A DNA stretch of 64,000 nucleotides from the NCBI RefSeq assembly GCF_030056815.1, contig NZ_JASHKR010000025.1, forward strand, positions 1 through 64,000, read 5' to 3'. Position 1 is the stretch's first letter. Each line of letters opens with the position of its first letter. The translations under genes and the position numbers were made by a program. Source of the DNA: Rhodococcus sp. IEGM 1379 (GTDB taxonomy: Bacteria > Actinomycetota > Actinomycetes > Mycobacteriales > Mycobacteriaceae). The notes under the pieces were generated by a model. That model saw nothing but the letters and a program-made list of their open reading frames with translations. It did no database searches and had not been told where the DNA came from. Shown here in pieces: positions 1 to 64,000 of the stretch.

Positions 1-74
1 CTGATCTGGTCACCGTCACCGTCACCGTCACCGTCACCGTCACCGTCACCGTCACTGCCGTCGGCCAGACTCAT
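1..74 (-). CDS. N-terminal fragment of an Asp-Gly repeat protein (unknown function)
   Basis: Only the first 24 codons of a leftward gene are inside the window. They start at an ATG with GGGGAA a few bases upstream, then MSLADGSDG, then a run of alternating Asp-Gly encoded by a GGTGAC hexamer repeat. The frame is also open upstream of the ATG, so an earlier start is possible, but the divergent channel gene limits it. Asp-Gly runs occur in low-complexity acidic tails and in calcium-binding repeats. With no further sequence, no function can be assigned. Confidence 0.45.
11..52. repeat. Hexanucleotide tandem repeat (CACCGT)7
   Basis: Seven perfect copies of CACCGT, followed by a decayed eighth. 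On the minus strand they read GGTGAC and encode Asp-Gly dipeptides. The unit is a multiple of three, so copy-number changes would only lengthen or shorten the protein. Confidence 0.95.
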
Positions 75-155
75 CGAGTTCCCCGACGACTGGTCAAAGC
101 CGTCCGGCTCGGGGTGATAGACCTCGATCGAATCTGACCGTGAGATCCTTGGCCG

Positions 156-767
156 GTGCTGCTGAGGATCCTCGAACTGGTGGGCATCGTGGCGTTCGCG
201 GCCTCCGGTGCTCTGGTCGGCGTCACCAAGCGGCTCGATATTTTCGGGGTGTGCTCGGTGGGAGTGTTCACCGGCATCGGCGGCGGCATCGTCCGAGACC
301 TTCTCCTCGGCGTGCATCCGCCGAGTTCGTTGAGCAGCTGGCCGTACTTCGGTACCGCTGCGGTGACGTCGCTACTCGTCTTCTATCTGCACGAGCCGCT
401 CAACCGATTGCGTCGTGAAATCCTGGCGCTCGACGCATTGGGAATGGGGTTGTTCGCGAGTACCGGCACGGTCATCGCGCTGGAAAACAATGCCAGTTCG
501 CTCGCCGCGACGTTGATCGGCGCCACGGCCGCGATCGGCGGCGGAGTGATCCGCGACGTTCTCGTCAACGAGGTACCGCTCCTGCTCCACAAGGATCTTT
601 ATGCGGTGCCGGCGCTCCTCGGTGCTGCGTTGGTGGTCACAGTTTCGGAGTTCGGACTGTCCACGAACGGCGCGCTGGTGTGCGGCACCGTATTTGCCGC
701 AGTGTTCAGATTGCTTGCGTTATGGCGTCATTGGAGCCTGCCCGGACCCCGGCGTACCGAAGATTGA
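156..767 (+). CDS. TRIC-type (UPF0126/YadS) membrane cation channel family protein
   Basis: Polytopic membrane protein of 203 residues built from two UPF0126 repeats. Each repeat carries the family signature: GGGIVRD at residues 42-48 and GGGVIRD at 128-134. Bacterial TRIC-family proteins form trimeric cation channels, mainly for K+ in characterised members. The physiological role here is unknown. The start is a GTG giving [10 protein letters not shown]. It is divergent from the Asp-Gly gene and about 70 bases upstream of mprA on the same strand. The family call is firm; the transport specificity is not visible. Confidence 0.88.
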
Positions 768-798
768 CCGCGACACGCCGAAGCGCAGAATGGGCCCC

Positions 799-815
799 TC
801 TCAGCCCTATCTCAG
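799..815 (+). promoter_or_regulatory. Candidate MprA box upstream of mprA
   Basis: Direct repeat TCTCAG-N5-TCTCAG, 11 bp start to start, lying 23 bases before the mprA ATG. The same motif with identical spacing occurs upstream of pepD. In mycobacteria MprA binds two loosely conserved direct sub-repeats before mprA and pepD, so this fits autoregulation. Assignment as an MprA site is inferred. Confidence 0.65.
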
Positions 816-837
816 CACTTGCGTCCAAACTGTCGGT

Positions 838-1524
838 ATGCGTATTTTGGTGGTCGACGACGACCGAGCGGTTCGCGAGTCGCTGCGGCGGTCGCTCAGC
901 TTCAACGGCTACACGGTCGAGCTCGCGGTCGACGGACTCGACGCACTCGAAAAGATCATTGCCAACCGTCCCGACGCCGTTGTTCTCGACGTCATGATGC
1001 CGCGCCTCGACGGTCTCGAGGTGTGCCGCCGTCTGCGTAGTGCCGGTGACGATCTGCCTATCCTCGTGCTTACGGCCCGCGACTCGGTCAGTGAACGCGT
1101 CGCCGGCCTCGATGCGGGTGCCGACGATTATCTCCCAAAGCCGTTCGCTCTCGAAGAGTTGCTCGCCCGCTTGCGTGCGCTGCTCCGCCGGACTGCGCCT
1201 GATCCGGACGCCGATTCCGAGATGATGAGTTTCGAGGACCTCACCCTCGACCCCGTCACCCGCGAGGTCAAGCGCGGCGAGAGGTCCATCAGCCTCACCC
1301 GGACAGAGTTCTCACTCCTTGAAATGTTGATGGCGAACCCGCGCCGAGTTCTCACTCGTGGGCGCATCCTCGAAGAGGTGTGGGGATACGACTTCCCGAC
1401 CTCCGGAAACGCACTCGAGGTCTACGTCGGGTATCTGCGTCGTAAAACCGAAGCAGAGGGTGAACCGAGATTGATTCACACCGTCCGCGGAGTAGGCTAT
1501 GTCCTTCGGGAGACCCCCCCGTGA
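838..1524 (+). CDS. mprA: Response regulator MprA (OmpR/PhoB family)
   Basis: DNA-binding response regulator of 228 residues, partner of the adjacent kinase. The receiver domain spans about residues 2-115, with acidic pocket VVDDD at 5-9, phospho-acceptor Asp51 in VVLDVMMP, Thr79 and Lys101. A winged-helix OmpR-type domain covers about 130-225 and ends in TVRGVGYVL. The start is the ATG giving MRILVVDD; an upstream in-frame extension has no family similarity. In mycobacteria MprA controls envelope-stress genes including sigB, sigE and pepD. Here it sits in the same mprA-mprB-pepD order and has an MprA-box-like repeat upstream. The gene overlaps mprB by four bases (GTGA). Confidence 0.96.
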
Positions 1525-2972
1525 TCACGGCTCCGCTCGGGAAGAGTGCCGAACCGAAGAACTCACAGATCCCGGCCGGTACACCGGCGGGGATGCGCCC
1601 CCCGATGCAACTGACCCGATCGGTGTCATTGCGTTGGCGGGTCACACTGCTCGCGGCGTCCGTCGTGGCGATCGCTGTGGCCGTCATGGCCATCGCGGCC
1701 TACGCCGTTGTCTCGCGCGCGCTCTATGCCGATGTCGATCACCAATTGCGCACCCGCGCATCCGTCCTCATCGACAGCAATGTCGTGCGGTTCGATCCGC
1801 GATACATCAGCGGTGCGACGCTCTACACCACCGATATCAGTGTTGCTTTGATCTTCTCGAATCTCGACACCTACCAGCCTCCCGGCTCCGACGTCCCGAT
1901 CGGTGACGCCGAAATCGCGGTGGCACGTGGGATTTCGGACTCGTCGCTACGTACTGTCGACGGGCAGCGTGTACTCGCGCAGCGGACCCACGACGGAAGC
2001 GCTTTGGTGATCGCGCAACGGCTCGAGCCCACCGTCGCAGTGCTCGATCGCCTTGCCTGGGTGCTGTTCGTCGTCGGCGGATGCGGTGTCATCCTGGCCG
2101 CGGTGGCCGGGACAACAGTGGGACGCACAGGTTTACGGCCGATCGCACGATTGACGGCTGCGACCGAGCGCGTGGCCAGAACCGACGATCTGACCCAGAT
2201 CCCGGTAACCGGCAGTGACGAATTGGCGCGTCTGACCGAGAGTTTCAACACGATGCTCCGGGCCCTCGCCGAATCTCGGGAGAGGCAAAGCAGACTCGTT
2301 GCCGACGCCGGCCACGAATTGCGCACGCCGCTGACATCGCTCCGTACCAACATGGAACTCCTCATCGCGTCGAGTCGGCCAGGTGCACCGCAGATTCCGG
2401 ACGAGGACATGAAAGAACTGCGCGCCGACGTCGTCGCACAGATCGAAGAACTGTCCACCCTGGTTGGCGACCTTGTCGATCTCGCTCGGGAGGACGCACC
2501 CGAAACTGTCTACGAGAGAGTTGATGTGAGTGACGTCGTCGAACGCTCACTCGAACGAGCGCGTCGACGCCGTAACGAAATCGAATTCGATGCCGTGACC
2601 ACACCCTGGTTTGTCTACGGCGATCAAGCCGGTCTCTCGCGCGCAGTCCTCAACGTCCTCGACAACGCCGCGAAGTGGAGTCCGACGGGCGAAAAGGTGC
2701 ATGTCGAAATGCGTCCCGTCGGCCAAGGCTTGCTGGAATTGACGGTCAGTGATGCGGGACCGGGCATTCCGGAGGAAGATCGGGAGTTGGTGTTCGATCG
2801 TTTCTACCGGTCCACAGCGGCGCGTTCCATGCCGGGATCCGGACTGGGTCTGGCGATTGTGCGTCAAGTGGTGATCAAACACGGCGGCACCATCGCGATC
2901 GACGAATCCGATCGGGGTGGGGCACTGGTTCGGATTGTGCTTCCGGGTGAACCGGGGCCGACCGCCGCGTAA
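1521..2972 (+). CDS. mprB: Sensor histidine kinase MprB
   Basis: Membrane sensor kinase of 483 residues. It has an N-terminal cytoplasmic tail, TM1 at about 41-64, an extracytoplasmic loop to about 177, TM2 at about 178-200 and a HAMP linker to about 253. The HisKA domain has His265 in AGHELRTPL. The ATPase domain has N-box [10 protein letters not shown]1 DAGPGIPE and G2 GSGLGLAIV. It is translationally coupled to mprA by a GTGA overlap. Internal ATGs at residues 25 and 29 are alternative starts. By homology it senses envelope damage and phosphorylates MprA. In mycobacteria the extracytoplasmic loop contacts DnaK and PepD acts in the same pathway. Confidence 0.95.
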
Positions 2973-3106
2973 GCACTCGAGTAGCAATGCTTGGGCGTTA
3001 TGTTCGGGGCTAAGGCTTTTCGCCGACCCCGAACCACAGCGCGAGCCAAAAGTTCGAGCCAAAGATTGTGTATTCACTGCAAACTCTGGGCAAAGTGACA
3101 GGTACG

Positions 3107-3123
3107 TCTCAGCGCCTTCTCAG
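3107..3123 (+). promoter_or_regulatory. Candidate MprA box upstream of pepD
   Basis: Second occurrence of TCTCAG-N5-TCTCAG with the same 11-bp periodicity, in the 220-bp gap between mprB and pepD and 71 bases before the preferred pepD start. Two identical repeats at the two expected targets support this call. Confidence 0.68.
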
Positions 3124-3194
3124 CAGCGCAAGGCAGGCTTGTCGTCAACACAGTTGTGACCGCCGTAGGTGGTCACCGAGACGAAAGCGAGCCG

Positions 3195-4661
3195 ATGACC
3201 GACGACCGCAATATCGACCCGACCCGGCCCGAACAGCCCAACAGCGAACCTACCCAGGCGTACCCGACGCAGCAGCCGTACCCCACGCAGGGTTACCCGG
3301 CCCAGCAGAATCCCGCGCCGGAGTCCGGGGTGCCGCGCAGTCCGTACCAGCCCACCGAATCGTTCGGGCAGCAGCAGTCGGCACCCGGCTATGGTCAGCA
3401 GCCCACCGCATCGTTCGGGCAACCGCACGGTGCGCACGAGGCCGCGTACCAACAGCAGGCGCAACAGCAGTCGCCGTACCAAAGTGCTGGTAGCCCTGGC
3501 GGACCGGGAACTCCAGTCCCCCCGGCGCTGCAGGGACCGAACGCTGCTGTACCCACCCCCAACCCGAAGTCGAAGCGCATGGCGCTGGTCGCCGGAGCGC
3601 TCGCTCTGGTGTTGGTCAGTGGTGGCGTCGGCGGCGCGGTCGGTGCGATCGTGGCCGACAACAACAGTGGCGGTGCCGCCGTCACCAATTCGCTCAACGC
3701 TCCCAAGCCGAGCGCAACCAACACGTCCAACGCCCCGGCCGGATCGGTACAGGCAGTGGCCGCGAAGGTTGTCCCCAGCGTCGTTCAGATCGAGGTTGCA
3801 ACAGCCCAGGGTCAAGGCGGCGAAGGTTCCGGCGTGATTCTGTCGTCCGACGGACTCATCCTGACCAACAATCACGTTGCCGGCGCTCAGGGCGCGCAAC
3901 TGCGTGTTGCGTTCTCCGACGGAACCAAGGCTTCGGCAACACTTGTCGGTGCCGACCCGGTGTCCGACATCGCCGTCATCAAGGTCGACGGTCGCAATGA
4001 CCTGACACCGATCGACCTCGGCACGTCCGCCGACGTTCAAGTCGGGCAGCAGGTTGTGGCGGTCGGATCCCCGCTCGGCCTGGCCGGCACGGTCACCGAG
4101 GGCATCATCTCCGCTCTCGACCGTCCCGTCTCCACCAGCGGCGAGTCGGGCAACCAGAACACCGTCATCGACGCTCTGCAGACCGATGCGGCAATCAACC
4201 CGGGTAACTCCGGTGGCGCGCTGGTTAACATGGACGGTCAGTTGATCGGCATCAACACCGCGATCGCGTCGCTGGGAGCATCGTCGGGTGGCCAGGGTGG
4301 CTCGATCGGCCTAGGCTTCGCAATCCCGATCGATCAGGCTCGGCGGGTGGCCGACGAGTTGATCAAGACCGGTAAGGCAACGCAGGCCATGATCGGCGTG
4401 ACAGTGCCTTCGCAGGACAACGCGGACGGCGCAACCGTCATGGATGTCACTGCTGACGGTCCCGCAGCCAAGGCCGGTATCCCCAAGGGTGCAGTGATCA
4501 CCAAAGTCGACGATCGTGTTGTCGCAGATGGTGATTCGCTGATCGCGGCAGTGCGTTCACATGCGCCCGGTGACAAGATTTCGATCACGTACACCGACGG
4601 CGGACAGAGCAAGACCGTCGACGTGACGTTGGGAACTGCTCCGGCGCAGGGCGTCCGATGA
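3195..4661 (+). CDS. pepD: HtrA-family envelope serine protease PepD
   Basis: Membrane-anchored HtrA-like protease of 488 residues. The layout is a Pro/Gln/Tyr-rich cytoplasmic N-terminus with YPTQ-like repeats, one TM segment at about 129-151, a trypsin-like domain and a C-terminal PDZ domain from about 395. The catalytic triad is His227 (TNNHV), Asp258 (SDIAV) and Ser339 (GNSGGAL). The ATG start follows a GAAAG-like ribosome site; a GTG 39 bases upstream is an alternative. In mycobacteria PepD is an MprA target that processes misfolded envelope proteins and feeds back on the stress response. The gene ends in an ATGA overlap with the MoaB-like gene. Confidence 0.94.
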   Translation: MTDDRNIDPTRPEQPNSEPTQAYPTQQPYPTQGYPAQQNPAPESGVPRSPYQPTESFGQQQSAPGYGQQPTASFGQPHGAHEAAYQQQAQQQSPYQSAGSPGGPGTPVPPALQGPNAAVPTPNPKSKRMALVAGALALVLVSGGVGGAVGAIVADNNSGGAAVTNSLNAPKPSATNTSNAPAGSVQAVAAKVVPSVVQIEVATAQGQGGEGSGVILSSDGLILTNNHVAGAQGAQLRVAFSDGTKASATLVGADPVSDIAVIKVDGRNDLTPIDLGTSADVQVGQQVVAVGSPLGLAGTVTEGIISALDRPVSTSGESGNQNTVIDALQTDAAINPGNSGGALVNMDGQLIGINTAIASLGASSGGQGGSIGLGFAIPIDQARRVADELIKTGKATQAMIGVTVPSQDNADGATVMDVTADGPAAKAGIPKGAVITKVDDRVVADGDSLIAAVRSHAPGDKISITYTDGGQSKTVDVTLGTAPAQGVR

Positions 4662-5239
4662 CCATCGGCGATCTGCCGACGATCACACCGATTTTCGGCC
4701 GGATCGCAACTGATCCGGAGCGCGGCACTACGGTAGAAGGTATGGAACTCGAAGCCACCTCGGCCGGCCGCGCTCTGGTCGTCATCGTCGACGATCGAAC
4801 AGCCCACGGCGACAACACCGACTCCATCGGTCCACTGGTCACGGAGTTGCTCAACGAAGCGGGATTCCTCGTCGACGCGACGGTTGCCGTCGCTGCTGAC
4901 GAGGTGGAGATCCGCAATGCTCTCAATACCGCGGTGATCGGTGGTGTCGACCTGGTGATCTCGGTCGGCGGCACCGGAGTCTCGCCCCGCGACGTGACAC
5001 CCGACGTGACGGCCGAAGTGCTCGATCGTGAGATCCCGGGAATCGCCGAGGCGCTGCGCGCTTCCGGCCTGTCCGCCGGATCCCTCGAAGCGGGCTTGTC
5101 CCGCGGACTGGTCGGAGTCTCGGGCAGCACTCTCGTCGCCAATCTGGCGTCGACGCGTCCCGCGATCCGCGATGGCATGGCAACGTTGACGGCATTGGCG
5201 AGTCACGTCATCGCCGAGCTTTCCAGCCTCGAGGGCTGA
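4658..5239 (+). CDS. moaB: MogA/MoaB-family molybdenum cofactor protein (MoaB2-like)
   Basis: Molybdopterin-binding fold protein. The Rossmann-like core runs from about residue 38, with the family motif SVGGTGVSP at 102-110 and the following DVTPDVT. Related proteins adenylylate molybdopterin or bind it. The mycobacterial gene in this position is moaB2. The first ATG overlaps the pepD stop (ATGA) and gives 193 residues. A second ATG at position 4742 gives 165 residues and matches the mycobacterial length better, though its ribosome site is poorly spaced. Its role next to an envelope protease is unexplained, but the order is conserved in mycobacteria. Confidence 0.9.
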   Translation: MTIGDLPTITPIFGRIATDPERGTTVEGMELEATSAGRALVVIVDDRTAHGDNTDSIGPLVTELLNEAGFLVDATVAVAADEVEIRNALNTAVIGGVDLVISVGGTGVSPRDVTPDVTAEVLDREIPGIAEALRASGLSAGSLEAGLSRGLVGVSGSTLVANLASTRPAIRDGMATLTALASHVIAELSSLEG

Positions 5240-5245
5240 ACTGCG

Positions 5246-5419
5246 GTGCCCGAGCACAAGGACCCCAGCAAGAAAACGGTCGACAAGGACAAGCTGGCGC
5301 GCATTTTCGGGGAGGTGTTCCCGGAGACGACGTCGGACGAACGAGGTCCCGAAGGATCGACGGGTTCGTCGGACGACGACTGGTTGCGGGGACAGGTACC
5401 GCCTCACCACGGTGGATAG
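5246..5419 (+). CDS. Small conserved-looking hydrophilic protein (57 aa)
   Basis: A GTG-started 57-residue ORF follows the MoaB-like gene by six bases and ends just before a strong hairpin, so it reads as the last gene of the pepD-moaB unit. The product is charged and soluble. It starts VPEHKDPSKK, contains KLARIFGEVFPE, is acidic and Gly/Ser-rich in the middle, and ends DWLRGQVPPHHGG. I recall similar short proteins ending in Trp-Leu-Arg and VPPHHG in other Mycobacteriales but cannot verify this. No function is assigned. Confidence 0.7.
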   Translation: MPEHKDPSKKTVDKDKLARIFGEVFPETTSDERGPEGSTGSSDDDWLRGQVPPHHGG

Positions 5420-5425
5420 ACATGA

Positions 5426-5463
5426 ATCAGGCCCTCGCGGACGTAAGTCTGCGAGGGCCTGAT
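5426..5463. terminator. Bidirectional terminator between the moaB unit and mscL
   Basis: Near-perfect hairpin with 13-bp arms (ATCAGGCCCTCGC and its complement) extended by four inner pairs around a GTAA loop. It lies between two convergent transcription units. Confidence 0.85.
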
Positions 5464-5479
5464 CTGTGGTCGGGCCGCC

Positions 5480-5902
5480 TTATTGCAGAGTCTTGGCGTG
5501 AGCGCCGCTGTCGGTGCCGTCAGCGTTGGAGGCGAGGATGTCGCGGATCTGGATGAGCAGATCCGTTTCGCTGGCTTCCTTATCCTCGGGTTCGGTCGCG
5601 AACTTCTTCTTCGCTGCATTCGCGGGCAGGATCAGCACGAAGTAGACGACCGCCGCGATGATGATGAAGTTGATGATCGCGGTGACCACGGCGCCGAAGT
5701 TGAGGAACGTCTCGCTGGTATTGCCGGTGAGCTGAATACCCCAGCCGTATTCGTTTCCTCCGCCGATCGAAGCGATGAGGGGGTTGATGATGTTGCTGGT
5801 GAAGGCAGTCACGATCGCTGTGAAGGCCGCGCCGATGACAACGGCGACGGCGAGGTCCAGCACGTTCCCGCGAAGCAGGAAATCCTTGAATCCCTTGAGC
5901 AT
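5480..5902 (-). CDS. mscL: Large-conductance mechanosensitive channel MscL
   Basis: MscL of 140 residues. It begins MLKGFKDFLLRGNVLDLAVA, the conserved amphipathic helix leading into TM1. The periplasmic loop holds IINPLIASIGGGN, TM2 is NFIIIAAVVYFVLIL, and the cytoplasmic end is charged. It opens under membrane tension and releases osmolytes on hypo-osmotic shock. The ATG has AGGGAG upstream; an upstream in-frame extension is discarded because the family starts at this Met. It is convergent with the moaB unit. Confidence 0.96.
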   Translation of the reverse strand: MLKGFKDFLLRGNVLDLAVAVVIGAAFTAIVTAFTSNIINPLIASIGGGNEYGWGIQLTGNTSETFLNFGAVVTAIINFIIIAAVVYFVLILPANAAKKKFATEPEDKEASETDLLIQIRDILASNADGTDSGAHAKTLQ

Positions 5903-6014
5903 TTCGGTCTCCCTGAGTCTGATGTGACTAGTCCTCGTGTGGCGTCCGGTTGTTGGGCTCTCCGGAAACAACCGATTGCGAAAATCCTAGAGGAGTAGAC
6001 CCGGATATGTTCGC

Positions 6015-6725
6015 TCACTGAAACGTCACCGTGATCGCATTGACCAGTGAGGCCCCGGCGACGCGGGTGGCAGCTTCGGTGGGCAGAGCCAGCATTATTA
6101 TCTGTTCACGCTGGTTGCTGGCATTTTCTGCCGCTGTGACCAGGACGACGACCGCCCCGGAGGCCAGTATCCGGGGCGCGGCGTCGGTCGATGTCGCGTC
6201 CGGAGTGTCGGCGCCGACTGTCAGCACATCGACAATGTCGCCGCTGCGCAGTATGTCTGCTACTGCGGCGTCCGCGAGGCGCACCGGGACAATTCGAGCG
6301 TCGTCGATTCCGGTGGATTCTCGGGCCGAACGCGGGCCGAGAATCCTGATATCGGTGACAGTTTCGCCGCGTCGCATCGGACCGACAACCGTTCGGCCGA
6401 GTATGTCGGCGGCGTTGGTGACAGCCCCGTCAGGAGTCTGATCTGCAGTGAAGTCCCCGGTTCCGAGATCGTCGGGGGTGATGATCTTTCCCGGTGCGAC
6501 GTCGCGGGCGGCTGTGACGACGCTGACGCGCTCGGACTCGGGATCTCCACGAAAGAGCAGAGCGATCCCGAGTATTGCAAGAATCAGTGCGGCGACCTTG
6601 CGAGCGGTTGCGCTCCGCACACGGTTCGGCCTCGCCAGCGAGATCAATCTGTCGACGGCACTCGGAGTGAGATCGAGTCGGGCGGGATCGCGTGGCCGGA
6701 GGAGGCGAGAGAAAACGGGTGGCAT
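6015..6725 (-). CDS. SAF-domain membrane protein (CpaB/RcpC-like)
   Basis: Protein of 236 residues with a basic N-terminus, one TM helix at about 43-60 (KVAALILAILGIALLF) and an extracytoplasmic SAF-type beta-clip domain (VVTAARDVAPGKIITPDDL). It resembles CpaB/RcpC pilus-assembly proteins, but no pilus genes are nearby. It lies downstream of the Ruc-like gene on the same strand after about 100 bases. In M. tuberculosis the corresponding pair Rv0991c-Rv0990c is reported as HrcA-controlled. Whether Rv0990c is its ortholog is a positional guess. Function is unknown. Confidence 0.75.
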   Translation of the reverse strand: MPPVFSRLLRPRDPARLDLTPSAVDRLISLARPNRVRSATARKVAALILAILGIALLFRGDPESERVSVVTAARDVAPGKIITPDDLGTGDFTADQTPDGAVTNAADILGRTVVGPMRRGETVTDIRILGPRSARESTGIDDARIVPVRLADAAVADILRSGDIVDVLTVGADTPDATSTDAAPRILASGAVVVLVTAAENASNQREQIIMLALPTEAATRVAGASLVNAITVTFQ

Positions 6726-6826
6726 AGACGAACGGTAGGACCGGAAGTATGAATTCCGGTCCTACCGTTATTTGTCTGTGGACAACCTGGCGGTTGTGGA
6801 GAAGCAGGAGAAGCGGCTGCCGTGAA

Positions 6827-7138
6827 TCAGCTGGCAGCGGCCTTTGCCGGAGCCGGAGTGCTGGTCGTCGAGGACGCTGACGATGAGGAATCCGACTTGG
6901 ACTCGACCTTGACCGCCGGTGCCGAATCGCTCTTGGCGGGCTCGCTGGCAGATCCGGAACCACCGCGGCTGTCGGTGCGGTAGAAACCGCTGCCCTTGAA
7001 TACGATGCCGACCGAGTTGAACAATTTACGGAGCTTGCCGGAGCAGGCTGGGCAGACCTTCAGCGAGTCTTCACTGAAGGACTGGACGATGTCGAAACGG
7101 TTGTCACATTCCGTACATGCGTATGAGTAGGTAGGCAC
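6827..7138 (-). CDS. FmdB-type zinc-ribbon protein, Ruc-like (Rv0991c homolog)
   Basis: Protein of 103 residues. The N-terminal FmdB-like zinc ribbon has two Cys pairs, CTEC and CPAC. It is followed by SGFYRTD and a long disordered Ser/Ala/Pro/Lys tail. The GTG start (VPTYSYACTEC) is set by a strong GGAGGAA site five bases upstream. The gene matches in position and layout the mycobacterial chaperone Ruc, whose zinc-coordinating Cys residues form disulfides under oxidation and activate protection of unfolded proteins. A CIRCE-like inverted repeat upstream suggests HrcA heat-shock control. That it is a redox chaperone here is inferred from homology. Confidence 0.85.
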   Translation of the reverse strand: MPTYSYACTECDNRFDIVQSFSEDSLKVCPACSGKLRKLFNSVGIVFKGSGFYRTDSRGGSGSASEPAKSDSAPAVKVESKSDSSSSASSTTSTPAPAKAAAS

Positions 7139-7150
7139 CGGGCTTCCTCC

Positions 7151-7184
7151 GCATTGAGATATCGAGCGCATTGAGATATCAAGC
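7151..7184. repeat. 17-bp tandem duplication in the ruc leader
   Basis: Two adjacent copies of GCATTGAGATATCGAGC, the second with one A for G change, lying between the CIRCE-like site and the ruc ribosome-binding site. No clear function; it may be a replication slip. Confidence 0.85.
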
Positions 7185-7205
7185 AGTGTTCTGACACTGC
7201 ACCGT

Positions 7206-7232
7206 TTAGCACTCTACTAGCGACAGTGCCAA
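7206..7232 (-). promoter_or_regulatory. CIRCE-like HrcA operator
   Basis: TTAGCACTC-N9-CAGTGCCAA. The left arm is a perfect CIRCE half site, the spacer has the canonical 9 bases, and the right arm matches GAGTGCTAA at 7 of 9 positions. It sits about 70 bases upstream of the Ruc-like start. HrcA represses CIRCE genes until heat shock. Confidence 0.75.
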
Positions 7233-7281
7233 CAGCGCGAATTACGTGTCTATTCCCACTGGCTCGAAAGGGGCCGTCGGC

Positions 7282-7857
7282 TCACCGATTCAGGCGGGTC
7301 AAACCCGCGCCCGGTGTCAGAGCCCAGCCCATCGAAATGTCGTGGGGATCGGCGGGGAGGTGCTCCACGAGTTCCGAGTCTCGAACGACAGCGACGAGGC
7401 GAGTTGTCGGAGAAACCAATCCGAGAGTGCGGTCGTAGTACCCGGCGCCGCGTCCCAGCCTCGTGCCCCGCAGATCCACGGCAAGAGCGGGGACGAAAAC
7501 GGTGTGGGCGAGCGCGACGGTCTCCGGGGGCAGGACTTGCCCGACGGGTTCTCGCAATCCGTACGACGCCGGACGCAGTGCGTCGACGCCTGTGTATTCA
7601 ACCCAGCAGAGTGGACCGGGTTCACCGGTGATCGGTAGCAGCACACGATCGACAAGTGAAGCCAGCGCGTCCAACAGGTCGGTAGAGCCGGGTTCGGTGC
7701 GGGTCGGAACGTACGCGCAGACCGTCGTATCCGGGGTTATCGCGGCCATCGCATGTCGGGCCAGCGCTGCCGATTCTTCGCGCCGTATGTGTTCCGACAC
7801 ATTGGCTCGTTCAGTCAGGACAGATTGTCGCCATTGCGCTTTTCCTCGAGGTTCCAC
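7282..7857 (-). CDS. 5-formyltetrahydrofolate cyclo-ligase
   Basis: Enzyme converting 5-formyl-THF to 5,10-methenyl-THF with ATP. Signatures are the N-terminal GKAQWRQSVLTER helix, YVPTRTEPGS, the ATP/folate motif GRGAGYYDR and a C-terminal HDISMGWALTPG. The frame is open upstream to a TTG, but family starts lie just before the GKAQ helix, so a GTG giving VEPRGKAQ is chosen; a neighbouring GTG one codon earlier is equally possible. It is divergent from galU with under 60 bases between starts, as in mycobacteria (Rv0992c-galU). Confidence 0.9.
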   Translation of the reverse strand: MEPRGKAQWRQSVLTERANVSEHIRREESAALARHAMAAITPDTTVCAYVPTRTEPGSTDLLDALASLVDRVLLPITGEPGPLCWVEYTGVDALRPASYGLREPVGQVLPPETVALAHTVFVPALAVDLRGTRLGRGAGYYDRTLGLVSPTTRLVAVVRDSELVEHLPADPHDISMGWALTPGAGLTRLNR

Positions 7858-7916
7858 CACTTCACGATAGGCATCGTGATGAATGACGGGTAACAAGTTG
7901 CAGTTAGGGTGTTGGC

Positions 7917-8828
7917 ATGACAGACGTTGTTGCTAGCAACAAGAAGGCATTCCGCACAGCCGTGGTTCCGGCCGCCGGATTGGGTACACGCTTCCTGCCT
8001 GCCACCAAGACCGTCCCGAAGGAACTGCTGCCCGTGGTGGATACACCGGGCATCGAACTGGTCGCCGGTGAAGCCGCTGATTCCGGGGCCGAGCGCCTCG
8101 TCATCGTGACGTCACCAGGCAAGGACGGCGTTGTCGCACACTTCGTCGAAGACCTCGTTCTCGAAAGCAAGCTCGAGGCGAGTGGCAAGTTCGCCCTCCT
8201 GGCCAAGGTGCGTAAGGCGCCGGGTCTGCTCGAGGTCGATTCGGTGATTCAGGAACAGCCTCTCGGATTGGGACACGCAGTCGGTTGCGCCGAGGTACTC
8301 CTCGACGACGACGAAGATGCCATCGCAGTTCTCCTTCCGGACGACCTCGTGTTGCCTCGCGGAGTGCTCGAGACCATGGCGAAGGTACGTGCGAAACGCG
8401 GGGGCTCGGTTTTGTGCGCCATCGACGTTCCCAAGGACGAAGTCAGCGCTTACGGGGTTTTCGACGTCGAGATCGTTCCCGACGCGACCAATCCTGACGT
8501 CCTGAAGGTCATCGGCATGGTTGAGAAGCCGGCCATGGAGGACGCACCGTCCACCTTCGCCGCGGCCGGCCGTTACTTGCTCGATCGTGCAATCTTCGAC
8601 GCACTTCGACGCATCAAGCCCGGAGCGGGCGGCGAGTTGCAACTGACCGACGCCATCGCCCTTCTGATTGCCGAGGGACACCCTGTGCACGTCGTCGTGC
8701 ATCGTGGGACTCGACACGATCTCGGAAATCCCGGCGGTTACCTCCGCGCTGCGGTTGACTTCGCACTGGACATGGACGATTACGGCCCGTCGTTGCGAGA
8801 GTGGTTGACCGCTCGCCTCGAACGCTGA
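7917..8828 (+). CDS. galU: UTP-glucose-1-phosphate uridylyltransferase GalU
   Basis: Nucleotidyltransferase of 303 residues making UDP-glucose for envelope polysaccharides, glycolipids and trehalose. The N-terminal signature is VPAAGLGTRFLPATKTVPKE at about residues 18-37. It also has LPVVDTPGIE, the nucleotide loop EEQPLGLGHAVG-like region, VEKPAMEDAPS and GGELQLTDAI. The ATG start follows an AGGGTG site. It heads a rightward series galU-glp-rimJ-glpR with the same order as in mycobacteria. Confidence 0.96.
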   Translation: MTDVVASNKKAFRTAVVPAAGLGTRFLPATKTVPKELLPVVDTPGIELVAGEAADSGAERLVIVTSPGKDGVVAHFVEDLVLESKLEASGKFALLAKVRKAPGLLEVDSVIQEQPLGLGHAVGCAEVLLDDDEDAIAVLLPDDLVLPRGVLETMAKVRAKRGGSVLCAIDVPKDEVSAYGVFDVEIVPDATNPDVLKVIGMVEKPAMEDAPSTFAAAGRYLLDRAIFDALRRIKPGAGGELQLTDAIALLIAEGHPVHVVVHRGTRHDLGNPGGYLRAAVDFALDMDDYGPSLREWLTARLER

Positions 8829-8951
8829 AGTAGTTCGAAACTGTTCCGACGGGAAGTTAACGCAGTATCGAGATGCCCGGCCGCTCACGTGGCAAGGCAT
8901 CATGGGGCTGAGTAACACGAGTTTCGCGACAAACAGGAGGACGCAGACCAC

Positions 8952-10211
8952 ATGCGGTCGGTTGAGGAGCAGCAGACCCGGGTTACAGCCGCTGCAGTTG
9001 CGCCCCGGCCGGTTCGTGTCGCTATTTCGGAGGCGCAGGGGTTGCTCTGTGCGGAAGAAGTGGTTACCGAGCGGCCGCTGCCAGGGTTCGATCAGGCTGC
9101 GATCGACGGATACGCCGTCCGCAGTGTCGACGTCGCCGGGGCCGGAACGGACCTGCGCGGCGATGACGGTGAGCCGATAGATCTGAACCTTCCGGTCGTC
9201 GGCGAGGTCACTGCGGGTTCTCGTCAGCCGATCCGCTTGCAGCCCCGACAGGCTGTGCGCGTCGATACGGGTGCTCCGTTACCCACGCTTGCCGACGCGG
9301 TTCTGCCGTTGGAGCACACCGACGGCGGCCGTGCGCGTGTCCGGGTGTTCCAGCCCGTTCGTTCCGGTGACTACGTACGACGCGCCGGCGACGACGTGCA
9401 GCCCGGTGACGTGGCCGTTCGCGCCGGAACGATCATCGGCGCAGCTCAGGTCGGATTGCTGGCCGCCGTGGGCCGGGACAAGGTTCTTGTTCACCCGCGC
9501 CCGCGGCTCTCGGTCATCAGCGTCGGCGGCGAGTTGGTGGACATCGATCGCACTCCCGGACCAGGTCAGGTGTACGACGTCAACTCATACGCGCTGGCTG
9601 CGGCCGCTCGCGACGCCGGCGCAGACGTGAACCGTGTGGGCATTGCCGGATCCGACGCGCGCCGGTTGCGTGAGGTTGTCGAGGGGCAGCTGATTCGGTC
9701 CGAGATCGTGGTCATCGCCGGCGCTGTCGGTGGTGGCGCTTCCGACGAGGTTCGGGAAGCGCTGTCGGAACTGGGCTCGCTCGAGGTCGAGCGCGTCGCG
9801 ATGCACCCGGGGTCCGTGCAAGGTTTCGGACAGTTGGGCCGCGACGAGGTCCCGACGTTCCTCCTGCCGTCGAATCCGGTGAGTGCGCTCGTGGTTTTCG
9901 AGGTCATGGTTCGGCCGCTCATTCGCATCGCCCTGGGACGTCGACAGCCGATGCGTCGCATCGTGAAGGCACGGTCGGTGGGCACCATCACGTCGATTGC
10001 GGATCGTAAGGGCTTCCTCCGCGGACAGTTGATGCGCGACGAAGCGACGGGGGAGTACCTGGTCCAGGCACTCGGTGGCGCTGCTGGAGCGTCGTCGCAC
10101 CTGTTGGCGACGTTGGCCGAAGCGAATTGCCTGGTGCTTGTCGATCGAGATGTCACGGAAGTTCAGATCGGTGAAATCGTCGACGTAGCGTTTCTCGCCC
10201 AGCGTGGGTGA
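8952..10211 (+). CDS. glp: Gephyrin-like molybdotransferase Glp (MoeA-like)
   Basis: MoeA/gephyrin-type protein of 419 residues. Domain features include SEAQGLLCAEEVVTERPLPG, GFDQAAIDGYAVRS, VRVDTGAPLPTLADAVLPLE, the molybdopterin-binding RPRLSVISVGGELV and SNPVSALVVFEVMVRPLI. In corynebacteria the ortholog in this setting is Glp, a moonlighting protein that links FtsZ to the membrane receptor GlpR and to Wag31 at the pole and septum. The glpR gene lies two genes downstream, which supports Glp over a purely metabolic MoeA. A good AGGAGG site precedes the ATG. Catalytic competence in Moco synthesis cannot be judged by eye. Confidence 0.87.
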   Translation: MRSVEEQQTRVTAAAVAPRPVRVAISEAQGLLCAEEVVTERPLPGFDQAAIDGYAVRSVDVAGAGTDLRGDDGEPIDLNLPVVGEVTAGSRQPIRLQPRQAVRVDTGAPLPTLADAVLPLEHTDGGRARVRVFQPVRSGDYVRRAGDDVQPGDVAVRAGTIIGAAQVGLLAAVGRDKVLVHPRPRLSVISVGGELVDIDRTPGPGQVYDVNSYALAAAARDAGADVNRVGIAGSDARRLREVVEGQLIRSEIVVIAGAVGGGASDEVREALSELGSLEVERVAMHPGSVQGFGQLGRDEVPTFLLPSNPVSALVVFEVMVRPLIRIALGRRQPMRRIVKARSVGTITSIADRKGFLRGQLMRDEATGEYLVQALGGAAGASSHLLATLAEANCLVLVDRDVTEVQIGEIVDVAFLAQRG

Positions 10212-10259
10212 ATCGCTTCGACCCGTCGCGGTGTCGGCCCTTCTCCCTAGTGAGGTGTG

Positions 10260-10895
10260 ATGTCAGCCCATCCTGGATGGCCGGAAAAGTTGGGTCCGCT
10301 TCGGGTGTCTGCCGGAGTTGTGACGCTCCGGCCGATTCGGCTGCGTGACGCGTCCACCTGGAGTCGATTGCGAATTCGCGACCGAGAGCATCTCGAGCCG
10401 TGGGAACCGACGGGTGAGTCTTCGTGGGATGCACGTCATCACGTCACGGTCTGGCCATCGCTGTGTGGAAGTTTGCGGTCCGAGGCACGCAAAGGTCGGA
10501 TTCTGCCGCTGGTGATCGAACTGGACGGCAACTACTGCGGTCAGATCACCATCGGCAACATTGTTCGGGGCGCATTGTGTTCGGCATGGGTTGGCTACTG
10601 GGTCGCTTCCGATGTCACCGGTGGTGGTGTTGCGACGGCAGCCGTGGCACTCACTCTCGATCACGCGTTTTCGCGGGTGGGGTTGCATCGGGTCGAGGCC
10701 ACGGTCCGTCCGGAGAATTCGTCGAGTCGGGCCGTGCTCCACAATGCCGGTTTCCGTGAGGAAGGCTTGCTCCGTAGGTACCTCGATGTCGACGGGCAAT
10801 GGCGTGATCATGTCCTGGTCGGGATGACGGTAGAAGAGATTCCCATCACAGTTGTCGATCGACTCGTTCGCGCTGGCCGCGCGTCGTGGGCATGA
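10260..10895 (+). CDS. rimJ: GNAT acetyltransferase, RimJ/RimL type
   Basis: N-acetyltransferase of 211 residues. The order of motifs is typical of the RimJ/RimL group: VTLRPIRLRDASTWSRLR, a central YCGQITIGNIVRG strand, SAWVGYWVASDVTGGGVATA as the acetyl-CoA loop, and HRVEATVRPENSSSRAVLHN with FREEGLLRRYLDVDGQWRDH. By homology it acetylates a protein N-terminus, classically ribosomal protein S5; the substrate here is unknown. An ATG preceded by GTG is chosen with a GAGGTG site. It sits between glp and glpR as in mycobacteria. Confidence 0.88.
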   Translation: MSAHPGWPEKLGPLRVSAGVVTLRPIRLRDASTWSRLRIRDREHLEPWEPTGESSWDARHHVTVWPSLCGSLRSEARKGRILPLVIELDGNYCGQITIGNIVRGALCSAWVGYWVASDVTGGGVATAAVALTLDHAFSRVGLHRVEATVRPENSSSRAVLHNAGFREEGLLRRYLDVDGQWRDHVLVGMTVEEIPITVVDRLVRAGRASWA

Positions 10896-11139
10896 AAACC
10901 TCAGTTAAACGACAGTTACCCCATCGGTAACCGGACATAACGCTCGGCAATAGTCGTTGCGAATTCAACTTTCGGACAAGGGGATTCCGGCGGATCGGGC
11001 AGTTCGGTTCGGTACGCGTGTGACACATGAGTAAGGTGGGGTTCGGCGCGTCGGCAACGATGCGAAGGCGTCGGCCGTTAACCTGAAAGCATCAACGGCT
11101 GGCATAGGTGCTGGTAGGTGATCGTAAGGAGGTCGCGGC

Positions 11140-11877
11140 ATGCCTAGTTCATTCGTGTGGATCGGGCTCGTGGCCGTCTGGTTGTTCGTTCTGGTGCCGA
11201 TGCTCGTGAACAAGCGCCCCAGGATTCGCCAGACCAGCGAAGCAGCGCTCGCGACTCGCGTACTACATCGCGGCGACAGTAATCCTGTCCGACGTGGACC
11301 AGCAGCCGGACATCGAAGCGATCCGACTTGGCAACCAGAACCAATGCGAAGCAGCTACGACGCGGAGGACCAGATGGACACTCACGCAGAAGACGACGAC
11401 TACGCGGGCGCTCGTGCCCCGGTCAGGGATTTTGTGCCTGTCAGACGCGGTCGCGGTGGATTTGACCCCGAGGCCGACGCGATCGCACGGGAAGCGCGCT
11501 ACACGTTTCGGCAGCGCACACTCCTTGGTTTGGCTTTCCTCGCAATCATGGCCGGTGCTCTCGCGCTGATCGTCTCGCCAATCGTGTGGTGGTTGTGTGC
11601 ACTCTCGTTCGCGGGTCTCGGCGGCTATCTCGCATACCTGCGCAGGCAAGTGCGGATCGAGCAGGAAATCCGTCGTCGACGGACCGAACGGCTCAACCGC
11701 TCCCGCCTGGGCGTCGAGTCCCACACCGACGAAGAGCTTCGACTGATCCCGGCCCGACTGAAGCGTCCGGGTGCAGTTGTCCTCGAAGTCGACGATGGTG
11801 ACCCGGCGTTCGACCACCTCGATCACTACGAGGAAATGCCCAGGCAGGCGGAGATGCGTCGAGCATCCGGGCAGTAA
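11140..11877 (+). CDS. glpR: Gephyrin-like molybdotransferase receptor GlpR (SepX family)
   Basis: Membrane protein of 245 residues. TM1 is at the extreme N-terminus (SFVWIGLVAVWLFVLVPMLV, residues 4-23). A long acidic/basic linker follows, and a second membrane hairpin lies at about 127-170. The C-terminal tail is charged and soluble. The MPSSFVWIGL start, with a strong AAGGAGG site, matches the corynebacterial/streptomycete GlpR-SepX family. In Corynebacterium the receptor binds Glp and couples division to polar growth. Here it lies two genes after glp, so the pair is probably functional. Confidence 0.87.
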   Translation: MPSSFVWIGLVAVWLFVLVPMLVNKRPRIRQTSEAALATRVLHRGDSNPVRRGPAAGHRSDPTWQPEPMRSSYDAEDQMDTHAEDDDYAGARAPVRDFVPVRRGRGGFDPEADAIAREARYTFRQRTLLGLAFLAIMAGALALIVSPIVWWLCALSFAGLGGYLAYLRRQVRIEQEIRRRRTERLNRSRLGVESHTDEELRLIPARLKRPGAVVLEVDDGDPAFDHLDHYEEMPRQAEMRRASGQ

Positions 11878-11962
11878 GTCGTCCACCATCTCGGAGCCGG
11901 CAATTCGAGGGACCGAATTCGGTCCTGCTAGAGTTGCCGAGCAACCGCTGAGGCGGTGGCAC

Positions 11963-12038
11963 GGGGCTGTGGCGCAGTTGGTAGCGCGCTTCGTTCGCAT
12001 CGAAGAGGTCAGGGGTTCGATTCCCCTCAGCTCCACCA
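11963..12038 (+). tRNA. tRNA-Ala (anticodon CGC)
   Basis: 76-nt cloverleaf. The acceptor GGGGCTG pairs with CAGCTCC (one G-U), the D-arm is GCGC/GCGC, the anticodon stem CTTCG/CGAAG has loop TTCGCAT so the anticodon is CGC, the variable loop is AGGTC, and the T-arm is AGGGG-TTCGATT-CCCCT. The CCA end is encoded. It reads the common high-GC codon GCG. Confidence 0.97.
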
Positions 12039-12066
12039 AATATCAGTATCAGCTCAAACAAGTATC

Positions 12067-12099
12067 AGGTCCTCCGACAAGCGTCGGGGGACCTTTCTA
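12067..12099 (+). terminator. Rho-independent terminator after tRNA-Ala
   Basis: AGGTCCTCCGAC and its near-complement around an AAGC loop, followed by TTTCTAA. Confidence 0.85.
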
Positions 12100-12330
12100 A
12101 TTCGGACAGTTGTTCGACAAAGCGGACTGTCTCGCGAAGAATGTGGTGAACGTGTGCTGTGCCATACCCCGATTAAGGTTAAATTCGATCCACTCTCCAA
12201 CTGACTGAGGCATGATTCTTTGGTTCAGCTATTTTCTAGGCATGTAACGATGGTTGTGTGACAGCGATAAGTACAGTGGTTCGAAGCACGGTTGCATGCA
12301 GCTAGAACGTATTTTTCGGGGAGGAAACCG

Positions 12331-13323
12331 ATGAGCCAGCCACGACGGCTAGCCATGACGCTTGTAGCTGGGTTGTGTCTGACGGGGATGGGGTTCCTTG
12401 CTGTTTCCGTGTATCCAGCCATGGTTTCTGCCCAACCAGGTGTAACCGAAACCATCAGCGGAGATGACGTTGTTCCCCTTGGAGAAGTTGTCCCCCTTGC
12501 AGGCGGCAACAACACTGGTGGCGGCAACAACACTGGTGGCGGCAACAACACTGGTGGCGGCAACAACACTGGTGGCGGTAACAACGGCGGTGGCGGTAAC
12601 AACGGCGGCGGCGGTAACAACGGCGGCGGTAACGGTAATGATCATTGCCACCACCACTGCCCGACTACGACCACGCCGGTAGTGACGACGACGACCACCG
12701 CGGTAGTTACGACGACGACGACTGAGCCGGAAGTTACGACGACGACGACCGAGCCGGAAGTTACGACGACGACGACCGAGCCGGAAGTTACGACGACACC
12801 AGAGGATCCGATCGTGCCTCCGGTGACGAATGGCCCGGGCGACACGTCTTCGATCAGTTCAACTGTCTCTTCGGAATCCGAGGCGTCGACAAGTTCGGAA
12901 CAATCCGATGAACCTTCTGCTGCGGTTGTGCCTGCTGGACCGGACAACCCGCAAGGTCCGTCCGCGAATGGTGGAGGACCTGCGCCGGCACCTGCCGGCG
13001 GAGCTGACTTAGCCTCGGGTGTGACTCTTGCAGCTCCTGCGGTTTTGGCTGCACCGGCACCGATCGTTGTTCCGCCGCAACCTGTTTCGCCGAATGTTGC
13101 GGTCTCGGCTGCCGGCTCTGATCCCCAAGCTCTGCCCGTGGTCTTCACACACGGATTGCCTCCGATTCAGAATGCTGCTGCGGTGGTAGGTGGTGTCGTC
13201 GGAATGACGTTGGTTGCCGCCGGCGCGGGAGCATTGACGTTCCGAGGTGCGTCCGTGCAGAAGGCGCGGTTGGTTGCTGCACGAGCTGAATTCTTGGCTC
13301 CCCGGTCCGGAAGAGGTGTGTGA
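12331..13323 (+). CDS. Secreted Gly/Asn/Thr-repeat surface protein (unknown function)
   Basis: 330-residue exported protein. A signal peptide with an RR-containing basic N-terminus is followed by LVAGLCLTGMGFLAVSVYPA, with probable cleavage after MVSA. Next come GGGNNT repeats, a metal-ligand-like HCHHHC cluster, TEPEVTTTT repeats, a Ser/Glu then Pro/Ala-rich region, and a C-terminal hydrophobic helix (AAAVVGGVVGMTLVAAGAGA) with a basic tail. This looks like a stalked, membrane-anchored surface protein or adhesin. The ATG with GGGGAGGAAACCG upstream is chosen over an upstream one. It heads a tightly packed unit with the IrrE-like and polytopic genes. No homolog is recognised. Confidence 0.8.
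   Translation: MSQPRRLAMTLVAGLCLTGMGFLAVSVYPAMVSAQPGVTETISGDDVVPLGEVVPLAGGNNTGGGNNTGGGNNTGGGNNTGGGNNGGGGNNGGGGNNGGGNGNDHCHHHCPTTTTPVVTTTTTAVVTTTTTEPEVTTTTTEPEVTTTTTEPEVTTTPEDPIVPPVTNGPGDTSSISSTVSSESEASTSSEQSDEPSAAVVPAGPDNPQGPSANGGGPAPAPAGGADLASGVTLAAPAVLAAPAPIVVPPQPVSPNVAVSAAGSDPQALPVVFTHGLPPIQNAAAVVGGVVGMTLVAAGAGALTFRGASVQKARLVAARAEFLAPRSGRGV
12502..12637. repeat. 18-bp GGCGGCAACAACACTGGT minisatellite
   Basis: About seven imperfect copies encoding GGNNTG/GGNNGG units in the surface protein. The first copies are identical; later ones lose the Thr codon. The unit is a multiple of three, so length can vary without frameshift. Confidence 0.9.
12724..12798. repeat. 27-bp Thr-rich tandem repeat (EPEVTTTT units)
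   Basis: Nearly three copies of a 27-bp unit encoding EPEVTTTTT in the surface protein stalk. Thr-rich stretches of this kind are plausible O-mannosylation targets; a Pmt gene is present at about 23-24.5 kb. The glycosylation link is inference. Confidence 0.88.
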
Positions 13324-13326
13324 GGC

Positions 13327-13830
13327 GTGCTGACAAAAAGACGGTCGCATCGCCGAGTTCTTGCTGCAGTGGACGCTGTATGTGATGCCGCCGCGTCCTC
13401 GGAAGCTGTGACGTTGTTGACTGTTGTGGAGGCTGTTGCTCTGGAACGTGAACGACCCATCGAAATCGATTTGGATACTCCGCTCGCAACGGGCGTCTGC
13501 GGTCAGCGACGGGCGTATGACGATCATGATGTGATTGTTCTCGCGCCAGGTCTACCCAACGTCGAACGGACTCTGGCACATGAGTTGGGGCACATAGTGT
13601 TTCGGCATGAAGGTGCGGAGATTGCCGAGGCGACGCTGGAAGCCAGTGACGATTTGATCGCCTACATGCTGAGTCAGCGATCCCTTCGCCGCAACGAGCC
13701 TGTTCCGATGGACGACATTGCTGAGTGGGAAGCGGAAACTTTCGCATCGATGCTGCTCATGCGACTGAAAACGATGAGTGGCAGGGGAACACCGTTGTCG
13801 GTTCTGCGGTATGACGAGGCGATCGGATGA
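13327..13830 (+). CDS. ImmA/IrrE-family zinc metallopeptidase
   Basis: 167-residue protein with the gluzincin motif HELGH at residues 85-89 (TLAHELGHIVFRHE) and a downstream acidic helix EWEAETFASMLL, whose Glu is the likely third zinc ligand. ImmA/IrrE proteases cleave XRE-family repressors, for example ImmR of ICEBs1 and DdrO of Deinococcus, to induce regulons. Here the GTG start is three bases after the surface-protein stop, the stop overlaps the next gene by ATGA, and an XRE-type EspR-like gene faces it from downstream. This is cytosolic with no signal peptide. Substrate identity is inferred. Confidence 0.85.
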   Translation: MLTKRRSHRRVLAAVDAVCDAAASSEAVTLLTVVEAVALERERPIEIDLDTPLATGVCGQRRAYDDHDVIVLAPGLPNVERTLAHELGHIVFRHEGAEIAEATLEASDDLIAYMLSQRSLRRNEPVPMDDIAEWEAETFASMLLMRLKTMSGRGTPLSVLRYDEAIG

Positions 13831-14840
13831 TCGCTTGGGCTATTGCCTTGGTGGTGTGGATTGCAGCTGGTGCAAGACTCGGTCGAGTGGTGGCGAGGGC
13901 GGCCACTCCGCTGCGCACGGCGATGGTGATCGTCGGCTTCTGTGTTGCCTTGATGGCTACCGTGTTGGTTCCCGGCGTGTGGGACATCGTCGAGCGCGTT
14001 GCCCCTGATCAGCATTTTTCGGCGATGGTTGTTGTCGTGCTGTGGGTTTTCTTGTCTGCGGCCAGTGCCGTCGGCGCAGTTTCTGCGTGGCCGGTGATGA
14101 CACGTTCGGCGATGCGAGGCATTGCGATCGTGTTGTATACGGTCGGCCTGTTGGTCTCCATCGCGGTGGGATTCGGCTATCCGATCCCGGCTTTGGTGTT
14201 TGTGACCATCGCATTGTCGTTGGTGATCTCGACTGGGCTCAGGCATGTGGCGTGGGCACCGCTGGGGCGTGGAATCGCATTGATCGTGCTGGGCTCGACA
14301 ACGCTCTTGATTGTTGTCGTGGTCATGTTGGTCGAAGCGATTCGTGGAACGAATTCACTCGAATCAGGCATCTGGACCGGCACCGGCGTGGGGTTTGTGT
14401 CAGCAGCCAGTGTGTTTATCGCATTGGGCATTACGTGGGTGTTGGCCGAGACGTGGGTGCGCGCAAGGTTGGATCTGATGCGGCTGCGTCGTATGCACGA
14501 ACTGCTGGTGAAGCGTTTTCCCGAGGTTGTTGATGCCGACAGTGCTGCCACTACTTCCGTTCTGCGAGCGTCTGATGTGATTGCGCAGATCATGGATGCG
14601 ATGTACATCCAGGCAGGTGCGGGCATGTTCGATGTCGGCGGGCGCGAGCCTCCGCGGTCGATTGCATCGCATTCAGGGATCTTGGCAGGGTGGATCGAGG
14701 ATCCACTCGGTTCGGATGTTCTTGATACCCGGTGGATTGCACCCCCGGGCGGTATGTCTGCCCGGAGATGGGTTTTGGTTGTGGCTCGGGATCATGAGAA
14801 GTTTCGAAGTGATGTGAATACGACAAAAGCAGGTCGATAA
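13827..14840 (+). CDS. Polytopic membrane protein, MAB_1171c/DUF6545-like
   Basis: 337 residues with about seven TM helices in the first 210 (MIAWAIALVVWIAAGA onward). A cytoplasmic C-terminal domain contains RARLDLMRLRRMHELLVKRFPEVV and a predicted helical segment. This layout and its association with ImmA/IrrE and XRE genes recall the MAB_1171c (DUF6545) family of actinobacteria, described only as putative transporters. It starts in an ATGA overlap with the peptidase gene, implying coupled translation and a shared pathway. It might sense a signal for the protease; no experimental basis is known to me. Confidence 0.7.
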   Translation: MIAWAIALVVWIAAGARLGRVVARAATPLRTAMVIVGFCVALMATVLVPGVWDIVERVAPDQHFSAMVVVVLWVFLSAASAVGAVSAWPVMTRSAMRGIAIVLYTVGLLVSIAVGFGYPIPALVFVTIALSLVISTGLRHVAWAPLGRGIALIVLGSTTLLIVVVVMLVEAIRGTNSLESGIWTGTGVGFVSAASVFIALGITWVLAETWVRARLDLMRLRRMHELLVKRFPEVVDADSAATTSVLRASDVIAQIMDAMYIQAGAGMFDVGGREPPRSIASHSGILAGWIEDPLGSDVLDTRWIAPPGGMSARRWVLVVARDHEKFRSDVNTTKAGR

Positions 14841-14857
14841 TTACTGATCGACCTGCT
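14828..14857. terminator. Bidirectional hairpin between the convergent membrane-protein and EspR-like genes
   Basis: Perfect 11-bp arms AGCAGGTCGAT / ATCGACCTGCT. The left arm includes the last codons and stop of the rightward gene. Confidence 0.8.
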
Positions 14858-14888
14858 CAGTGTCGTCCCGGAAGTTCCGAGCCCTCAG

Positions 14889-15305
14889 TCAGCGTGATGC
14901 GTCTGGTGGAACTTCAGGCAGTCCTTCACTTGCGCGAAGCTTCTCGGCCATCGTCGTGAGAAGGTTCTGCGATTCTTCGGACAGGTCGAATGCTCGGCTC
15001 GACAGTCGACGCAGACCGTAGCCCTGGAGCTGCGCGAGCAGTTCGAGGTCGTGGTCGATCTTCGCAGCGTAGATGTCGTTGAAGAAGTAGTCCGGCTTCA
15101 CCTTGAAGAAGCGTGCAAAAGCGGCGACAGTCTCGTCCGATGGGTTTGTGCGCTGTCCCGATCGGAGCTGTGAGATGTACGGCTTGGAAATCTGGTGGCC
15201 GTCCTCGATCAACGCGGAGGCGACCTCAGCGTTGGTGTGAGGCTTGCGCCCCGGAGGATGGACACTGTCGAACAGTTTGTTCAATCGTTCTGCAAAGTCA
15301 GCCAT
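14889..15305 (-). CDS. EspR-like XRE-family DNA-binding protein
   Basis: 138 residues closely resembling mycobacterial EspR over its whole length, from memory. The N-terminus is FAERLNKLFDSVHPPGRKPH, then the helix-turn-helix region TNAEVASALIEDG..ISKPYISQLRSGQRTNPS, then FFKVKPDYFF and a C-terminal dimerisation helix region (GLRRLSSRAFDLSEESQ). M. tuberculosis EspR is a nucleoid-associated regulator of ESX-1 and cell-wall genes. The ATG giving MADFAERL is the family start; the open frame upstream is non-coding. It is convergent with the IrrE-like unit and preceded by a 490-bp regulatory region. Paralog or ortholog status cannot be settled here. Confidence 0.87.
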   Translation of the reverse strand: MADFAERLNKLFDSVHPPGRKPHTNAEVASALIEDGHQISKPYISQLRSGQRTNPSDETVAAFARFFKVKPDYFFNDIYAAKIDHDLELLAQLQGYGLRRLSSRAFDLSEESQNLLTTMAEKLRASEGLPEVPPDASR

Positions 15306-15797
15306 TGTGAACCGCCCCGTTATCCTCTCTAGCCAGCAATTGTTCTTCCAGCGAATCCAACGATAACACGCGGATAACCGATTGGTAGCTCGCTGTAGTC
15401 CGTTTAGTGGACGAATTCTTGAAGGAGGGCTGCTCGCTTTGTGATGGTTGGTGCCGGTTCCGTTAGTGGCCGAGGCAATTCTTGTCGCGACTGCTATCGA
15501 AATTGGCCCGAGTGCGAGGACATCCTCAACCTTCCCGCTGCGGGGTATTGTCACCGTAACGAACCGTTTGCCCGTTTTGGTCACAGTAGCTAAACATTAA
15601 CCCGGTTTTGTAATTCGCCCGAGGCTGAGAAACTGCAGTTCAGGCCACTGTCGGCTCATGTTCATGTTGTGACGTGGGTTATATGGAGGGCTGGCTTGTC
15701 ACTGGTCGTGATGTGCGCCACTTTGTGTGAGGTTCGCGCAGTGTCAACTGCGGCGCAGGTGCTGGCCAAGGCGCGCTGAGCGGTGCAGAATTGTGAT
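15306..15797. other. Long regulatory intergenic region upstream of the EspR-like gene
   Basis: 492 bp with no convincing ORF. It is lower in GC than its surroundings. It holds ATAAC-rich direct repeats near the EspR-like start (GATAACACGCGGATAACC) and two longer imperfect repeats listed separately. An EspR-type nucleoid protein usually binds its own promoter at several sites, so these are candidates. Confidence 0.6.
15400..15484. repeat. Pair of imperfect direct repeats, candidate EspR-like sites
   Basis: CCGTTTAGTGGACGAATTCT near 15400 and a related CCGTTAGTGGCCGAGGCAAT with the same downstream TTCTTG near 15460, about 60 bp apart (near six helical turns). The regulatory role is inferred. 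Confidence 0.5.
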
Positions 15798-15953
15798 ATG
15801 AAACACACTGTGAGTGACGAGGAATTGCGCCGCGCCATCCGTGCTCTCCAGGACCGCGCACTCGATGCACGCAAACGAGGTGACGGAGCTGCGGCGGAAG
15901 CGATCGAGCGCACCATGCGTGACTATCAAGAGCAGATGGCGCAACGCCTGTAG
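15798..15953 (+). CDS. Small charged helical protein (51 aa)
   Basis: ATG-started ORF of 51 residues, rich in Arg, Glu, Asp and Ala, predicted almost entirely alpha-helical. It begins MKHTVSDEELRRAIRALQDR, continues with ALDARKRGDGAAAEAIER and ends YQEQMAQRL. The ribosome site is weak. It could be a small regulatory or chaperone-like helix-hairpin protein; no family is recognised. The amphipathic heptad-like composition makes it more credible than a random ORF. Confidence 0.55.
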   Translation: MKHTVSDEELRRAIRALQDRALDARKRGDGAAAEAIERTMRDYQEQMAQRL

Positions 15954-16083
15954 TTGAACACTGCTGTAGTCGCAGCGGTTCTGCGCACTGAGTTTGGTGC
16001 TCTGCCTTTCCCTCTGGTGCGCAGTTGTGCGTGCGTAGACTTCCCCGCATGTCTACAGAGCTAGCGCGGGGGAGAGTAATGCC

Positions 16084-16932
16084 ATGCCGATAAGGTCGCT
16101 CGAAGGAAAGAAGTGCCTGATCACAGGTGCAGGTAGCGGAATTGGGCGGGCAACCGCTATTACGGCGGGCGCGGCGGGCGCGGAATTGTTTCTGACCGAT
16201 ATCAATAGGTCCGGACTGGATGAGACCGTCGAAGCTATCAGCTCTGCCGGCGGCACAGTCAGCGTTGCGCAAGCGTTCGACATTTCCGATTACGAAGCAG
16301 TGAAGCAGTTCGGTGTGCAGGTGGCCGAGCAGTTCGGCTCGATGGATGTCGTGATGAATATTGCGGGCATCTCTGCCTGGGGAACTATCGAGAATCTCGA
16401 GCACCGGCATTGGCGATCCATGGTGGAAGTCAACCTGATGGGCCCTATCCACGTCATGGAGACGTTCATCCCACCCATGATCAGTGCAGGTAGGGGAGGG
16501 CACCTGGTCAATGTCTCGTCGGCCGCCGGCCTGCTGGCACTGCCCTGGCATGCGGCGTACAGCGCCAGCAAGTTCGGCCTGCGCGGTGTCTCGGAGGTCT
16601 TGCGGTTCGATCTGAAGCGTCATGGCATCGGGGTCAGTTTGGTTGTTCCGGGTGGGGTAAAGACGCCACTGGTCGATACCGTCGAGATTGCTGGAATCGA
16701 CCGAGACGATCCGCGAGTGCAACGACTGGTGCACCGCTTCGAGAAGCGGGCCGTCACGCCGGAGAAAGTGGCGTCCTGCATCGTCGCGGGTGTTCAGAAG
16801 AATCGCTATCTGGTTTATACGTCGAATGACATTAGATTCGGCTATTGGTGGGCCCGTAAGTTTTCTCCGCCGTATGAATTTGTTATGCAGAAAGCGAACG
16901 ATCAGTTTGGTAAATTGCTACGGCGCCCATGA
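16084..16932 (+). CDS. Short-chain dehydrogenase/reductase (SDR)
   Basis: Classical SDR of 282 residues. It has the cofactor motif TGAGSGIG (residues 14-21), structural NIAG (92-95), the catalytic Ser at 145/146 (NVSSAAG) and YSASK with Tyr159 and Lys163. Asp39 after the second strand (LFLTDIN) favours NAD(H). A C-terminal extension (RYLVYTSNDIRFGYWWARKF) is aromatic and basic, as in actinobacterial SDRs acting on hydrophobic substrates. A GGGGGAGAG site lies just upstream of the ATG. The substrate is unknown. Confidence 0.9.
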   Translation: MPIRSLEGKKCLITGAGSGIGRATAITAGAAGAELFLTDINRSGLDETVEAISSAGGTVSVAQAFDISDYEAVKQFGVQVAEQFGSMDVVMNIAGISAWGTIENLEHRHWRSMVEVNLMGPIHVMETFIPPMISAGRGGHLVNVSSAAGLLALPWHAAYSASKFGLRGVSEVLRFDLKRHGIGVSLVVPGGVKTPLVDTVEIAGIDRDDPRVQRLVHRFEKRAVTPEKVASCIVAGVQKNRYLVYTSNDIRFGYWWARKFSPPYEFVMQKANDQFGKLLRRP

Positions 16933-16986
16933 TTTGCTACTTCGATAGGACTTTCGCGGATTTCCGCGGGGACTAAGGTCATCGTT

Positions 16987-17508
16987 ATGTCCAAGGGATT
17001 TCGATACGGCATCGAATTTCGCTATCCGATGGCGGAAGTTCACGCAACTTTGACAGATCCACGATATTGGAAGGTTCGGCTCGGTGAGCTGTACTCGAGT
17101 GCCGACATCGAGGTTGGCGACGGGTCGATCAGCGTGTCGGTTGCCGAAGACCTCGATTCGTCGGCACTTCCCGGTTTGGTGTCGAAACTGGCGCCCGATC
17201 GGCTCGGTGTCGAGCGAGCCGATCGGTGGGGGCCGTTGTCGGGAGGCCGAGCGGATGGTTCCGTGACGGGAACCGCTCACGGCCTACCGATTCGGATCGA
17301 AGCGAGCCTCGAACTGGCGGAATCGGCGCAGTCGCACGCAGTCCTCAACGTCGTGGGCAGTGCAGAGGTGAAGATTCCCGTCCTCGGTGGCCAGATCGAG
17401 AAGCTCGTGAAAAAGATGGTCGAGGACCTTCTCCATCGTGATCGCGACGCAGTGGAGGAATTTCTCGCTGATCAGCGTGACTTCGATGACTCGGAACAGG
17501 TCGACTGA
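16987..17508 (+). CDS. DUF2505 family protein (SRPBCC/START-like)
   Basis: 173 residues. It begins MSKGFRYGIEFRYPMAEVHA and carries the actinobacterial DUF2505 layout: LTDPRYWKVRLGEL, alternating beta strands, and a C-terminal amphipathic helix (IPVLGGQIEKLVKKMVEDLL). Such proteins adopt a START-like ligand-binding fold with unknown ligands. It is convergent with the nitrobindin-like gene. Confidence 0.82.
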   Translation: MSKGFRYGIEFRYPMAEVHATLTDPRYWKVRLGELYSSADIEVGDGSISVSVAEDLDSSALPGLVSKLAPDRLGVERADRWGPLSGGRADGSVTGTAHGLPIRIEASLELAESAQSHAVLNVVGSAEVKIPVLGGQIEKLVKKMVEDLLHRDRDAVEEFLADQRDFDDSEQVD

Positions 17509-17523
17509 GCAGGACGCTCGGAG

Positions 17524-18015
17524 CTATTCCTCCGTCACTCGCTGCAACTCGGCGTGCAGGTGATGCGTGAGCGGAGTCTGATTGTGAGCCATCCACACGT
17601 CGTACGTCAGTGTGTCGTTGTGTACTCGCAGGACCCGGCGTACGTCGTGTACAGGCTTGGCGTCCGGTGAGGCCGCCAACGTCAGCAACGTCAACGAGAG
17701 TGTGCCGTCGGCCTCGATCATGCCTCGGTGGATCTCGACGAAGCCGGTGGGCTGGGTGACCAGCAATTCGACGTCACCGCCGGCGACCGGACGCAGATAT
17801 CCCGACTCCATGTGGAGCGGCCGACCGTCGGGAAGCCCACGAGTTCGCGAGGTGTAGGTGAGAAACGGTTTGGGTGTCGGGGCGAACTCGATTTCCTCGG
17901 AATACTCGAAATCGTCGATGGTGGGGAAATGTCCGCTGCCGGTTCCGGCCCAACGGCCACGCAGCATCTCCACTCCTCTTGGTTCACCTTCGGGTCGCTG
18001 CTGCTGTGTCGTCAT
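17524..18015 (-). CDS. FABP-like / nitrobindin-type heme protein (DUF1794)
   Basis: 163-residue beta-barrel protein with the nitrobindin signature [19 protein letters not shown] near the N-terminus and a C-terminal [15 protein letters not shown], where the His residues are the likely heme ligand region. Bacterial nitrobindins bind ferric heme and can isomerise peroxynitrite to nitrate. The ATG start has GAGAGGAAC upstream. It is divergent from arginine deiminase, with starts about 60 bp apart. Confidence 0.88.
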
Positions 18016-18077
18016 CAATTGTTCCTCTCGCCGGTGTCGGCCATCAGATTACGCATCGGTGGGAATACTGTTTGTCC

Positions 18078-19295
18078 ATGAACGGTTCTGGATCCGTCCC
18101 GCTCGGCGTCGACTCCGAGGTTGGCAGGCTGCGGTCGGTCATTCTTCATCGCCCCGGTGACGAATTGAAGCGGTTGACCCCACGGAACAACGATCAACTG
18201 CTTTTCGACGGTTTGCCGTGGGTGGATCGAGCGCAAGACGAACATGACCAGTTCGCGGCGGTATTGCGGGAACGTGGAGTCGAAGTGCTGCTGCTCGCAG
18301 ACTTGCTCACCGAGGCATTGTCCGTCAGCGGTGCGGCCCGGATCCAAGGCATCGCTGCGGCAGTCGATACGCGCAGGATCGGGCACGCTCTGGGGCAGCA
18401 TCTGTCGTCGTATCTACGTAGTGTGCCGCCGGTCGAGTTGTCATCGATCCTGACGGCAGGCATGACGTTCGACGAGTTGCCGGTCGATACGACGTCGACC
18501 TCGCTGGTGCGGCGGATGCACCATGGTGGGGATTTTGTGATCGACCCCTTGCCGAACCTCTTGTTCACCCGGGATTCGTCGTTCTGGATCGGTTCGCGAG
18601 TGGTCATTACGTCGCTCGCGCTCTCGGCCAGGGTGCGCGAGTCCTCGATTACGGACATTGTGTACGCGCATCACCCGAGGTTCCGTGGCGTGCGAAGGGC
18701 ATACGAATCACATACGGCTCCGGTCGAGGGCGGTGACGTCCTGCTGCTTTCGCCCGGTGTGATTGCCGTCGGTGTCGGGGAGCGTACTTCGCCGGCCGGT
18801 GCGGAAGCATTGGCGCGCAGCGTGTTCGACGACGAACTGGCGCATACGGTGCTGGTGGTTCCGATCGAACAGCGCCGAGCGTCGATGCATCTCGACACGG
18901 TATGCACCATGGTGGAGGCCGATGCGGTGGTTATGTATCCGGCAATTCAGGACACGTTGTCGGCCTTCACTATTCGACGTGAAGACAATGGTGTCAGTAT
19001 TCGTGGTGCGGACCCCTTCCTCGAGGCCGCCGCCCACGCCATGGGGATCGGGAAGCTGCGGGTCATCGATACCGGGCTCGACACGGTGACTGCGGAACGT
19101 GAGCAGTGGGACGACGGAAACAACACTCTGGCAATCGAACCTGGTGTGGTGATCGCATACGAGCGAAACGTGGAAACCAACGCGCGCTTGGAGGCGTCGG
19201 GGATCGAGGTGCTGCGGATCGCGGGGTCGGAGCTGGGATCAGGTCGGGGCGGCCCCCGGTGTATGTCCTGTCCGATCGCCCGCGATCCGTTGTGA
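18078..19295 (+). CDS. arcA: Arginine deiminase
   Basis: Hydrolyses arginine to citrulline and ammonia. 405 residues with family motifs [35 protein letters not shown] and the C-terminal [16 protein letters not shown], holding the catalytic Cys395. The ATG giving [16 protein letters not shown] is the family start; a longer upstream frame overlaps the divergent gene. As in mycobacteria (Rv1001), no arcB or arcC lies beside it, so the classical ADI operon for energy is not present here. Confidence 0.95.
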
Positions 19296-19304
19296 CGGGG
19301 TCAC

Positions 19305-19658
19305 TCAGAGGATTGCTTCGACCTTGTCGGCAGGCCGGGCGAGGACGGTGCCCTTGTCAGTGACGACAAAGGGGCGTTCGATGAGAATCGGGTGTTCGAT
19401 CATCGCGTCGAGGATCTCGGACTCGGATGCGTCGGCGAGTCCAAGTTCCTTGTACTCGGTTTCACGCTTGCGAACTGCGCCGCTGGGGGCGAGTCCGGCG
19501 TCGGAGAGGAGTTTTTCCAGCTCTTCGCGGGTAGGCGGGTTATCGAGGTACATGACGACGGTCGGTTCGATGCCGCGTTCGCGGAGGAGCGCAAGGACGG
19601 TTCGTGAGGTGTTGCACCGGTTGTTGTGAAAGATCGTTGCGGAGGACATGTTTGTCAT
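19305..19658 (-). CDS. arsC: ArsC/Spx-family thioredoxin-fold protein, arsenate reductase (glutaredoxin)-like
   Basis: 117 residues with ATIFHNNRCNTSRTVLALLR. The single active-site Cys followed by NTSR matches glutaredoxin-dependent arsenate reductases. It also has VVMYLDNPPTREEL and a C-terminal PILIERPFVV with the Arg that binds the oxyanion. Two ATGs three codons apart are possible; the outer one is listed. No other arsenic genes are nearby, so the true substrate could be different. Convergent with arcA. Confidence 0.87.
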   Translation of the reverse strand: MTNMSSATIFHNNRCNTSRTVLALLRERGIEPTVVMYLDNPPTREELEKLLSDAGLAPSGAVRKRETEYKELGLADASESEILDAMIEHPILIERPFVVTDKGTVLARPADKVEAIL

Positions 19659-19721
19659 TCTGCCTGGTGTGAATGCGCCTGAAGTATCGACATACCTGAA
19701 GTATCGAAGTGAGCGGAGTAG

Positions 19722-20408
19722 ATGATGACGGAACATCGGAGTGTTGACGAACGACGAGTTGCGATTGCCGGGGGTCACGGCAAGATTGCGCAACACCTAA
19801 CGTTTCTGCTGGCAGGGCATGGCGATCGGCCGATCGCGCTGATCCGCAACCCCGCGCACGAAGGGGCCGTGCGGACCTTGGGTGCGTTTCCTGTCGTCGT
19901 CGATTTGGAATCCGCGACGGTCGACGAGGTAGCGAAGGTGCTTGCCGGGTCCGACGTCGCAGTTTTTGCCGCGGGCGCCGGTCCGGGGAGCGGAATTTCG
20001 CGTAAGGACACCGTTGATCGTGCGGCTGCAATCCTCTTTGCCGACGCAGCGGAGAAGGCCGGCGTTCGTCGATTCATCCAGATCAGTGCGATGGGCGCTG
20101 GTGAACCGGCTCCGGCCGGGACCGACGACGTATTTGCGTCGTATCTCGAGGCGAAGACGGCTGCCGAGGAAGACTTGCGAGGCCGCACGAAACTGGATTG
20201 GACGATACTTCGGCCGGGGTTGCTCACCGACGACGATCCGAGCGGTGAGGTAACGCTGGCAGAGCCGCCGGTGTCACGCGGAGCGGTCACGCGGGCCGAT
20301 GTGGCTGCGGTAATCGAGGCGTTGATCGACGCACCCGCGAGTATCGGCAAGACGTTGGTTCTGACGTCCGGTCCGGATCTGATTCGTGATGCGGTTGATG
20401 CGCTGTGA
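19722..20408 (+). CDS. NAD(P)-binding atypical SDR
   Basis: 228 residues with the glycine-rich dinucleotide motif VAIAGGHGKIAQHL. It has FAAGAGPGSGISRKDTVDR and FIQISAMGA, a conserved LEAKTAAEEDLR segment with Lys, and LDWTILRPGLL, matching the SDR_a5/NmrA-like group. It may be a reductase or redox sensor. It overlaps the following GntR gene by one base, so they form a two-gene unit. Confidence 0.86.
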   Translation: MMTEHRSVDERRVAIAGGHGKIAQHLTFLLAGHGDRPIALIRNPAHEGAVRTLGAFPVVVDLESATVDEVAKVLAGSDVAVFAAGAGPGSGISRKDTVDRAAAILFADAAEKAGVRRFIQISAMGAGEPAPAGTDDVFASYLEAKTAAEEDLRGRTKLDWTILRPGLLTDDDPSGEVTLAEPPVSRGAVTRADVAAVIEALIDAPASIGKTLVLTSGPDLIRDAVDAL

Positions 20409-20770
20409 TGACGAAGATCGCAATCGATCACAATTCGTCTGTTGCCCCGTACGACCAACTGCGGCAACAGATTATCGAGGAAGTTCAGTCCGGAGGGTTG
20501 ATTGCCGGGGCCAAGATTCCGACGGTTCGGGCCCTGGCGTCGGACTTGGGTTTGGCGGCGAATACCGTCGCGAAGGCGTATCGAGTACTCGGCGAGCAAG
20601 GAGTGATCGAAACCCGGGGGAAGCAGGGCACGTTCATCGCGTCGGGGGCTGATCCCGTGCGGGCTCGGGCGGAGCAGGAGGCGACGTCTTTCGTGAAAAG
20701 TGTGAGGGCGCTCGGGTATTCGAACAACGAGGTCGTGGAAATGGTGGAGGCAGCATTGAGGGGTGCGTGA
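20408..20770 (+). CDS. GntR-family transcriptional regulator, YtrA type
   Basis: 120 residues. A winged helix-turn-helix (YDQLRQQIIEEVQSGGL..IPTVRALASDLGLAANTVAKAYR) is followed by LGEQGVIETRGKQGTFIASG and only a short helical C-terminus, as in the YtrA subfamily lacking a ligand domain. An ATG is used, with a GTG one codon upstream. It is coupled to the atypical SDR gene; the DoxX gene with its palindromic operator follows. Confidence 0.9.
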   Translation: MTKIAIDHNSSVAPYDQLRQQIIEEVQSGGLIAGAKIPTVRALASDLGLAANTVAKAYRVLGEQGVIETRGKQGTFIASGADPVRARAEQEATSFVKSVRALGYSNNEVVEMVEAALRGA

Positions 20771-20776
20771 AATCGC

Positions 20777-20798
20777 TTAAGTTGACGCTTCAACTTAA
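20777..20798 (+). promoter_or_regulatory. Palindromic operator upstream of the DoxX gene
   Basis: Perfect inverted repeat TTAAGTTGA-CGCT-TCAACTTAA starting six bases after the GntR stop and 18 bases before the DoxX ATG. Two 9-bp arms fit a dimeric winged-helix regulator (MarR-like or the adjacent GntR). Binding protein not known. Confidence 0.75.
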
Positions 20799-20816
20799 AA
20801 CTGTCAGGCTTGCATC

Positions 20817-21248
20817 ATGAATTCGTCGATTGCTCGTGACCTCGGAACGCTGATCGCCCGTGTCGGCCTCGGCATCATCTTCATTGCCCACGGCTGGCAG
20901 AAGTACTTCACCTACAAGATCGCCGGAACCCAGGCGGCATTCGAAGGCATGGGTGCGCCGCTGCCCAAGGTGTCCGCTGTAGTTGCGGCCACGGTCGAAC
21001 TCGGTGGGGGAATCCTGCTCATCGCCGGCGTGCTGACCCCACTCGTCGGCGCACTCCTGTTTCTCGACATGGTGGGTGCCCTCTTCATCGTCCATTCAGG
21101 CAACGGCATTTTTGTCGACCAGGGTGGCTACGAACTGGTGCTTGCATTGGGCGTCGGATCGCTCTTGATCGCGACGATCGGGGCCGGACGCATCAGCGTC
21201 GACGGACTGATCGGCAAAGGTGACGGCTGGCTGAAACCCGCAGCATAA
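20817..21248 (+). CDS. DoxX family membrane protein
   Basis: 143 residues, four TM helices. It has the family start RDLGTLIARVGLGIIFIAHGWQK, FEGMGAPLPKVSA, VELGGGILLIAGVLTPLVG and ALLFLDMVGALFIVH. In mycobacteria a DoxX protein joins SodA and SseA in a membrane oxidoreductase complex tied to oxidative stress; other members act in thiosulfate:quinone oxidation. No partner genes are seen here. A palindromic operator directly upstream suggests dedicated control, possibly by quinone or oxidant stress. Confidence 0.9.
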   Translation: MNSSIARDLGTLIARVGLGIIFIAHGWQKYFTYKIAGTQAAFEGMGAPLPKVSAVVAATVELGGGILLIAGVLTPLVGALLFLDMVGALFIVHSGNGIFVDQGGYELVLALGVGSLLIATIGAGRISVDGLIGKGDGWLKPAA

Positions 21249-21259
21249 GAGGTGTATGG

Positions 21260-21289
21260 AAGCGGGTTCGGCAGGCGCCGAGCCCGCTT
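21260..21289 (+). terminator. Terminator hairpin after the DoxX gene
   Basis: 13-bp arms AAGCGGGTTCGGC / GCCGAGCCCGCTT (one G-T pair) around an AGGC loop. Confidence 0.7.
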
Positions 21290-21332
21290 CTCAGCTTGCT
21301 TTTGGCGATTGAAGTGAGCAACGTAGTCAGGT

Positions 21333-22967
21333 ATGGTGACGAAATCTGATCGATCCGAACAGAATTCCGATGCCAACGAACAGCAACCCGAAATCGGGTT
21401 TGCTCGAGTAGGCGTACGGACCGACTACGTGGTGTTTTCCGTAGCGGCATTAGCGGTGTCGGCAATTGTCGTGTGGGGCCTCGTTGCTCCCGGCAATCTG
21501 AACTCGGTCACGGGAAGTGTCCTCGACTGGCTGGTGGTCAACATCGGTTGGCTGTTCGTTCTCGCAGCGTCGGCGTTTGTACTGTTCTCCATATATTTAG
21601 CGGCCAGTCGGTTCGGCGACATCCCGCTAGGCAAGGACGGCGAGAAGCCAGAATTCCGAACTGTCAGTTGGATTGCGATGATGTTCAGTGCCGGCATGGG
21701 AATCGGCCTGATGTTCTTCGGCGTCGCAGAACCGTTGGCGCACTACGTCAGTCCGCCGCCCGGCACCGACGGCGGAGTGGGAACGGCTATGGCCACCACC
21801 ATGTTCCACTGGGGATTGCACCCCTGGGCGATGTATGCCGTTGTGGGCCTTGCGATCGCATACGGATCGTATCGGCGAGGCCGCAAGCAGTTGTTCAGTT
21901 CGGCATTCATTCCGCTGCTCGGACGCAAGGCGGAAGGCCCCATCGGCAAGATCATCGACATCCTGGCCATTTTTGCCACTCTCTTCGGTACCGCAGCATC
22001 TTTGGGCCTCGGGGCACTACAGATCGGCTCAGGTTTCGAGGTTGTCGGCTGGATGGAAGAGGCCAGTGTCTTCCTGCTCGTCGCGATTGTCGCTGTTCTG
22101 ACGTTGGCATTTGTCGCATCGGCAGTATCGGGTGTTTCCAAGGGAATTCAGTGGTTGTCCAACATCAACATGGTGCTCGCGTTGATCCTGGCGCTCTTCG
22201 TGTTCGTTCTCGGACCCACAGTCCTCATCCTCAACCTTCTGCCCACCACCATCGGCGCTTATGTATCGGACCTTGCACAGATGTCAGCTCGGACGGGAGC
22301 GTCGTCGAATCCGGAGACCGGGGCGTGGCTGTCGTCGTGGACGATCTTCTACTGGGCGTGGTGGGTGTCCTGGACACCGTTTGTCGGAATGTTCTTGGCG
22401 CGCATCAGTCGTGGGCGGACCATTCGCCAGTTCATCATCGGAGTCATCGCAGTTCCCACCACTGTGAGCCTGTTGTGGTTCGCGATCTTCGGCGGCGCCG
22501 GAATTGGCGAAGAACGCGATGGAATCGACTTGGCGAATCGTGGTTCCTCGGAAGCTCAGCTCTTCGGAATGCTCGACAATCTGCCGCTGGCCGGGGTCAC
22601 GACCGTCCTGGTCATGCTGTTAGTGGCTGTGTTCTTCGTTTCCGGAGCCGACGCCGCATCCATGGTGATGGGCACGCTGTCGCAGCGGGGGACTCTCGAG
22701 CCGAGTCGCTGGGTAGTCGTGTTCTGGGGCTTGCTGACCGGCGGTGTCGCGGCATTGCTGCTCTGGACCGGTGGCTCCGACGCTCTCGACGGTTTGCAGA
22801 CGATGACGATCATCGCTGCCGCGCCGTTTGTACTGGTGATGATCGGCCTGTGCTTCTCGCTGTACAAGGATCTTTCGCACGATCCGATTATCGTTGCAGC
22901 GCGAGAACAGAAGCGGGCGCTGCTGAGGCCGAAGAAGGTCAGACGGGGGACACGGCACGAATCTTGA
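21333..22967 (+). CDS. BCCT-family betaine/choline/carnitine-type transporter
   Basis: 544-residue, twelve-TM secondary transporter. BCCT signatures are WIAMMFSAGMGIGLMFFGVA, MFHWGLHPWAMYAVVGL and the Trp-rich TM8 segment TIFYWAWWVSWTPFVGMFLA, where the substrate Trp residues lie, followed by RISRGRTIRQF. The MGIGLMF glycine stretch is betaine/BetP-like. It probably imports a compatible solute such as glycine betaine with Na+. The short basic C-terminal tail (about 35 residues) might sense osmotic stress as in BetP. The exact substrate is inferred. Confidence 0.93.
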   Translation: MVTKSDRSEQNSDANEQQPEIGFARVGVRTDYVVFSVAALAVSAIVVWGLVAPGNLNSVTGSVLDWLVVNIGWLFVLAASAFVLFSIYLAASRFGDIPLGKDGEKPEFRTVSWIAMMFSAGMGIGLMFFGVAEPLAHYVSPPPGTDGGVGTAMATTMFHWGLHPWAMYAVVGLAIAYGSYRRGRKQLFSSAFIPLLGRKAEGPIGKIIDILAIFATLFGTAASLGLGALQIGSGFEVVGWMEEASVFLLVAIVAVLTLAFVASAVSGVSKGIQWLSNINMVLALILALFVFVLGPTVLILNLLPTTIGAYVSDLAQMSARTGASSNPETGAWLSSWTIFYWAWWVSWTPFVGMFLARISRGRTIRQFIIGVIAVPTTVSLLWFAIFGGAGIGEERDGIDLANRGSSEAQLFGMLDNLPLAGVTTVLVMLLVAVFFVSGADAASMVMGTLSQRGTLEPSRWVVVFWGLLTGGVAALLLWTGGSDALDGLQTMTIIAAAPFVLVMIGLCFSLYKDLSHDPIIVAAREQKRALLRPKKVRRGTRHES

Positions 22968-22970
22968 GCG

Positions 22971-24530
22971 CTATTTCCAACTCGGTAGCCACAGATGGCT
23001 CTGCCAGGATTCGGGCGTGATCGGCATGGCTGTGAGAATCGGCCATAGGTACACGAAGTTCGCGATTACAAGCCCGACGTACAGACTGACCGCCAGCAGC
23101 CCGGTGGTACGTCGCTCGACGGAGTCTGTCGCCTTGCCCAGTACATCGCCGAGTACCAGTGCAAATCCCATCACCATGAACGGGGCGAGTGCGACGGCGT
23201 AGAAGAAGTACATCTGGCGGTCCATGGTCGCGAACCAGGGGAGGTACGCGGCGCCGTAGGCGGTGAGGACGACGGCGTAGCGCCAGTCGCGTCGTACAAA
23301 TGTCTTCCAGATCGCCCAGGCCAGCATGGGCAAGGCCAGCCACCACATGGCCGGCGTGCCGATCAGCATGATCGCCTTGACGCAACTGGCGGCGCCGCAG
23401 CCAGTCACTTGCTCGCCGTCGGCGTAGTAGTAGAGCATCGGACGCAGCCCCATGGGCCAAGTCCACGGCTTGGATTCCCAGGGGTGATGGTTTCCGGCGG
23501 AGTTGGTCAGGCTGGAGTGGAATGTGAGCACGTTTCCGCTGTAGTACCAGAGGGAGCGAAGGGCGGACGGAATGAAACTCCAGGTTCCACCTTCGCCGAT
23601 CTCGTTGCCGACGGCATGGCGGTCGACGCCGGTCTCGCTGGCAAACCAGGCCCAATAGCTGGCCAGGTAGACACCGATCGGGATGATGACCAGCGCGTAG
23701 AGAGCGGGGCCGATATCGCGGATCGCAGTGCCGAACCACGGCCGCTCGACGCGGTACGCGCGGCGAGCAGTCAGGTCGAAAGCGACGCTGAGCAGTCCGA
23801 AGAAGAGAATGAAGTACATGCCGGACCATTTGGTGCCGCAGGCCAGTCCGAGCAGAATGCCGGCGCCGAAACGCCACCACCTGAATCCCAGACGGGGACC
23901 CCATTCGGAATCGCCGATCCGGCCCTCGTTGTAAGCCTTCGCCAGTCGCTCACGCACTTGGTCACGGTCCACGATGAGGCAACCGAGCGCCGCGAGAACG
24001 AAGAAGGCCAGGAAAATGTCGAGCATGCCCAGCCGCGACGAGACGAACGTGACTCCGTCGGCGATCAGCAGAATGCCCGCGAGGGCACCGATCAGCGTGG
24101 ACCGCGTCATCCGACGGACGATCCGGACGATCAACAGCACCATCAGCGTGCCGACGAGTGCCGACGAGAAGCGCCATCCCCAGCCGTTGTAGCCGAAAAG
24201 CGCTTCACCGATCGCGATCATCTGCTTGCCGATCGGCGGGTGTACCACCAATCCGTATCCCGGGTTGTCTTCGATCCCGCCGCCGGTCAGGACCTGCCAG
24301 CCCTGCGGTGCGTAGTGCTTTTCGTCGAAGACGGGAGTGCCGGCATCCGTCGGATACGCGAGCATCGTGAAACGCGTGATGGCGGCGATGGCGGTAATGA
24401 CGGCGGTGACTATCCAGCCACGAAATCTGTCGGTCGGACCGAAGTCAGGGTCCGGAACGAGCGGTGCGGGACTACGCACTACCCGATCGCCCGTGGCGGG
24501 CGTTGGCCGCTCGTCCGTCTGCACAGTCAC
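22971..24530 (-). CDS. pmt: Protein O-mannosyltransferase (PMT family, Rv1002c-like)
   Basis: 519-residue polytopic glycosyltransferase that uses polyprenyl-phosphate mannose to mannosylate Ser/Thr on exported proteins during Sec translocation. It has an N-terminal cytoplasmic segment, TM1 (GWIVTAVITAIAAITRF), then the catalytic acidic loop PVFDEKHYAPQGWQVL with an Asp-Glu pair, and VVHPPIGKQMIAIGEALFG. About ten more TM segments follow. The GTG giving VTVQTDERP leaves room for the divergent rsmI gene. The rsmI-pmt arrangement matches Rv1003-Rv1002c. Confidence 0.94.
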   Translation of the reverse strand: MTVQTDERPTPATGDRVVRSPAPLVPDPDFGPTDRFRGWIVTAVITAIAAITRFTMLAYPTDAGTPVFDEKHYAPQGWQVLTGGGIEDNPGYGLVVHPPIGKQMIAIGEALFGYNGWGWRFSSALVGTLMVLLIVRIVRRMTRSTLIGALAGILLIADGVTFVSSRLGMLDIFLAFFVLAALGCLIVDRDQVRERLAKAYNEGRIGDSEWGPRLGFRWWRFGAGILLGLACGTKWSGMYFILFFGLLSVAFDLTARRAYRVERPWFGTAIRDIGPALYALVIIPIGVYLASYWAWFASETGVDRHAVGNEIGEGGTWSFIPSALRSLWYYSGNVLTFHSSLTNSAGNHHPWESKPWTWPMGLRPMLYYYADGEQVTGCGAASCVKAIMLIGTPAMWWLALPMLAWAIWKTFVRRDWRYAVVLTAYGAAYLPWFATMDRQMYFFYAVALAPFMVMGFALVLGDVLGKATDSVERRTTGLLAVSLYVGLVIANFVYLWPILTAMPITPESWQSHLWLPSWK

Positions 24531-24553
24531 TCGGCAATCGTAGGCTGTCAGGT

Positions 24554-25384
24554 ATGACTGGTCGCTTGGTACTCGCCGCAACACCCATGGGAGATGTCGG
24601 TGACGCGTCTCCGCGCCTGCGCGCCGCACTCGCAACCGCCGACGTCGTGGCAGCGGAGGACACCCGACGAACCAAGTCGTTGGCCTCGTCGCTCGACGTG
24701 ACGATCACCGGGAAAGTAGTCAGTTTCTACGACCAGGTGGAGGTCGCCCGTCTGCCAGGGTTGGTTGCAGCAGTCGCTGAAGGTAAAACCGTCCTGCTCG
24801 TGACCGATGCCGGCATGCCGTCGGTCAGCGATCCCGGATACCGACTGGTCGCGGCGTGCGTTGCCGAAAATCTGAAGGTCACCTGCCTTCCCGGGCCGTC
24901 TGCCGTCACCACTGCTCTTGCGCTGTCCGGACTGCATGTCGAGCGGTTCTGCTTCGACGGATTCCCTCCGCGCAAGGGTGGGCAACGCAAAACCTGGTTC
25001 GCTGGACTCGCCACCGAGCAACGCGCCTGCGTGTTCTTCGAAGCACCGCACCGCCTGGCCGATTGTCTGGCCGACGCTGCCCTGGTGCTCGGTTCGGAGC
25101 GTCGCGCAGCTGTCTGCCGCGAATTGACCAAGACCTACGAAGAAGTGAAACGCGGAACGCTCGGCGAATTGGCCGCGTGGGCAGCAGAAGGTGTGCGCGG
25201 CGAAATCACCGTGGTACTCGAAGGTGCTGTTCTGGTGGCGTCGGATCCTGTCGATCTGGTTGACGAAGTGGAACGCTTGGTCGAGGGCGGAGCAGGTCTG
25301 AAAGACGCATGCGCCCTCGTAGCCACAGCCGGGGTGTCCAAGCGAGAACTGTACGAAACGGTGCTCGCCGCTCGTAAGGTCTAA
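24554..25384 (+). CDS. rsmI: 16S rRNA 2'-O-methyltransferase RsmI
   Basis: SAM-dependent methyltransferase modifying C1402 of 16S rRNA at the P site. 276 residues of the tetrapyrrole-methylase fold. Motifs are RLVLAATPMGDVGDASPRL, AEDTRRTKSL, LVTDAGMPSVSDPGYRLV, LPGPSAVTTALALSGL, FDGFPPRKG, FFEAPHRL and CRELTKTYEEVKRG. The ATG giving MTGRLVL is the family start. It is divergent from pmt with only 23 bases between start codons. Its stop codon lies in the first copy of a 25-bp tandem repeat. Confidence 0.95.
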   Translation: MTGRLVLAATPMGDVGDASPRLRAALATADVVAAEDTRRTKSLASSLDVTITGKVVSFYDQVEVARLPGLVAAVAEGKTVLLVTDAGMPSVSDPGYRLVAACVAENLKVTCLPGPSAVTTALALSGLHVERFCFDGFPPRKGGQRKTWFAGLATEQRACVFFEAPHRLADCLADAALVLGSERRAAVCRELTKTYEEVKRGTLGELAAWAAEGVRGEITVVLEGAVLVASDPVDLVDEVERLVEGGAGLKDACALVATAGVSKRELYETVLAARKV

Positions 25385-25451
25385 CGACGCACTGCCGGCG
25401 CTGTTCTAACGACGCACTGCCGGCGCTGTTCTAACGACGCACTGCCGGCGC
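25382..25451. repeat. 25-bp tandem repeat at the rsmI/DUF2786 gene junction
   Basis: Two full and one partial (20-bp) perfect copies beginning TAACGACGCACTGCCGGCGC. The first copy contains the rsmI stop. The third encodes, on the minus strand, the last residues APAVRR and stop of the convergent DUF2786 gene. The array therefore looks like a triplication of that gene's 3' end. Confidence 0.93.
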
Positions 25452-26669
25452 ACCGGGCCGGAGATTGGCGTCGTCGGCTGCAGCCTGGCCGGCATGCCAG
25501 CCTTCGGCGTCGACGGAGCGTCCGCGCGCTTTTCGGGTTCGCGGAAACATACGCTCGAATTCCGTGTCGACTGCTGCTGACGTCGTCGCCAGAATCGGCA
25601 GGAGGTCGGCGACGTCCATCGATTCCGCGTCGGCGGCCTCAGCGGTGGCTTTGGTGCCGGCGTCGCGCAGACGTTGCCCGATTCGATTGGCGAAACCAGT
25701 CAGGAATCCCTTGCGGAATGACGTTGTTCGGGAGCCGCCGCGATTGCTGGTATCGGCGAATTGCATTGCGCGAGTGGCTTGTACCAGCAATGAGGTGAAC
25801 AGCATGTCGACCTGTTGGAGGTCGACGGGGGTGCCGATGACGGTGGCGATGCAGATGTCGCTGAACCACACCGCGCGCACTCGGTTGGCGTCACCGATTG
25901 CCGTGAGGAGATGGACTTTTTCCTTGACGTACGGGTTGTCCAGGTGAATTCGACGGCCGTCGACCGTGGTGTCGGTGACGCCGGTACGTGAGTGCAGGAG
26001 TGCCGAATCGATGGCGTATCGCGTCATCAACTCCTGGGCCTTCTCGGTGAAGATTTCGGCTTCTTCGGCAAAGTTCGTGGCCTCGGCTTTGGCGAGGAGG
26101 CCACGAATTCTCTTGAGTACCTTGGCATCTACTTCGGTTGCCGCGCCGGAGTAGCTGTTCTCGGTGCGCTGCGCCGGCCACGTCGACGGCAGGGGGAGGA
26201 GTAGGTTCCAGGGCGCGAGGTGCGTCCAACCCATGGCCACTTCGGCGACCTGTGAGACGAGGAAATAAGGGTCCTCGAACAGCAATCCGGCAGCAAGGGA
26301 TCTGAAGAGGCTGTCGTCCAGAGTGATTCGGGACGCAATGCGATGCGAATTGGGGTACTGCTCGCGAATGGACTGTAGTTGGCCGACCCACTCGAGCGGC
26401 GCGCGATCGTCTGCCTTGGTGGTTGCAGCCTCCATCAGGATGGCTGTAGCAGCGAGATCCGCGTTCGAGGAATCTTTGCTGCGGCGTGCCAGGTGGATGA
26501 TGTCGGCGGGTTGCCACCCTCGCTCGTAGCTGCCGGTGAGCTCGACCATCAGGGCCCGGGCGGCTGCGACGGACTGGGGGCTGACTTCGTGGGAGGACAC
26601 GTGGGCTCCGTTCCAGGGCAGTGTCTGCGCCGATGCGGTAGATCGAAAGTATGTTCTATTCGTTGTCAT
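25431..26669 (-). CDS. DUF2786 domain protein
   Basis: 412 residues. The core motif VLKRIRGLLAKAEATNFAEE..TEKAQELMTRYAID (about residues 186-225) is the DUF2786 signature. The N-terminal half is mostly helical, and the C-terminal part includes a TSFRKGFLTGFANRIGQRL basic helix. The function of DUF2786 is unknown; members occur in phage-linked and chromosomal actinobacterial genes. An ATG giving MTTNRTYF is chosen, with an earlier one five codons upstream. The 3' end lies in a tandem repeat. Confidence 0.8.
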   Translation of the reverse strand: MTTNRTYFRSTASAQTLPWNGAHVSSHEVSPQSVAAARALMVELTGSYERGWQPADIIHLARRSKDSSNADLAATAILMEAATTKADDRAPLEWVGQLQSIREQYPNSHRIASRITLDDSLFRSLAAGLLFEDPYFLVSQVAEVAMGWTHLAPWNLLLPLPSTWPAQRTENSYSGAATEVDAKVLKRIRGLLAKAEATNFAEEAEIFTEKAQELMTRYAIDSALLHSRTGVTDTTVDGRRIHLDNPYVKEKVHLLTAIGDANRVRAVWFSDICIATVIGTPVDLQQVDMLFTSLLVQATRAMQFADTSNRGGSRTTSFRKGFLTGFANRIGQRLRDAGTKATAEAADAESMDVADLLPILATTSAAVDTEFERMFPRTRKARGRSVDAEGWHAGQAAADDANLRPGAPAVRR

Positions 26670-26738
26670 GGACGCAGTGTGCACGTGCGGTCCGACACAC
26701 TTGATTTCAATCAGGCGTATCGGACCCCACGTGGTGCG

Positions 26739-28337
26739 TCACTCGTCTACGAAGCGGGGAAAAACAGGTGCCGGAGCAGGCAGAGCCTGGTTCGCCACGA
26801 TGCGAACGGCAACGTCGGTGAACTGGCGGTGCTCTTCGTCCTGGCCCAGCAGGTCCAGGATCCGCGCCGCCGCGTCAGGCATGATCGGCTGCACCAGAAT
26901 GCCCACGATGCGTACCACTTCGAGTGTCACGTAGAGAACCGTCGCCATCCGCGCCGGATCGGTCTTGCGCAGAACCCACGGCTCCTGCTTGGAGAAGTAG
27001 CGGTTGGTCTCGCCCAGGACGGCCCACATGGCTTCGAGAGCCAGATGCAGAGCCTGCACGTCGAACTCTTTACGGCACTTGGCCAGGAGTGCGTCGGCGG
27101 ACGCCAGCATCGCCAGATCGTCCTCGGTGAACTCACCGGGAGTGGGGACCTGCGCGTCGCAGTTCTTCGCGACCATCGTCAGCGAACGCTGTGCGAGGTT
27201 GCCCAGTTCGTTGGACAGATCGGCATTCATGCGCGTCACGATCGCCTCGTGGCTGTAGCTGCCGTCCTGGCCGTACGAGATCTCACGGAGCAGGAAGAAG
27301 CGGACCGCGTCGAGGCCGTACTGATCGACCATCGCGATGGGGTCGACGACGTTGCCGACGGACTTCGACATCTTCTCGCCCTTGTTGTACAAGAAGCCGT
27401 GGACGAAGACCCGCTCGGGCAGTTCGATGCCGGCGGACATCAGGAATGCCGGCCAGTACACCGTATGGAACCGGGTGATGTCCTTGCCGATGATGTGCAG
27501 GCTGGCCGGCCAGAACTTCTTGAACTCGGCGGTGTCGACGTTCGGGTAGCCCACGCCCGTCAGGTAATTGGTGAGGGCGTCGACCCACACGTACATGACG
27601 TGATCGGGGTCGCCGGGAACCGGGACGCCCCAGTCGAAGGTGGTTCGTGAGATCGACAGATCCTTGAGCCCGCCCTTGACGAAGCTGACGATCTCGTTGC
27701 GACGCGTCACCGGGGCGATGAACTCGGGGTGCTCCTCGTAGAGCGCGAGCAGACGATCCTCGTATGCGGAGAGCTTGAAGGTGTAGTTGGACTCCTCGGT
27801 CCACTCCACCGGGGTGCCCGTCTCCGTGGACTGGCGGGAGCCGTCGGCGAGAAGCGTGGTCTCGGCTTCGGTGTAGAAGGCCTCGTCGCGAACCGAGTAC
27901 CAGCCCGAGTACGTGTCGAGGTAGATGTCGCCCGATGCGGCCATCTTCTCCCAGATCGCCTTGCTGGCCAGCTGGTGATCGGCGTCCGTCGTGCGGATGA
28001 AGCGGTCGTACGAGATGTTCAAGACCTTGTCGAGGTTCTGGAACACGTCGGAGTTGCGGGCCGCGAGGTCGCGGACGTCGATGCCCTCTTTGATCGCTGT
28101 CTGCTGCATCTTCAGACCGTGCTCGTCGGTGCCGGTCATGAAGAACACTTCATATCCGTCCAACCGCTTGAAGCGGGCGAGCGCGTCCGAGGAGATGTAC
28201 TCGTAGGCGTGGCCGATGTGCGGTGCACCGTTGGGATACGCGATCGCGGTAGTGATGTAGAACGGCGATCGATCCGCGCCTTCCTTGGCAGCGGAGTCCG
28301 GGCGCGTGGTCTGGGAGGGTGAGGCAGGCACAGTCAT
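26739..28337 (-). CDS. metG: Methionyl-tRNA synthetase
   Basis: Class I synthetase of 532 residues. The HIGH motif is in [20 protein letters not shown] and KMSKS in [32 protein letters not shown] and the anticodon-binding helical domain ([14 protein letters not shown]) are present. No C-terminal dimerisation (Arc1p-like) domain is present, as in other actinobacterial MetG. It is divergent from tatD with 21 bases between starts. Confidence 0.97.
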
Positions 28338-28358
28338 GGTGGGCTTACTCTATCGGGC

Positions 28359-29186
28359 GTGAGCAAAGACCGTCCCGCCCCCGATGCCCCTGAGCCCTTG
28401 TCGCCTCTGATCGACGCCCATACACACCTCGATGCGTGTGGTGCGCACGACGCGGCGACCGTTGCTGCGATCGTCGACAAAGCCGAGGCCGTCGGCGTCG
28501 GACGGGTGGTGACCGTGGCCGACGACCTTGATGCCGCGCGGTTTGCCGTCGACGCCGCGAACTGGGATTCCCGTGTATACGCTGCCGTCGCGATCCATCC
28601 GACCAGGGCCAATGTGCTCGACAGTGAGACGAAGGCGGAGATCGAGCGGTTGGCTTCGGATCCGCGCGTCGTCGCCGTGGGGGAGACGGGCCTCGACCTC
28701 TACTGGCCCGGCAAGCTGGAGGGCTGCGCCACTATCGAGGAGCAGGTCGACGGATTCCGGTGGCACATCGACCTCGCGAAGCGTCTCGGTAAGACGCTGA
28801 TGATCCACAACCGCGAAGCAGACCAGGACTTGCTGCGGGTGCTGAATGAAGAAGGCGCTCCCGAGACCGTCGTGTTCCACTGCTTCTCCTCGGATTCGGA
28901 GATGGCGCGGGCGTGCATCGACGCCGGGTATGTGTTGAGTTTCTCCGGCACGGTCAGTTTCAAGAACGCGAAGGCTCTGCGTGAGGCCGCACTGTTGGTG
29001 CCGTCGGATCAGTTGATCGTCGAGACCGACGCGCCGTTTCTGACGCCGCATCCGTTCCGCGGAGCGCCCAACGAGTCGTACTGCCTGCCCTACACGGTGC
29101 GCGCGTTGGCGGACATCCGCGGCGAGGACCCGCAGGCATTGGCGGCGGCGTCGACGGCGACAGCGGAGCGCGTCTACAAGCTCTGA
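28359..29186 (+). CDS. tatD: TatD-family metal-dependent hydrolase/DNase
   Basis: 275-residue TIM-barrel hydrolase. Metal-binding motifs are LIDAHTHLD near the N-terminus, VVAVGETGLDLYW, TLMIHNRE, VFHCFSSD and VETDAPFLTPHPFRG. TatD proteins are 3'-5' exonucleases involved in DNA repair or metabolite hydrolysis. The GTG start giving VSKDRP is used. In mycobacteria rpfB follows directly; here about 3.5 kb of other genes separate them. Confidence 0.93.
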   Translation: MSKDRPAPDAPEPLSPLIDAHTHLDACGAHDAATVAAIVDKAEAVGVGRVVTVADDLDAARFAVDAANWDSRVYAAVAIHPTRANVLDSETKAEIERLASDPRVVAVGETGLDLYWPGKLEGCATIEEQVDGFRWHIDLAKRLGKTLMIHNREADQDLLRVLNEEGAPETVVFHCFSSDSEMARACIDAGYVLSFSGTVSFKNAKALREAALLVPSDQLIVETDAPFLTPHPFRGAPNESYCLPYTVRALADIRGEDPQALAAASTATAERVYKL

Positions 29187-29207
29187 GAGTTGGGCGTCGG
29201 CCGATGC

Positions 29208-29276
29208 TCGTGATTGCACACAACTCCGCGCGCGGAGTCACATCCGGCCGTCCAGCGTCGAGTTGTGTGCAACGAC
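29208..29276. repeat. Hairpin-forming repeat element, copy 1 (left flank of paralog pair)
   Basis: About 69 bp with outer inverted arms based on TTGCACACAACTC / GAGTTGTGTGCAA and an inner palindrome ACTCCGCGCGCGGAGT. It is nearly identical to the copy on the right of the paralog pair: one internal A/G difference plus the last arm. Confidence 0.92.
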
Positions 29277-29383
29277 GACCAATTAGTTTTTCAACTTGTC
29301 GGCGTGCGATATTCTGGCCGCACAGGTAACTCCGCGCCCGGAACCGTCGCGTTCCGGTTCGTCTACTGCGCGGAGTCTTGACG

Positions 29384-29758
29384 ATGAATGGCTACGACGT
29401 CGTTACGGTCCGCATCGAAACGTGGGAATTCGAGTGCTGTGCGCCGCTTCCGATCGTCGGCGAGCAGTCAGCGTGGGTGTTGAGTCCGATTGCGGACTCG
29501 CGCTGGTGCTCAGGTACACGGCACGATTACGAAGATATCGAGGTCACTGTCGGCACGGTTCTGTCGATCCGACTCGAGCGCGGCGAATTCGTCGAACATG
29601 GGTTCGGAAAATGGGATCAGGTGCCGGGCAGTACGGACTACGTACGGGTTGACAAGTGTCCCCGATACTTTCGCGGTTTGCGATCACTGGTTGCCGGTCA
29701 TCGCGGCTGGATGGAGACCGCTGTCGTCATCGAGTTATCTGTTCCTGCGGCGGCGTGA
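29384..29758 (+). CDS. Small paralogous protein A (unknown function)
   Basis: 124 residues, soluble. The N-terminal half VTVRIETWEFECCAPLPIVG with EQSAWVL is shared with the next gene. The middle VTVGTVLSIRLERGEFVE is beta-rich and the C-terminus (ETAVVIELSVP) again matches the neighbour. It resembles actinobacterial DUF6578-type proteins with an E-CC(G/A)-P core, a tentative recall. The conserved Cys pair might bind metal. It has a GGAG site eight bases before the ATG and is translationally coupled to gene B by GTGA. Both lie between two copies of a hairpin repeat. Confidence 0.72.
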   Translation: MNGYDVVTVRIETWEFECCAPLPIVGEQSAWVLSPIADSRWCSGTRHDYEDIEVTVGTVLSIRLERGEFVEHGFGKWDQVPGSTDYVRVDKCPRYFRGLRSLVAGHRGWMETAVVIELSVPAAA

Positions 29759-30171
29759 GGGCACACAGGTTCACCGAGGCGACGCCGGTCGACTCTTCGG
29801 TCGAGATCGTCACGGTCCATGTCGAGATCGGCGAAATCGAATGCTGCGGGCCGTTGCCGGTAGTCGGCGAGCAGTGTTCGTGGATGTTGACGTCGCGAGC
29901 CGAAAGCTACGAGGTCGACGGTTGGGTGCACGGAGGGATGCCGGCGCCGGGAGTTCTGACCACCGGAGTAGTTCTCGGGATTCTTGTGGTGACGACGACG
30001 TACGAGGAAGTCGGATCCCTTGGCGAGTGGTTGCCCGTCGCAGGTAGTGAGAACTATCGACGGGTTGGCGCGAGCCCTCGATGGTTCCGACGGTTCGGTG
30101 ATTTCGACGTCGGCCCACAGAATCGGATCGAGACTGGTGTGGTCGTCGAGTTAGCTGTCGCTCGTTCGTGA
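29755..30171 (+). CDS. Small paralogous protein B (unknown function)
   Basis: 138 residues, starting at a GTG that overlaps the stop of gene A. Core VTVHVEIGEIECCGPLPVVG then EQCSWML, and a C-terminal ETGVVVELAVARS, align with gene A. The central part differs (GWVHGGMPAPGVLTTG), so they are diverged duplicates. The stop codon lies inside the right hairpin repeat. A frame extending further upstream lies within gene A and is not used. No catalytic motif is recognised. Confidence 0.7.
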   Translation: MRAHRFTEATPVDSSVEIVTVHVEIGEIECCGPLPVVGEQCSWMLTSRAESYEVDGWVHGGMPAPGVLTTGVVLGILVVTTTYEEVGSLGEWLPVAGSENYRRVGASPRWFRRFGDFDVGPQNRIETGVVVELAVARS

Positions 30172-30236
30172 TTGCACACAACTCCGCGCGCGGAGTCACA
30201 TCCGGCCGTCCGGCGTCGAGTTGTGTGCAATCACGA
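30166..30236. repeat. Hairpin-forming repeat element, copy 2 (right flank of paralog pair)
   Basis: 71 bp with perfect 19-bp outer arms TCGTGATTGCACACAACTC and complement. It could act as a terminator between gene B and the convergent glnQ. The same orientation as copy 1 makes the pair a direct repeat about 960 bp apart. Confidence 0.93.
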
Positions 30237-30248
30237 AGTCCTGTGCGC

Positions 30249-31016
30249 TTAGAGGACCTTCCCCAGGAAATCCTGGGTGCGCTTCTGCTGCGGATTGCCG
30301 AACAGGTCTTCCGGCTTTCCTTCTTCGACGATGTAGCCGTCGGCCATGAAGATGACCCGATCGGATACCTCGCGGGCGAAGCCCATCTCGTGGGTGACGA
30401 CGACCATCGTCATGCCTTGCTTTGCGAGGTCACGCAGAACCTGCAGAACCTCGCCCACCATTTCGGGGTCGAGGGCGCTGGTGGCCTCGTCGAACAGCAT
30501 GATGTCCGGGCTCATTGCGAGTGCGCGGGCGATGGCGACACGCTGCTTCTGGCCGCCGGACAAACTGGCAGGCTTTGCGTCGGCTTTTTCTGCGAGACCG
30601 ACCTGCGCAAGCAGTTTCACGGCGATCTCCCGAGCCTGTTCCTTGGTGGAACGGCCCGTTTGGACCGGTGCGAGCATCACGTTCTCGACGACGCTCATGT
30701 GCGGGAACAGATTGAAGTGCTGGAACACCATGCCGATGTGCTGGCGCACCTTGTCGATGTCGACGTCTTTGTCGGTGAGGTCGAAATGGTCGACGCGAAC
30801 CGTGCCGGCGGTGATGTCCTCGAGGCGGTTGAGGCAGCGCAGGAAGGTGGATTTACCGGAACCTGAAGGCCCGATGACACACACCACTTCGCCGTTCTTG
30901 ATGTCGACGTCGAGGCCTTTGAGGACTTCGTTGTCGCCGAACGACTTCTTCAATCCCTTGACTTCGATTTTGATCTCGGTGTCGGGCTTGCTTGTGTTGA
31001 CAGCTGTTTCGGTCAC
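30249..31016 (-). CDS. glnQ: Polar amino acid ABC transporter ATPase (GlnQ type)
   Basis: 255-residue ATPase. Walker A is [10 protein letters not shown]-loop [12 protein letters not shown], signature [16 protein letters not shown], Walker [15 protein letters not shown] and the switch His is in VVTHEMGFA. The QHFNLFPH loop is characteristic of GlnQ/HisP-like amino acid importers. The GTG start overlaps the stop of the upstream permease gene by four bases (GTGA), so both are one operon transcribed leftward. Confidence 0.95.
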
Positions 31017-32485
31017 TTGTTGATCCTCTTTTCGAGGCGGTTCGAGAACTTGGTGAGCGCCATGATGATGATGAAGTACATGACGCCGATGATCAGCCAC
31101 ATGTTGAAGGACTGGAAGTTACGCGCGATGATGATGCGCCCGGTCTGAGTAAGCTCGGCGAGTCCGATGACAGACAGGATCGACGTGTCCTTGAGGGTGA
31201 TGACGAACTGGTTGATGTACGACGGGATCATCGTTCGAATTGCCTGCGGCATGATGACCTTCTGCATGGTCTTCATGTAGCTGATGCCGAGGCTGCGTGA
31301 TGCTTCCGTCTGGCCCTTGTCGACGGAAAGGATTCCGCCGCGGACGATTTCGGCCATGTACGCACCGGCGTTCAGTGAGAGCGTGATGACACCGGCGGTG
31401 AAGGCCGACATCTGGAAGTCGAGCGCCGCCGGGATACCGAAGTAGATGAAGAAGGCTTGGACCAATAGTGGTGTGCCACGAAATATGTCGACGTACGCCG
31501 TGCCGATACCGCGTACGAAGATATTGGTCGAGACCCGGCAGAGTCCGAAGATGCCGCCGAGGACCAAGGCGATGGCGATGGAGACGACCGATAGGACGAT
31601 CGTCAGCCAAAGGCCTTTGAGCAGTTGGGGATACGTGCTCTTGATCAGTCCGATGATGGAGTTGTCGGATTCTGTTGCACCCTGTCCGAGGAACTGCGAG
31701 AGGATCTCGTCGTACTGGCCGCTGTCTCGCAGATTCTGCAGGCCTGCGTTGAACATCCCGAGGAGTTCCGCGTTCTGCCCTTTGTTGACGGCGAATCCGT
31801 AGCTCGCACCGACTTCTTTCTCGGTCACGGTCTTGAGGCCGTTGCCCTGGGTGATGCCGTAAGCCAGCACGGGATAGTCGTCGAAGACTGCGACGGAGTT
31901 TCCGGTCTTGACTTCGTCGTACATGCTGGAGGAGTCGGCGAAGTAGACCGTCGTGAATCCGTATTTGTCCTTGATAGATTCGGCGAAGGATGCTCCTTCG
32001 GTGCCGTTCTTGACGGCGACGCGTTTGCCCTTCAAATCCTCGTAGGACTTGACGTCGTTGTTCGATTCGAGCACAGCCATCTGCACGCCCGACGAGAAGT
32101 ACGGGTCGGAGAAGTCGAAGACCTGTTTGCGCGCATCGGTGATCGACATGCCCGCGATGACACCGTCGGCTTGGCCGGACGTGACCGCTTGCAGCGCGGC
32201 GTCGAATCCGAGTGGTTTGATATCGACATTGAAGCCTTGGTCCTTCGCGATGGCTCGCAGGAGTTCCATGTCGATGCCGGTGAGATTGCCGTTCGCGTCC
32301 TGAAACTCGAATGGAGCGAATGTCGTATCGGTCGCGATGGTGTACGTGCGTCCCGGTTGCGCGGCGGCAATGCCGGGGGCGAACAGCGCTGCGATGAGCG
32401 CGAGCAGGACAGCCAGGATCGGCCACCTCGGGTTACGTAGTCTGTCGAATCTTTTTCGCACTCTCGCCCAGCTTTCGTCTGTCAC
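31013..32485 (-). CDS. Fused substrate-binding protein/permease of a polar amino acid ABC importer
   Basis: About 490 residues in one chain. A signal-anchor ([20 protein letters not shown]) precedes a type-3 periplasmic-binding domain ([47 protein letters not shown]) to about residue 285. A HisM/GlnP-type permease follows with about five TM helices, including [17 protein letters not shown] and the EAA-like loop [20 protein letters not shown]. Fused SBP-permease importers are known in Gram-positives. The GTG chosen gives VTDESWARV; a GTG eight codons later is possible. Specificity (Gln/Glu/other) cannot be read. Confidence 0.92.
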
Positions 32486-32542
32486 GCCCGGGATCGCCGG
32501 ACTACTTATGACCAGACGAGAACATACTGCGTGCCGGCCTGA

Positions 32543-34950
<2,408 letters not shown>

Positions 34951-34960
34951 GTTCTTACCT

Positions 34961-35860
34961 GTGTCAGACGTCGAATCGAACCAACCCATCGCCACCCCTC
35001 GCGGGCAGGCAGCGCTGCTCGGCCCGGCCGAGGTGCGCGCGCTCGCCGAGGAATTCGGTGTGCGCCCCACAAAGCAGTTGGGACAGAACTTCGTTCACGA
35101 CGCCAACACCGTGCGACGCATCGTCAATGTCGCCGGCGTCACCCGCGATGACGTCGTTCTCGAAGTGGGGCCGGGACTCGGCTCGCTGACGATGGCTCTG
35201 ATGGACGTCGTCGATCGTGTCATCGCGGTCGAGATCGATCCGAATCTCGCAGCTCGCCTGCCCAAGACTGTTGCCGAGCGTGCGCCTGAACTGGCCGACC
35301 GGCTGACTGTGGTGGAGGCCGACGCGATGCGCGTGCTGCCTTCTCAGATTCCGGGGGAGCCGACGGCCCTCGTCGCGAACCTTCCGTACAACGTGGCCGT
35401 GCCGGTGTTGTTGCACCTGTTCGCTTCGCTGCCGAGCCTGCGCACCGCAATGGTGATGGTGCAGGCTGAGGTCGCCGATCGTTTGGCGGCTGACCCGGGT
35501 AGCAAGATCTACGGTGTTCCCAGCGTCAAGGCCAACTTCTTCGGCGAGGTGCGCCGCGCGGGTGCTGTCGGGCGCAACGTGTTCTGGCCGGTACCCAAGG
35601 TGGAATCCGGATTGGTGCGCGTCGATCGCTACGCCGAGCCGCCGTGGCCGATGGACGAGCAGCATCGCAAACGAGTATTTGCTGTTGTCGATGCCGCGTT
35701 CGCACAGCGTCGAAAGACGTTGCGGGCAGCACTGAGTGGTTGGGCGGGCTCGCCCGCTGAAGCCGAGCGTCGACTCGTGGCCGCGGGTATCGAGCCGCAG
35801 TTGCGCGGCGAAATGCTCGACGCCGCAGCATTTGTTCGGCTGGCTGCGGTAGAGGCGTAG
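34961..35860 (+). CDS. ksgA: 16S rRNA dimethyladenosine transferase KsgA (RsmA)
   Basis: Dimethylates A1518 and A1519 of 16S rRNA. 299 residues with [23 protein letters not shown] motif [14 protein letters not shown], the catalytic NLPYNVAVP, and the C-terminal helical domain ([15 protein letters not shown]). The GTG giving VSDVESNQ is ten bases after rpfB copy 2. In mycobacteria ispE follows; here copper genes, cspA and an ABC exporter intervene. Confidence 0.96.
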
Positions 35861-35866
35861 CCGCCT

Positions 35867-35906
35867 GTGCGCCGTTTTGGTAGTGCCTACTACCAAAACG
35901 GCGCAC
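35867..35906. terminator. Bidirectional terminator between ksgA and copA
   Basis: Perfect 17-bp arms GTGCGCCGTTTTGGTAG and complement with a six-base loop, seven bases after the ksgA stop. A second GGGGC/GCCCC mini-hairpin follows and abuts the copA stop. Confidence 0.88.
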
Positions 35907-35919
35907 CGGGGCTTTGCCC

Positions 35920-38163
35920 CTACTTGAACCGGCGCAACCTCAGACTGTTGCTCACGACGAATACACTGCTGAATGCCATTGCGGCACCGGCCAGCATCGG
36001 GTTCAGCAGGCCGGCAGCGGCCAGGGGGATTGCCGCCGCGTTGTAGGCGAAGGCCCAGAACAAGTTGCCCTTGATGGTCTTCAAGGTCTTGCGTGAGAGC
36101 CGAATCGCGTCGGCTGCCGAGCGCAGGTCACCGCGTACCAGCGTGATGTCGCTGGCTTCGATTGCGACGTCGGTACCCGTGCCCATGGCCAACCCAAGAT
36201 CGGCCTGAGCCAGTGCGGCTGCGTCGTTGACGCCGTCACCGACCATGGCGACGATGCGGCCCTCGGCTTGCAGCTTCTTGATCGCATCGACCTTGTCGGC
36301 GGGCATGACCTCGGCAAATACCGTCGTGATCCCGACCTGATCGGCCACCGTGCGGGCGACGGTCTTGTTGTCGCCGGTCAGCAGAACCGGTTCGAGGCCG
36401 AGTTCCTTGAGCTGGCGGATGGCCTCGGCGCTGGTGTCCTTGACGGCGTCGGCGATCACGAGAACACCGCGTGCCGCTCCGTCCCAGCCGACTGCGATGG
36501 CCGTACGTCCGGCTTCTTCTGCCGCGGCCTTGGCTACCCGCAGATTCTCGGGGAGCGTCATCGACCAGTCGGTGAGGAGTGCATCCCGGCCGGCGACGAC
36601 GGCGTGGCCGTCGACGATGCCCTGCACTCCGAGACCCGCGATATTCGCGAAATCTTCGACGGGAGGAAGCTCTCCCACCTTTTCGGCGGCGCCCTTGGCA
36701 ATTGCGGCGGCAATGGGGTGTTCGGAGCGATGTTCGAGTGCTCCGGCCAACCGCAGAACCTCGTCGGCGGTTGTCCCTTCTGCCACGACGGTGTCGAGCA
36801 GTGTCATCTGCCCGGTGGTGACGGTTCCGGTCTTGTCGAGGACGACGGTGTCGACTGCGCGAGTCGATTCCAGTACTTCAGGTCCCTTGATCAGGATTCC
36901 CATTTGAGCGCCCCGTCCGGTACCGACCAGCAATGCCGTGGGCGTTGCCAATCCGAGCGCACAGGGGCAGGCGATGATCAGGACAGCGACTGCGGCGGTG
37001 AAGGCCATCTCGATGGGGCTGCCCGTGCCGAGCCAATAGCCCAGGGTAGCAACGGCAATCGCGATGACGATCGGTACGAAGATCCCCGAGATCCGGTCGG
37101 CAAGGCGCTGAACTTCGGCCTTACCGTTCTGGGCATCCTCGACGAGTGCGGCCATGTGCGCGAGCTGTGTGTCACTGCCGATGCGGGTGGCTTCGACGGT
37201 GAGTGTGCCGCCTACGTTGACGGTGGCTCCGACGACACTGTCGCCGACGCCGACTTCTTCAGGTACCGATTCACCGGTCAGCATGCTCATATCGACGGCG
37301 GATCGGCCTTCGGTGATTACACCGTCGGTGGCGATCTTCTCGCCGGGACGGACCACGAAGATATCGCCGGCTACCAGGTCTTCAGCGGGAATACGTACTT
37401 CGGTGCCGTCCCGCAGCACGGCGACATCTTTTGCGCCGAGTTCCATCAGTGCGCGCAGTGCGGCGCCGGAGGTGCGCTTGGATTTGTGCTCGAAGTAGCG
37501 TCCGGCCAGCACGAAGGTGACGACGCCGGCGGCGACCTCGAGATAGATGTTGGCGCTGCCGTCCATCCTGTCGATGGTGAAGCTGAAGGCGTGCTTCATC
37601 CCGGCTTCGCCGGCAGTACCGAAGAACAGTGCATACAGAGACCACAGGAATGCCGAGATGGTGCCCAAGGAAATGAGCGTGTCCATCGTGGCGGCGCCGT
37701 GACGCAGGTTGACCCAGGCGGCCCGGTGGAAAGGCAGCGCCGCCCAGACGATGACCGGTGCGGCCAGTGTCAGGGAGAGCCACTGCCAGTTGGTGAACTG
37801 GATCGCGGGGATCATCGCCATGGCGATGACAGGCACCGAGAGGACTGTCGAGACGATCAGCCGGTTGCGCAGTTCGCGAAGGTCGCGGTCTTGAGTGGTT
37901 TCGGCGTCTTCGTCGACGGAAGCTGCTGATGTCCGCGGTTTGGGAAGCGCAGCGGAATAGCCGGCGTTTGCGACGGTGGCCAGCAACTCGTCAGTGGATA
38001 CCGTATCGGGGTAACTGACCTTCGCCTTCTCGGTGGCGTAGTTGACTGTTGCCGTCACGCCGTCGATCTTGTTGAGCTTCTTCTCGATTCGGGCCGCGCA
38101 GGAGGCGCAGGTCATTCCCGTGATCGCGAGCTCAACGCTGTCTACAGCGGTAGGCGAAGTCAT
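35920..38163 (-). CDS. copA: Copper-exporting P1B-type ATPase CopA
   Basis: 747 residues. The N-terminal heavy-metal domain has GMTCASC (16-22). The ATPase has a TGES actuator loop (296-299), the transmembrane CPC triad (399-401), phosphorylation Asp443 in [14 protein letters not shown], and GDGVND near the C-terminus. It pumps Cu+ out of the cytosol with Cu+ delivered by CopZ. The ATG overlaps the stop of the upstream gene as TGATG. It is the last gene of a three-gene copper unit with CsoR-type palindromes before its first gene. Confidence 0.96.
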
Positions 38164-39080
38164 CAGTGACCTCCGGTGTGATTCTCGGGTGCTGCGGGTG
38201 CTGCGGGTGTTTCTGCGGGTATTCCTGTGGTGACCGTGAATTCGGCTGTGCGGACGATGCCCTCGTGTTGGAAGTCGAGGAAGAAGCGGTAGGTGCCTTC
38301 GCTCGGTGCTTGCGCGTGGAAAGAGATGTCGGGACCGGCGGCTGTGACGCCGTCGCCAGGCTCGCCTTCGGGATGAACGTGCAGGTACGCGAGGTCGCCG
38401 GTGCGCAGTGCGACGAGGTGGCCGTAGGCGCCGAGGTACGGGTCGAGATCGGTGACCGGGACGCCGTCGCGGGCGACGTTCAGAGTGATGGGGCCACCAG
38501 CGGTGGTGAGATCACCGCCCCGAGTGACGGTGTAGCCGTCGACCGACGCGGTTGTGGATACCGGGGGTAGGGGAGCCGGTGTGAATTCGCCTGCCACGTC
38601 GATGTTTCGGCCAAGCGTCAGCTGGGTGCCGTCGGTGGGATCGAAGTCCGCGAAGACTCGGTAGGTGCCGGCTGTGGGCCAGGTCCAGTCGATGGACCAT
38701 GTGCCGTCGGCGGCGAGAACCGGGTGTACGTGCCGGAACTCGCTGGTGTCGCTGCGAACGACGATCAGGTGGAGTTTCTTCTCGTGCAGGGCGTCGAAGT
38801 CGACTACCGGCTGGTTGTGGCTGTCGAGGATGCGGAAGCTCAGAGTTCCTGCCGCGCCCGACCTTTCGGGGGCAATGACGTCGCCGAGTGTGTATCCGCC
38901 GGAAGAGACTTCGAGTCCGGCGGGTGTTGTGGCGTCCGTGCTGGGCACGGCGTCGTGGGTGCTGTGCGAGGTGGTGGACATGTCTATCGGGCTTCCGATT
39001 GCGGCCCCCACACCGAGGGCGGCGCCGAAAACGGCGACCAGCCCTACGGCGTAGGTGGCAAGTGTTGTGGAGGTGCGCAC
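38163..39080 (-). CDS. Copper-operon membrane-anchored beta-domain protein
   Basis: About 305 residues. One N-terminal TM ([20 protein letters not shown]) is followed by a His/Met/Ser segment ([14 protein letters not shown]) and two similar beta-sandwich modules. The modules contain [20 protein letters not shown] and [20 protein letters not shown], each with a paired His motif HVHP, and end in ENHTGGH. The HxHP motifs look like Cu-binding sites, so this is probably an extracytoplasmic copper-binding or resistance protein. The GTG eight bases after the copZ stop is preferred; longer starts would overlap copZ. The exact mechanism is unknown. Confidence 0.78.
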
Positions 39081-39087
39081 GGCTGAC

Positions 39088-39297
39088 TCAGCTTGATACG
39101 ACGGAATAGCCGGCTTCGTCGACTGCTGCGACGACATCGGCTGCGGGGACGGGTGCGTCACTGGTGACGGTGACTCGGCCGCTCGCCAGGTCGACGTCCA
39201 CTGCGGTTACGCCCGCAATGGCGCCGACTTCTTCCTTGACGGATCCGACGCAGTGTCCACAGGTCATTCCGGAAACGGTGTATTCGGCGGTGGTCAT
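39088..39297 (-). CDS. copZ: Copper chaperone CopZ (heavy-metal-associated domain)
   Basis: 69-residue HMA protein. The metal site is GMTCGHC at residues 10-16, with the ferredoxin-like beta-alpha-beta pattern VTAVDVDLASGRVTVTSD and DEAGYSVV. It carries Cu+ to CopA. It is the first gene of the leftward copper unit, with CsoR-like operators 36-86 bases upstream of its ATG. Confidence 0.94.
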   Translation of the reverse strand: MTTAEYTVSGMTCGHCVGSVKEEVGAIAGVTAVDVDLASGRVTVTSDAPVPAADVVAAVDEAGYSVVSS

Positions 39298-39332
39298 GGC
39301 GAGCCCCTTCGGTTGATTAACTCGATTGTACG

Positions 39333-39351
39333 GATACCCGGTGTGGGTATC
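39333..39351 (-). promoter_or_regulatory. Inverted repeat GATACCC-N5-GGGTATC before copZ
   Basis: Perfect 7-bp arms with a GGTGT centre. It resembles a divergent half-spaced CsoR-type site and lies between the stronger palindrome and the copZ start. Confidence 0.6.
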
Positions 39352-39366
39352 GACTCGAGATTTAAA

Positions 39367-39383
39367 GTACCCCCGGGGGGTAT
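39367..39383 (-). promoter_or_regulatory. CsoR-type copper operator
   Basis: GTACCCCCGGGGGGTAT, the G/C-tract palindrome with TA ends typical of CsoR binding sites in copper-responsive promoters. It lies in the copZ promoter region. No csoR gene is visible in the window. Confidence 0.82.
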
Positions 39384-39610
39384 GCCTGTCAATGGAGCCG
39401 GTGGTGATCTGGGACTCAAACGAGACAAAGCTGCGGATCTGTGATCTACTTGTGTTGGTCGTAAGTGTTTGTGTTTGTGGTTCCACGCTCGCAAATGGTT
39501 AAGTTGCGGACGTTTGGACATCCTCCACGGATTTGTCTCAGAACGGTCGTAGTAAGTGGCCCGGGCGGTCGCAGTGACAGCCTGTAGACACTGTGTTAGA
39601 GGAGATTTAC

Positions 39611-39814
39611 ATGGCAGAGGGCATCGTGAAGTGGTTCAACTCCGAGAAGGGGTTCGGCTTCATCGCTCCCGAAGACGGCAGTGCTGACGTCTTCGTTCAC
39701 TACTCCGAGATCCAGAGTGGCGGCTTCCGCACGCTCGAGGAGAACCAGCGCGTAGCGTTCGAGATCGGTCAGGGCAACAAGGGCCCGCAGGCCACCGGCG
39801 TTACCCTGATCTAA
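39611..39814 (+). CDS. cspA: Cold shock protein, CspA family
   Basis: 67-residue single OB-fold protein. RNP-1 is KGFGFIAPE and RNP-2 VFVHYSEI, with N-terminal [14 protein letters not shown]. It binds single-stranded nucleic acids and acts as an RNA chaperone. The ATG has a strong AGAGGAG site. The upstream 165 bases could hold the long leader typical of csp genes. A strong terminator follows. Confidence 0.96.
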
Positions 39815-39857
39815 GACGCACATGAACTTCGGGTAAAACCGAAACATGACGTATAAC

Positions 39858-39893
39858 AAGAAGGCCCCAACTCTTCGGAGTTGGGGCCTTCTT
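39858..39893 (+). terminator. Rho-independent terminator after cspA
   Basis: 16-bp perfect arms AAGAAGGCCCCAACTC and complement capped by a TTCG tetraloop, ending in a T-rich CTTCTTG. It also lies beyond the stop of the leftward WYL gene, so it may work in both directions. Confidence 0.93.
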
Positions 39894-39928
39894 GCTGTGA
39901 GATATTGCCGCCTGTTCGAAAGATGTTC

Positions 39929-40897
39929 TCACGCTTCAAGATAACGCTGCACGACTACTCGTTGTTCGTCCGCGATTGCGCGGCACTCTGCGCGCAACTC
40001 GGGTGGGCTCACGATCGTGAAGTCGACATCGAAGGCTCGTAACCAGTGTGCGATCGAGCGCAGTGACGTGCCGGAAAGTGCTACTACACAACGACCTTCG
40101 TCGGAAGGCTCGACTGATCCCCACTGCTCACCGACCATCGGTGCGACCTCTTCGATCGGTGCATGAAGCAAAACTGTTGCGCGCGTAGATGTGTACGCGC
40201 GAGTGACGCCCGCGGATACGTATTCCGCAGCCCCGCCGGCCGGTAGTTCTCGCGGCGTAAAGCGCGGGCCCGTAGGAATTTTGGGCTCCAGGCGGTCGAC
40301 GCGGAACGAACGCCAGTCGTCGCGGCCTAGATCCCAGGCAACCAGATACCATCGCAATCCCGAACGCACTAGTCGATAAGGTTCCACCTCGCGTCGGCTG
40401 GTGGCGCCGCCGTGCGCGGTGTAGTCGAATCTCAGACGTTCGTGGTTGTGACATACGGACGCGATCGCGGTCAGTACTCCGGCGTCCACAGCACTTGCTG
40501 CCGGCGGCGTGGAAACAACGTCGATCTGCAGGGATTCGAGTCGATGACGCAACCGTGACGGCATGATCTGGCGCAGTTTCGCCAGCGCCCGCATCGACGC
40601 CTCACCGATACCGACTACTGATCCGGTGGCACCGGACTGCAATGACAGCGCTACGGCCAGTACTTCCTCGTCGTCGAGTTGAAGCGGCGGCATCTCGGCA
40701 CCGGCGCCGAGGCGGTAGCCGCCGCCCACTCCGACGGTGGCGTCGACGGGATACCCCAGGTCGCGGAGTCGATCGACATCGCGGCGAACTGTGCGCGGGG
40801 TGATGGTGAGCCGATCCGCCAGCTCGGCACCGGACCAGTCCCGTCGGGTTTGAAGCAGGGACAGCAACCGCAGTAGGCGAGCCGACGTCTCTTTCAT
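39929..40897 (-). CDS. WYL-domain transcriptional regulator (DeoR-like HTH)
   Basis: 322 residues. The N-terminal winged HTH (LLRLLSLLQTRRDWSGAELA..ITPRTVRRDVDRLRDLGYPV) is followed by the WYL domain (LRFDYTAHGG, EPYRLVRSGLRWYLVAWDL, FRVDRL) and a C-terminal WCX domain. WYL regulators sense nucleic acid or nucleotide signals and can activate or repress. The ATG is the family start, and the open frame upstream is discarded. It is divergent from the ABC exporter over a 99-bp region with a GGACC/GGTCC palindrome. Confidence 0.92.
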   Translation of the reverse strand: MKETSARLLRLLSLLQTRRDWSGAELADRLTITPRTVRRDVDRLRDLGYPVDATVGVGGGYRLGAGAEMPPLQLDDEEVLAVALSLQSGATGSVVGIGEASMRALAKLRQIMPSRLRHRLESLQIDVVSTPPAASAVDAGVLTAIASVCHNHERLRFDYTAHGGATSRREVEPYRLVRSGLRWYLVAWDLGRDDWRSFRVDRLEPKIPTGPRFTPRELPAGGAAEYVSAGVTRAYTSTRATVLLHAPIEEVAPMVGEQWGSVEPSDEGRCVVALSGTSLRSIAHWLRAFDVDFTIVSPPELRAECRAIADEQRVVVQRYLEA

Positions 40898-40921
40898 AAA
40901 TCCCAGTTTCGCAGAGATTGA

Positions 40922-40936
40922 GGACCGTAATGGTCC
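40922..40936. promoter_or_regulatory. Candidate operator between the WYL regulator and the ABC exporter
   Basis: GGACC-GTAAT-GGTCC inverted repeat centred in the 99-bp divergent intergenic region. Probable binding site of the WYL regulator; inferred from position. Confidence 0.5.
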
Positions 40937-40996
40937 GCAATTGATTTTAAGTTGAACTCCCACCGGGCCAATCGAGAGAAAGCGGGGGCCTACATC

Positions 40997-41983
40997 GTGA
41001 GTTACAACGGGCCGATGATCGAGACGAAGGCGCTGACCAAGCACTTCGCGCAGGGTAAGAAGCTGGTCGAAGCCGTGAAAGGAGTCACTCTCGATGTTGC
41101 CGAGGGTGAGTTGGTGGCGTTGCTCGGGCCTAATGGTGCCGGCAAATCGACAACGCTGCGGATGTTGACGACGTTGCTCGAGCCCACTTCCGGCACGGCA
41201 AGGGTTGCTGGTTTCGACGTGTCCGATGAGCGTAGTGACGTGAGATCGAGGCTCGGCTACGTCGGGCAGGGAAACGGAGCAGGTCACAACCAGCGCGTTC
41301 GGGACGAGTTGGTGACGCAGGGACTCTGCTATGGAATGACGAAGCCGGCTTCACAGGTCCGCGCCGACGAATTGCTCGGCGACCTCGAACTCGAGGAATT
41401 GGCGACTCGTAAGGTCAGCACCCTTTCGGGCGGGCAGCGTCGACGGCTTGATATCGCTTTGGGTTTGGTGCATCGTCCACCGCTCCTTTTTCTCGACGAG
41501 CCGACATCAGGGATGGACCCGCAGAGCCGGGCAAACCTGTGGGAGCACATTCTGCGGTTGCGCCGCGAGATGGGCACGACGATTGTGCTGACGACGCACT
41601 ACTTGGAGGAAGCGGATTCGATGGCCGAGCGAGTGATCGTGATCGACAAGGGAACGGTAATCGCGGACAACACAGCGGCTGCACTCAAGGCGGATTTGGC
41701 CGGAGATCATCTTGTCGTGACCTTCGAGACCGCGGAGGAGGCCAGGATTGCGGCGTCGTCAGCGCAGCAGCTCGTCACGGTTCGAGAGATCACAGTTGAT
41801 GGATCGCGGGTGAGTGTCCTTGCAAGTCAGGGAGATTCGACACTTCCTGTACTTTTACGTGAATCCGAATCCCGCGGCGCGCAAGTACTGACCGCCGATA
41901 TCACGCGTCCGACTCTTGACGACGTGTTCCTTACCCTCACCGGCCGCAGCTTGCGCGAGAGCGCCGCAGCGACTGCGTCCTGA
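40997..41983 (+). CDS. Daunorubicin-type ABC exporter ATPase
   Basis: 328 residues. Walker A GPNGAGKSTT, signature TLSGGQRRRLDIALGL, Walker B LLFLDEPTSGMDPQ and switch His in LTTHYLEEAD identify a DrrA/NodI-like ATPase. The C-terminal region (TLDDVFLTLTGRSL) is the DrrA-type extension. The GTG chosen has GCGGGGG upstream; an ATG six codons later is an alternative. It forms a transporter with the next gene, probably for a drug or lipid. Control by the divergent WYL regulator is inferred. Confidence 0.93.
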   Translation: MSYNGPMIETKALTKHFAQGKKLVEAVKGVTLDVAEGELVALLGPNGAGKSTTLRMLTTLLEPTSGTARVAGFDVSDERSDVRSRLGYVGQGNGAGHNQRVRDELVTQGLCYGMTKPASQVRADELLGDLELEELATRKVSTLSGGQRRRLDIALGLVHRPPLLFLDEPTSGMDPQSRANLWEHILRLRREMGTTIVLTTHYLEEADSMAERVIVIDKGTVIADNTAAALKADLAGDHLVVTFETAEEARIAASSAQQLVTVREITVDGSRVSVLASQGDSTLPVLLRESESRGAQVLTADITRPTLDDVFLTLTGRSLRESAAATAS

Positions 41984-42001
41984 ACGCCGACGACAAAGGA
42001 A

Positions 42002-42784
42002 ATGACGATGACTATTGCTCTTGACAATCCAGCTGTAGTGCGCGGAAACATTGTTCGAGATAGTGCGATTGTGATGGGTCGCGAACTGCGGCCGATGCTG
42101 CGCGACCCTGTCAGTATCATTTTCAGCCTGGTTCAACCGCTGATCCTGCTTGCACTGTTCGGGCCGCTGCTCAAGGGTGTTCCGGGAACCGGTGACGGCG
42201 TGTGGAATTGGTTCATCCCGGGTGTTCTGGTGATGATCGCGATCTTCGGAACGACGATGACCGGATCGAACCTGCTCATGGAAATGCAACAGGGATCTCA
42301 CGAGCGAATGCTGGTGACGCCGCTGCGGCGTTCGTCGTTGTTGATCGGTCGGGCGTGCAAAGAGATGGTTCCGCTTGCAGCACAGGCGATTCTCATCATT
42401 CTGGTTGCGCTACCGCTGGGACTGGACGTGAATGCGGCCGGCGCGGCAGTCGGCATCGTCCTACTCGGAGTATTCGGTGTCGGCCTCGGAGCTTTGTCTT
42501 ACGCTTTGGCTTTGGCTGTGCGTGAGCAGGATTGGATGTTCTGGGTGGTGCAGCAGACGCTGATGTTCCCGCTGCTGATTCTGTCGGGAACGATGCTTCC
42601 GCTCGACGATGCACCGGGTTGGATGAAGGTTCTCGTGAACATCAATCCACTGGGGTACGTCGTTGATGCAGAGCGTGCGTTGTTTGCCGGCGACTTCGCT
42701 TCGGGAAGTGTGCTTGCCGGAGTGGTTGCTGCAGTGAGCGTGGCGGTGGTCGGACTGGGAGTGGGAGTACGAGCAGTGAAGTGA
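42002..42784 (+). CDS. ABC-2 type exporter permease
   Basis: 260 residues with six TM helices. Cytoplasmic start RELRPMLRDPVSIIFSLVQP, then PLILLALFGPLL, GVLVMIAIFGTTMTG, LLMEMQQGSHERMLVTPLRR, and a late LLILSGTMLPLDDAPGWM, all typical of DrrB-like ABC-2 permeases. An AAAGGAA site precedes the start; an ATG two codons later has better spacing. It partners the preceding ATPase. Confidence 0.92.
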   Translation: MTMTIALDNPAVVRGNIVRDSAIVMGRELRPMLRDPVSIIFSLVQPLILLALFGPLLKGVPGTGDGVWNWFIPGVLVMIAIFGTTMTGSNLLMEMQQGSHERMLVTPLRRSSLLIGRACKEMVPLAAQAILIILVALPLGLDVNAAGAAVGIVLLGVFGVGLGALSYALALAVREQDWMFWVVQQTLMFPLLILSGTMLPLDDAPGWMKVLVNINPLGYVVDAERALFAGDFASGSVLAGVVAAVSVAVVGLGVGVRAVK

Positions 42785-42886
42785 GGTGCGATCTGGACGC
42801 ACTTGTCGGGTGACGGGGGCATCCAGAGTTGTTGCTCTGGTCGCATGTTTTCGCCTGGGTGTTCGCAGCGCCTATTGTTGTTCCTT

Positions 42887-43821
42887 GTGCTCTCTGTCGT
42901 CCCTCGCCCAGTTATAGTCCGGGCCCCGTCCAAGGTGAATCTCCACCTGGCTGTCGGGGACCTGCGCGCCGACGGGTACCACGATCTGACTACCGTCTTC
43001 CAAGCCCTCTCGCTCGCTGACACCGTCACCGTGACGCCGTCCGACGGCCTGTCCGTGACCGTGACCGGAGACGATGCCGCGGCGGTTCCAGTCGACCGCA
43101 CCAACCTCGTCTGGAAGGCAGCGGAGTTGCTGTCGGCCGAAGCCGGTGTGGACGCCGACGTCGAGATTCTCATCGACAAGGGAATTCCCGTCGCCGGCGG
43201 TATGGCCGGTGGCAGCGCCGATGCGGCGGCAACGCTGGTTGCGCTCAACGCGCTGTGGAAGTTGGAACTCTCACGTCGTGATTTGGACAGTTTTGCGGCC
43301 AGGCTCGGTAGCGATGTTCCTTTTTCACTGCACGGGGGTACCGCTCTGGGGACAGGCCGCGGCGAACACCTGGTTCCCGTACTGACTCGAAGCACCTTCC
43401 ATTGGGTGTTGGCGCTGGCCAAGGGCGGATTGAGCACGCCGGTCGTGTTCCGTGAACTCGATAGACTGCGCAGTGAGGGTTCACCGAACCGGCTCGGCGA
43501 CGCGGACGACCTGATTCAGGCCCTCACTACCGGTGATCCACGACAACTTGCACCACTGCTCGGAAATGATCTGCAAGCGGCAGCGTTATCGCTCAATCCG
43601 GCACTACGGCGGACGCTGCGCGCGGGTGTCGACGCCGGTGCTCTGGCCGGCATGGTGTCCGGATCCGGACCGACATGCGCTTTCCTCTGCAGCGACGCTC
43701 AGTCCGCCTTGGACGTGAGCGCAGAACTTGCGGGAGCGGGGGTGTGCCGCACCGTTCGCGTGGCGAGCGGACCCGTACCCGGAGCACGAATACTCGACAA
43801 AGCGGCAAAGGGACAGCACTG

Positions 43822-43822
<1 letters not shown>
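42887..43822 (+). CDS. ispE: 4-diphosphocytidyl-2-C-methyl-D-erythritol kinase IspE
   Basis: GHMP kinase of the MEP isoprenoid pathway. 311 residues: the N-terminal [20 protein letters not shown] with Lys-Asn, [17 protein letters not shown] (GHMP ATP loop), [20 protein letters not shown] and the C-terminal [13 protein letters not shown]. The GTG giving [16 protein letters not shown] is the best start, though the ribosome site is weak. It ends in a TGATG overlap with the ABC-F gene. Confidence 0.94.
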
Positions 43823-45630
<1,808 letters not shown>

Positions 45631-45661
45631 ACGTCAGTCGGTCGAGTCCTAGTTCAGTGTG

Positions 45662-45706
45662 AAGTCGGGTCGCCGCACATCGGAATGATGTGGGGCGACC
45701 CGACTT
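45662..45706 (+). terminator. Terminator after the ABC-F gene
   Basis: 13-bp arms AAGTCGGGTCGCC / GGCGACCCGACTT with an additional inner CACAT/ATGTG pair, followed by TTTGTCG. Confidence 0.85.
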
Positions 45707-45751
45707 TGTCGTTGTGGTGCGGTTCCGGAGCGTACTGCCGCGACGAGGCGA

Positions 45752-45799
45752 GCAGTCTCGCTGCGTAGTTCGATCGCAGTCTCGCTGCGTAGTTCGATC
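45752..45799. repeat. 24-bp tandem duplication
   Basis: Two identical adjacent copies of a 24-bp unit beginning GCAGTCTCGCTGCGTAGTTC. It lies in non-coding DNA on the basis of surrounding evidence. Confidence 0.93.
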
Positions 45800-45975
45800 G
45801 CAGTCACTTCGGGCTCCGGCGGCGCAGTGACCAACTCCTTCAATGCCCGATAACACGTCCCCTGTTGGTAAAGTTCAAGACTTCGAATGCTGATGTATAT
45901 CAACAACTCTCGAGTAAAGATTCTCGAAAACCTGTCCGAAATGTCTCTAGGAATCAAAATCTTGTTCGATGAGAA

Positions 45976-47218
45976 TTGGCGCATGGGGAAGCGTGGCAAC
46001 TGGACGGTGAGGGCTTGAAATCGGAGGTTTTCGACCTGGCCCGCGCCCGCCACGACATGCAATCGCGCCTGGTGCACCTCGTTGTCGAGATGTTCACTCG
46101 TGACGCTCTCCCCGATACAGGGTTCCGTGCGATCGCCCAGTGGTTACATCGGTCCACCAATCTCGAGATCGGTGAATGCAGCCAACTGGTCTCGCTCGCG
46201 CGGTTGTTCATGCTCGAACCCGCAGTTGCGCAATCCTTTCATGATGGTGACATCGACGCTCTCAAGGCCCGTCAGGTGGCGCAGTTCTGCCAGCATCCAC
46301 CCAAGAACATGCACATCGCGGACATCGAAAAGGCCCGGGAAATCCTTCTGGACCTGGCCTCAAAGAAGGTCTCCGACTGCGACGGAAGCCCGGGCAGCAA
46401 TCCGGCGCATCGAAAAGAAGTACGGCAACCGCGACGACGGCATCCCCGTCGGCGAGGATTCTTCAGCGCAACGAGTTCTACGCTTCCGAAGGTTTTGTAC
46501 GGTCGCGTCAGCGTCAAAGGTGATTTCGATGCGGTCAACGGCGCACGGTTGATTGCCCTGCTGTCCGGGCTGTCGAAGCCGAATCCTGAAGTCGGCGGAG
46601 TGAAAGATCTTCGCACCCCGGCGCTTCGACGCGCCGACGGCTTCTGTGAACTGCTGCGCCGCTTTGAGATGGCCGGCCTCGGGCCCGTCGAAGGTGGTGT
46701 CAAACCGCACCTGACGATCACCGCTACCGCAAAAGACTTGACGGACCTGCAAGCCCTCAAAGACCTGTTGCCGTCCACCGAAGAAACTCGGCTACGCGAC
46801 CACCAATTGGGCCGGTCCCATCAGTCTCGACAGTGCCCGGATGCTGGCCTGCGATTGCGCGGTCACCCGAATACTGCTCGACCAGAACGGTGTTCCGCTC
46901 AATCATGGCCTCGACGAGCGAACCGCCACGATCCCGCAGCGGCGGACCTTGGCCGTCAGAGATGGCGGATGTGCGTTTCCGGGGTGCGGCACCCCGCCGG
47001 GATGGTGCGACGCGCACCACATAATCCATTGGATAGACAGTGGTCCAACGGATTTCGACAATCTCATACTTTTGTGCGGTCACCATCATCGGTTGTTGCA
47101 CCATACTGAATGGCGTGTCGAGATCGGGGATGATCGGAAAACCCGGTTCTACCCGCCGATGTCGGTGGATCCGTATCAAGTTCCGGTACCGGGGAGCAGT
47201 CCACCGACAGCAGCTTGA
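45976..47218 (+). pseudogene. DUF222/HNH endonuclease gene broken by frameshifts
   Basis: The protein is recoverable only by switching frames. Frame 1 has LARARHDMQSRLVHLVVEMF and QFCQHPPKNMH. A second frame gives RRIEKKYGNRDDGIPVGED. A third frame has RNEFYASEGF. Frame 1 resumes with YGRVSVKGDFDAVNGARL and ALRRADGFCELLRR. Frame 2 then has the HNH end: SARMLACDCAVTRILLD, CAFPGCGTPPGWCDAHHI and NLILLCGHHHRLLHH. Every shift is in the +1 direction. The intact family protein (about 415 residues) is common in Rhodococcus and related genera. True decay and sequencing error cannot be separated here. Confidence 0.85.
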
Positions 47219-47241
47219 ACAAGCTGAAGACGCGACGTGTG

Positions 47242-47267
47242 CACCGGGGTAGAAACATGCCCCGGTG
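47242..47267. terminator. Hairpin between the DUF222 pseudogene and the thiolase-like gene
   Basis: CACCGGGG/CCCCGGTG arms around a ten-base loop, between two convergent genes. Confidence 0.65.
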
Positions 47268-47283
47268 TAGACGGCTGTCGCTG

Positions 47284-48771
47284 TCAGAACGTGAGAGTGA
47301 GCTTTCCGTTCTCGTCGCTGATGTGAACTGTGCGACCAATGGCGGCAGGGTTGTTGCCACTGAACTGCGTTAGCTCGGCCGCATTCTCGGCTCCGGTGTG
47401 GCCGGCCACCCGCCCCCCGTCCGGTGTTGTAGCTATGACAAAACCGGTTTCCGGTTCACCACTGCGACCGTATTCCACGGTGGACGTGATGATTTCCGCA
47501 TTGCCGCTGTATCCGGTGATCAGTTCGGGGGCGTCTGCGGAAAGCAAGTGAGCTTCATGATCGCCGACGTATCCGTCGGTGTGAGCGGACGCGGACAGCA
47601 GGACGCAATGCTGGTAGGTGAGGAATCCGCCATTGCCGTGGACCAGAGCGAGTTCGCCGTCTGCTCGCAGTCTTCGTGTCACTTCCGCGATGGAATGCAA
47701 GGTGTAACTGTTGAGCGGGCCGCCGAAGAAAGAGTGCCCGCCCGTCACGCTGGGGATCGTGGCATCGGAGAGGCCGAGTTCGCGGATCAGTAATTTCGGG
47801 ACGATCGGGAAACAACTGTAGGCATCGACGATATCCAGGGCGTCGGCGCCGACTCCCGCGTTGTCGAGAGCGCGGTGAACTGCGTCATGCATCGCAGCAG
47901 AAGTGTGAAAATTGTTGCGGCTCAAAATGTCCAATGGATCGGTAGCGCCGGCCCCACCCCAGAGGTAGACCAGCTTGTCTTCCTCGACACCGAACTCACG
48001 AGCTGTCTCGAGCGAGCAGACCACAACGGCCGCAGCTTGATTGACAAACGGCATGGCGTTGAGCATCAGTGGATACGGCTCGGAGACCAGGCGGTTGCCC
48101 GGTCCGATTGTGCTGATCTCTTCTGCGGTACGAACTTCCGACGTCCACGACGCAGGGTTCTTTGCGGCAAGCTCGGAGAATGCGGCATACATTCGCGATG
48201 ACCAGGCCAAGGACTGGGTAGCGTCGTGGCCGATGGTTGCGCTGAAACTGTTCTCGAACAACGGGTAGACCCGCGTCGGAACGATGAATCCGGCACGCTG
48301 CATCTCGGAGCTACCCAGGTCGCTTGGATCGAAGCTGGGAGGCCCACCCGGTGCGGCAGTCCACCCGATGGAGTCGGGAGTGACGTCGGACTTTCGCAGC
48401 AAGGTTGTGCTGGCGTGCGATTCGCCGCCGACGAGCAGTGCGACCGAGGATTCGCCGGCTGCGATGGTCGCGCCGATGCGATCGAGAAGTGCCGCCGGCC
48501 AGTGCCCACCGATGGGAGAGGTCGCGGTGGTCCTCGGCGTCGCACCCACACGGGCGGCCAGGAGCCCGGGGAGGTCGTCGTAGGACCAGCTGACTGTCTT
48601 GATTGCGTACACGGAGTCGACGTGTTCCCCGAGTGAGGGTTGTCCGCTGTCCGATAGTGCTGCAACAGTTGCTTCATGAATCAGATCGAGAGGTTCGCGG
48701 TGTCCGTCGGCGGGGTTCCAGCGCAGGTCGCCGACACCGACGATGACGGGGATGCGTGATGCGTCAACCAT
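47284..48771 (-). CDS. Thiolase-like acetyl-CoA acetyltransferase family protein
   Basis: 495 residues of the actinobacterial thiolase/lipid-transfer (SCP2-thiolase-like) group. It starts RIPVIVGVGDLRWNP, contains LLVGGESHAS in place of the classical active-site Cys motif, MPFVNQAAAVVVCSLETARE, DIVDAYSCFPIVPKL, and VTGGHSFFGGPLNSYTLHSI with GNGGFLTYQHCVLLS near the end. The enzymatic role is uncertain: the SHAS motif replaces the nucleophilic Cys expected at that position. The ATG with AGAGGAA is chosen over one seven codons upstream. Divergent from the SnoaL-like gene. Confidence 0.85.
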   Translation of the reverse strand: MVDASRIPVIVGVGDLRWNPADGHREPLDLIHEATVAALSDSGQPSLGEHVDSVYAIKTVSWSYDDLPGLLAARVGATPRTTATSPIGGHWPAALLDRIGATIAAGESSVALLVGGESHASTTLLRKSDVTPDSIGWTAAPGGPPSFDPSDLGSSEMQRAGFIVPTRVYPLFENSFSATIGHDATQSLAWSSRMYAAFSELAAKNPASWTSEVRTAEEISTIGPGNRLVSEPYPLMLNAMPFVNQAAAVVVCSLETAREFGVEEDKLVYLWGGAGATDPLDILSRNNFHTSAAMHDAVHRALDNAGVGADALDIVDAYSCFPIVPKLLIRELGLSDATIPSVTGGHSFFGGPLNSYTLHSIAEVTRRLRADGELALVHGNGGFLTYQHCVLLSASAHTDGYVGDHEAHLLSADAPELITGYSGNAEIITSTVEYGRSGEPETGFVIATTPDGGRVAGHTGAENAAELTQFSGNNPAAIGRTVHISDENGKLTLTF

Positions 48772-49174
48772 GGTGTTCCTCTTTTCGGTCACCCGGAGTT
48801 CTGATCAACCCGTGCCGGGAGTTCTGGCCACGATATCCGCGCAACGGTTATGTGTGACCACGGGGTCACAGTCACCGGTCGATCGTTGGTACTGCTGGGG
48901 TGACTTGTGCCTCAGGCGCCTGGCCGTCAGATTCCCGGCGTCATCGGTTACCGTGCAACGGCTTCCGACGGTTTGTGTCACGTATCGGCGGCCGCGTTCC
49001 GAAACGTGCGAGTACCCGGAGAGTCGGAAACAAGATCACGATCATGATCGGCGGCCGCGAATCGCGTGTTATCTGCCGAGATTTGCACTAACTTTGAGAG
49101 TAATGCCCGCTTCGGCGCACTGCAGGTTAAGGTCCAGGTAGACGCGGGTGGTGGCTCCACGAGAGGCAGGGATC
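48772..49174. promoter_or_regulatory. Divergent intergenic region between the thiolase-like and SnoaL-like genes
   Basis: About 400 bp without a convincing ORF. It carries a perfect 12-bp palindrome CGATCATGATCG at 49039-49050, a possible operator, and several GTCAC-type half sites. The two divergent genes may share regulation. Confidence 0.5.
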
Positions 49175-49675
49175 ATGGATCTCGAAGCGATACTTCTGAT
49201 TCAACGACTCAAGTACCGGTATGCGCGTGCGCTCGACACCAAATCGTGGGTCGAACTCGCGGATACATTGACGGTCGACGCGACCGCGATTTACGGCGAG
49301 CAACTCAGCTTCGATTCCCGTGATTCATTTGTGTCCTTCCTCGAGAACACACTCGGCTCGCACATCATCACCGAGCATCAGTGTGGGCAACCGGAAATCG
49401 ATGTCGATGGCGACACTGCTACCGGGGTGTGGTGCCTCGCGGATACCGTCGTGGTGCCGGAGGACGGAATGTTGCTGCGGGGGTCCGCTTTTTATCACGA
49501 CCGGTATGCATTGTGCAGTGACGGGAAGTGGCGGATTTCTCACACCAGTTACGAGCGGACCTGGGAGTCGGTCGTGTCGTTGTCAGACATGCCGAGTTTC
49601 CGCTTGACCTCGAACAAGTGGGCAATGCTGCAGCCGTCGTCATTAGGTAATTCGGTAGTGCGCAACGTGTCTTGA
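49175..49675 (+). CDS. SnoaL-like / NTF2-fold protein
   Basis: 166 residues. Start MDLEAILLIQRLKYRYARAL, then TLTVDATAIYGE and a beta-rich C-terminal half (WRISHTSYERTWESVV). This is the cone-shaped NTF2 fold used by small isomerases, dehydratases and aromatic dioxygenase beta subunits. The substrate is unknown. It may act with the divergent thiolase-like gene in degradation or modification of a lipid or steroid-like compound; that link is inference. Confidence 0.82.
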   Translation: MDLEAILLIQRLKYRYARALDTKSWVELADTLTVDATAIYGEQLSFDSRDSFVSFLENTLGSHIITEHQCGQPEIDVDGDTATGVWCLADTVVVPEDGMLLRGSAFYHDRYALCSDGKWRISHTSYERTWESVVSLSDMPSFRLTSNKWAMLQPSSLGNSVVRNVS

Positions 49676-49697
49676 TCGCGACTATTACAGTCGTTGA

Positions 49698-50390
49698 ATG
49701 GCCGAAGACGTTTCACCCGAGTTGGATACACGCGCGTGGATCAGAGGTATTCCGGCTCTGACCGGCACGCCGCCGAATGCCGGCGCCACGCAGAATGACC
49801 CCGCCGAATTTCCGTCCACACCGAGTGCGTTGTTTCTTACCTGGCTGCGCCAAGCCGTCGACGGCGGAGTTGCAGAACCGCACGTGTGCGCGTTGTCGAC
49901 TGTTGACAATGAGGGCATACCGGATTCACGGTTCCTCATCTTGAAGGACGTCGGCGACCGCGGTTTTTGGTTCTCGGGATCGGCTCGATCGCCGAAAGGT
50001 GTTGAACTCAAAGCCAACCCGCGTGCTTCGTTGGCTTTCTACTGGCGCGAGAGTGGTCAGCAGATACGTGTGCGCGGTGTGGTCCGCGAAGGAGGCGAGC
50101 CGGTACGTGCACGAGACTTCGTCGAACGGTCTGTAACAGCACGCGCAGTGGCAACGGCGAGCCGGCAAAGTCAAGAGCTGGCAGACTCGCGTGACTACGA
50201 GCGTGCGGTGGCCGGTGCGGTCGACAGCATCGAGGCTGATCCGGCATTCGTTTCCGACGATTGGCGAGCCTGGTGTCTCGAGCCGGAGTCCGTCGAATTT
50301 TGGCAAGCAGACCCGGGCCGTCGACATCTTCGGTGGTTGTACCGGCGTAGTTCAGACGGGACATGGACGGTCACGACCTTGTGGCCGTGA
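49698..50390 (+). CDS. Pyridoxamine 5'-phosphate oxidase-family flavoprotein
   Basis: 230 residues. FMN-binding split barrel with PHVCALSTVDNEGIPDSRFLILKDVG, GFWFSGSARSPKGVEL, and ASLAFYWRESGQQIRVRGVV. C-terminal WQADPGRRHLRWLYRR resembles the PNPOx C-terminal dimerisation region, so pyridoxine/pyridoxamine phosphate oxidation is plausible. The genuine PdxH may be elsewhere. It follows the SnoaL-like gene by 22 bases. Confidence 0.85.
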   Translation: MAEDVSPELDTRAWIRGIPALTGTPPNAGATQNDPAEFPSTPSALFLTWLRQAVDGGVAEPHVCALSTVDNEGIPDSRFLILKDVGDRGFWFSGSARSPKGVELKANPRASLAFYWRESGQQIRVRGVVREGGEPVRARDFVERSVTARAVATASRQSQELADSRDYERAVAGAVDSIEADPAFVSDDWRAWCLEPESVEFWQADPGRRHLRWLYRRSSDGTWTVTTLWP

Positions 50391-50418
50391 CCGACCACGG
50401 AAAATACCCCTGGTGCAG

Positions 50419-50961
50419 TCAGGTTGCGCTGATCTCCGGTGACACGAGATTGACGACGATGGACTGACCACCGAGTTTTGCATGGATCTCGGGATGCTCG
50501 AACCCCGAGGACAGCAAGTAACTTCCCAGCATTGTCAGCAGTTCGTCCAGATTTATCGTGGGATCGGATGAATAGGTGCCCGACGGTGAGGAATGGTTGG
50601 CAATGAGTTCGGTGTGGGTGAGGCGCCCCGCGACGCGAACCGCTGCTACACCCATCGCGTCGCGCCGGACGACGGTACGGCTGCGAGTCTCGAGGGTTCG
50701 TGACGATTCACGGGACGGTGTGGGGGTTGGGGCAGGCATGGAAGGGTCCTCTCCGCTGCTGTGTGCGGCCGTGCTTCGGTCGGGGAGCGGAAAAGTGAAG
50801 GCACCTGTCGGCCCGGTCGAGAGTGCGCCTTCGGCCGGCCTGGCAGACAGGGTTTCTGTGGTTGCCGTGGAACTGCTCGTTTGTGAGCCGTTGGAGCCGT
50901 TGGACCCATTGGTGAGGCCGTTCGTGGAGCCGCTTGCTCCATGCGAAGTCTTGTCTTCCAT
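50419..50961 (-). CDS. Low-complexity hypothetical protein
   Basis: 180 residues. The N-terminal half is disordered, with Ser/Gly/Asn repeats (NGSNGSNGS) and Thr/Pro/Ser-rich tracts. The C-terminal part is better conserved-looking (AVRVAGRLTHTELIAN; ELLTMLGSYLLSSGFEHPEI). Start MEDKTSHGASGS with AGGAGCGAAAC upstream is chosen over an ATG 19 codons earlier. No family recognised. It lies upstream of nothing on its strand and is convergent with the PNPOx-like gene. Confidence 0.65.
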   Translation of the reverse strand: MEDKTSHGASGSTNGLTNGSNGSNGSQTSSSTATTETLSARPAEGALSTGPTGAFTFPLPDRSTAAHSSGEDPSMPAPTPTPSRESSRTLETRSRTVVRRDAMGVAAVRVAGRLTHTELIANHSSPSGTYSSDPTINLDELLTMLGSYLLSSGFEHPEIHAKLGGQSIVVNLVSPEISAT

Positions 50962-51060
50962 TGTTTCGCTCCTGATGCCCGTAAACAGACCGTCGGTTTG
51001 CATAATGTTGGCAAACATACCAGGAGTTGGTTTTGGGTCGCATGCCCTCGGTGGGCGGAG

Positions 51061-51711
51061 CTAGGTAAGCGCGAGTGTCCGTCGTTGGATTCGGAGCCAC
51101 GACCAGAATCCCCAGAGAACAAAAAATGCGTAGACGAGATAGAGGATTGCGGACGGGTAGTAGCCGGCGCGGAAGAGTAGGGGAACGCCCACGGCGTCGA
51201 CGCCGATCCAGATGAGCCAGAACTCGGTCCATCCGCGGGCCATGCCGTAAGTGGCGAGGATGGATCCGGTGAAGATCCAGGCTTCAGCCCAAGCGCCGTA
51301 TGATCCCAGGACGTCGAATATCCAAGCGAAAATAACTGTGCCACTTATCATTACGGCAACCATTGTCAGGCGCTGGTGCGTGGATGCCCAATGTGGCAGG
51401 ACCGCGTTTCCGGAGTTTTGCGCCCCGCGTCGCCACTGGGTCCAGCCGTAGATGCTGACGGTGATGAACAGTAGTTGGCGTCCGGCCTGTCCGTACAGGT
51501 TGAGTTCCTGCGGCGTGTGGAACAGTGCGCCCATGAACACGGTGAACAGCAGGGCATTTCCGGCGATACCGACCGGCCATGCCCACACTGAACGTCGTGC
51601 CCCGGCAATGGCAGACCCGATGCCGAAGGTGTTGCCGATGATCTCCCGCCAGAGAATCGTGGCGCCGTCGATGTGTAGTTCGGCGTCGAACAGCGCCTCG
51701 ATCAGACTCAT
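51061..51711 (-). CDS. pnuC: Nicotinamide mononucleotide/riboside transporter PnuC
   Basis: 216 residues with about seven TM helices. Family hallmarks are NTFGIGSAIAGARRSVWAWP, GIAGNALLFTVF, NLYGQAGRQLLFITVSIYGW and the C-terminal WTEFWLIWIGVDAVGVPLLF. It imports nicotinamide riboside by facilitated diffusion for NAD synthesis. Its ATG overlaps the stop of prfC as TGATG. Confidence 0.92.
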   Translation of the reverse strand: MSLIEALFDAELHIDGATILWREIIGNTFGIGSAIAGARRSVWAWPVGIAGNALLFTVFMGALFHTPQELNLYGQAGRQLLFITVSIYGWTQWRRGAQNSGNAVLPHWASTHQRLTMVAVMISGTVIFAWIFDVLGSYGAWAEAWIFTGSILATYGMARGWTEFWLIWIGVDAVGVPLLFRAGYYPSAILYLVYAFFVLWGFWSWLRIQRRTLALT

Positions 51712-53429
51712 CAGTCAGCAGCAGCGACGAGTGGTTCGAGCGTCAGATCGGGAAGTTCCTTCTGGATGTACTGCAGGCGCCACTTGTCGCTGACCAACGC
51801 GAGCATGACACCGTCGGAACGGGTGAAGACCTCGACGCCGCGCTGACGGTTGAGCTCCACCTCGGACTCGGCATCGGTACGACGCGCGAGCGCGTAGCCG
51901 AGCGGCTCCATCTTCGCTTCGACGTTGAACTCCGACTTCATGCGGGCTGCGACAACCTCGAACTGCATGGGGCCGACGGCGGCCATGACCGGGGAAGCGT
52001 CGCCGCGAATGTCATTGCGGAGAATCTGAACGACACCTTCGGAGTCGAGTTGGTCGACGGCGCGTCGGAACTGCTTGTACTTGCCGGCGCTCTCGGCGCG
52101 CAGGATCGAGAAGTGTTCCGGTGCAAACGACGGAATGGGCGGGAACTCCACCTTCTTGTCCGTGTACAGCGTGTGACCGGGGGCGAGCGCGGTTGCGTTG
52201 ACCAGACCTACAACGTCACCCGGGAAGGCGGATTCGACGGTGGAACGCTCACGGCCGAAGACGGTCTGGGCGTACTTGGTGGTGAACGGCTTGCCTGTCT
52301 GTGCGTGCGTGACAACCATGCCGCGCTCGAACACTCCGGACACGATGCGCATGAATGCCAGGCGGTCGCGGTGCGCGGTGTCCATGCCGGCCTGAACCTT
52401 GAAAATCACGGCGCTGAACGGATCGGTGACCTCGCGAGGCTTGCCGTTCACGTCGTCACGTTCGCGCGGCGGCGGCGCCAACTCCACGAGGGTGTCGAGG
52501 ATCTGACGGACACCGAAGTTGAGCATCGCGGACGCGAAGATGACGGGCGACGTCTGACCGGCCAGGAACATTTCCTGGTCGTGATCCTGGCCGGTGGCCG
52601 AGAGCAGTTCACTCTCTTCGGCGGCGGTCTCCCACTCGGAGCCTTCCTTCGCCAATGCGGCGTCGGCGTCCATGATTTCTTCCGGGGCGATTTTTGCGCC
52701 ACCGGCGGTACGGGTGAAGCGGACGTACTCACGAGCTGCGCCGTCTTCACCGCGTCGCAGCAGACCGCGGAAATCGCCGGCAATGCCGACGGGCCAGTAC
52801 AGGGGAGTGGGGGTGAGGCCAATGCGTTCGCTGATCTCGTCGAGGAGTTCGAGCGGCGTCTGACCGGGACGGTCCCACTTGTTGATGACGGTGATGACCG
52901 GGATGCCGCGGTGACGGCAGACCTGGAAGAGCTTGAGCGTCTGCGGTTCGAGGCCCTTGGCCGCGTCGATAAGCATCACGGCCGCGTCGACGGCCGTGAG
53001 GACGCGATAGGTGTCCTCGGAGAAATCGGAGTGACCGGGGGTGTCGACGAGGTTGATGACGTTGATGGTGTCGTCAGGTGCCTCGGACGAGTGGTAGTTG
53101 AACTGCAGCGCCGTGGAGCTGACGGAGATGCCTCGGGCCTTCTCCATTTCCATCCAGTCGGAGACCGTGGACTTTCGCCCGGCCTTGCCGTGGACAGCGC
53201 CGGCCTCGGAAATCTTCTTGGCATGCAGCGCGAGTGCTTCGGTGAGCGTCGACTTACCGGCGTCGGGGTGCGAGATGACAGCAAAGGTGCGGCGACGGGT
53301 GGCTTCGGCAGTGAGGCCCTTCGTCGTCGTGGGGATCGACGTCGTCGCTAGGCCCGCTGTGTCCGGGCCTTCGGCGTCAGACTGGACAGTCGAGTCGGTT
53401 GGGACAGTCGAGTCGGACGGGGTAGTCAA
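51711..53429 (-). CDS. prfC: Peptide chain release factor 3
   Basis: Translational GTPase of 572 residues that releases RF1/RF2 from the ribosome. After a Ser/Thr-rich leader, GTPase motifs are G1 [13 protein letters not shown]2 region [11 protein letters not shown]3 [19 protein letters not shown] and G4 NKWD. The domain with [20 protein letters not shown] and the C-terminal [20 protein letters not shown] complete the factor. The TTG start is set by GAGAGG seven bases upstream; an upstream frame is not used. Confidence 0.95.
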
Positions 53430-53552
53430 CGAAGAACCTCTCGCAAGTGGGTACAGCGCGCGGTGAAGCAAGGGCGCAGAGTGCGGACGCACAACAGAGA
53501 AAGGATACTCGCCGCCACATTGTCGGTAACACTCGGCGAACTTTGTCTGATT

Positions 53553-53564
53553 ATCCACGTGGAT
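53553..53564. promoter_or_regulatory. Palindrome ATCCACGTGGAT in the divergent prfC/FAAL promoter region
   Basis: Perfect 12-bp palindrome between two divergent TTG-started genes, with a second CACGTG-containing half (ATCACGTGG) close by. A possible operator, not tied to a known regulator. Confidence 0.4.
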
Positions 53565-53633
53565 GTGCGTTACATCACGTGGCGTTCGAACGGGTATATC
53601 AACTGCATCGAAGCGTTCTTAGGAGTTGCGTTG

Positions 53634-55265
53634 AGCAAATTCACCGACGAAATGTATGAGAGTGCCGCAGTCAGCAATCGCGGCTTGGTGACGGGTGAAC
53701 CAGATAGCCCGTTTCGACAGACCTGGGGTGACATCCATCAGGATGCACGACGGATGGCGGGCGGGCTTGCCGACGCCGGAATCGCTCACGGGGCCGCGAT
53801 CGCAGTCCTTGCCGGTCAGCCGGTGGACATCGCACCGGTGTGTCAGGCGAGTTGGATGCGTGGTGCTTCCGTGACGATGCTCCATCAGCCGACGCCACGT
53901 ACCGATCTGGCGGTCTGGGCTCAGGACACTCAGACGGTGATTGACATGATTGCCGCAAAAGTGGTCGTCCTCGGAGTTCCGTTCGATGCGGCGAAACCGC
54001 TCCTCGAGGAGCGGGGAATCACCGTGGTGACGGTGGAGGAACTGCGGAAAGGCTCCTCGATCGATCCGGTGCCGACAGCAGAGTCGGATATCGTTTTTCA
54101 GCAGCTGACGTCCGGTTCGACGGGTTCCCCGAAGGCGGTGCAGATCACGCACGAGAACTTCTACGTCAACGCATACTCGATGATCAACCGCATCAAGTTC
54201 TCGATCGATGACGACGTGATGGTGAGTTGGCTTCCGCTCTTCCATGACATGGGAATGGTCGGGTTCCTCACAGTTCCCATGCAATTGGGGGCCGAAATTG
54301 TCTCCATTACTCCGTTGGACTTTCTCCGTAGCCCGCTGCTGTGGGCAGAGCTGATGAGTAAGTATCGCGGAACTGTCACGGCTGCACCGAATTTCGCGTA
54401 CTCCCTGCTGGCTCGTCGGCTTGCTCAGGCGCCGGACGGTGCTGTTGATCTCTCGAGCGTCCGGTACATGTGGAACGGTGCCGAGCCGGTAGATCCGGAC
54501 ACCATGGTTGCTCTCGCCGAAGCCGGCGCCCGGTTCGGTCTCGATCCCACTGCTCTTGCACCCTCGTATGGAATGGCGGAAACAACGCTGGCAGCGTCGG
54601 TCCCCGATCCGAATCAGGGACAGGTTCTCGACTACGTCGATCCGGACTTTCTCGAAGCGATGTCCCGTGCCGTTCCTTCGACGAGGCCGAACGCCCGGGC
54701 GATGGCGACCCTGGGGCGGATGGTTCCGGGCTTGGAAGGGCGCGTTGTCGACGGCGAAGGGCAGGTTCTGCCGGCGCGCGGAGTCGGAATCATCGAAGTT
54801 CGCGGACGGGCGGTCACCGCCGGCTATCTCACCGTGGACGGACCCAAACCGGCGCAAGACGCCGACGGTTGGCTCGACACCGGTGATGTCGGCTACTTCA
54901 CCGAAGAAGGCCTTGTCGTCGTCTGTGGCCGCGTCAAGGACGTCATCATCATGGGCGGCCGCAACGTGTATCCGACTGATATCGAGCGGGCCGCGGGAAC
55001 GGTCGCCGGGGTGCGCCCGGGAAATGCGGTCGCGATTCGTCTGGACGCAGGTCAGAAGCGTGAGAGTTTTGCCGTCGCAGTCGAGACCAACGCATTCGAG
55101 GACCCCGAGGAGGTCAAACGCATCGAACGTGAAGTGGTCAAAGCCGTCGTTTCCGAGGTGGGAGTACGCCCGCGCGCCGTGGCAGTGCTGGGCCCCGGCA
55201 CCATCCCCAAGACGTCGTCGGGCAAATTGCGTCGCGCGAACTCGGCTGCGTTGCTTGGAAGTTGA
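53634..55265 (+). CDS. Fatty-acyl-AMP ligase (Pks16/FadD-like)
   Basis: Adenylate-forming enzyme of 543 residues. The ATP loop is [19 protein letters not shown], followed by [38 protein letters not shown] and [20 protein letters not shown], ending in [18 protein letters not shown]. The HDMGM and lack of CoA-ligase-specific insertion features point to a fatty-acyl-AMP ligase, like Rv1013 (Pks16) in the same genomic position. A TTG start is supported by TAGGAG six bases upstream. It activates fatty acids for lipid or polyketide synthesis; the acyl substrate is unknown. Confidence 0.9.
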
Positions 55266-55284
55266 CGTTGCTCGGAGCGTCGGG

Positions 55285-55857
55285 TCAGTGAAGGCGGTTC
55301 TGGGCCGCTTCGAGGCCTAGTTCGAGGAGGAGTTCGACGGCGTCTGCTGCTTCCTCGCACACGAGGTCGAGTTCCTTGCGTTCCGCCGCGGAGAAAGGCT
55401 TGAGGACGTAGTCCGCCGGATCCATGCGACCCGGCGGACGGCCGATGCCGACGCGAGTACGCAGATAGTCCTTGGTGGACAGGGAACTCGAAATGGAGCG
55501 CAGGCCGTTGTGGCCACCTTCGCCGCCACCGAGCTTGAGGCGAATGGTCCCGAAGTCCAGATCAAGTTCGTCGTGAACGACGATGATGTTTGCCGGATCA
55601 ACGGAGAAGAACCGGGCTAGCCCAGCCACTGCGCCGCCCGAGAGGTTCATGTACGAGCGAGGTTTTCCCAGGATCACGCGTCGACCGGCCAGGCGGCCTT
55701 CGACGATCTCGGCCCCACTCTTCTTGTGCGCGTTGAACTTTCCACCCATGCGGCCCGCGAGTGTGCCGGCGACCATGAAGCCTACGTTGTGTCGGGTCTT
55801 CTCGTACTGGGGGCCGGGGTTACCGAGTCCGATCACCAGGGCGGTGTCTGTGCTCAA
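55285..55857 (-). CDS. pth: Peptidyl-tRNA hydrolase
   Basis: 190 residues. [21 protein letters not shown] contains the catalytic His20-region motif, with [24 protein letters not shown] and [12 protein letters not shown] also present. It frees tRNA from stalled peptidyl-tRNA. It follows rplY on the same strand, separated by a hairpin, as in other actinobacteria. Confidence 0.96.
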
Positions 55858-55898
55858 CGGATGCTGTCCTTTACGGGCTCTGGGATACGACGCGCAAA

Positions 55899-55936
55899 CG
55901 GCGCGTCACTTCCGAAACCTCGGAAATGACGCGCCG
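55899..55936 (-). terminator. Hairpin between rplY and pth (terminator/attenuator)
   Basis: CGGCGCGTCA/TGACGCGCCG arms with further TCCGA/TCGGA pairing inside. It lies between the rplY stop and pth start, so it may reduce read-through into pth. Confidence 0.72.
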
Positions 55937-55958
55937 CTGACTGTAAAGATTTCGAGGA

Positions 55959-56549
55959 TCAGGCCTCGGCTGCGGCTGCCTCGGCTGCTTCTTCGGAAGC
56001 CTCCGTAGCAGCTGCGGTGACGTTGATGATCAGCGTGTCTGCATCTGCCTGCAGGGTGGAGCCTTCCGGCAGAACGAGCTGGCTGGCGAGGATCTGCGTG
56101 CCGGCCTCGAGGCCTTCGATGGAAACCTCGATCGACTCGGGGATGTGCAGTGCGTCTGCCTCGATGGAGATGGAGGAAGCATCCTGAGCGACCATCGTGC
56201 CGGCAGCAGCGTCGCCGACGACAACGACGTGAACGTCGATGGTGACCTTCTCGCCCTTCTTGATGACGAGGAGGTCAGCGTGCTCGATGTAGTTGCGAAT
56301 CGGGTGCACGACGAGGGACTTGACCAGTGCGACCTGCTCCGTGCCGTCGATGTCGAGGGTCAGGATGGCGTTGGTGCCGTGCGCGCGGAGGATGCGAGCG
56401 AAGTCACGAGCCGTGACGTTGAGGTGCTTCGGGTCTTCGCCGTGGCCGTACAGAACCGTGGGGACCAGGCCGTCGCGACGTGCACGGCGGGCTGCGCCCT
56501 TGCCGAATTCGGTGCGGGTAACGGCGACGAGGTTGTTCGCTACAGACAT
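55959..56549 (-). CDS. rplY: 50S ribosomal protein L25 (CTC family)
   Basis: 196 residues: the N-terminal L25 domain ([40 protein letters not shown]) plus the C-terminal CTC beta domain ([18 protein letters not shown]) and an acidic Ala/Glu tail. It binds 5S rRNA and is general-stress-associated in Gram-positives. The ATG is the family start. The gene lies upstream of pth as in mycobacteria. Confidence 0.95.
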
Positions 56550-56805
56550 GATGAAAAGCTCCTACAACTCACGGAATGCGTGCTCGGTGTGTACTGGCGG
56601 TGTGGCTCTCTTGTCACAAACGAGTGGACAGGCGCGCACGGCCAGGAGCGAAACGCTCGAGCTGAACCGTATCCGCGTCGATCACGGTAAACCTGCAGTA
56701 AGTGGAGCAGCTGCGATTCACCCTCGCCGAGACAACTTTTCATACCCTACCGGAACTCGTGCGTCGGAGCGAATCACCGCACGAGCTCCGGTACAGGTGG
56801 CGACG

Positions 56806-58269
56806 CTATCGAGCGGCGCTGATGCCGGCGCGACGACCGAAGAAGCTGCCGTCACCGAGGCTTGTTCCGCTGGCATATCCGCCGGCGCAGACGCCGGAGG
56901 TGCAGCGGCCCGCCGCGAAGAGTCCGGGGATGGGCTCGCCGGAGACGTGCAGAACCTCGGAGTTGACGTTGGTCTTCAATCCGCCGAGTGTGAATCCGCC
57001 GGTATGTCCACGCAGGTCGATCGCCGCGAACGGGCCGACAATGGGCTTGACCCATTCGGGCTTCTTTCCCAATACCGGATCCGAGCCTGTTGCCGCATGA
57101 CGGTTGTAGAGGTCGACGGTGGACTGCAGCGTCCCAGCAGACAGACCCATCTCGGCTTCGAGTTCTTCCACCGTTTCCGCCACCCATGTCGGCTGGGCGC
57201 GCAATTGCGCGCTGGACGATTCGGCGTTGATACCTTCTTCGTAGGCCGCTTCGTCGATGATCAGGAAGGCCTGGTTATCCTGCTGGAACAGTGTCGCCTG
57301 GCCGATCCGACCCGGGTACGTGTCCTCGGGGATGTACCGCTGACCACGGCCGTTGACGAGGATGCCGCGCACCATCAACTGCGGATCGCAGAAGAAGGCG
57401 ACTTCGGTGGCGTCCATGTGCGCGGTGTCGGCGCCGAGTGCCTGCCCGATCTGAATTGCGCGACCGTCGTGCGCCTCGATGGAGGCTGCCGGATGCCCGA
57501 AAATTTTGGGAGCATTGGAGAGCACCATCTCGTCGTTGTACGCGAAGCTGCCCATGGCCAATACGACGCCCTTGCGTGCGCGGATGGTGACGTCCTTGCC
57601 GTAGCGCTTGGCGACGATACCGACGACGCGTCCGCTCTCGTCCACGGCAACGGTCTGCACGCGCAGATCGTATTCGGCTCGGACGCCGAGCTTTTCGGCT
57701 GTTTCGACGAGCGGCTTCATCAGCATGTAGCCGCCGCCCTTCTCGCCGGTCTTCTTGTCCGCCATCTGTGGGAGGTGTCCACGCGGGGCCGGTTCGACCA
57801 AGGTATTGAACGGTGCCGCGTTTTCGCCGCCCGAGTACATGAGACCGTCGTCGTACGGCGGTTCCCAACCGGGCTGACCCCAGAATGATTCTTTGAACGG
57901 GACGCCGGCGTCGACGAGCCAGTTGTAATGATCCACGCTGCCCTCGCAGTAGGCGTCGATCTTGGCGTCATCTGTTCCGGGGCCGAGAGCGGCCTTCATG
58001 AACGTCTTCATGTTGTCGACGGTGTCGTCGAATCCGCAGGCCTTCTGCAACGGAGTGCCACCGCCGAGGTAGATGAATCCGCCCGCAAGCGATGCCGCTC
58101 CGCCCCAACCGCCGGTCCGTTCCAACACCAGAACTTCAGCGCCGGCGCGTGCGGCTTCGATCGCAGCGGTGACGCCGGAGATGCCGTAACCAGCGACGAC
58201 GACGTCGGCTTCGTAGTCCCAGGTGGTGATGTCGGCGGCAGAAATCGGATTAATTGTGGCATCGGCCAT
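56806..58269 (-). CDS. FAD-binding oxidoreductase (fumarate reductase/3-ketosteroid dehydrogenase-like)
   Basis: 487 residues. The N-terminal FAD motif is VVVAGYGISGVTAAIEAARA with GAEVLVLERTGGWGGA. It has the GGG-rich GGFIYLGGGTP, a substrate-domain region, and the C-terminal FAD contact HTGGFTLGGLKTN..GLFAAGRCTSGV. This is the fumarate reductase/succinate dehydrogenase flavoprotein fold also used by 3-oxosteroid 1-dehydrogenases. The substrate is unknown. The ATG with GGAGAGG upstream is preferred over one 12 codons earlier. Confidence 0.87.
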   Translation of the reverse strand: MADATINPISAADITTWDYEADVVVAGYGISGVTAAIEAARAGAEVLVLERTGGWGGAASLAGGFIYLGGGTPLQKACGFDDTVDNMKTFMKAALGPGTDDAKIDAYCEGSVDHYNWLVDAGVPFKESFWGQPGWEPPYDDGLMYSGGENAAPFNTLVEPAPRGHLPQMADKKTGEKGGGYMLMKPLVETAEKLGVRAEYDLRVQTVAVDESGRVVGIVAKRYGKDVTIRARKGVVLAMGSFAYNDEMVLSNAPKIFGHPAASIEAHDGRAIQIGQALGADTAHMDATEVAFFCDPQLMVRGILVNGRGQRYIPEDTYPGRIGQATLFQQDNQAFLIIDEAAYEEGINAESSSAQLRAQPTWVAETVEELEAEMGLSAGTLQSTVDLYNRHAATGSDPVLGKKPEWVKPIVGPFAAIDLRGHTGGFTLGGLKTNVNSEVLHVSGEPIPGLFAAGRCTSGVCAGGYASGTSLGDGSFFGRRAGISAAR

Positions 58270-58349
58270 GTGCAGAGTCCTCTCCAAATGTGAGCTAGGG
58301 ATCACTTACATTTGCAGTTCTGGTCGACTTTCAGGCTCTGTCGTCCCAA

Positions 58350-59531
58350 TCATCGGGAGGTATGGAGATCTCGCACGGCACCGAGAAATTTGTCCAGGTC
58401 CGCGTCGTCGGCAAAGCAGTGTGGGGAGGCACGTACGACGGCGTCGAGCCCCCTCGCGGTCATATCGAGGAGAGTCGAACTGCGACTACTGACGGTGACC
58501 GTGATGTTCTGGGCGGCAAGGTGATCGCGCACCTCGGCGGCCGAGTATCGATCGAGCGTGAACGAGACGATCCCGCTCAGAGGGGAGCCGCGATCCTGGA
58601 CGGAGGCACCCGGCACGGTTTCGAGACCGGCTCGGAGGTAGTCGGCCCGCGACTGGATCTGCTGCGCAACGGTTTCCGTTCCCAAGGAGATCAAGTAGTC
58701 CGCTGCGGCGCCGAGTCCGAGTCGGGCCGCGACACTGGTCTCCCACAACTCGAATCGAGTTGCATCCGGCGCGGGAACATAGGCGTCGGCATGGGTCCAC
58801 GCGGCGCCGTGCAAGTCCATCGAGACCGGTTCGAGGGCGTCGGCCAAACCGGGACGCACGTACAGAAATCCGGTGCCGCGTGGACCGCGAAGCCACTTGC
58901 GACCCGTTGCGCTCAACGCGTCGACGCCCAGCGAAATCACGTCGATGGGTAATTGGCCGACGGATTGGCAGGCGTCGAGGAGGACCAACGCGCCGTGGGG
59001 CGCGGCAAGTTCGACCACTTCCCGGACCGGATTGATCAGTCCGCTGTTGGTCGGCACGTGAACGACCGAGATGACTCGAACTCGGTCGTCGAGCATCGCT
59101 TCGAGCGCGTCGAGGTCGATCCGGCCGTCGGCGTCGCTCGGAATCACCTCGACCTGTGCGCCGGTGACGCGGGCGCGGCCGAGTGCGGCAATTGCGTTGC
59201 TGGCGTACTCGACTCCGGAGATCAAGACGCGGTCACCGGACTTCAGGGGCACCGCGCTGAAAAAGTCGTTCCAGGCGCGGGTAGCGCTGTCCGTCAACGC
59301 GATATCCGACGCCTGGGCTCCGATCACGCGGGCGATCGAGTGCGGTACGGCGGCCAAGGCCTCCGCCCGCTGACTGGCTGCGATATAGCCACCCACATCA
59401 GCTTCGAGGCGCAGATGTTCGATCATCGTGGTGACTACGGATTCGGGCGGGAGCGAGGATCCGGCGCTGTCGAGGAACACCTTGTCTCTGCATCCGGGAG
59501 TATCGCGGCGGACCGTATCGAGATCGAACAT
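58350..59531 (-). CDS. Class V PLP-dependent enzyme, EgtE-like
   Basis: 393 residues of the aminotransferase class V/cysteine desulfurase fold. N-terminal FLDSAGSSLPPESVV, then RLEADVGGYIAAS, which recalls the EA-VGGY-AA motif of mycobacterial EgtE. PLP-binding Lys is in GRKWLRGPRGTGFLYV, with VLLDACQSVGQLP and HVPTNSGLINP. EgtE cleaves the C-S bond of hercynylcysteine sulfoxide to give ergothioneine. Divergent by only 38 bases from the permease that precedes egtA. A classical egtE may still lie beyond the right edge, so this could be EgtE itself or a paralog. Confidence 0.82.
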   Translation of the reverse strand: MFDLDTVRRDTPGCRDKVFLDSAGSSLPPESVVTTMIEHLRLEADVGGYIAASQRAEALAAVPHSIARVIGAQASDIALTDSATRAWNDFFSAVPLKSGDRVLISGVEYASNAIAALGRARVTGAQVEVIPSDADGRIDLDALEAMLDDRVRVISVVHVPTNSGLINPVREVVELAAPHGALVLLDACQSVGQLPIDVISLGVDALSATGRKWLRGPRGTGFLYVRPGLADALEPVSMDLHGAAWTHADAYVPAPDATRFELWETSVAARLGLGAAADYLISLGTETVAQQIQSRADYLRAGLETVPGASVQDRGSPLSGIVSFTLDRYSAAEVRDHLAAQNITVTVSSRSSTLLDMTARGLDAVVRASPHCFADDADLDKFLGAVRDLHTSR

Positions 59532-59569
59532 GGCACCTTCCGTTCATGTCGGTGTGGTTCTAATACCTT

Positions 59570-60820
59570 GTGAACGAAGCTATACCGATGGAGCGAAGAC
59601 TGGGCACGCTCGACGCGGTTGTCATCGGTTTGGGCGCGATGATCGGTGCCGGAGTCTTTGTGGTGTTCGCGCCGGCGGCAGCAGTCGCGGGTACCGGCCT
59701 GCTGTTCGGCTTGGTGATCGCAGCGTTTATTGCGTACTGCAATGCGACGTCGTCGGCTCAACTTGCGGCGCGCTATCCGACTTCGGGAGGAACGTACGTC
59801 TACGGCCGCGAACAACTGGGGCCGTGGTGGGGCTTTGTTGCCGGCTGGTCGTTTGTGATCGGTAAGACTGCGAGTTGTGCGGCGATGGCCCTGACGTTTG
59901 CGACTTACGTTGTGCCCGAACCGTATCGGAAGCTCACGGCGGTTCTGGTCGTTGTCGCTCTGGTCGGTGTGAACTATCGCGGGGTCACCAGAACTGCGCA
60001 GATGGCCCGGGTGATTGTTGCGGTGTCGTTGACGGCGCTGGGCGTGGGATTGGCGACGGCATTCTGGGGTCCGGAGGTGGATCTGGCACTTCCCGCTTGT
60101 GCGGTGGGGTCCTGGTACGGCGTTCTGCAATCGGCGGGATTGTTGTTTTTCGCCTTCGCCGGCTACGCCAGGATTGCGACATTGGGGGAGGAGGTCCGCG
60201 ATCCCCGGCGCACTATTCCGCGGGCAATTCTGATCGCGCTGACGGTAGCGATCGTTGTGTATGCACTGGTAGCAATGGTTCTCCTGGTGACGTTGGGGCC
60301 GGAGAAGCTTGCTGCGTCAGCCCGGCCGCTCTCCGACGCCGTCGCCGCGGGAGGTTTGGCGTGGGCGGTGCCGATCGTAGTGATCGGCGCCGCCACTGCG
60401 TCCGCGGGTGCGCTGTTGGCGTTGATCGCCGGTGTCAGTCGAACGGCGATGGCAATGGGCCGAGAACGGGATCTGCCCACCACTTTTGCGGTTATTCATC
60501 CGCGATTTGCGGTGCCCCATCACGCTGAACTGACCGTAGGCGTGATCGTGATTCTCTTGGTGTCTGTGGTTGATCTCCGTGGGGTGATCGGCTTTTCGTC
60601 GTTCGGTGTGCTGTTGTACTACTTCGTGGCCAATGTCAGCGCATTCGCGCAAGGTGACGCGGATCGAATGTTCCCCCGGTGGCTCCAACTGGTGGGTGCC
60701 CTCGGTTGTGCGGTTCTGGCATTCACGTTGCCGGTATCGGCCGTGGTAGCCGGCGTAGGTGTGGTTCTGGTGGGTTGTGGGTATCGGTGGATACGACTGG
60801 AAAAAACCAGCGACACGTAA
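59570..60820 (+). CDS. APC-superfamily amino acid permease
   Basis: 416 residues, about twelve TM helices. Start region RLGTLDAVVIGLGAMIGAGV is the conserved APC TM1 with GAG, then YPTSGGTYVYGREQLGPWWG, FAFAGYARIATLGEEV and SRTAMAMGRERDLPT. It lies between the EgtE-like gene and egtA. It could move an ergothioneine precursor (His, Met, Cys), ergothioneine itself, or an unrelated amino acid. GTG start; an ATG six codons later is possible. Confidence 0.88.
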   Translation: MNEAIPMERRLGTLDAVVIGLGAMIGAGVFVVFAPAAAVAGTGLLFGLVIAAFIAYCNATSSAQLAARYPTSGGTYVYGREQLGPWWGFVAGWSFVIGKTASCAAMALTFATYVVPEPYRKLTAVLVVVALVGVNYRGVTRTAQMARVIVAVSLTALGVGLATAFWGPEVDLALPACAVGSWYGVLQSAGLLFFAFAGYARIATLGEEVRDPRRTIPRAILIALTVAIVVYALVAMVLLVTLGPEKLAASARPLSDAVAAGGLAWAVPIVVIGAATASAGALLALIAGVSRTAMAMGRERDLPTTFAVIHPRFAVPHHAELTVGVIVILLVSVVDLRGVIGFSSFGVLLYYFVANVSAFAQGDADRMFPRWLQLVGALGCAVLAFTLPVSAVVAGVGVVLVGCGYRWIRLEKTSDT

Positions 60821-60913
60821 AGGGGCAAAGCGTGCATGTCGGGCTTGGGCGCTCTATGGTCGGTAGCGATCATCAGTAAGGCCCGCTAGACACCACCCGA
60901 AGGGGACCGTCGA

Positions 60914-62137
60914 ATGGCAACCGCAGTACTGAATACTCAGGTGGACTCACGTCCGGCAGCCGAGGCGTACATCGGCGGTGTGTGCTTCAAGCAAGGCCCA
61001 CCACGACTCATCGGTGCCGAGGTCGAATGGCTGACCAACGGTGTCGGCGGTGAGCGTCCGTCGTTGGAAGCACTTGCCGTTGCCTTGGGTAGACACGCTC
61101 CTACCAGCATCAACGCCCAATCGCCGGCGATGCCACTTCCCGGCGGCAGTATCGTCACCGTCGAACCCGGCGGCCAGATAGAACTGTCCTCCGCGCCGCG
61201 CACGTCAGCCCGGGAAGTTTGCGATTATCTCGAAGAAGACAGTCAGGCGCTGCGCGTTCTCCTTGCCACTCAATCCGTCGAGATGACAGCTGCTCCGGCG
61301 GATCGGGGGCGTCCGCCGCACCGAATACTGCAGATGCCGCGATACCGCGCGATGGAACAACAATTTGCCGACATCGGGCCCTACGGCACCCTCATGATGT
61401 GCAACACCGCCGCTGTACAAGTAAGCGTCGACGCCGGCGGTAGTCCCGAAGCAATAGCGAGACGATGGCGACTCCTCGGTGATATCGGGCCCGCATTGAT
61501 CGCCGCATTCGCCTGTTCGCCACAGCTGGAAGGTATTCCGCGAGGGTCGTGGGCGTCGCAGCGTATGCGGACGTGGCTCGAGCTGGATGCTCGACGCACC
61601 ATGGCCGTTACCGATGCGGCTGACTATCCGCGGTGGGTACTCGGCGTGCCCCTGATGTGCGTGCAGAACGGCACCGACGACTGGACGGCCCCTCGCGGTG
61701 CCACGTTTGGAGACTGGATCGACGGGGCACTCGACTCCGACATGGGGCGCGGCCCCACAGTCCAGGACTTGGATTATCACCTGTCCACGCTGTTTCCGCC
61801 GGTTCGCGCTGTCGGACACATGGAGGTGAGGTACATCGACGCTCAACCCGGAGACCTGTGGCGAGTACCGATAGCCGCGGTCGACGCCTTGCTTTCCGGG
61901 CCGGCCGTCATGCAGGAAGCGCGCGATGCGGCAGCATCGACAGCAGGTCGGTGGCGGGACGCGGCGGAGTATGGATTGTCGGACGTCGAGTTGCGTTCGG
62001 CAGCAACCTCTCTGATGTCACTGGCAGCCTCGTATGCGCCAGATCCGGAGTTCGTGCGTCTCCTCGATCGTGCGGCTGAACGGTGCTGTCGAGGTCTCAC
62101 GTCGATCCAGGACTTGGCGCGAGTCGAGGGACACTGA
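60914..62137 (+). CDS. egtA: Glutamate-cysteine ligase EgtA
   Basis: 407 residues of the GCS2 family. LIGAEVEWLTNG near residue 33, GGSIVTVEPGGQIELSSAPR (substrate-binding core), GPYGTLMMCNTAAVQVSVDA and MEVRYIDAQPGDLWRVP. It makes gamma-glutamylcysteine, the sulfur donor used by EgtB in actinobacterial ergothioneine synthesis. ATG follows a GGGGACC site. It ends in a TGATG overlap with egtB. Confidence 0.94.
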   Translation: MATAVLNTQVDSRPAAEAYIGGVCFKQGPPRLIGAEVEWLTNGVGGERPSLEALAVALGRHAPTSINAQSPAMPLPGGSIVTVEPGGQIELSSAPRTSAREVCDYLEEDSQALRVLLATQSVEMTAAPADRGRPPHRILQMPRYRAMEQQFADIGPYGTLMMCNTAAVQVSVDAGGSPEAIARRWRLLGDIGPALIAAFACSPQLEGIPRGSWASQRMRTWLELDARRTMAVTDAADYPRWVLGVPLMCVQNGTDDWTAPRGATFGDWIDGALDSDMGRGPTVQDLDYHLSTLFPPVRAVGHMEVRYIDAQPGDLWRVPIAAVDALLSGPAVMQEARDAAASTAGRWRDAAEYGLSDVELRSAATSLMSLAASYAPDPEFVRLLDRAAERCCRGLTSIQDLARVEGH

Positions 62138-63477
62138 TGTCGATGGATGTCACCAAGATCGAGGTCGCTGAAACCTCCGTCGTCACCAAAGAATTCACGG
62201 AAGCCGTACTTGTGCGATCGCGAAACCGTTCACTTCTGCTCACCGATTGCCTCGACGACAACGAACTGATTGCTGCGCACTCACCACTCATGAGCCCCCT
62301 GGTCTGGGATCTTGCGCATATCGGTAATCAGGAGGAGCTCTGGCTGGTGCGTGATGTCGGCGGCCGTGAACCGGTGAGGCGCGACATCGACGAGTTGTAC
62401 GACGCCTTCAAACATTCGCGGTCTTCGCGACCCGAGCTTCCGTTGTTGGATCCGCGGCAGGCGCGCCAATACATACGTACGGTCCGCGGCAAGGTGTGGG
62501 ACGTCCTCGCCGCCAGCACTTTCAGTGGATCGCCGCTCGAGTTGAACGGATTTGCGTTCGGGATGATCGCTCAGCATGAACAGCAACATGCTGAGACCAT
62601 GCTTGCTACGCATCAATTACGTTCCGGCTCAGCCGTACTCGTAGCAGAACCGCCGCCGGCTGTCCGCCACAAGCCAATGCTGGACGAGGTGATTATTCCC
62701 TCCGGCGCATTCGTCATGGGTACGGACGACGAACCGTGGGCGCTCGACAACGAGAGAACCGCGCATCAGGTGTACCTCACCGAGTATGCAATCGACAGAT
62801 TTCCCGTCACCAACGGGCAGTACATCGAATTCATCGACGACGGTGGGTACTCCCGTCCGGAACTCTGGTCGAGGGAAGGGTGGCGCCATCGCATCGACGC
62901 CAAACTCCAGGCACCCCTGTTCTGGGAACGTGATGGATCACGCTGGTGGCAAAGAGTATTCGGCATCGACAAGCCGGTAGCTCTCCGCCGTCCGGTTGTT
63001 CATGTCAGCTACTACGAGGCGCAGGCGTATGCAACGTGGGCCGGGAAACGGCTACCCACCGAGGCTGAATGGGAAAAGGCTGCGCGGTGGGATCCGGAAT
63101 CCGGTCGTTCCCGCACGTTTCCGTGGGGCGACGCGTTGCCGGACGAGACCCACGCCAATCTCGGCCAACGGCACCTCGGTCCCGCCGATATCGGGGCCTA
63201 CCCCGATGGGGCGTCGGCGCACGGCGTGCAGCAGTTGATCGGGGATGTCTGGGAATGGACCTCCTCCGGCTTCCATCCCTATCCCGGTTTCCATGCCTTT
63301 CCGTATCGTGAGTACTCCGAAGTCTTCTACGGTGGCGACTACAAGGTATTGCGGGGAGGCTCGTTCGGGACCGACAGTGTTGCCGTTCGGGGGACCTTCC
63401 GAAACTGGGATCATCCGATTCGTCGGCAGATATTCTCCGGATTCCGCTGCGCCAGAACGCTGTCCGGTCGCCCCTGA
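62137..63477 (+). CDS. egtB: Hercynine oxygenase/sulfoxide synthase EgtB
   Basis: 446 residues. N-terminal DinB-like domain with iron ligands His61 (DLAHIGN) and the HEQQHAE pair (His147 and His151), matching the three-His site of EgtB. C-terminal formylglycine-generating-enzyme-type domain (PSGAFVMGTDDEPWALDNER; AYATWAGKRLPTEAEWEKAA; IGDVWEWTSSGF; LRGGSFGT). It uses O2, gamma-glutamylcysteine and hercynine to form the sulfoxide. Coupled to egtA by TGATG; two ATGs two codons apart. egtC follows two bases later. Confidence 0.95.
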   Translation: MSMDVTKIEVAETSVVTKEFTEAVLVRSRNRSLLLTDCLDDNELIAAHSPLMSPLVWDLAHIGNQEELWLVRDVGGREPVRRDIDELYDAFKHSRSSRPELPLLDPRQARQYIRTVRGKVWDVLAASTFSGSPLELNGFAFGMIAQHEQQHAETMLATHQLRSGSAVLVAEPPPAVRHKPMLDEVIIPSGAFVMGTDDEPWALDNERTAHQVYLTEYAIDRFPVTNGQYIEFIDDGGYSRPELWSREGWRHRIDAKLQAPLFWERDGSRWWQRVFGIDKPVALRRPVVHVSYYEAQAYATWAGKRLPTEAEWEKAARWDPESGRSRTFPWGDALPDETHANLGQRHLGPADIGAYPDGASAHGVQQLIGDVWEWTSSGFHPYPGFHAFPYREYSEVFYGGDYKVLRGGSFGTDSVAVRGTFRNWDHPIRRQIFSGFRCARTLSGRP

Positions 63478-63478
63478 C

Positions 63479-64000
63479 ATGTGCCGACACCTCGGGTACG
63501 TCGGGCCGGTCACTTCTGTCCGCGACCTCCTGCACTTCGGATCACAGTCGCTGGTGCGGCAGTCGTGGGCACCCAAGGAGATGCGAGGAGGCGGAACCAT
63601 CAACGCCGACGGCTTCGGTGCCGCGTGGTGGCGCGGTGGCACACTCGGTCGCTACCGCAGTGTTTCGCCGATCTGGTCGGATCCCACTGTCGAGGAAACG
63701 CTTTCGCATATCCACTCCGGGTCCGTCCTTGCAGCAGTGCGTTCCGCGACGGAGGGGATGGCAGTAGAGATCGGCGCCTGCGCTCCGTTCGCGGATGATC
63801 GCTACGCCTTCAGTCACAACGGAGCTGTGTTCGGTTGGCCGGAGTCGGTTTCCACTCTGGCCGAGGACATTCCGGCGGTTCAGTTGTTGAGCATGTCGGC
63901 ACCGACAGATGCGGCGATGTTGTGGACATTGGTGCGGCGCCGTCTGCAGGTGGCATCAGCGGAGTCTGCACTGACCGCCGTCGTCCATGATGTCGAGGCA
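63479..64000 (+). CDS. egtC: Ergothioneine amidohydrolase EgtC (truncated by window end)
   Basis: 174 codons visible, no stop reached. MCRHLGYVGP places the N-terminal nucleophile Cys at residue 2 after Met removal, as in class II glutamine amidotransferases. TINADGFGAAWW, SGSVLAAVRSATEGM and FAFSHNGAVFG-like YAFSHNGAVF follow the Ntn pattern. It removes the gamma-glutamyl group from the EgtB product. egtD and possibly egtE would be expected just beyond the edge. Confidence 0.93.
   Translation, partial: MCRHLGYVGPVTSVRDLLHFGSQSLVRQSWAPKEMRGGGTINADGFGAAWWRGGTLGRYRSVSPIWSDPTVEETLSHIHSGSVLAAVRSATEGMAVEIGACAPFADDRYAFSHNGAVFGWPESVSTLAEDIPAVQLLSMSAPTDAAMLWTLVRRRLQVASAESALTAVVHDVEA

What the first reader, a model, noticed from the sequence alone, without database searches (positions are those of the whole stretch)
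12331..15305. Candidate regulated-proteolysis module: surface-repeat protein, ImmA/IrrE protease, polytopic protein and EspR-like regulator
Seen: three tightly coupled rightward genes (secreted repeat protein, HELGH metallopeptidase with GTG start 3 bp after the previous stop, membrane protein with ATGA overlap) face an EspR-like XRE-family regulator across a terminator. Known: ImmA/IrrE proteases cleave XRE repressors; EspR controls cell-surface genes in M. tuberculosis. Inferred: the protease may cut or antagonise the EspR-like protein, with the membrane protein as sensor, controlling the surface protein. This specific combination is not one I recognise as described. The block is absent from the matching mycobacterial position.
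Basis: partly seen in the sequence, partly recalled or inferred. Interest (0 to 1): 0.88.

Follow-up and report, generated by a model that had tools for sequence, protein, structure and literature searches.

The report
EspR's conserved partner protease module
Next to the gene for a DNA-binding regulator related to tuberculosis EspR sit three genes, for a membrane-anchored surface protein, a predicted zinc protease and a seven-helix membrane protein, and this neighbourhood recurs in Rhodococcus, Nocardia and probably many mycobacteria, which suggests that EspR-type regulators are often controlled by a dedicated protease that responds to the cell surface.

Summary
The genes are as described. A single-pass surface protein, an ImmA/IrrE-type peptidase and a seven-helix membrane protein form a rightward operon facing an EspR homologue. 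Peptidase, membrane protein and convergent EspR homologue lie together in 79 of 80 named relatives; the other is cut by a contig end. In 151 family genomes, 36 of 36 close peptidase rows lie within 3 kb of an EspR homologue, whereas 25 of the 61 closest EspR rows have no listed peptidase nearby. In a genus I infer to be Mycobacterium, 170 of 297 genomes have the peptidase; of 150 listed copies, 140 lie 1.1-1.35 kb from EspR, tail to tail. So the block is not absent from mycobacteria; it sits at espR's own locus. In 13 loci with EspR but no peptidase I found no convincing remnant. Best reading: a membrane-gated M78 protease that cuts or inactivates EspR. Cleavage is inferred, not shown. No paper linking EspR to an M78 peptidase appeared in my listings (some capped). 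New variant of a known kind; high interest.

The parts
12331..13323 (+). Surface protein (330 aa): signal peptide, low-complexity extracellular region, one C-terminal transmembrane helix, basic 28-residue cytosolic tail
   Evidence: a protein with such a helix and tail found by rule in 64 of 80 relatives
12502..12621 (+). 18-bp tandem repeat, 6.7 copies (GGNNTG-type peptide repeat)
12662..12797 (+). 27-bp tandem repeat, 5.2 copies (TTTTEPEV-type peptide repeat)
13180..13320 (+). Transmembrane helix (aa 284-302) and cytosolic tail of the surface protein; the part that stays alike among relatives
13327..13830 (+). M78 (ImmA/IrrE-type) metallopeptidase, 167 aa
   Evidence: PF06114 25.2 bits above cut-off 22; AlphaFold model helix-helix-three strands-helices, pLDDT 79.8, low confidence at 101-105 and 154-164
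13579..13593 (+). HELGH zinc-binding motif (aa 85-89)
   Evidence: H85, E86, H89 invariant in 22 of 22 and 40 of 40 (set found partly by motif)
13723..13737 (+). EWEAE motif (aa 133-137), candidate third zinc ligand
   Evidence: invariant in 22 of 22 and 40 of 40 (set found partly by motif)
13827..14840 (+). Seven-helix membrane protein, 337 aa, with a long helix (aa 186-230) running into a helical C-terminal domain
   Evidence: seven transmembrane stretches by hydropathy, model pLDDT 84.1, alignment; distant, unsure kin of the MAB_1171c family
14820..14866 (.). Hairpin between the convergent genes; overlaps the 3' end of the membrane-protein gene
   Evidence: -25.8 kcal/mol, z -5.3, 0 of 200 shuffles as good
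14889..15305 (-). EspR-family helix-turn-helix regulator, 138 aa
   Evidence: PDB EspR E 2.3e-35; HTH_3 28.2 bits; tree
15306..15410 (-). Upstream region of the EspR-like gene, strongly conserved in close relatives; likely its promoter and control region (extent approximate)
   Evidence: alignment of six Rhodococcus loci

Best explanation
The four genes are one regulatory unit for an EspR-type regulator. The surface protein spans from the cell wall to the cytosol through one helix; its extracellular part varies while its helix and tail stay alike. Together with the seven-helix membrane protein it probably senses the state of the envelope. On a signal they release or activate the cytosolic M78 peptidase, which cuts the EspR homologue or otherwise inactivates it, changing expression of envelope genes, probably including the surface-protein operon. 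This is the ImmA/ImmR principle with a membrane input and a global nucleoid-type regulator as output. Shown here: gene content, intact zinc motif, membrane topology by prediction, and conserved linkage. Inferred: sensing, activation, cleavage and its effect.
For: Linkage: 79 of 80 named loci carry the peptidase, membrane protein and a convergent EspR homologue (in L109 only 29 EspR residues were aligned), in several genomic settings: moeA and/or SDR in 12, P450 and/or thiolase in 61, none of these in 7 of the 80; an Rv3850-like neighbour marks 9 of 22 further loci, as many as there are probable mycobacterial ones in that call. In 151 genomes all 36 close peptidase rows (E up to 1e-30) have an EspR-family gene within 3 kb: 31 convergent, 5 tandem. 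In L140 the order is EspR-surface-peptidase-membrane on one strand. In the probable mycobacteria 140 of 150 listed peptidase rows have EspR convergent at 1100-1354 nt; 9 have their EspR row outside the visible list, and 1 has it on another contig. Dependence is one-sided: 25 of the 61 closest EspR rows (E up to 2e-34; a few are second copies in one genome) have no listed peptidase within 4.5 kb. In 13 such loci no remnant was found; the one hit was at E 0.25. Precedent: M78 peptidases ImmA, IrrE and CapP cleave HTH repressors ImmR, DdrO and CapH (PMC10233336, passages). Removal of 10 C-terminal residues of EspR abolishes dimerisation and activation but not DNA binding (PMC3315491, passages), so one cut could switch it off. 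EspR sites lie mostly near cell-wall genes (same paper).
Against: No cleavage, binding or expression data exist. Classical ImmR-ImmA pairs are tandem; here most are convergent. EspR persists without the module in many genomes, so the module is not needed for EspR to work. EspR positions kept in peptidase-bearing genomes are mostly kept without the peptidase too, so no cleavage or contact site stands out (only 4 and 8 peptidase-free sequences). The published EspR consensus does not occur upstream of either gene in this window. The surface protein was not recovered by rule in 16 of 80 loci, 12 of which have under 410 bp upstream of the peptidase match, and in 8 of 25 probable mycobacterial loci. 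The mycobacterial peptidase that I scanned is below the Pfam cut-off (16.3 of 22 bits). Of 84 peptidase rows, 21 weaker ones have no listed EspR-family gene nearby. No structure search could be run.
Confidence: 0.5

Rival explanations
1. The peptidase acts on the surface or membrane protein, not on EspR. It trims the conserved cytosolic tail of the surface protein, or is anchored by it; EspR merely regulates the operon as a local transcription factor.
For: The tail and transmembrane helix are the part of the surface protein that stays alike; surface gene, peptidase and membrane protein are tightly packed (3 bp gap and ATGA overlap in the window; the same overlap in 61 of 79 relatives, my count, where starts were chosen by rule); EspR consensus enriched upstream of the surface gene: 31 sites in 52 regions (23 regions with at least one) against a shuffle mean of 5.0, maximum 12 of 200; in 32 representatives 18 against 3.06, 0 of 500.
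Against: Related accessory sets keep peptidase, membrane protein and EspR-like gene; in plasmid loci L194 and L195 the gene upstream of the peptidase is on the other strand, and an extra membrane protein (annotated PAP2 family in L194 and L196) is added, so the constant partner is the regulator. The M78 substrates named in PMC10233336 are HTH regulators. The window itself has no EspR consensus site there.
Confidence: 0.25
2. Non-proteolytic control: the peptidase and the seven-helix protein bind and sequester EspR at the membrane, with peptidase activity needed only for turnover of the complex.
For: EspR is under far stronger constraint than its partners (100% against 96% and 83% in L036; 96% against 77% and 51% in L041), as expected for an abundant global protein that is unlikely to be destroyed wholesale; the long helix and C-terminal domain of the membrane protein offer a docking surface.
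Against: The catalytic motif is invariant in 22 of 22 and 40 of 40 (partly by selection), so activity is probably needed for something.
Confidence: 0.13
3. A defence or addiction module of CapH/CapP type, with the membrane protein as toxic effector.
For: Weak PADLOC matches: peptidase to capP (5e-7), EspR-like protein to capH (1e-4); related sets on plasmids.
Confidence: 0.05
4. Neighbours by chance or passive hitch-hiking.
For: None beyond the lack of experiments.
Against: 36 of 36 and 140 of 150 adjacency, several genomic settings, two orientations.
Confidence: 0.02

Closest known systems
ImmR-ImmA of ICEBs1 and similar elements (also DdrO-IrrE of Deinococcus)
   Same: HTH regulator encoded beside an M78 peptidase with HEXXH motif
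   Different: Here mostly convergent, with a seven-helix membrane protein and a surface protein; the regulator is of EspR type; chromosomal in a recurring setting
CapH-CapP of CBASS
   Same: M78 peptidase with an HTH partner; weak PADLOC matches
   Different: No CBASS genes recognised among the neighbours read; CapP is stimulated by ssDNA (PMC10233336, passages), whereas the partners here are membrane proteins
EspR of Mycobacterium tuberculosis (PDB 3QF3, 3R1F, 4NDW)
   Same: Alignable over 127 residues, E 2.3e-35
   Different: M. tuberculosis espR is, from memory, followed directly by Rv3850 without the block; no peptidase partner of EspR came up in my searches
MAB_1171c family putative transporter (NF042915; Pfam DUF6545)
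   Same: In L157, L159 and L170 such membrane proteins (7, 5 and 4 helices by my simple scale) lie directly behind an HTH gene and a HEXXH-bearing protein
   Different: The window protein scores 18.1 bits against a cut-off of 100; profile comparison gives E 1.5e-4 at only 51% probability; in five other loci of this family (L158, L160, L171-L173) I saw no HEXXH neighbour

Membership tests
M78 (ImmA/IrrE) peptidases | Pfam PF06114 above gathering score | tested here: met
   25.2 bits, cut-off 22; the mycobacterial homologue only 16.3 bits, below cut-off, and the L157 one no match
M78 (ImmA/IrrE) peptidases | HEXXH plus a downstream acidic zinc ligand | tested here: met
   invariant in 22 of 22 and 40 of 40 (set found partly by these motifs); ligand role itself inferred
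M78 (ImmA/IrrE) peptidases | Fold of solved members | tested here: inconclusive
M78 (ImmA/IrrE) peptidases | Cleaves an adjacent HTH regulator | not testable with these tools
   needs bench work
EspR family | Full-length homology to EspR including the C-terminal domain | tested here: met
   residues 3-129 aligned to 3QF3, E 2.3e-35; tree
EspR family | Nucleoid-type binding and dimerisation | not testable with these tools
   known for M. tuberculosis EspR (PMC3315491, passages)
MAB_1171c family (NF042915) | Score over curated cut-off of 100 bits | tested here: not met
   18.1 bits; mycobacterial counterpart 34.8 bits
ImmR-ImmA two-gene module | Tandem regulator-peptidase pair on a mobile element | tested here: not met
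   convergent in a chromosomal setting shared with relatives; tandem in 11 of 84 peptidase rows
CBASS CapH-CapP | Linked cyclase and effector | tested here: inconclusive
   three window proteins scanned against PADLOC: only weak capP, capH, RmrA and PDC-M69B matches; the neighbours were not scanned

The most novel reading that the evidence does not exclude
EspR, known as a mycobacterial virulence regulator and nucleoid protein, descends from the regulator half of an actinobacterial protease-gated envelope-signalling module (EspR-type regulator, M78 peptidase, seven-helix membrane protein, plus a surface or PAP2-type protein). In many mycobacteria, Nocardia and Rhodococcus it is still under the control of its peptidase; lineages without the block, M. 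tuberculosis among them by recall, carry an orphaned EspR set free from that control.
Probability: 0.4. Interest if true: 0.9.

Novelty: new variant of a known kind. Interest (0 to 1): 0.8.

Why it matters
How EspR activity is set is open: a proposed control by secretion was not confirmed, and EspR protein and espR mRNA levels run opposite to each other in M. tuberculosis (PMC3315491, passages). A dedicated peptidase partner, present in 170 of 297 sampled genomes of a genus inferred to be Mycobacterium, would give a direct, testable answer for those species and would make block-free lineages natural comparison cases. It would also extend M78 control from DNA-damage and mobile-element switches to envelope sensing through membrane partners.

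Tried and rejected
Cleavage-site hunt: comparing EspR positions in peptidase-bearing (79 and 25) and peptidase-free (4 and 8) sequences gave no convincing site. Shared promoter motif: by eye none between the surface-gene and EspR upstream regions of six Rhodococcus loci. The EspR consensus was enriched upstream of the surface gene (52 regions = the window and 51 of 80 loci whose start could be set by rule), but four of 839 other permutations of the word were as frequent or more so, and it is missing in the window. It is not enriched upstream of EspR in the same 52 loci (0.25 per kb against 0.28 overall). Extracellular cysteine pairs in the surface protein: present in some loci, not general, dropped. 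PDB by sequence for the peptidase: only chance matches. Plasmid origin of the window copy: 12 plasmid records matched, none over 80% of the query; 11 are 34-41% identical, and one Nocardia farcinica record filed as a plasmid 64%. MAB_1171c family across the phylum: 12 of 149 genomes matched, 3 over the cut-off; of seven loci from that one genus only L159 and L170 showed a HEXXH neighbour in my gene calls. Literature: listings; passages of PMC8707978, PMC11898584, PMC10233336, PMC13354803, PMC3315491. Listings were capped (20 of 2,030; 12 of 105; 12 of 4,951; 6 of 12), and searches were mostly noise. The library lacks most subscription papers, so absence there is weak.
Full report
What is there. 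The window is a Rhodococcus chromosome stretch; its closest named relative, Rhodococcus sp. ARC_M6 (L035), has a 99% identical peptidase, 97% membrane protein and 100% EspR-like protein. Upstream lie moeA-, rimJ- and Rv0996-like genes (names recalled) and a tRNA-Ala. The surface gene (12331-13323), peptidase gene (13327-13830) and membrane-protein gene (13827-14840) form one tight run. The EspR-like gene (14889-15305) faces it across a hairpin. Substitutions against three relatives sit mostly at third codon positions in the peptidase, membrane-protein and EspR-like genes, so these three are under purifying selection, EspR most strongly.

The peptidase. It passes the Pfam M78 cut-off narrowly. 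HELGH (as H85, E86, H89) and the downstream EWEAE are invariant in 22 of 22 aligned sequences from whole-protein search and in 40 of 40 of a second set that had been found partly by those motifs. The model, mean pLDDT 79.8, has two helices, three strands and helices carrying the motifs, as I recall for this family. A sequence search of the PDB found no true relative, and the structure search was never accepted because the machine was busy.

The membrane protein. Hydropathy gives seven transmembrane stretches. The model, pLDDT 84.1, has a 45-residue helix (186-230) that leads from the last of them into a less certain helical C-terminal domain. Profile comparison ties it to the mycobacterial counterpart (E 2e-26) and to plasmid-type counterparts (E 8e-22), and only weakly to MAB_1171c-type proteins (E 1.5e-4, probability 51%). 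It fails the MAB_1171c cut-off.

The surface protein. In relatives the extracellular part differs in sequence and length even between near relatives: 345 to 378 aa in four R. erythropolis-type loci (L037-L040), 423 to 519 aa in five N. cyriacigeorgica loci (starts set by rule). The last helix and the tail stay alike. My rule found it in 64 of 80 loci, some of them fragments at contig ends; 12 of the 16 misses have under 410 bp upstream of the peptidase match. In 25 probable mycobacterial loci 17 had the related tail by the rule, one further hit (L119) was spurious, and seven were not found.

The regulator. It aligns with M. tuberculosis EspR over 127 residues (E 2.3e-35). In a tree of 54 EspR-family sequences it falls in the Nocardiaceae branch, apart from but near the probable mycobacterial EspR branch; deep joins are weak. 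Two further EspR-like genes of the same genome, on contigs 201 and 230, branch inside the Nocardiaceae group on long branches and have no HEXXH gene within the 1.5 kb read on each side.

Linkage in named genomes. One scan of the species-genome collection found 141 relatives, of which the best 80 were kept. All 80 have the peptidase by selection; 79 have the membrane protein and the EspR homologue on the opposite strand behind it; the last, L111, ends at a contig edge. In L109 only 29 residues of the EspR match were aligned. Settings differ: moeA and/or SDR in 12, P450 and/or thiolase in 61, none of these in 7.

Linkage without that bias. In 151 genomes of the family, 36 of 36 close peptidase rows (E up to 1e-30) have an EspR-family gene within 3 kb: 31 convergent, 5 tandem. 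Of all 84 peptidase rows, 52 are convergent, 11 tandem and 21 have none listed within 4.5 kb; the EspR list was cut at 150 rows. Conversely, of the 61 closest EspR rows (E up to 2e-34; a few are second copies in one genome) 25 have no listed peptidase nearby. Thirteen loci without the peptidase, 4 mycobacterial and 9 Nocardiaceae-type, showed no remnant; the only hit was a 35-residue one at E 0.25. Simple reading: the block depends on EspR, EspR does not depend on the block, and peptidase and membrane protein are gained or lost together.

Mycobacteria. The genus of handle G052 is Mycobacterium by inference: its EspR matches M. tuberculosis EspR at E 1e-67 over 130 residues, a SodA near espR in L122 best matches PDB 1GN3, 1GN4 and 1IDS (tuberculosis origin recalled), and the gene order resembles sodA to ethA of M. 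tuberculosis (order recalled). There the peptidase occurs in 170 of 297 genomes (E up to 1e-10) and EspR in 291 of 297 (E up to 1e-30). Of 150 listed peptidase rows, 140 have EspR convergent at 1100-1354 nt, 9 have their EspR outside the listed part and 1 has it on another contig. The gap fits the membrane-protein gene, which I saw directly in 5 of 5 loci examined for it (L118-L122). So more than half of the sampled genomes carry the peptidase, and where it could be checked it lies at the espR locus.

Wider family. Related sets occur elsewhere: peptidase, membrane protein and an extra membrane protein facing an EspR-like gene on two Rhodococcus plasmids and a Tomitella plasmid. The extra protein is annotated PAP2 family in two of the three; the one scanned scores 25.8 bits, just under the PAP2 cut-off of 27.2. 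In tandem, an EspR-like gene, a HEXXH protein and a MAB_1171c-type protein follow each other in L157 and L159, and with a weaker regulator match in L170. Against a general rule: five other MAB_1171c-type loci of the L159 genus (L158, L160, L171-L173) showed no HEXXH neighbour. The EspR profile used for these matches had been extended by iteration, so weak members lean on it.

Mechanism. Established: M78 peptidases ImmA, IrrE and CapP cleave HTH regulators ImmR, DdrO and CapH (PMC10233336, passages). M. tuberculosis EspR binds mostly near cell-wall genes, recognises TTTGC[TC][GA], and loses dimerisation and activation but not DNA binding when its last 10 residues are removed (PMC3315491, passages). 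From this I infer that the peptidase inactivates the EspR homologue on a signal passed through the two membrane proteins. Feedback on the surface gene is suggested by the consensus: 31 sites in 52 upstream regions (23 with at least one) against a shuffle mean of 5.0 and, in 32 representatives, 18 against 3.06 with 0 of 500 shuffles as high. But the window has none, upstream of EspR in the same loci there is no enrichment, and four other permutations of the word scored as high or higher. In the probable mycobacteria the consensus is dense upstream of espR itself (32 sites in 6,300 nt, that is 21 of 25 loci, 5.08 per kb against 0.52), in line with the published binding of EspR at its own promoter.

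Novelty. Among my searches no listed paper links EspR with an M78 peptidase (listings partly capped). One paper mentions MAB_1171c, whose knockout lowered biofilm by about half (PMC8707978, passages); none mentions DUF6545. The library is open-access only. The principle (peptidase plus HTH regulator) is known; the membrane partners, the convergent arrangement and EspR as partner make it a new variant.

Verdict. Observation confirmed; interpretation partly supported and broader than proposed; cleavage remains to be shown.

Noticed in passing
15798-15953: A 51-codon ORF divergent from the EspR-like gene; ORFs with a similar C-terminus (YQ-x-x-M type ending) lie beside EspR in L131, L135, L136 and L137, so it is probably a real small gene.
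   Followed up: partly
L194, L195, L196: Plasmid-borne peptidase, membrane protein and extra (PAP2-type) membrane protein facing an EspR-like gene; PorA-like and DD-endopeptidase genes near it in L194, cutinase in L195.
   Followed up: partly
L159:184-3265, L170, L157:6870-9629: Tandem HTH, HEXXH protein and MAB_1171c-type protein, in L159 followed by a further 5-helix protein; suggests an old actinobacterial cassette, though five sister loci lack the HEXXH neighbour.
   Followed up: partly
L061, L062, L063, L065, L067, L074, L075, L086, L088, L100, L103, L110: Twelve Nocardia contigs break within about 400 bp upstream of the peptidase match, probably because the repeat-rich surface gene defeats short-read assembly.
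   Followed up: no
12502-12797 and L035:3-689: Repeat number of the surface gene appears to differ between the window and its close relative L035, and length differs among R. erythropolis-type and N. cyriacigeorgica loci: likely size variation at the cell surface.
   Followed up: partly
upstream of surface genes, 52 regions: Words of type GTTTRCY are even more frequent than the EspR consensus (49 sites in 34 of 52 regions); possibly the site of another regulator.
   Followed up: no
L002, L003 (contigs 201 and 230 of the same genome): Two extra EspR-like genes without a HEXXH gene in the 1.5 kb on either side, 56% and 50% identical to the window copy.
   Followed up: partly
L041-L045: In R. opacus-type loci 1.5-1.9 kb separate the membrane-protein gene from EspR; content not examined.
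   Followed up: no
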